From positions 1 through 10,909 of the forward strand of contig WRNK01000023.1 in NCBI GenBank assembly GCA_009776675.1: DNA of 10,909 bases. Reading direction: 5' to 3'. The position numbers and the translations under genes were made by a program. Shown here piece after piece: positions 1 through 10,909 of the stretch. This DNA is from Methanimicrococcus sp. (GTDB lineage: Archaea; Halobacteriota; Methanosarcinia; Methanosarcinales; Methanosarcinaceae). How positions within the stretch are numbered: the first letter of the stretch is position 1; every line of letters starts with the position of its first letter. Below the pieces are notes generated by a model, which saw only the letters and a program-made list of their open reading frames with translations, ran no database searches and was not told where the DNA came from.

Positions 1-2
1 GA

Positions 3-77
3 TTCATAGATTTCGTAAAAGAACAGTTAGAAACGGGTCACGATGAGAACAGAGATACTTATCAGGACCCTGAATAA
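3..77 (+). CDS. C-terminal end of a DUF2500-like small membrane protein (5' truncated by window edge)
   Basis: Only the last 24 codons and a TAA stop are visible. The reading frame begins Phe-Ile-Asp-Phe-Val-Lys, which lines up with the C-terminal Tyr-Ile-Asp-Phe-Thr-Lys of the complete gene that follows at 141-548. The DNA similarity continues past the coding end of the second copy: GATGAGAACAGAGA occurs at 42-55 here and again at 546-559 just after its stop. This supports an older tandem copy of the same gene, slightly longer at its C-terminus because the equivalent stop codons are absent. With so little sequence the call rests on the paralogy. It could be a decayed copy, since nothing upstream can be seen. 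Confidence 0.45.
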   Translation, partial: FIDFVKEQLETGHDENRDTYQDPE

Positions 78-140
78 AATTAATGTAGAAGCAGCGGTCG
101 AATATTGAAAAAACGATGATGGAATAAGAATCCTAAACAA

Positions 141-548
141 ATGAGGGCAGTTGCGAAATGGAAAACCAGAAAAGGAGATGATACTATAAACCCGATTTAT
201 GAATTGATATTTGGCTTCATCGCTCTTGGTCTTGGTTTCATCATCGTCATTGCCTGCTTTGTGGCTTTTTTTATCGTCGGGCTTAAGGAAGAGGCAAAAC
301 AAGGCACTCTTCCCGTGAAAACGGTCAAAGCAACGGTGAAATCAAACGATCCTCTCAAGACCAAACCGGGACACGATCGTCGTATGCTTGTCACTTTTGA
401 AACAAAAAAGGGTATTCTGAAATTCGGTTTTAGCTCGCAGGAATATTCCACTCTCAATCTCAAGGATCTGCGAAACGGCGACGACGGGACCCTGCGCTAT
501 CGGGGTACACAGTACATAGATTTCACAAAAGATAGTTATGAATGGTGA
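141..548 (+). CDS. DUF2500-like membrane-anchored protein (135 aa)
   Basis: The protein has a short basic N-terminus, one long hydrophobic stretch at about residues 19-48 (probably one membrane helix), then a soluble beta-rich domain of about 85 residues. The order of conserved features in that domain (a Thr-Val-Lys-Ala-Thr-Val strand, a Met-Leu-Val-Thr-Phe-Glu strand, Phe-Gly-Phe-Ser-Ser-Gln-Glu-Tyr, then Gly-Asp-Asp-Gly-Thr-Leu-Arg-Tyr-Arg-Gly-Thr-Gln-Tyr) resembles the DUF2500 family, which is mostly bacterial and of unknown function. The start is the only in-frame ATG before the hydrophobic segment; an in-frame stop lies at 117-119, and no convincing ribosome binding site is seen. The tail of a paralogue lies just upstream, so this is likely a tandem pair. 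It converges on purP. The family call is from motif memory, not a search. Confidence 0.65.
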   Translation: MRAVAKWKTRKGDDTINPIYELIFGFIALGLGFIIVIACFVAFFIVGLKEEAKQGTLPVKTVKATVKSNDPLKTKPGHDRRMLVTFETKKGILKFGFSSQEYSTLNLKDLRNGDDGTLRYRGTQYIDFTKDSYEW

Positions 549-643
549 TGAGAACAGAGAGAGGAACGAATTGAAAGATTTTTTTTCAAGCTCATGATTA
601 TGATTTATCACAAAAATATCTCTCTACTCTTGTCACGACCCTA

Positions 644-691
644 ATTTTAAATCAGCTTTTCTGTTTTATTTTAAATCAGCTGCTGCGATCT
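644..691. repeat. Two 24-bp direct repeats in the convergent intergenic gap
   Basis: ATTTTAAATCAGCT occurs at 644-657 and again at 668-681, 24 bp apart, with a degenerate third start near 693. The gap 549-725 between the DUF2500-like gene and purP holds these repeats, a T-rich run with weak dyad at 571-589 (TTGAAA...TTTCAA) that may end the plus-strand transcript, and the purP U-tract. I see no gene in it. Confidence 0.6.
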
Positions 692-702
692 TATTTCAAA
701 TT

Positions 703-725
703 TAAAAAAAGAAAAACGGATGAAT
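703..725 (-). terminator. U-rich transcription end of purP
   Basis: Read on the minus strand, the purP stop is followed within 10 nt by TTTTTCTTTTTTT. A U-rich tract without a strong hairpin is the usual form of archaeal intrinsic termination. Confidence 0.45.
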
Positions 726-1799
726 TTATGAGATAATTTCATCCAATTTGCCGAGTTGGATGGCAAGTTTTATTTCGCGGGCAATGCGGCGGCCCGTAGA
801 CATATTTTCTTCCAAAAGATCGGCATAAGGGGAACCTGAGATGTAGAGGTTTGTGCCGGCAACGATTCTTGCGGAAATTTCAAAGACTTTGATTTCCAAA
901 TTGTCCGTAAAGACGGTTTCCAAACAGAAGGGACCAATCATTCCGCCGAATCTTTCTAAGGATTCTTCAACAACGCGGCTTCCGAGTTCAAAGATGAGGG
1001 GGAGGAGAGATTCGCGTGCAACAAGCGGTACATTTCCGGTCACGACGTAGGTTGGGATAATGCCGGCTTCAAGAAGTTCTTTTGGAGAGCCGAGGCGGAA
1101 AATTTCATCCGCATTGGATTCGACGCGGCGGTCCATACTGAGCATTTCCAAACTGCCTTTGCTGAGCGTGTATCCGGTGTCTTTGATCGGGGAATAAAAG
1201 TAATGCAAATAATATCGGGTTCCTGTAATAAATTTTTGAAGCGTAAATGTTTTTGAGGGATCGATGTGTTCCAAAAAGTCGTCGTAGGTTTTGGCAATAA
1301 AAAAACCTTTGCCGCCTTGGGCGCCATCGTATTTGACCATAACCGGACCGTCAATATCGCGCGGATCTTCAATCACATCCGGCATATGTATTCCGGCACC
1401 GACGAGCCATTGCCTTTCTTTTTTACGATCGGATTCCCATTCCAAAACATCGCGGTTTCCAAATGTCGGAAGACCAAGTTCAATGAATTTATCCGTTCCC
1501 ATGTAAGCGATAAATGAGCCGTGCGGAATGATGATGACATTTTTTGCTCTCAGTTCATCCATTTTGTCAAGAAGCTCATCATAGCGATTTAAAACCAAAA
1601 ATTCATCCGGTTTTGCCAGCGGAAAAGCATCATAATATTTCGGCGGCTTGTTTAAGCAAATGCCGAGCGTTTTAAACCCTTCTTTGCGGGCGCCGTCAAA
1701 GATTTGGAGACTGGAATGAGAACAAATTGTGGCAATCGTGATGTTGTTCAAGTCGTACGATTTCACAATATTGAGAATGTCTTTTTTTGTATAGATCAT
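726..1799 (-). CDS. purP: Formate-dependent AICAR ligase (FAICAR synthetase)
   Basis: PurP makes 5-formaminoimidazole-4-carboxamide ribotide from AICAR, formate and ATP. It is the ninth step of archaeal purine synthesis and replaces the folate-dependent PurH transformylase. The 357-residue product has the full expected length (about 360). Visible family features are an N-terminal Thr-Ile-Cys-Ser-His-Ser-Ser-Leu-Gln-Ile-Phe-Asp-Gly stretch (residues 23-36), Pro-His-Gly-Ser-Phe at 92-96, the ATP-grasp glycine loop Lys-Tyr-Asp-Gly-Ala-Gln-Gly-Gly-Lys-Gly at 156-165, and the metal/ATP site region Cys-Leu-Glu-Thr-Val-Phe (292-297) with Phe-Glu-Ile-Ser-Ala-Arg-Ile-Val-Ala-Gly-Thr (306-316). The ATG start is supported by AAGGA 9 nt upstream and a TATA box. 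It is a single-gene transcript, convergent with the DUF2500-like gene. No other purine genes are in view. Many methanogens carry additional PurP paralogues, so paralogue identity is open. Confidence 0.95.
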   Translation of the reverse strand: MIYTKKDILNIVKSYDLNNITIATICSHSSLQIFDGARKEGFKTLGICLNKPPKYYDAFPLAKPDEFLVLNRYDELLDKMDELRAKNVIIIPHGSFIAYMGTDKFIELGLPTFGNRDVLEWESDRKKERQWLVGAGIHMPDVIEDPRDIDGPVMVKYDGAQGGKGFFIAKTYDDFLEHIDPSKTFTLQKFITGTRYYLHYFYSPIKDTGYTLSKGSLEMLSMDRRVESNADEIFRLGSPKELLEAGIIPTYVVTGNVPLVARESLLPLIFELGSRVVEESLERFGGMIGPFCLETVFTDNLEIKVFEISARIVAGTNLYISGSPYADLLEENMSTGRRIAREIKLAIQLGKLDEIIS

Positions 1800-1805
1800 A
1801 AAAAT

Positions 1806-1849
1806 AAATCCTTGAACTTTTGACTTTAAAAGAAGTTATTATATTTAAG
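1806..1849 (-). promoter_or_regulatory. purP promoter (TATA box and ribosome binding site)
   Basis: On the minus strand CTTAAATATAA (1849-1839) matches an archaeal TATA box. A start about 26 nt downstream (near 1818) would give a leader of roughly 20 nt carrying AAGGATTT (1813-1806) before the ATG. Confidence 0.6.
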
Positions 1850-1961
1850 CTTATTTTTTGAAGGAACAAAAAAGTGAAAGCAGAATACGAAAAAAAAATG
1901 AAAAATGTTTTAAAAATCAAAAAATGTCCTGAATCGTCTTTGGTGATTTTTATGACAGCTA

Positions 1962-2113
1962 AACCGATGCGTTTGAAAAAAAATGCCGGCAACCAATTCG
2001 ACATATTGAAAAAAATGATGACAATCAATTCGACATATTGAAAAAAATGCCGGCAACCAATTTGGTATATTGAAAAAAATGATGACGATCAATTCAATGC
2101 GTTTGAAAAAAAG
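1962..2113. repeat. 32-bp tandem repeat array with two alternating variants
   Basis: Units run 1962-1993, 1994-2025, 2026-2057 and 2058-2089, with a partial unit 2090-2113. All share CAATTNNNNNNNTTGAAAAAAATG-type cores, and the unit ends alternate between GCCGGCAAC and GATGACAAT/GATGACGAT. The effective period is therefore 64 bp. The two outermost units share ATGCGTTTGAAAAAAA, while the inner ones have (A/G)TATTGAAAAAAATG. The period is not a multiple of three, so this is not protein-coding. It lies after the rps3ae terminator hairpin and 120-270 bp upstream of the purP promoter, and on the rps3ae strand every unit presents a run of seven or eight T. Confidence 0.9.
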
Positions 2114-2154
2114 AAGAAAAGAAAAAAAAGGAAAATTTGATGAATCAAATTTTC
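2109..2154 (-). terminator. rps3ae hairpin terminator
   Basis: Eleven bases after the rps3ae stop, a perfect 10-bp inverted repeat GAAAATTTGA / TCAAATTTTC (2131-2140 and 2145-2154) with a 4-nt loop is followed on the minus strand by a long T-rich tract (2130-2109). The form is like a bacterial intrinsic terminator, which several archaeal genes also use. Confidence 0.7.
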
Positions 2155-2165
2155 GAGAAATAAGT

Positions 2166-2903
2166 TTAGTTTTCAGTCGGCTCTTCTGCGACAGATTCTT
2201 CAACGGGTTCTGCAACAGGTTCTGCGACAGGTTCTGCGACAGGTTCTGCAACAGGTTCTGCGACAGGTTCTGCAACAGGTTCTGCTGCCGGCGCTGCTTC
2301 TTGCTGCGGGATACGTCTTTGAGCCGGTGTCTTAACAACTTCGGTCTTTCTGACTTCAACTCTTCTCAGCGGGTAGATGTTTTTGGTTTGCTTGTAAACC
2401 ATGGAAGAGAGTTTTCCGGTAACGATTTCTTGAATCAAGTCTTCGAAGTTGATTTTAACGGCACGTCTGACAACAATGCGTGTCATAAGTGCTCTGATGG
2501 CTTTAATTTGGCTGGTTCTTGCGCGTTTGACTGTAAAACAAGTCGGTTTGATGGTCACAATGTAGCCGTCAGCGGTTCTGACTGTTAAAATGGAATCAAT
2601 TTTAGATGTTTGTCTTTTTACAATGGAGCGGAGATAGTCGTTTGTCAAGTGGTGCCCGAGGAAAGCCGTTTCAGCAACATCGCCGTTGATTCGGACAATT
2701 CTAAATCTCATTTTGATGTTGTTTTTGGACATATCGTTTGTCATTTCACCGACAGTTGTTTCGATGATGCGGTCAATCATTAATTCAGGATCGGATGCAA
2801 CTGTTTGTCCGACCTGCATGCGATTTAAGAATTCAGGAGCGACAATGTTATACCATTTCTTTTCTTTCCAGCTGTCCACTTTCTTTTGCTGTTTTCTTGC
2901 CAT
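2166..2903 (-). CDS. rps3ae: 30S ribosomal protein S3Ae (eS1)
   Basis: Component of the small ribosomal subunit found in archaea and eukaryotes, located near the mRNA exit on the platform. The first 205 or so residues carry the family pattern: Trp-Lys-Glu-Lys-Lys-Trp-Tyr near residues 12-18, Phe-Leu-Gly-His-His-Leu-Thr-Asn-Asp-Tyr-Leu-Arg-Ser-Ile-Val, then Thr-Ile-Lys-Pro-Thr-Cys-Phe-Thr-Val-Lys-Arg-Ala, and Tyr-Pro-Leu-Arg-Arg-Val-Glu-Val-Arg-Lys-Thr. The last 40 residues are an acidic, proline-rich tail of tandem Glu-Pro-Val-Ala units, an extension on a family usually near 200 residues. The ATG is preceded by AAAGGA at a good distance. The gene is monocistronic here, with a very long leader and a hairpin terminator. 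In many euryarchaea it lies close to recJ and pcc1; here serS and a small gene separate them. Confidence 0.96.
   Translation of the reverse strand: MARKQQKKVDSWKEKKWYNIVAPEFLNRMQVGQTVASDPELMIDRIIETTVGEMTNDMSKNNIKMRFRIVRINGDVAETAFLGHHLTNDYLRSIVKRQTSKIDSILTVRTADGYIVTIKPTCFTVKRARTSQIKAIRALMTRIVVRRAVKINFEDLIQEIVTGKLSSMVYKQTKNIYPLRRVEVRKTEVVKTPAQRRIPQQEAAPAAEPVAEPVAEPVAEPVAEPVAEPVAEPVEESVAEEPTEN
2200..2283 (-). repeat. 12-bp coding repeat in the S3Ae tail
   Basis: Seven 12-bp units of the form GC(A/G)ACAGGTTCT on the plus strand (the first one diverged, TCAACGGGTTCT), encoding Glu-Pro-Val-Ala on the minus strand. Units are nearly identical at DNA level, so copy number is expected to vary by slippage between strains. 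Confidence 0.95.
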
Positions 2904-3164
2904 AATAATTTCCTTTATTTTTATTTGATTTTTGAATAAGGGGGATGATGTTAATGATGTAAATGATGATGTTAATGGTGATGTGTATTTGAGAGCTGAT
3001 ATTCATTGAAAAGAAGTATCCCAAAGAGGGAAATTTTTCAATAGAAATCATGTGCGGCGTAGAATGATAGCTTACGCCAATGCAAACATAACACAAAATC
3101 GACTTCAAGAGAAGTCTGATAAAACTCCGAATTGGAGTCGAAATAAGAATAGAATTTAATTGGC
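2904..3164 (-). promoter_or_regulatory. Long structured 5' leader of rps3ae (or an independent small RNA)
   Basis: No TATA box is seen close to rps3ae; the nearest good one is at 3184-3195, implying a leader of about 260 nt. In transcript order it can fold as: ACTCC/GGAGT (3138-3124); GACTTC/GAAGTC with a UCUU loop (3116-3101), extendable by AUC/GAU; GGCGUA/UACGCC (3077-3055), extendable by UGUGU/GCACA; and a nested hairpin with outer AUUGAAAA/UUUUCAAU (3042-3035 with 3012-3005) and inner UCCC/GGGA. Then 82 nt (2995-2914) contain no G at all and include a repeated ATGATGTTA-type motif read on the plus strand (2945-2984). The first G residues after that are the ribosome binding site itself. 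Function unknown. Confidence 0.45.
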
Positions 3165-3183
3165 AAGAACAGAAGAGAGTAAT

Positions 3184-3195
3184 AATATATAAAGG
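3184..3195 (-). promoter_or_regulatory. Probable rps3ae TATA box
   Basis: On the minus strand CCTTTATATATTATT matches the archaeal TATA consensus TTTATATA, with a predicted start near 3164. It sits immediately after the terminator of the upstream small gene. A second, similar TTCCTTTATAAA lies at 3243-3252, but a start from it would fall inside that terminator. Confidence 0.5.
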
Positions 3196-3204
3196 AAATG
3201 GTTT

Positions 3205-3237
3205 TAAAAAAATAAAAAAGAAGCTAAAAGCAGCTTC
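3205..3237 (-). terminator. Hairpin terminator of the 45-residue gene
   Basis: GAAGCT/AGCTTC (3220-3225, 3232-3237) with a 6-nt loop is followed on the minus strand by CTTTTTTATTTTTTT. It lies about 60 nt beyond the small gene's stop and just before the rps3ae TATA box, so it separates two transcripts. Confidence 0.65.
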
Positions 3238-3298
3238 AGACGATTTATAAAGGAATTATTGGAAAAATTGAATAGTTTTATTCAAAAAACAAACAAGC

Positions 3299-3436
3299 TT
3301 ATTTTTTCTTTCCGCCAAAGATTGCACCTTTTGCGGATTTGATTCCAGATTGCACTGCTTTTCTCGTCTCATCTCTTGCAGCCTTGTTCACTTCATCTTT
3401 TGCTGTCTTTTCCACTGTATCTTTTACACCTGTCAT
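3299..3436 (-). CDS. 45-residue lysine- and alanine-rich helical protein, LEA-like
   Basis: A complete small gene: ATG preceded by AAGGAGAAGA (core AAGGAG, 8 nt spacer), an A/T-rich promoter at 3508-3519, and a hairpin terminator downstream. The product is highly charged, with no Cys, Trp, Tyr or Pro and only one Phe. It falls into three 11-residue steps from residue 4 to 36 (Val-Lys-Asp-Thr-Val-Glu-Lys-Thr-Ala-Lys-Asp; Glu-Val-Asn-Lys-Ala-Ala-Arg-Asp-Glu-Thr-Arg; Lys-Ala-Val-Gln-Ser-Gly-Ile-Lys-Ser-Ala-Lys). These resemble the 11-mer amphipathic helices of group 3 LEA proteins or amphipathic membrane-surface helices. The C-terminus is Gly-Gly-Lys-Lys-Lys. No established family is recognised. 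A stress-protective, membrane-surface or nucleic-acid-binding role are all possible. Confidence is high that it is a gene, low on function. Confidence 0.75.
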   Translation of the reverse strand: MTGVKDTVEKTAKDEVNKAARDETRKAVQSGIKSAKGAIFGGKKK

Positions 3437-3507
3437 ATTTTCTTCTCCTTGTGAATGAATTAATAATTGAATTCCAAAGAATCCTTAGAAACACTCTGCC
3501 ACCAAAT

Positions 3508-3519
3508 TATATATATTTA
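3508..3519 (-). promoter_or_regulatory. TATA box of the 45-residue gene
   Basis: On the minus strand CATAAATATATATAATTTGG contains an extended TATA-like run. A start near 3486 would give a leader of about 50 nt ending in the AAGGAG site (3450-3445). Confidence 0.5.
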
Positions 3520-3536
3520 TGTCTCAGATTTTTCCA

Positions 3537-3620
3537 AAAAGTCTAAAAACAATCGGTTTTCATGAAAAATCTGAAAATAATCGGTTTTCATGAAAAATCT
3601 AAAAATAATTGGTTTTCATG
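3537..3620. repeat. Three 28-bp tandem direct repeats downstream of serS
   Basis: Units 3537-3564, 3565-3592 and 3593-3620 share the end TCGGTTTTCATG (one unit TTGGTTTTCATG) and differ at only a few positions. On the serS strand each starts CATGAAAACC and ends in a T-run. They lie between the serS terminator and the promoter of the small gene. They have no CRISPR-like spacers, since the repeats abut directly. Confidence 0.95.
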
Positions 3621-3658
3621 AAACTTCATTTTTTGTAGAATTGATTTAATAAATGTTC

Positions 3659-3693
3659 AAAAACAAAAAAAAGAAAAGGAAAGCCTCCTTTTC
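3659..3693 (-). terminator. serS hairpin terminator
   Basis: GAAAAGGA/TCCTTTTC (3673-3680 and 3686-3693, 5-nt loop) begins two bases after the serS stop and is followed on the minus strand by TTTTTTTTGTTTTT-type sequence down to about 3659. Confidence 0.7.
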
Positions 3694-3695
3694 AA

Positions 3696-5198
3696 TTACA
3701 TGAATTTAACAATCTTTGGCATACTTCCAAATCTCTTTTTAACTTCCGGCGGCCACTTTTCAGGATCAAGCCCGTGCTGTGCCAAAAAAACAGCTGTCCA
3801 GCGTTCCAAACCGACGCCGGAACATCCACTCCAAAGTTTTTCACCGCTTTGGCTTTTTACGTTAAAGCCGTTTGGATACTTTTCGCCGTTAATGCTGACG
3901 TTTTGAAATTCCAGCCATTCGCCTTCAGGACCGCGATACGGGAGCGGTGCTTCATAGTCGGTGGTTCCGGTAACTTCGTCGGCTGCAATGCCGGCAATGC
4001 CTTCTTGTGCCATAAACCATGGTGTAACCCATGCTTTTCGCCACTTCAAATCGAGGAGATCATTGAAAATATGCATATATCTGTCGTGAAGATTTTGAGT
4101 GACTTCAACGACTTGCTCTTTGGTACCGATCCAAACCAACTCGATTCTGTGGAATTCGTCAACACGCTCAATACCGTGAATGCCGCCGCTTTCGTATCTG
4201 TGAGATGTGCCGGAGCGGTCAAATATCAGAATTGGCAAGCTGTCTGTTGCAATAGTTTCGCCTTGGAAAAAACCCCAAGACGGCGGACACTGTGCATAAC
4301 ACATACCGCCGATCGGATCGCCGATTTTTTCTTTAATCAATTCTGTCGGCACTTCATGAGTGACTTTGTAGTAATCCATCACATCTTCCCAGTAAGCGGG
4401 ATCGCGGGTTTTGGGCGGGCAGACATAGTAAATTTCGGGATAAACGCCTTTGGCATGACCGGAGCGTTTCCAAATGTCCCACATAATCATTTTGGGAAAA
4501 ATCATTTCATCATAGCCAAGCGGCTTTAAAATTTCATCAACGACAATTTGTTCAAAGACGCGGAATAATTTTGTTGTCACAGGCCCGTGAATCCACTGGC
4601 CTCTGCCGGCGCCGCGTTTTAGCCAGCCGGCGTTGAGCATCTCTTCCGTCGGGTCTGCCGTGAAATGAAACGGGCGGTCTTTGCTTTCCCATAACAAATT
4701 CCAGTGTTCCGCTTTGGCGCCGTATTCGCCTTGATCCAATTTGTCTTCAATCAATGTCAAAATGCGGTCAGGAACCTGATTTCTCATTTCAGCTTCGCCG
4801 ACTTCCAATGCCAAGACAAGGGTGTTGTTTTCAAAAGTGACAGATTGAACATACGGAATTTTTTTGTTCTTCAAATCATGGTCAGACGCAACCGTAATTG
4901 TGAAAGTCTCAACATCCATTCCGCGAATACCGATTTTATGCGTTTTTCCAAGAGCGTCGGCGAGCGGTTTTCTCAGACGCATAATCGCATCGTGAACACG
5001 GACATAACGACCGGATGCCAATTCAATTTGAATGGCGTTGCCGTCTAACTTCCAGGATTTGATTTGAGCGCCTTCGCCTTCGGGGGCGCCTTTGGCTAAA
5101 ATTGTTTTTTCAGCTTCTGCCATCACGCGTTCAATATCTCCTTTAGCAGCAGCCGGATCGGCACTTGTTTTTAAAGAAGCTTTTAAGTAAAATTCCAT
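3696..5198 (-). CDS. serS: Seryl-tRNA synthetase, methanogen-type (class II, zinc-dependent)
   Basis: Charges tRNA(Ser) with serine; by misacylation it also supplies the first step to selenocysteine where that pathway exists. This is the rare archaeal form, not the common SerRS: the N-terminal domain (residues 1 to about 165) is unlike the usual coiled-coil arm and the active site carries a zinc. The three zinc ligands known for the Methanosarcina barkeri enzyme (Cys306, Glu355, Cys461) fall here at Cys304, Glu353 and Cys459, a constant offset of two, as expected for a 500-residue protein against 502. Class II features include [11 protein letters not shown] (326-336) and Gly-Val-Gly-Leu-Glu-Arg-Trp at 461-467 (motif 3). 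The ATG start follows AGGATG with a 9-nt spacer and a TATA box. It is flanked by its own terminator. Some Methanosarcina carry a second, common-type SerRS, which cannot be judged here. Confidence 0.96.
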
Positions 5199-5207
5199 GT
5201 TTGAAAC

Positions 5208-5243
5208 ATCCTATTGCTTTTGAATGATTTATAAATTATAAAT
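5208..5243 (-). promoter_or_regulatory. serS promoter and ribosome binding site
   Basis: On the minus strand TTTATAATTTATAAATC (5242-5226) gives two overlapping TATA-like boxes, and AGGATG (5213-5208) precedes the ATG by 9 nt. Depending on which box is used, the leader is very short, about 5-15 nt. Confidence 0.5.
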
Positions 5244-5314
5244 TCAATGAATACAAAAATGATATGAAATCAATAAACGGTTTGAAATGAGTAGAAAAAG
5301 TCTCTATCGGTTTA

Positions 5315-6943
5315 TTAATTTTCTGTTTCCCGACTCTTTTGCGATGCTTTTGTAACACGAACTGCTCCGTCCGCATTCATCAGCAAATCGTCAGCCGTTG
5401 CCAAAAGAGAGCCGATTTTATCGGAAGACAAGCAAATTTCAACATACCCATCTTCAACCTTTGTCTCCGTACCGTAAAGATTGTCCGGTGCTAAAGAGAC
5501 TGCCAACTTTTCTGCATGATGATTTTCTTTTTCGGCATCCGTTTCATCGATAAATCGAATGCAACCGCTGATATGAAGGGAAGATTTTTCTTTGGCAGAA
5601 GCGAGCTGTATGCCAACCAGCTCATTTAATTTTTCCAAAAACGCATCTTTTGTTCCGATCGGCAAAACACCGCCTGACGCAATTTTATGACCGCCGCCGA
5701 CACCGCCGACACTTGCAGACGCTTCTCGAACAGAAATGGAAAGATCAAGTCCTTTTTGAATCAAATCTCGTGTTGCGCGTGCGGAAATTCGAATGATGCT
5801 TTCGCGTTCGTTTAAACAGACAAACGGTTTTGACGGATCCACATACCGGACATAAGTGGTTGAAATGCTGCCGGAAGACTGGAGATCGCTGCCGTAAATG
5901 TAAGAGAGGTTGGATAGAGATGCAGCAAGTGGCAAAGCCTCCGAAAGATTTCGAATCAACGTTTCCTGATTGACCTTATAAAACTCATAAGCGCGGTTTA
6001 AAACCGTTTCATCGCCCAAACAAAGTGCAATGGCAGCATCAAAATCTTCGTCTTTGACACAGCTGTCTAAAATGCCCGCCAAATCAAAAACATTTTCGAC
6101 CAATTGGTTTTTCAAATAATAAACATCTCCGACGGCTGCTTCAATGGCGTCTGGGCAATGAATCTGATCTAACTTAGACAAAACCGCCTGACATAAACGA
6201 TTCATTTCACCCTCAGTGAGATCGCGTATGTTTTTGCCGGCATCTAATTTCAAATCTTCCAAAAAAGAACAAATGGCGTCCGGCTTTCCGGTGATGTCCA
6301 AATATGGCTCTGTTGTTTTCATGAAAACGTCAAGCAGGGAGCCATCTCCTACTTTTAGTCCGCGGCGCACAGCAACCGCGCCGGAACTTACAGCTTCTTC
6401 TAAAATAACGGCGTTTGCCGCAATGATTAATTGGCGGTCGCCAATCATTCCGGTAACGGCAAGCGATGATAAATCTACATTTTCGGGACGCATGGCGCGT
6501 GCCGTCAAATAAGAAACGCCGGCGCCGGAAATCATGTTGGAACCTTCAAGACCGACGAGCATCGGATTGACGACAGCTTTTGCAGGGGATTTTCCCACAG
6601 GAACGTGGTGATCTAAAATCACGATCGGATTTGGAAGAACAGACAAAATGTCTCCTTGACCGCTTCCGATATCACAGAAAACAAGCAAAAAATCTTCGGG
6701 ATAGGCAGAGGCGATTGACGCAACAATTCCTTCATCCAGTCTTGGGACGATCTTATGGTAATACGTTATTCCTTCACGTTTAAACGCCTGAATCATAATC
6801 GCAGCACTGGAAAGCCCGTCAGAATCGTTGTGCGTCACTAACCCGATATAAGAATGCTGTTTAATCAATCGAGCTGCCGACTCTGCATGCTTTTTCAAAT
6901 GGCGGATGCGTTCCGATTCGGGCATTGCATTGTAATTTACCAT
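5315..6943 (-). CDS. recJ: RecJ/GAN-type DHH nuclease with C-terminal Pcc1-like domain
   Basis: DHH/DHHA1 phosphoesterase of the archaeal RecJ group (GINS-associated nuclease), expected to degrade single-stranded nucleic acid from an end and to work with the replisome. With the ATG at 6943 (542 aa), visible motifs are His-Asn-Asp-Ser-Asp-Gly (38-43), Phe-Cys-Asp-Ile-Gly (89-93), Asp-His-His (111-113), Gly-Asp-Arg (168-170), and the DHHA1 loop Gly-Gly-Gly-His-Lys-Ile-Ala-Ser-Gly-Gly (416-425). Residues 455 to about 535 do not belong to RecJ. They have the pattern of Pcc1, the dimerising subunit of the KEOPS complex for tRNA t6A synthesis: Val-Ser-Leu-Ala-Pro-Asp-Asn-Leu, a Val-Glu-Ile-Cys-Leu strand, and Lys-Ile-Gly-Ser-Leu-Leu-Ala-Thr-Ala-Asp-Asp-Leu-Leu-Met-Asn. 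The open frame extends to a TTG at 6967, but the predicted transcript start (near 6960) lies after that codon, favouring ATG 6943. Confidence 0.9.
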   Translation of the reverse strand: MVNYNAMPESERIRHLKKHAESAARLIKQHSYIGLVTHNDSDGLSSAAIMIQAFKREGITYYHKIVPRLDEGIVASIASAYPEDFLLVFCDIGSGQGDILSVLPNPIVILDHHVPVGKSPAKAVVNPMLVGLEGSNMISGAGVSYLTARAMRPENVDLSSLAVTGMIGDRQLIIAANAVILEEAVSSGAVAVRRGLKVGDGSLLDVFMKTTEPYLDITGKPDAICSFLEDLKLDAGKNIRDLTEGEMNRLCQAVLSKLDQIHCPDAIEAAVGDVYYLKNQLVENVFDLAGILDSCVKDEDFDAAIALCLGDETVLNRAYEFYKVNQETLIRNLSEALPLAASLSNLSYIYGSDLQSSGSISTTYVRYVDPSKPFVCLNERESIIRISARATRDLIQKGLDLSISVREASASVGGVGGGHKIASGGVLPIGTKDAFLEKLNELVGIQLASAKEKSSLHISGCIRFIDETDAEKENHHAEKLAVSLAPDNLYGTETKVEDGYVEICLSSDKIGSLLATADDLLMNADGAVRVTKASQKSRETEN

Positions 6944-6978
6944 AATGTCACTTTTATTGATAATCAAAGTCTTCTTAA

Positions 6979-6990
6979 TTAAATATATTG
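6979..6990 (-). promoter_or_regulatory. recJ TATA box
   Basis: On the minus strand CAATATATTTAATTAAG starts right after the stop codon of the exchanger gene. A start near 6960 places the ATG at 6943 about 17 nt downstream. recJ can therefore be transcribed on its own even though the exchanger gene lies only 48 nt upstream. AGTGA before the ATG is only a weak ribosome binding site. Confidence 0.45.
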
Positions 6991-6991
6991 A

Positions 6992-7981
6992 TTAAACAAA
7001 AAGAAAGAGACCGGCAACATAGATAATATAAATCAATGCGATGAGTGCACCCTGACTTCGAGTAATGCGTTTTTTGTACCCAAAAAAGACAAGTAAAACG
7101 AAGAGCAAAAGCATGAAAATATAATCATATCTGAGCAGTTGGCTGTTGACATTCAGATCAACGAACATTGAAGAAACGCCTAAAATCATTGTGATGTCTA
7201 AAATGTTGGAACCGACGATGTTTCCGACCGAAAGTTCTTGGAAGCCTTTTCTAAAGGAAGTAAACGCTGTGATAATTTCAGGAAGGGCTGTTCCAATTGA
7301 AATGACAGTCAGACTAATAATAATTTCAGGAATGCCGATCTTTACCGCAATCAAAAGACCGTTGTCCACGATCAAGCGGCTTCCGATGACAACGAGGGCG
7401 CCGCCGATGAGAAAGACAATGGCGTCGAGGTATTTTCCATTGATTTTAACATGTGACCAAATGCCTTTTTGAACGATTCCGGAATCGTCCGATTCTTTTT
7501 CACCCGATTCTTTTTTTGGATTGCGTTTTTGTTCCCAATAAATATAAAAAATATATGCAGCAAATAAAATCAAAAAAATGGTTCCGTGAAGACGCGTAAT
7601 CACGCCGTTTAAACTTACCAATACCAAAACACCGCCGGCAAGAAGCATCATTAAAGCTTTCACGCTGAATTTTTTATCATCAATTGCCACGGTTTTTAAC
7701 ATCACAATGAATCCGACGGCAATTCCGATGTTGCAAATCGTTGAACCGACTGCGTTTCCGATTGCCATGTCGGAATGTCCTTGAATCGCCGCCAAAAAGC
7801 TGACCATAAATTCAGGAGCCGTTGTCGCAAAACTCACAATTGTCGCACCAATCACAGCTTTTGGAATGCCGCTTCTTTTGGAAATATTGACGGCAGAATC
7901 AACAAACCAATCTGCACCAACCGCAATGAAACAAAATCCGATAAAAAACAAAAAATAAACCAAAAGGTCTGAAAAAATCAT
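6992..7981 (-). CDS. Cation/Ca2+ exchanger (CaCA family, YrbG/NCKX-like)
   Basis: Integral membrane antiporter, probably exchanging Ca2+ for Na+. The 329-residue product has about ten hydrophobic segments in two inverted halves joined by a charged cytoplasmic loop (about residues 150-180). Both alpha repeats are present: alpha-1 at 45-86 with Phe-Ala-Thr-Thr-Ala-Pro-Glu (Glu57) and Gly-Asn-Ala-Val-Gly-Ser, alpha-2 at 224-265 with Gly-Thr-Ala-Leu-Pro-Glu (Glu235) and Gly-Asn-Ile-Val-Gly-Ser-Asn. Asp262 in Asn-Ile-Leu-Asp-Ile is at the position that in animal NCKX exchangers goes with K+ dependence, so K+ co-transport is possible (inference). The frame extends to a TTG at 8023, but the TATA box at 8041-8049 predicts a start near 8019, and family length fits the ATG at 7981. 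It is divergent from corA. Confidence 0.9.
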   Translation of the reverse strand: MIFSDLLVYFLFFIGFCFIAVGADWFVDSAVNISKRSGIPKAVIGATIVSFATTAPEFMVSFLAAIQGHSDMAIGNAVGSTICNIGIAVGFIVMLKTVAIDDKKFSVKALMMLLAGGVLVLVSLNGVITRLHGTIFLILFAAYIFYIYWEQKRNPKKESGEKESDDSGIVQKGIWSHVKINGKYLDAIVFLIGGALVVIGSRLIVDNGLLIAVKIGIPEIIISLTVISIGTALPEIITAFTSFRKGFQELSVGNIVGSNILDITMILGVSSMFVDLNVNSQLLRYDYIFMLLLFVLLVFFGYKKRITRSQGALIALIYIIYVAGLFLFV

Positions 7982-8040
7982 AGTGACAACCAAAAGACTG
8001 AAAACATATACATAATTATTCAAACGTTAAACAAACATAG

Positions 8041-8049
8041 AATATAAAT
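8041..8049 (-). promoter_or_regulatory. TATA box of the exchanger gene
   Basis: On the minus strand CATTTATATTC gives a TTTATATT box about 26 nt before a predicted start at 8019. The ATG then lies some 38 nt downstream. This box lies in the 161-bp region shared with corA. Confidence 0.5.
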
Positions 8050-8111
8050 GAAAGCTGACTATAAACCTTATTAATTTAAAATCAATAAAAACAACTCAGA
8101 AAATGATTTCC

Positions 8112-8131
8112 TTATAAAAATAAACAGGAGG
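8112..8131 (+). promoter_or_regulatory. corA control region with strong ribosome binding site
   Basis: AGGAGG at 8126-8131, 11 nt before the ATG, is the strongest ribosome binding site in the window after that of the 45-residue gene. TTATAAAA (8112-8119) could be a TATA box, but the start it predicts would lie after the ribosome binding site. TTTAAAAT-like or CTATAAAC sequences at 8059-8083 are better placed. The true box is undecided. Confidence 0.4.
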
Positions 8132-8142
8132 AATAAAACGAA

Positions 8143-9735
8143 ATGGATTTAGAAAAAAAAAGCGATGTCAAGGACACCGAAGTTATCATCGGTGATGCCT
8201 TAGTAAAAAAATCCGGCAAAGCCAAGCTGCCGCCAAAAAATTTAACTTATCCAAATGATGAAGAAAGCGAAGAAGAAAGCAACATCGAAGAAGAAAGCAA
8301 CATCGAAGAAGAAAGCGAAGAAGAAAGCAACATCGAAGAAGAAGGCGAAGAAGAAAGTAACATCGAAGAAGAAAACAACATCGAAGAAGAAAATAACATC
8401 GAAGAAGAAAACAACATCGAAGAAGAAAGTGAAGGCGAAGAAGAAAACAACATTGAAGAAGAGAGTGAAGGTGAAAAAGAAAACGGCAGCGAAGAAGAAA
8501 GCGAAGGCGAAAAAGAAAACGGCAACGAAGAAGAAAGTAACGGTGAAGAAGAAAACGGTGGCAAAGAAGAAAAACCAATTGAAAATGCATGTGATGCCGA
8601 AGCTGTCGTCAGTGATGTCTTAGTAAAAGAATCCGACAAAGCCGGACTTCCGCCAGGAACTTTAATTTATTTGGATGAAGAAGAAGAGGAGGAGGAAAAG
8701 GAAGAAGAAAGCGGCGATGAAGAAAAATGCGACATTGAAGAAGAAAAACCAATTGAAAAATGCACAATTCGAATCATCGAATATAATGAACAAGGACACA
8801 GTGATCGGCGAGTTCAGACACCTGCAGACATTCAGATTGAAAAAGCCCCCGATAAAATTGTATGGATCCATACAACGGGACTTCAGGATGTTGAAAAAGT
8901 ACGCTTGTTGGGTGAAAAATATAACATCCGCCGTTTAGCACTTGAAGACATTGTCAACCAACTCCAAAGACCCAAAGTCGAAGATTTTGGAAATTACATT
9001 TTTACCGTCTTAAAAGAGATTCATTTCGATGAAGAATATAACGAAACAACTTACGAACAAATCAGTATTATTACCATGGGCAAAATGGTATTGACATTTA
9101 TTGATAAAGAAACGAACATTTTTGATCCGGTCATTAAACGAATTCAAAAAGATCGAAAAATGCGAAAATTCGGTGCCGATTACTTAACATACGCATTAAT
9201 TGACATTGTTGTTGACCATTACTTCTTCGTTTTGGAATCGTTTGACGAATGGTTTGATGACGTTGAAAAAGCAATTGTCGAATCATCTGAAAAGGACAGT
9301 GCAAAAGATATCAATAAAATGAGAACCGAATTGTCAATTTTTAATAAAGCTGTTCGTCCGTTATCAACTGTTGTTGAAAAATTAGAAAAAATAAATTCTA
9401 AATTAATAAAGAAATCAACGCGTGTTTATTTCCGTGACGTTTACGACCATTTGGCACGCATTACAGAAACAATTGACACGAATCGTGAAATTGTCAGCGG
9501 TATTTTTGACTTATATAATGCAGGCATTTCAAAACGTCTGAATGAAACCATACGGATATTAACCGTGATCTCTACAATCTTCATCCCGCTCACGTTTATT
9601 GCCGGAGTTTACGGCATGAATTTTGATAATATGCCGGAATTGTATTGGGAATACGGATACTATATTTGCCTTGCGGGAATGCTTGCCGTCCTTGTAATAA
9701 TGCTGGCGTTTTTCAAAAAGAAAAAATGGTTCTAA
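8143..9735 (+). CDS. corA: CorA-type magnesium/divalent cation transporter with long acidic N-terminal extension
   Basis: Residues from about 207 to 530 form a normal CorA: a cytoplasmic alpha/beta funnel domain, long helices, then two membrane helices near the C-terminus (about 469-489 and 505-524). The signature Gly-Met-Asn lies at 491-493 after the first of these, and a basic Lys-rich end (525-528) follows the second. CorA pentamers conduct Mg2+ (also Co2+, Ni2+) into the cell, and Mg2+ bound between cytoplasmic domains closes the channel. The first 206 residues are not part of the family. They consist of two copies of a 26-residue module (11-36 and 151-176), each followed by a Glu-rich tract that ends in Glu-Lys-Pro-Ile-Glu. 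The tract from 40 to about 146 repeats Glu-Glu-Glu-Ser-Asn-Ile-like units. The extension lies on the cytoplasmic side and should bind cations weakly. The ATG is fixed by AGGAGG. A terminator follows. Confidence 0.93.
   Translation: MDLEKKSDVKDTEVIIGDALVKKSGKAKLPPKNLTYPNDEESEEESNIEEESNIEEESEEESNIEEEGEEESNIEEENNIEEENNIEEENNIEEESEGEEENNIEEESEGEKENGSEEESEGEKENGNEEESNGEEENGGKEEKPIENACDAEAVVSDVLVKESDKAGLPPGTLIYLDEEEEEEEKEEESGDEEKCDIEEEKPIEKCTIRIIEYNEQGHSDRRVQTPADIQIEKAPDKIVWIHTTGLQDVEKVRLLGEKYNIRRLALEDIVNQLQRPKVEDFGNYIFTVLKEIHFDEEYNETTYEQISIITMGKMVLTFIDKETNIFDPVIKRIQKDRKMRKFGADYLTYALIDIVVDHYFFVLESFDEWFDDVEKAIVESSEKDSAKDINKMRTELSIFNKAVRPLSTVVEKLEKINSKLIKKSTRVYFRDVYDHLARITETIDTNREIVSGIFDLYNAGISKRLNETIRILTVISTIFIPLTFIAGVYGMNFDNMPELYWEYGYYICLAGMLAVLVIMLAFFKKKKWF
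8173..8670 (+). repeat. Duplicated 78-bp module within corA (8173-8250 and 8593-8670)
   Basis: Both copies encode Asp-X-Glu-X-X-X-X-Asp-X-Leu-Val-Lys-X-Ser-X-Lys-Ala-X-Leu-Pro-Pro-X-X-Leu-X-Tyr in the same frame, exactly 140 codons apart. By hand count 62 of 78 bases match, so this is a DNA duplication and not chance. Confidence 0.9.
8262..8575 (+). repeat. Purine-rich GAA/GAG repeat tract in corA
   Basis: Degenerate tandem units built on GAAGAAGAAAGCAACATC (18 bp, 6 residues), drifting to variants with GGTGAA or GGCGAAAAAGAAAAC. The plus strand is overwhelmingly A and G over more than 300 bp. Confidence 0.9.
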
Positions 9736-9783
9736 ATTTTGGCATTCTTCAAAATGAAAAAATGATTTTAAATTTTGGTGCTC
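9712..9783 (+). repeat. 36-bp direct repeat spanning the corA stop codon
   Basis: Unit 1 (9712-9747) holds the last codons and TAA of corA; unit 2 (9748-9783) repeats it with a few changes (GAAAAAATGGTTCTAAATTT against GAAAAAATGATTTTAAATTT). The second copy also carries stops in the corA frame, so it is untranslated. Confidence 0.85.
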
Positions 9784-9790
9784 AGAGAAG

Positions 9791-9831
9791 TGCATCCTCT
9801 CAAAAAATAAGTGGATGCATATCTCATTTTT
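9791..9831 (+). terminator. corA terminator
   Basis: TGCATCC/GGATGCA (9791-9797, 9813-9819) forms a 7-bp stem with a 15-nt loop, followed by CATTTTTC near 9826-9832. Confidence 0.55.
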
Positions 9832-10067
9832 CTTCAAAATGATTATCCGTATACTGCAAAGTATAAAAATAACAAATATTTAAATGGCATAACAATATGG
9901 ATTAGTAATTAATAAAAAATGTAATAAAAAACAATAATAAAAAACAAAAACTGAATCATGCAAAACTCCAAAAAATCACGCACAGCATGATCAAATCAAA
10001 TAATTTCAAAAAAGGGCATAATAAAAAAGGAAATAAACAAAATGAAAACAAAGAAGGAATAAATCAA
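9832..10067. other. AT-rich intergenic region before the surface protein gene
   Basis: I see no convincing gene in this stretch. It holds possible TATA sequences (GTATAAAAATAAC near 9860-9872; ATATTTAAAT near 9876-9885), an inverted repeat ATCATGC/GCATGAT (9955-9961, 9985-9991) that could be a regulator site or hairpin, and a six-codon ATG...TAA minicistron at 10042-10062 with its own AAGG site upstream. AAGGA at 10054-10058 serves the next gene. Confidence 0.5.
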
Positions 10068-10909
10068 ATGAATCACCCGATCCGACGGCAGCACCGTATT
10101 CAACCATCATTACGAGACGATTCGCTTATTAAAAAAAATAATTTAAAACACACGAAGTCAATTTTGCTGACTGCCTGCCTGGCAGTTTTTCTGTTTCTGA
10201 TGCTCGCCACACCGGCGTTTGCGGCAGACGTCAGCACCTACGCCGAATTACAAACCGCAGCAGCGGCCGTAACGAGCGACAACGTTATCAGACTTGCAGC
10301 CGATATCAGCGGGGACACCCAACTCACGATCGGACGCAGCCTTAAACTTGACCTTAATGGTTATAATTTAACAATCGATTTGCCTGATGCGACAGGTCGA
10401 ACGTCTAACGGCATCCACCTTAATTCCGATGTTACATTGGTTATTGATGATAGTGTAACCGGTGGCGGCAACGCACTTGAAGTCAAGAATGGAGCAACTA
10501 CCAGGCCTCAATTTGCTTGTGGCGCAGCTATCCAGACCACGAATGGTACATTAGTTATACTGAGCGGTGCGGTTAATGCCTACGGCGGCTACTGTGGTGC
10601 GGGCATTGGCGGAGGTTTCAATGACGGCGTTGACAGCTACGATGGATCAGGCGGCAACATCATTATCCTCGGCGGCGATGTCAGAGCAGTCGGCGGTAAT
10701 TACAGCGCAGGAATCGGCGGCGGCGACGGCGGCGTTGGCGGCAATATCATAATCAATGGCGGCAACGTCACGGCAATCGGTGGCGGCACAGGCCATGAAA
10801 CTGCTGGCGGCGGTGCGGGTATCGGCGGCGGCGATGGTGCCAGCAGTTACACCGACGGTTCGGGCGGCAACATCACAATCAACGGCGGCACGGTCAATGC
10901 TACCGGCGG
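10068..10909 (+). CDS. Secreted glycine-rich beta-helix-like surface protein (3' truncated by window edge)
   Basis: 280 codons are visible before the window ends. The N-terminus has a long polar, basic region (31 residues), then a hydrophobic core (32-48) and a signal-peptidase site Ala-Phe-Ala-Ala-Asp near 50-54, so the protein is exported. Residues 54 to about 110 (Thr-Tyr-Ala-Glu-Leu-Gln..., Ile-Arg-Leu-Ala-Ala-Asp-Ile..., Leu-Asp-Leu-Asn-Gly-Tyr) match the start of pectate-lyase-like or adhesive beta-helix surface proteins common in gut microbes. From residue 179 it enters Gly-Ile-Gly-Gly-Gly repeats, each followed by a Gly-Gly-Asn-Ile-X-Ile-X-Gly-Gly strand and Val-X-Ala-X-Gly-Gly. A likely role is adhesion or glycan binding at the cell surface. 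The start is set by AAGGA 9 nt upstream. G+C is visibly higher than in all neighbours, with many GGC glycine codons, which suggests transfer or special codon selection. Confidence 0.85.
   Translation, partial: MNHPIRRQHRIQPSLRDDSLIKKNNLKHTKSILLTACLAVFLFLMLATPAFAADVSTYAELQTAAAAVTSDNVIRLAADISGDTQLTIGRSLKLDLNGYNLTIDLPDATGRTSNGIHLNSDVTLVIDDSVTGGGNALEVKNGATTRPQFACGAAIQTTNGTLVILSGAVNAYGGYCGAGIGGGFNDGVDSYDGSGGNIIILGGDVRAVGGNYSAGIGGGDGGVGGNIIINGGNVTAIGGGTGHETAGGGAGIGGGDGASSYTDGSGGNITINGGTVNATG
10602..10909 (+). repeat. Gly-Ile-Gly-Gly-Gly coding repeats, 36-residue period
   Basis: Gly-Ile-Gly-Gly-Gly recurs at residues 179, 215 and 251, exactly 36 residues (108 bp) apart. The internal loops differ in length and position but keep the total constant. 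The array continues beyond the window. Confidence 0.85.

Follow-up and report, generated by a model that had tools for sequence, protein, structure and literature searches.

An archaeal RecJ-type protein of Methanimicrococcus carries a C-terminal domain assigned to the KEOPS subunit Pcc2

Introduction

There is, to our knowledge, no established reason why recJ and genes of the Pcc1 family lie side by side in archaea. Methanimicrococcus is a genus of gut methanogens, and the window analysed here (a stretch of its DNA, 10,909 nucleotides in whole) holds the two in one open reading frame (ORF), which raises the question of what the RecJ-type protein carries at its C-terminus and what the joined protein would do. 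A fusion that has persisted naturally throughout a genus counts as classic evidence for products that work together. The adjacency itself is described for many archaea in the available text of PMC3307487. We found no report of a RecJ-Pcc2 fusion in the literature searched, which covers few subscription papers, and two papers on genomes from these genera, searched by word, contained no RecJ, KEOPS or Pcc1.

Results

RecJ and a Pcc1-family domain share one open reading frame

The genes and domains discussed below are as follows.

5315..6943, minus strand: recJ-pcc2 fusion gene, 542 aa from the ATG at 6943, stop at 5315
5600..6943, minus strand: archaeal RecJ part with DHH and DHHA1 (residues 1-448)
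5576..5599, minus strand: variable linker (residues about 449-456, by identity and pLDDT)
5345..5575, minus strand: domain assigned to Pcc2 (residues about 457-533), in the order beta, split alpha-1, beta, beta, alpha-2
5387..5392, minus strand: Asp518-Asp519, the Pcc2 signature pair (Asn-Ser/Thr in Pcc1)
3696..5198, minus strand: type-2 (methanogen) seryl-tRNA synthetase, the next gene downstream (NF002120, 715 bits, cut-off 611)
2166..2903, minus strand: ribosomal protein S3Ae (over the cut-offs of PF01015 and NF003142), part of the ancestral neighbourhood of recJ and pcc

The fusion ORF can also be read from an in-frame upstream TTG at 6967 (5315-6967, minus strand, 550 aa); the ATG at 6943, which gives 542 aa, is the likely start because all five relatives compared start with MVNY. 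In the window, serS sits between the fusion gene and rps3ae. The C-terminus of S3Ae extends past the S3Ae domain through a 12-base repeat of about 8.5 copies that encodes Glu-Pro-Val-Ala (2184-2285), and a tandem array with a 32/64-base unit (1967-2112) lies between a purP-like gene and rps3ae. Elsewhere in the window, a CorA-type Mg transporter (8143-9735) has a long acidic N-terminal extension encoded by repeats (repeat array 8260-8572), and 9987-10907 holds the start of a protein of beta-helix repeats, which may be a secreted adhesin and runs off the window.

The RecJ part keeps its catalytic motifs. Both DHH and DHHA1 exceed their Pfam cut-offs, and the residues H38-D40-D42, D91, D111-H112-H113, D169 and GGGH (416-419), which correspond to the catalytic residues of the DHH family, are intact and match invariant columns among 50 RecJs. 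All 31 fused proteins described below, that of the window included, show the five catalytic motif patterns. The best RecJ match is the archaeal RecJ model NF053576 (340.7 bits, just below its equivalog cut-off of 360); the GAN model NF053575 scored 153 bits, below its cut-off of 850.

A sequence-only reading of this DNA had proposed a Pcc1 domain at the end of the RecJ-type protein, and the motif that it quoted (APDNL ... LLATADDLLMN) is found in the tail as quoted. Profile searches bore the proposal out with NCBIfam and not with Pfam: NF011470 (KEOPS subunit Pcc1) scored 42.7 bits (cut-off 27) over residues 468-539 of the 550-aa reading and 45.2 bits (E 1.1e-11) on the isolated tail, whereas no Pfam family, PF09341 (Pcc1) included, matched the fused tail. 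In the relatives, PF09341 likewise detected the stand-alone Pcc1 and missed the fused copy. The predicted structure of the isolated tail (pLDDT 83) has a beta-alpha-beta-beta-alpha fold, and Pcc1 or Pcc2 chains fill the first ten places of a Foldseek search with this model, at E values of only 0.009-0.03. With NF011470 above its cut-off and the same long frame in 30 homologues, the proposal that both units reside in one protein held: the 542-aa protein is an archaeal RecJ, then a brief linker of variable sequence, then a Pcc1-family domain of 80 residues.

The tail is assigned to Pcc2, the paralogue of Pcc1

KEOPS modifies tRNA, and Pcc2, a Pcc1 paralogue, is its small, regulatory fifth subunit in archaea. 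Judged by its sequence, the fused tail is Pcc2, because it has the Asp-Asp signature, stems from a recJ-adjacent gene (see below), falls with Pcc2 in a tree and matches, among KEOPS chains in the PDB, only Pcc2. The Asp-Asp pair occurs in all 31 fused tails (29 DDLLMN, 2 DDLLMS), and D518-D519 is invariant across 28 aligned fused proteins, in which the PDN box is also conserved. The nearest unfused relatives have the same pair in their four stand-alone proteins, as do 71/71 recJ-adjacent ORFs. An Asn-Thr pair is present in 35/35 Pcc1 ORFs (from 30 family loci and 5 Methanimicrococcus loci), which were found by a profile built from rows chosen by the N-T motif. In the tree, the branch between Pcc1 and Pcc2 has 100/98 support and places the fused tails with Pcc2; the alignment has few columns, the reference branches are long and the bootstrap is not settled, and the Pcc1 rows (19 'other' and 5 stand-alone) were chosen by the N-T motif and are hence circular for the signature. 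When a profile built from the tail together with its relatives was compared with the PDB, Pcc2 was found (7a67_B, E 3e-4; 7a66_A, E 4e-4) and no Pcc1 chain matched. The tail model also shows a split alpha-1 helix, a Pcc2 feature according to the accessible part of PMC9889334; structure comparison on its own does not tell Pcc1 from Pcc2. Hence the family named by the sequence-only reading stands, and Pcc1 proper gives way to Pcc2 on the Asp-Asp pair, the tree and the PDB profile matches.

One part of the domain departs from other Pcc2s: the second half of alpha-2 reads ADGAVRVKKAS in the window's tail, as against KIAEEVL-like sequences elsewhere. A similar end (window 5345-5386) is common to Methanimicrococcus, Methanolapillus and Methanosarcinaceae archaeon Ag5 (P0095-P0098), and since Methanolapillus and Ag5 are unfused, it is older than the fusion.

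The other KEOPS subunits are encoded elsewhere in the genomes of the genus. A stand-alone canonical Pcc1 (Asn-Thr; open frame of 84-114 aa) is present in five of six Methanimicrococcus genomes, and the G002 assembly shows the fused Pcc copy only. Kae1 and Bud32 share one ORF in 6/6 relatives (in G006, Kae1 is partial and scores below its cut-off), and Cgi121 was detected in all six. The sequence-only reading had considered that the tail might be the only Pcc1 of the cell, dimerising both KEOPS and the nuclease. That NCBIfam calls the matched family 'Pcc1' and that G002 shows the fused copy alone would agree with this suggestion; against it are the Pcc2 signature, the tree, the PDB profile matches and the canonical stand-alone Pcc1, which rules out the tail as sole Pcc1-family protein for five of the six relatives. 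On the basis of these relatives, we consider an only-Pcc1 role very improbable. The argument that Pcc1 dimerises KEOPS and would thus dimerise the nuclease fails as well, since the tail is assigned to Pcc2, which, as the available text of PMC9889334 describes, prevents the KEOPS dimer.

The fusion is found in all six Methanimicrococcus genomes examined

A protein search that scored only the 7,995 candidates with most words in common with the query returned 94 proteins, the window's own included, of which rows 1-31 are 541-565 aa long. The 30 closest homologues besides the window's protein have the same tail in the same single frame and all differ in sequence, which rules out an assembly error or frameshift artefact. 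A tail profile matched all 31 of these longest-tailed rows and none of the remaining 63 proteins; thus, within the proteins and genomes searched, the tail is ruled out as a part of ordinary RecJs. A second search, for tail-bearing proteins of about 300-950 aa (261 candidates scored), gave 28 matches, all among the 31. Three of the 31 bear Methanimicrococcus names, one of these on a 2.19 Mb contig. These three (P0009, P0010 and P0011) are annotated as hypothetical, DHHA1 domain-containing or DHH family phosphoesterase, and KEOPS is absent from the source names shown for them.

At the genome level, 106 of 111 family genomes have a RecJ at E <= 1e-60. The open frames of G001-G005 are 548-593 aa long, the fusion gene of G006 is split by contig ends, with half on each of two contigs, and the remaining 100 RecJs are 321-481 aa; all six Methanimicrococcus genomes examined (G001-G006) have the recJ-pcc2 fusion. 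Across 392 genomes of the phylum, only G001, among the matches listed, continues stop-free to the end of the profile. Four others inspected for frame length (G128, G146, G194 and G185) have no Pcc tail on RecJ; a 572-aa frame with stops inside, in G096, lies outside these four. Phyla other than that of G001 were covered through the protein searches of word-sharing candidates only.

The fusion points to an ancestral pair of neighbouring genes

The three rows that follow the fused proteins belong to Methanolapillus millepedarum, M. ohkumae and Ag5, with RecJs of 454-463 aa at 59-61% identity. Searching with the tail retrieved four stand-alone proteins (84-88 aa, 61-69% identical) from Methanolapillus and Ag5, and in Ag5 recJ and pcc2 are neighbours by locus number (MsAg5_01550 and 01560). 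A Pcc2-like ORF lies just downstream of recJ in 71 of 74 unfused loci (L007-L080), in line with the earlier suggestion that two neighbouring genes had fused. In 25 of the 71 pairs, the ATG chosen for pcc2 overlaps recJ by 4 bases (start codons chosen by rule, overlap counted from rows). In some loci, L012 and L019 (about 7300-7330) among them, recJ and pcc2 are in phase, one stop and 9 bases apart, so that stop loss alone would yield a fusion. The order RecJ, SerRS, S3Ae is seen in 18 of 80 loci, many of which end before the position of S3Ae, and the part of PMC3307487 available assigns the neighbourhood of RecJ, S15, S3 and Pcc1 to the last archaeal ancestor. The fusion would have arisen on the branch to Methanimicrococcus from adjacent, often overlapping recJ and pcc2 genes, most simply through loss of the intervening stop codon.

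The linker is variable and the tail is under purifying selection

Across 28 fused proteins, mean majority identity is 0.43 in the linker, 0.87 in RecJ and 0.78 in the Pcc2 domain. The full-length model has a mean pLDDT of 89; RecJ is modelled best, residues 452-454 fall below 50, and the tail, its last two residues apart, has ten-residue blocks at pLDDT 61-86. This model fits two domains joined by a short flexible tether. A linker that is variable and predicted to be flexible also suits a reading in which the fused ORF gives two products, through linker proteolysis or internal initiation, and RecJ and Pcc2 act apart. Among five relatives, a start-type codon stands at or near the Pcc2 motif in L003 (ATG at -5 and 0) and L004 (GTG at 0), where separate initiation of Pcc2 may occur judging by these codons, and GGAG lies near the motif in L001. 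However, L001, L002 and L005 have no start-type codon at the motif position, and no internal start falls at a common position across the five. From 21 codons ahead of the first Pcc2-motif codon to 13 codons past it, the window's junction has no in-frame ATG, GTG or TTG, and no Shine-Dalgarno-like word lies nearby; a single polypeptide is therefore expected from the window's gene, and we consider two separate products unlikely. The fused frame of L003 continues past the Pcc2 domain into an acidic, serine-rich extension (7636-7746).

Selection is seen on both parts of the fused gene. On the tail it is purifying, with dN/dS at 0.09-0.24 in 13 of 15 pairs (the other two are saturated) and synonymous sites near saturation in all tail pairs (pS 0.49-0.80). 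Relative to RecJ, the fused tail is somewhat less constrained than free Pcc2: the median tail/RecJ pN ratio is 1.54 for the fused proteins (15 pairs), as against 1.12 for the unfused ones (14 of the 55 pairs formed by 11 loci, selected for RecJ pN of 0.05-0.2 and pS above 0.3). Such slight relaxation would agree with near-neutral read-through, whereby RecJ works, the Pcc2 tail is a slowly decaying passenger and KEOPS has four subunits. In Methanococcus maripaludis, Pcc2 is non-essential, as stated in the available text of PMC9889334, so a weakly functional tail could be tolerable. The low dN/dS values and the conserved DD pair and PDN box argue against a passenger, as does the finding that none of the 94 proteins is a tailless RecJ of Methanimicrococcus-like identity, and we regard read-through of this kind as rather unlikely.

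Discussion

We consider it reasonably probable that Methanimicrococcus makes one RecJ-Pcc2 polypeptide, born from the joining of recJ and pcc2, that still pairs with Pcc1 and tethers one RecJ per KEOPS. Pcc2 replaces a second Pcc1, pairs with Pcc1 and blocks the KEOPS dimer, as set out in the accessible part of PMC9889334. In the fusion, the Pcc2 domain would pair with the separately encoded Pcc1 and cap KEOPS as a 1:1:1:1:1 complex. At the C-terminus of RecJ, Pcc2 is predicted to block the KEOPS superdimer; if Pcc2 blocks dimerisation, each monomeric KEOPS would tether one RecJ, and no dimerised nuclease would result. Pairing may survive a fusion at the N-terminus of Pcc2, since an engineered Pcc1-Pcc1 fusion can support yeast growth (PMC9889334, available text) and chain 8up5_P contains two Pcc1 units in tandem. 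We infer an uncleaved protein that binds both Pcc1 and Kae1 and links t6A synthesis with DNA replication or repair.

A further step, which we put forward tentatively and hold to be doubtful, is that every five-subunit KEOPS of Methanimicrococcus has RecJ as an integral arm, with t6A synthesis obligatorily coupled to DNA replication or repair and an older RecJ-Pcc2 interaction made covalent. If this is true, the conserved recJ-pcc2 pair reflects that older interaction, and the part in DNA repair that has been proposed for KEOPS would run through Pcc2 as its bridge; the available text of PMC10989989 makes a case for KEOPS acting beyond t6A, presumably in recombination. As a link between tRNA modification and DNA repair, the fusion is rare and open to direct test, a strain of Methanimicrococcus blatticola (DSM 13328) being on deposit; it also prompts the question of whether RecJ and Pcc2, where they are free as in Methanosarcina, bind one another.

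The tail resembles archaeal Pcc2 (T. kodakarensis TK1253; P. abyssi 7A66/7A67) in its acid-acid alpha-2 pair, in the split alpha-1 of its model and in tree placement, and its unfused relatives adjoin recJ; archaeal Pcc2 is a free protein of about 80 aa, whereas here it forms the C-terminal domain of RecJ, with an altered end of alpha-2. The locus shares RecJ, a Pcc1-family unit, S3Ae and an intact DHH nuclease with the RecJ/GAN neighbourhood (S15, RecJ, Pcc1, S3) as described in the part of PMC3307487 available; there the genes are separate, whereas here recJ and pcc2 form one ORF and serS precedes rps3ae. Gon7-like domains on PAN or MutS in some haloarchaea (PMC10989989, available text) also place a KEOPS domain of the fifth-subunit type in a larger protein, which in one case acts in DNA repair; partner and lineage differ from those here, and those cases are described there as rare. 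Unlike them, RecJ-Pcc2 joins usual gene neighbours and is present in all six Methanimicrococcus genomes examined. The Kae1-Bud32 fusion, also found in Methanimicrococcus, likewise joins KEOPS subunits by gene fusion; it links two KEOPS subunits to each other, whereas RecJ-Pcc2 joins a KEOPS subunit to a nuclease.
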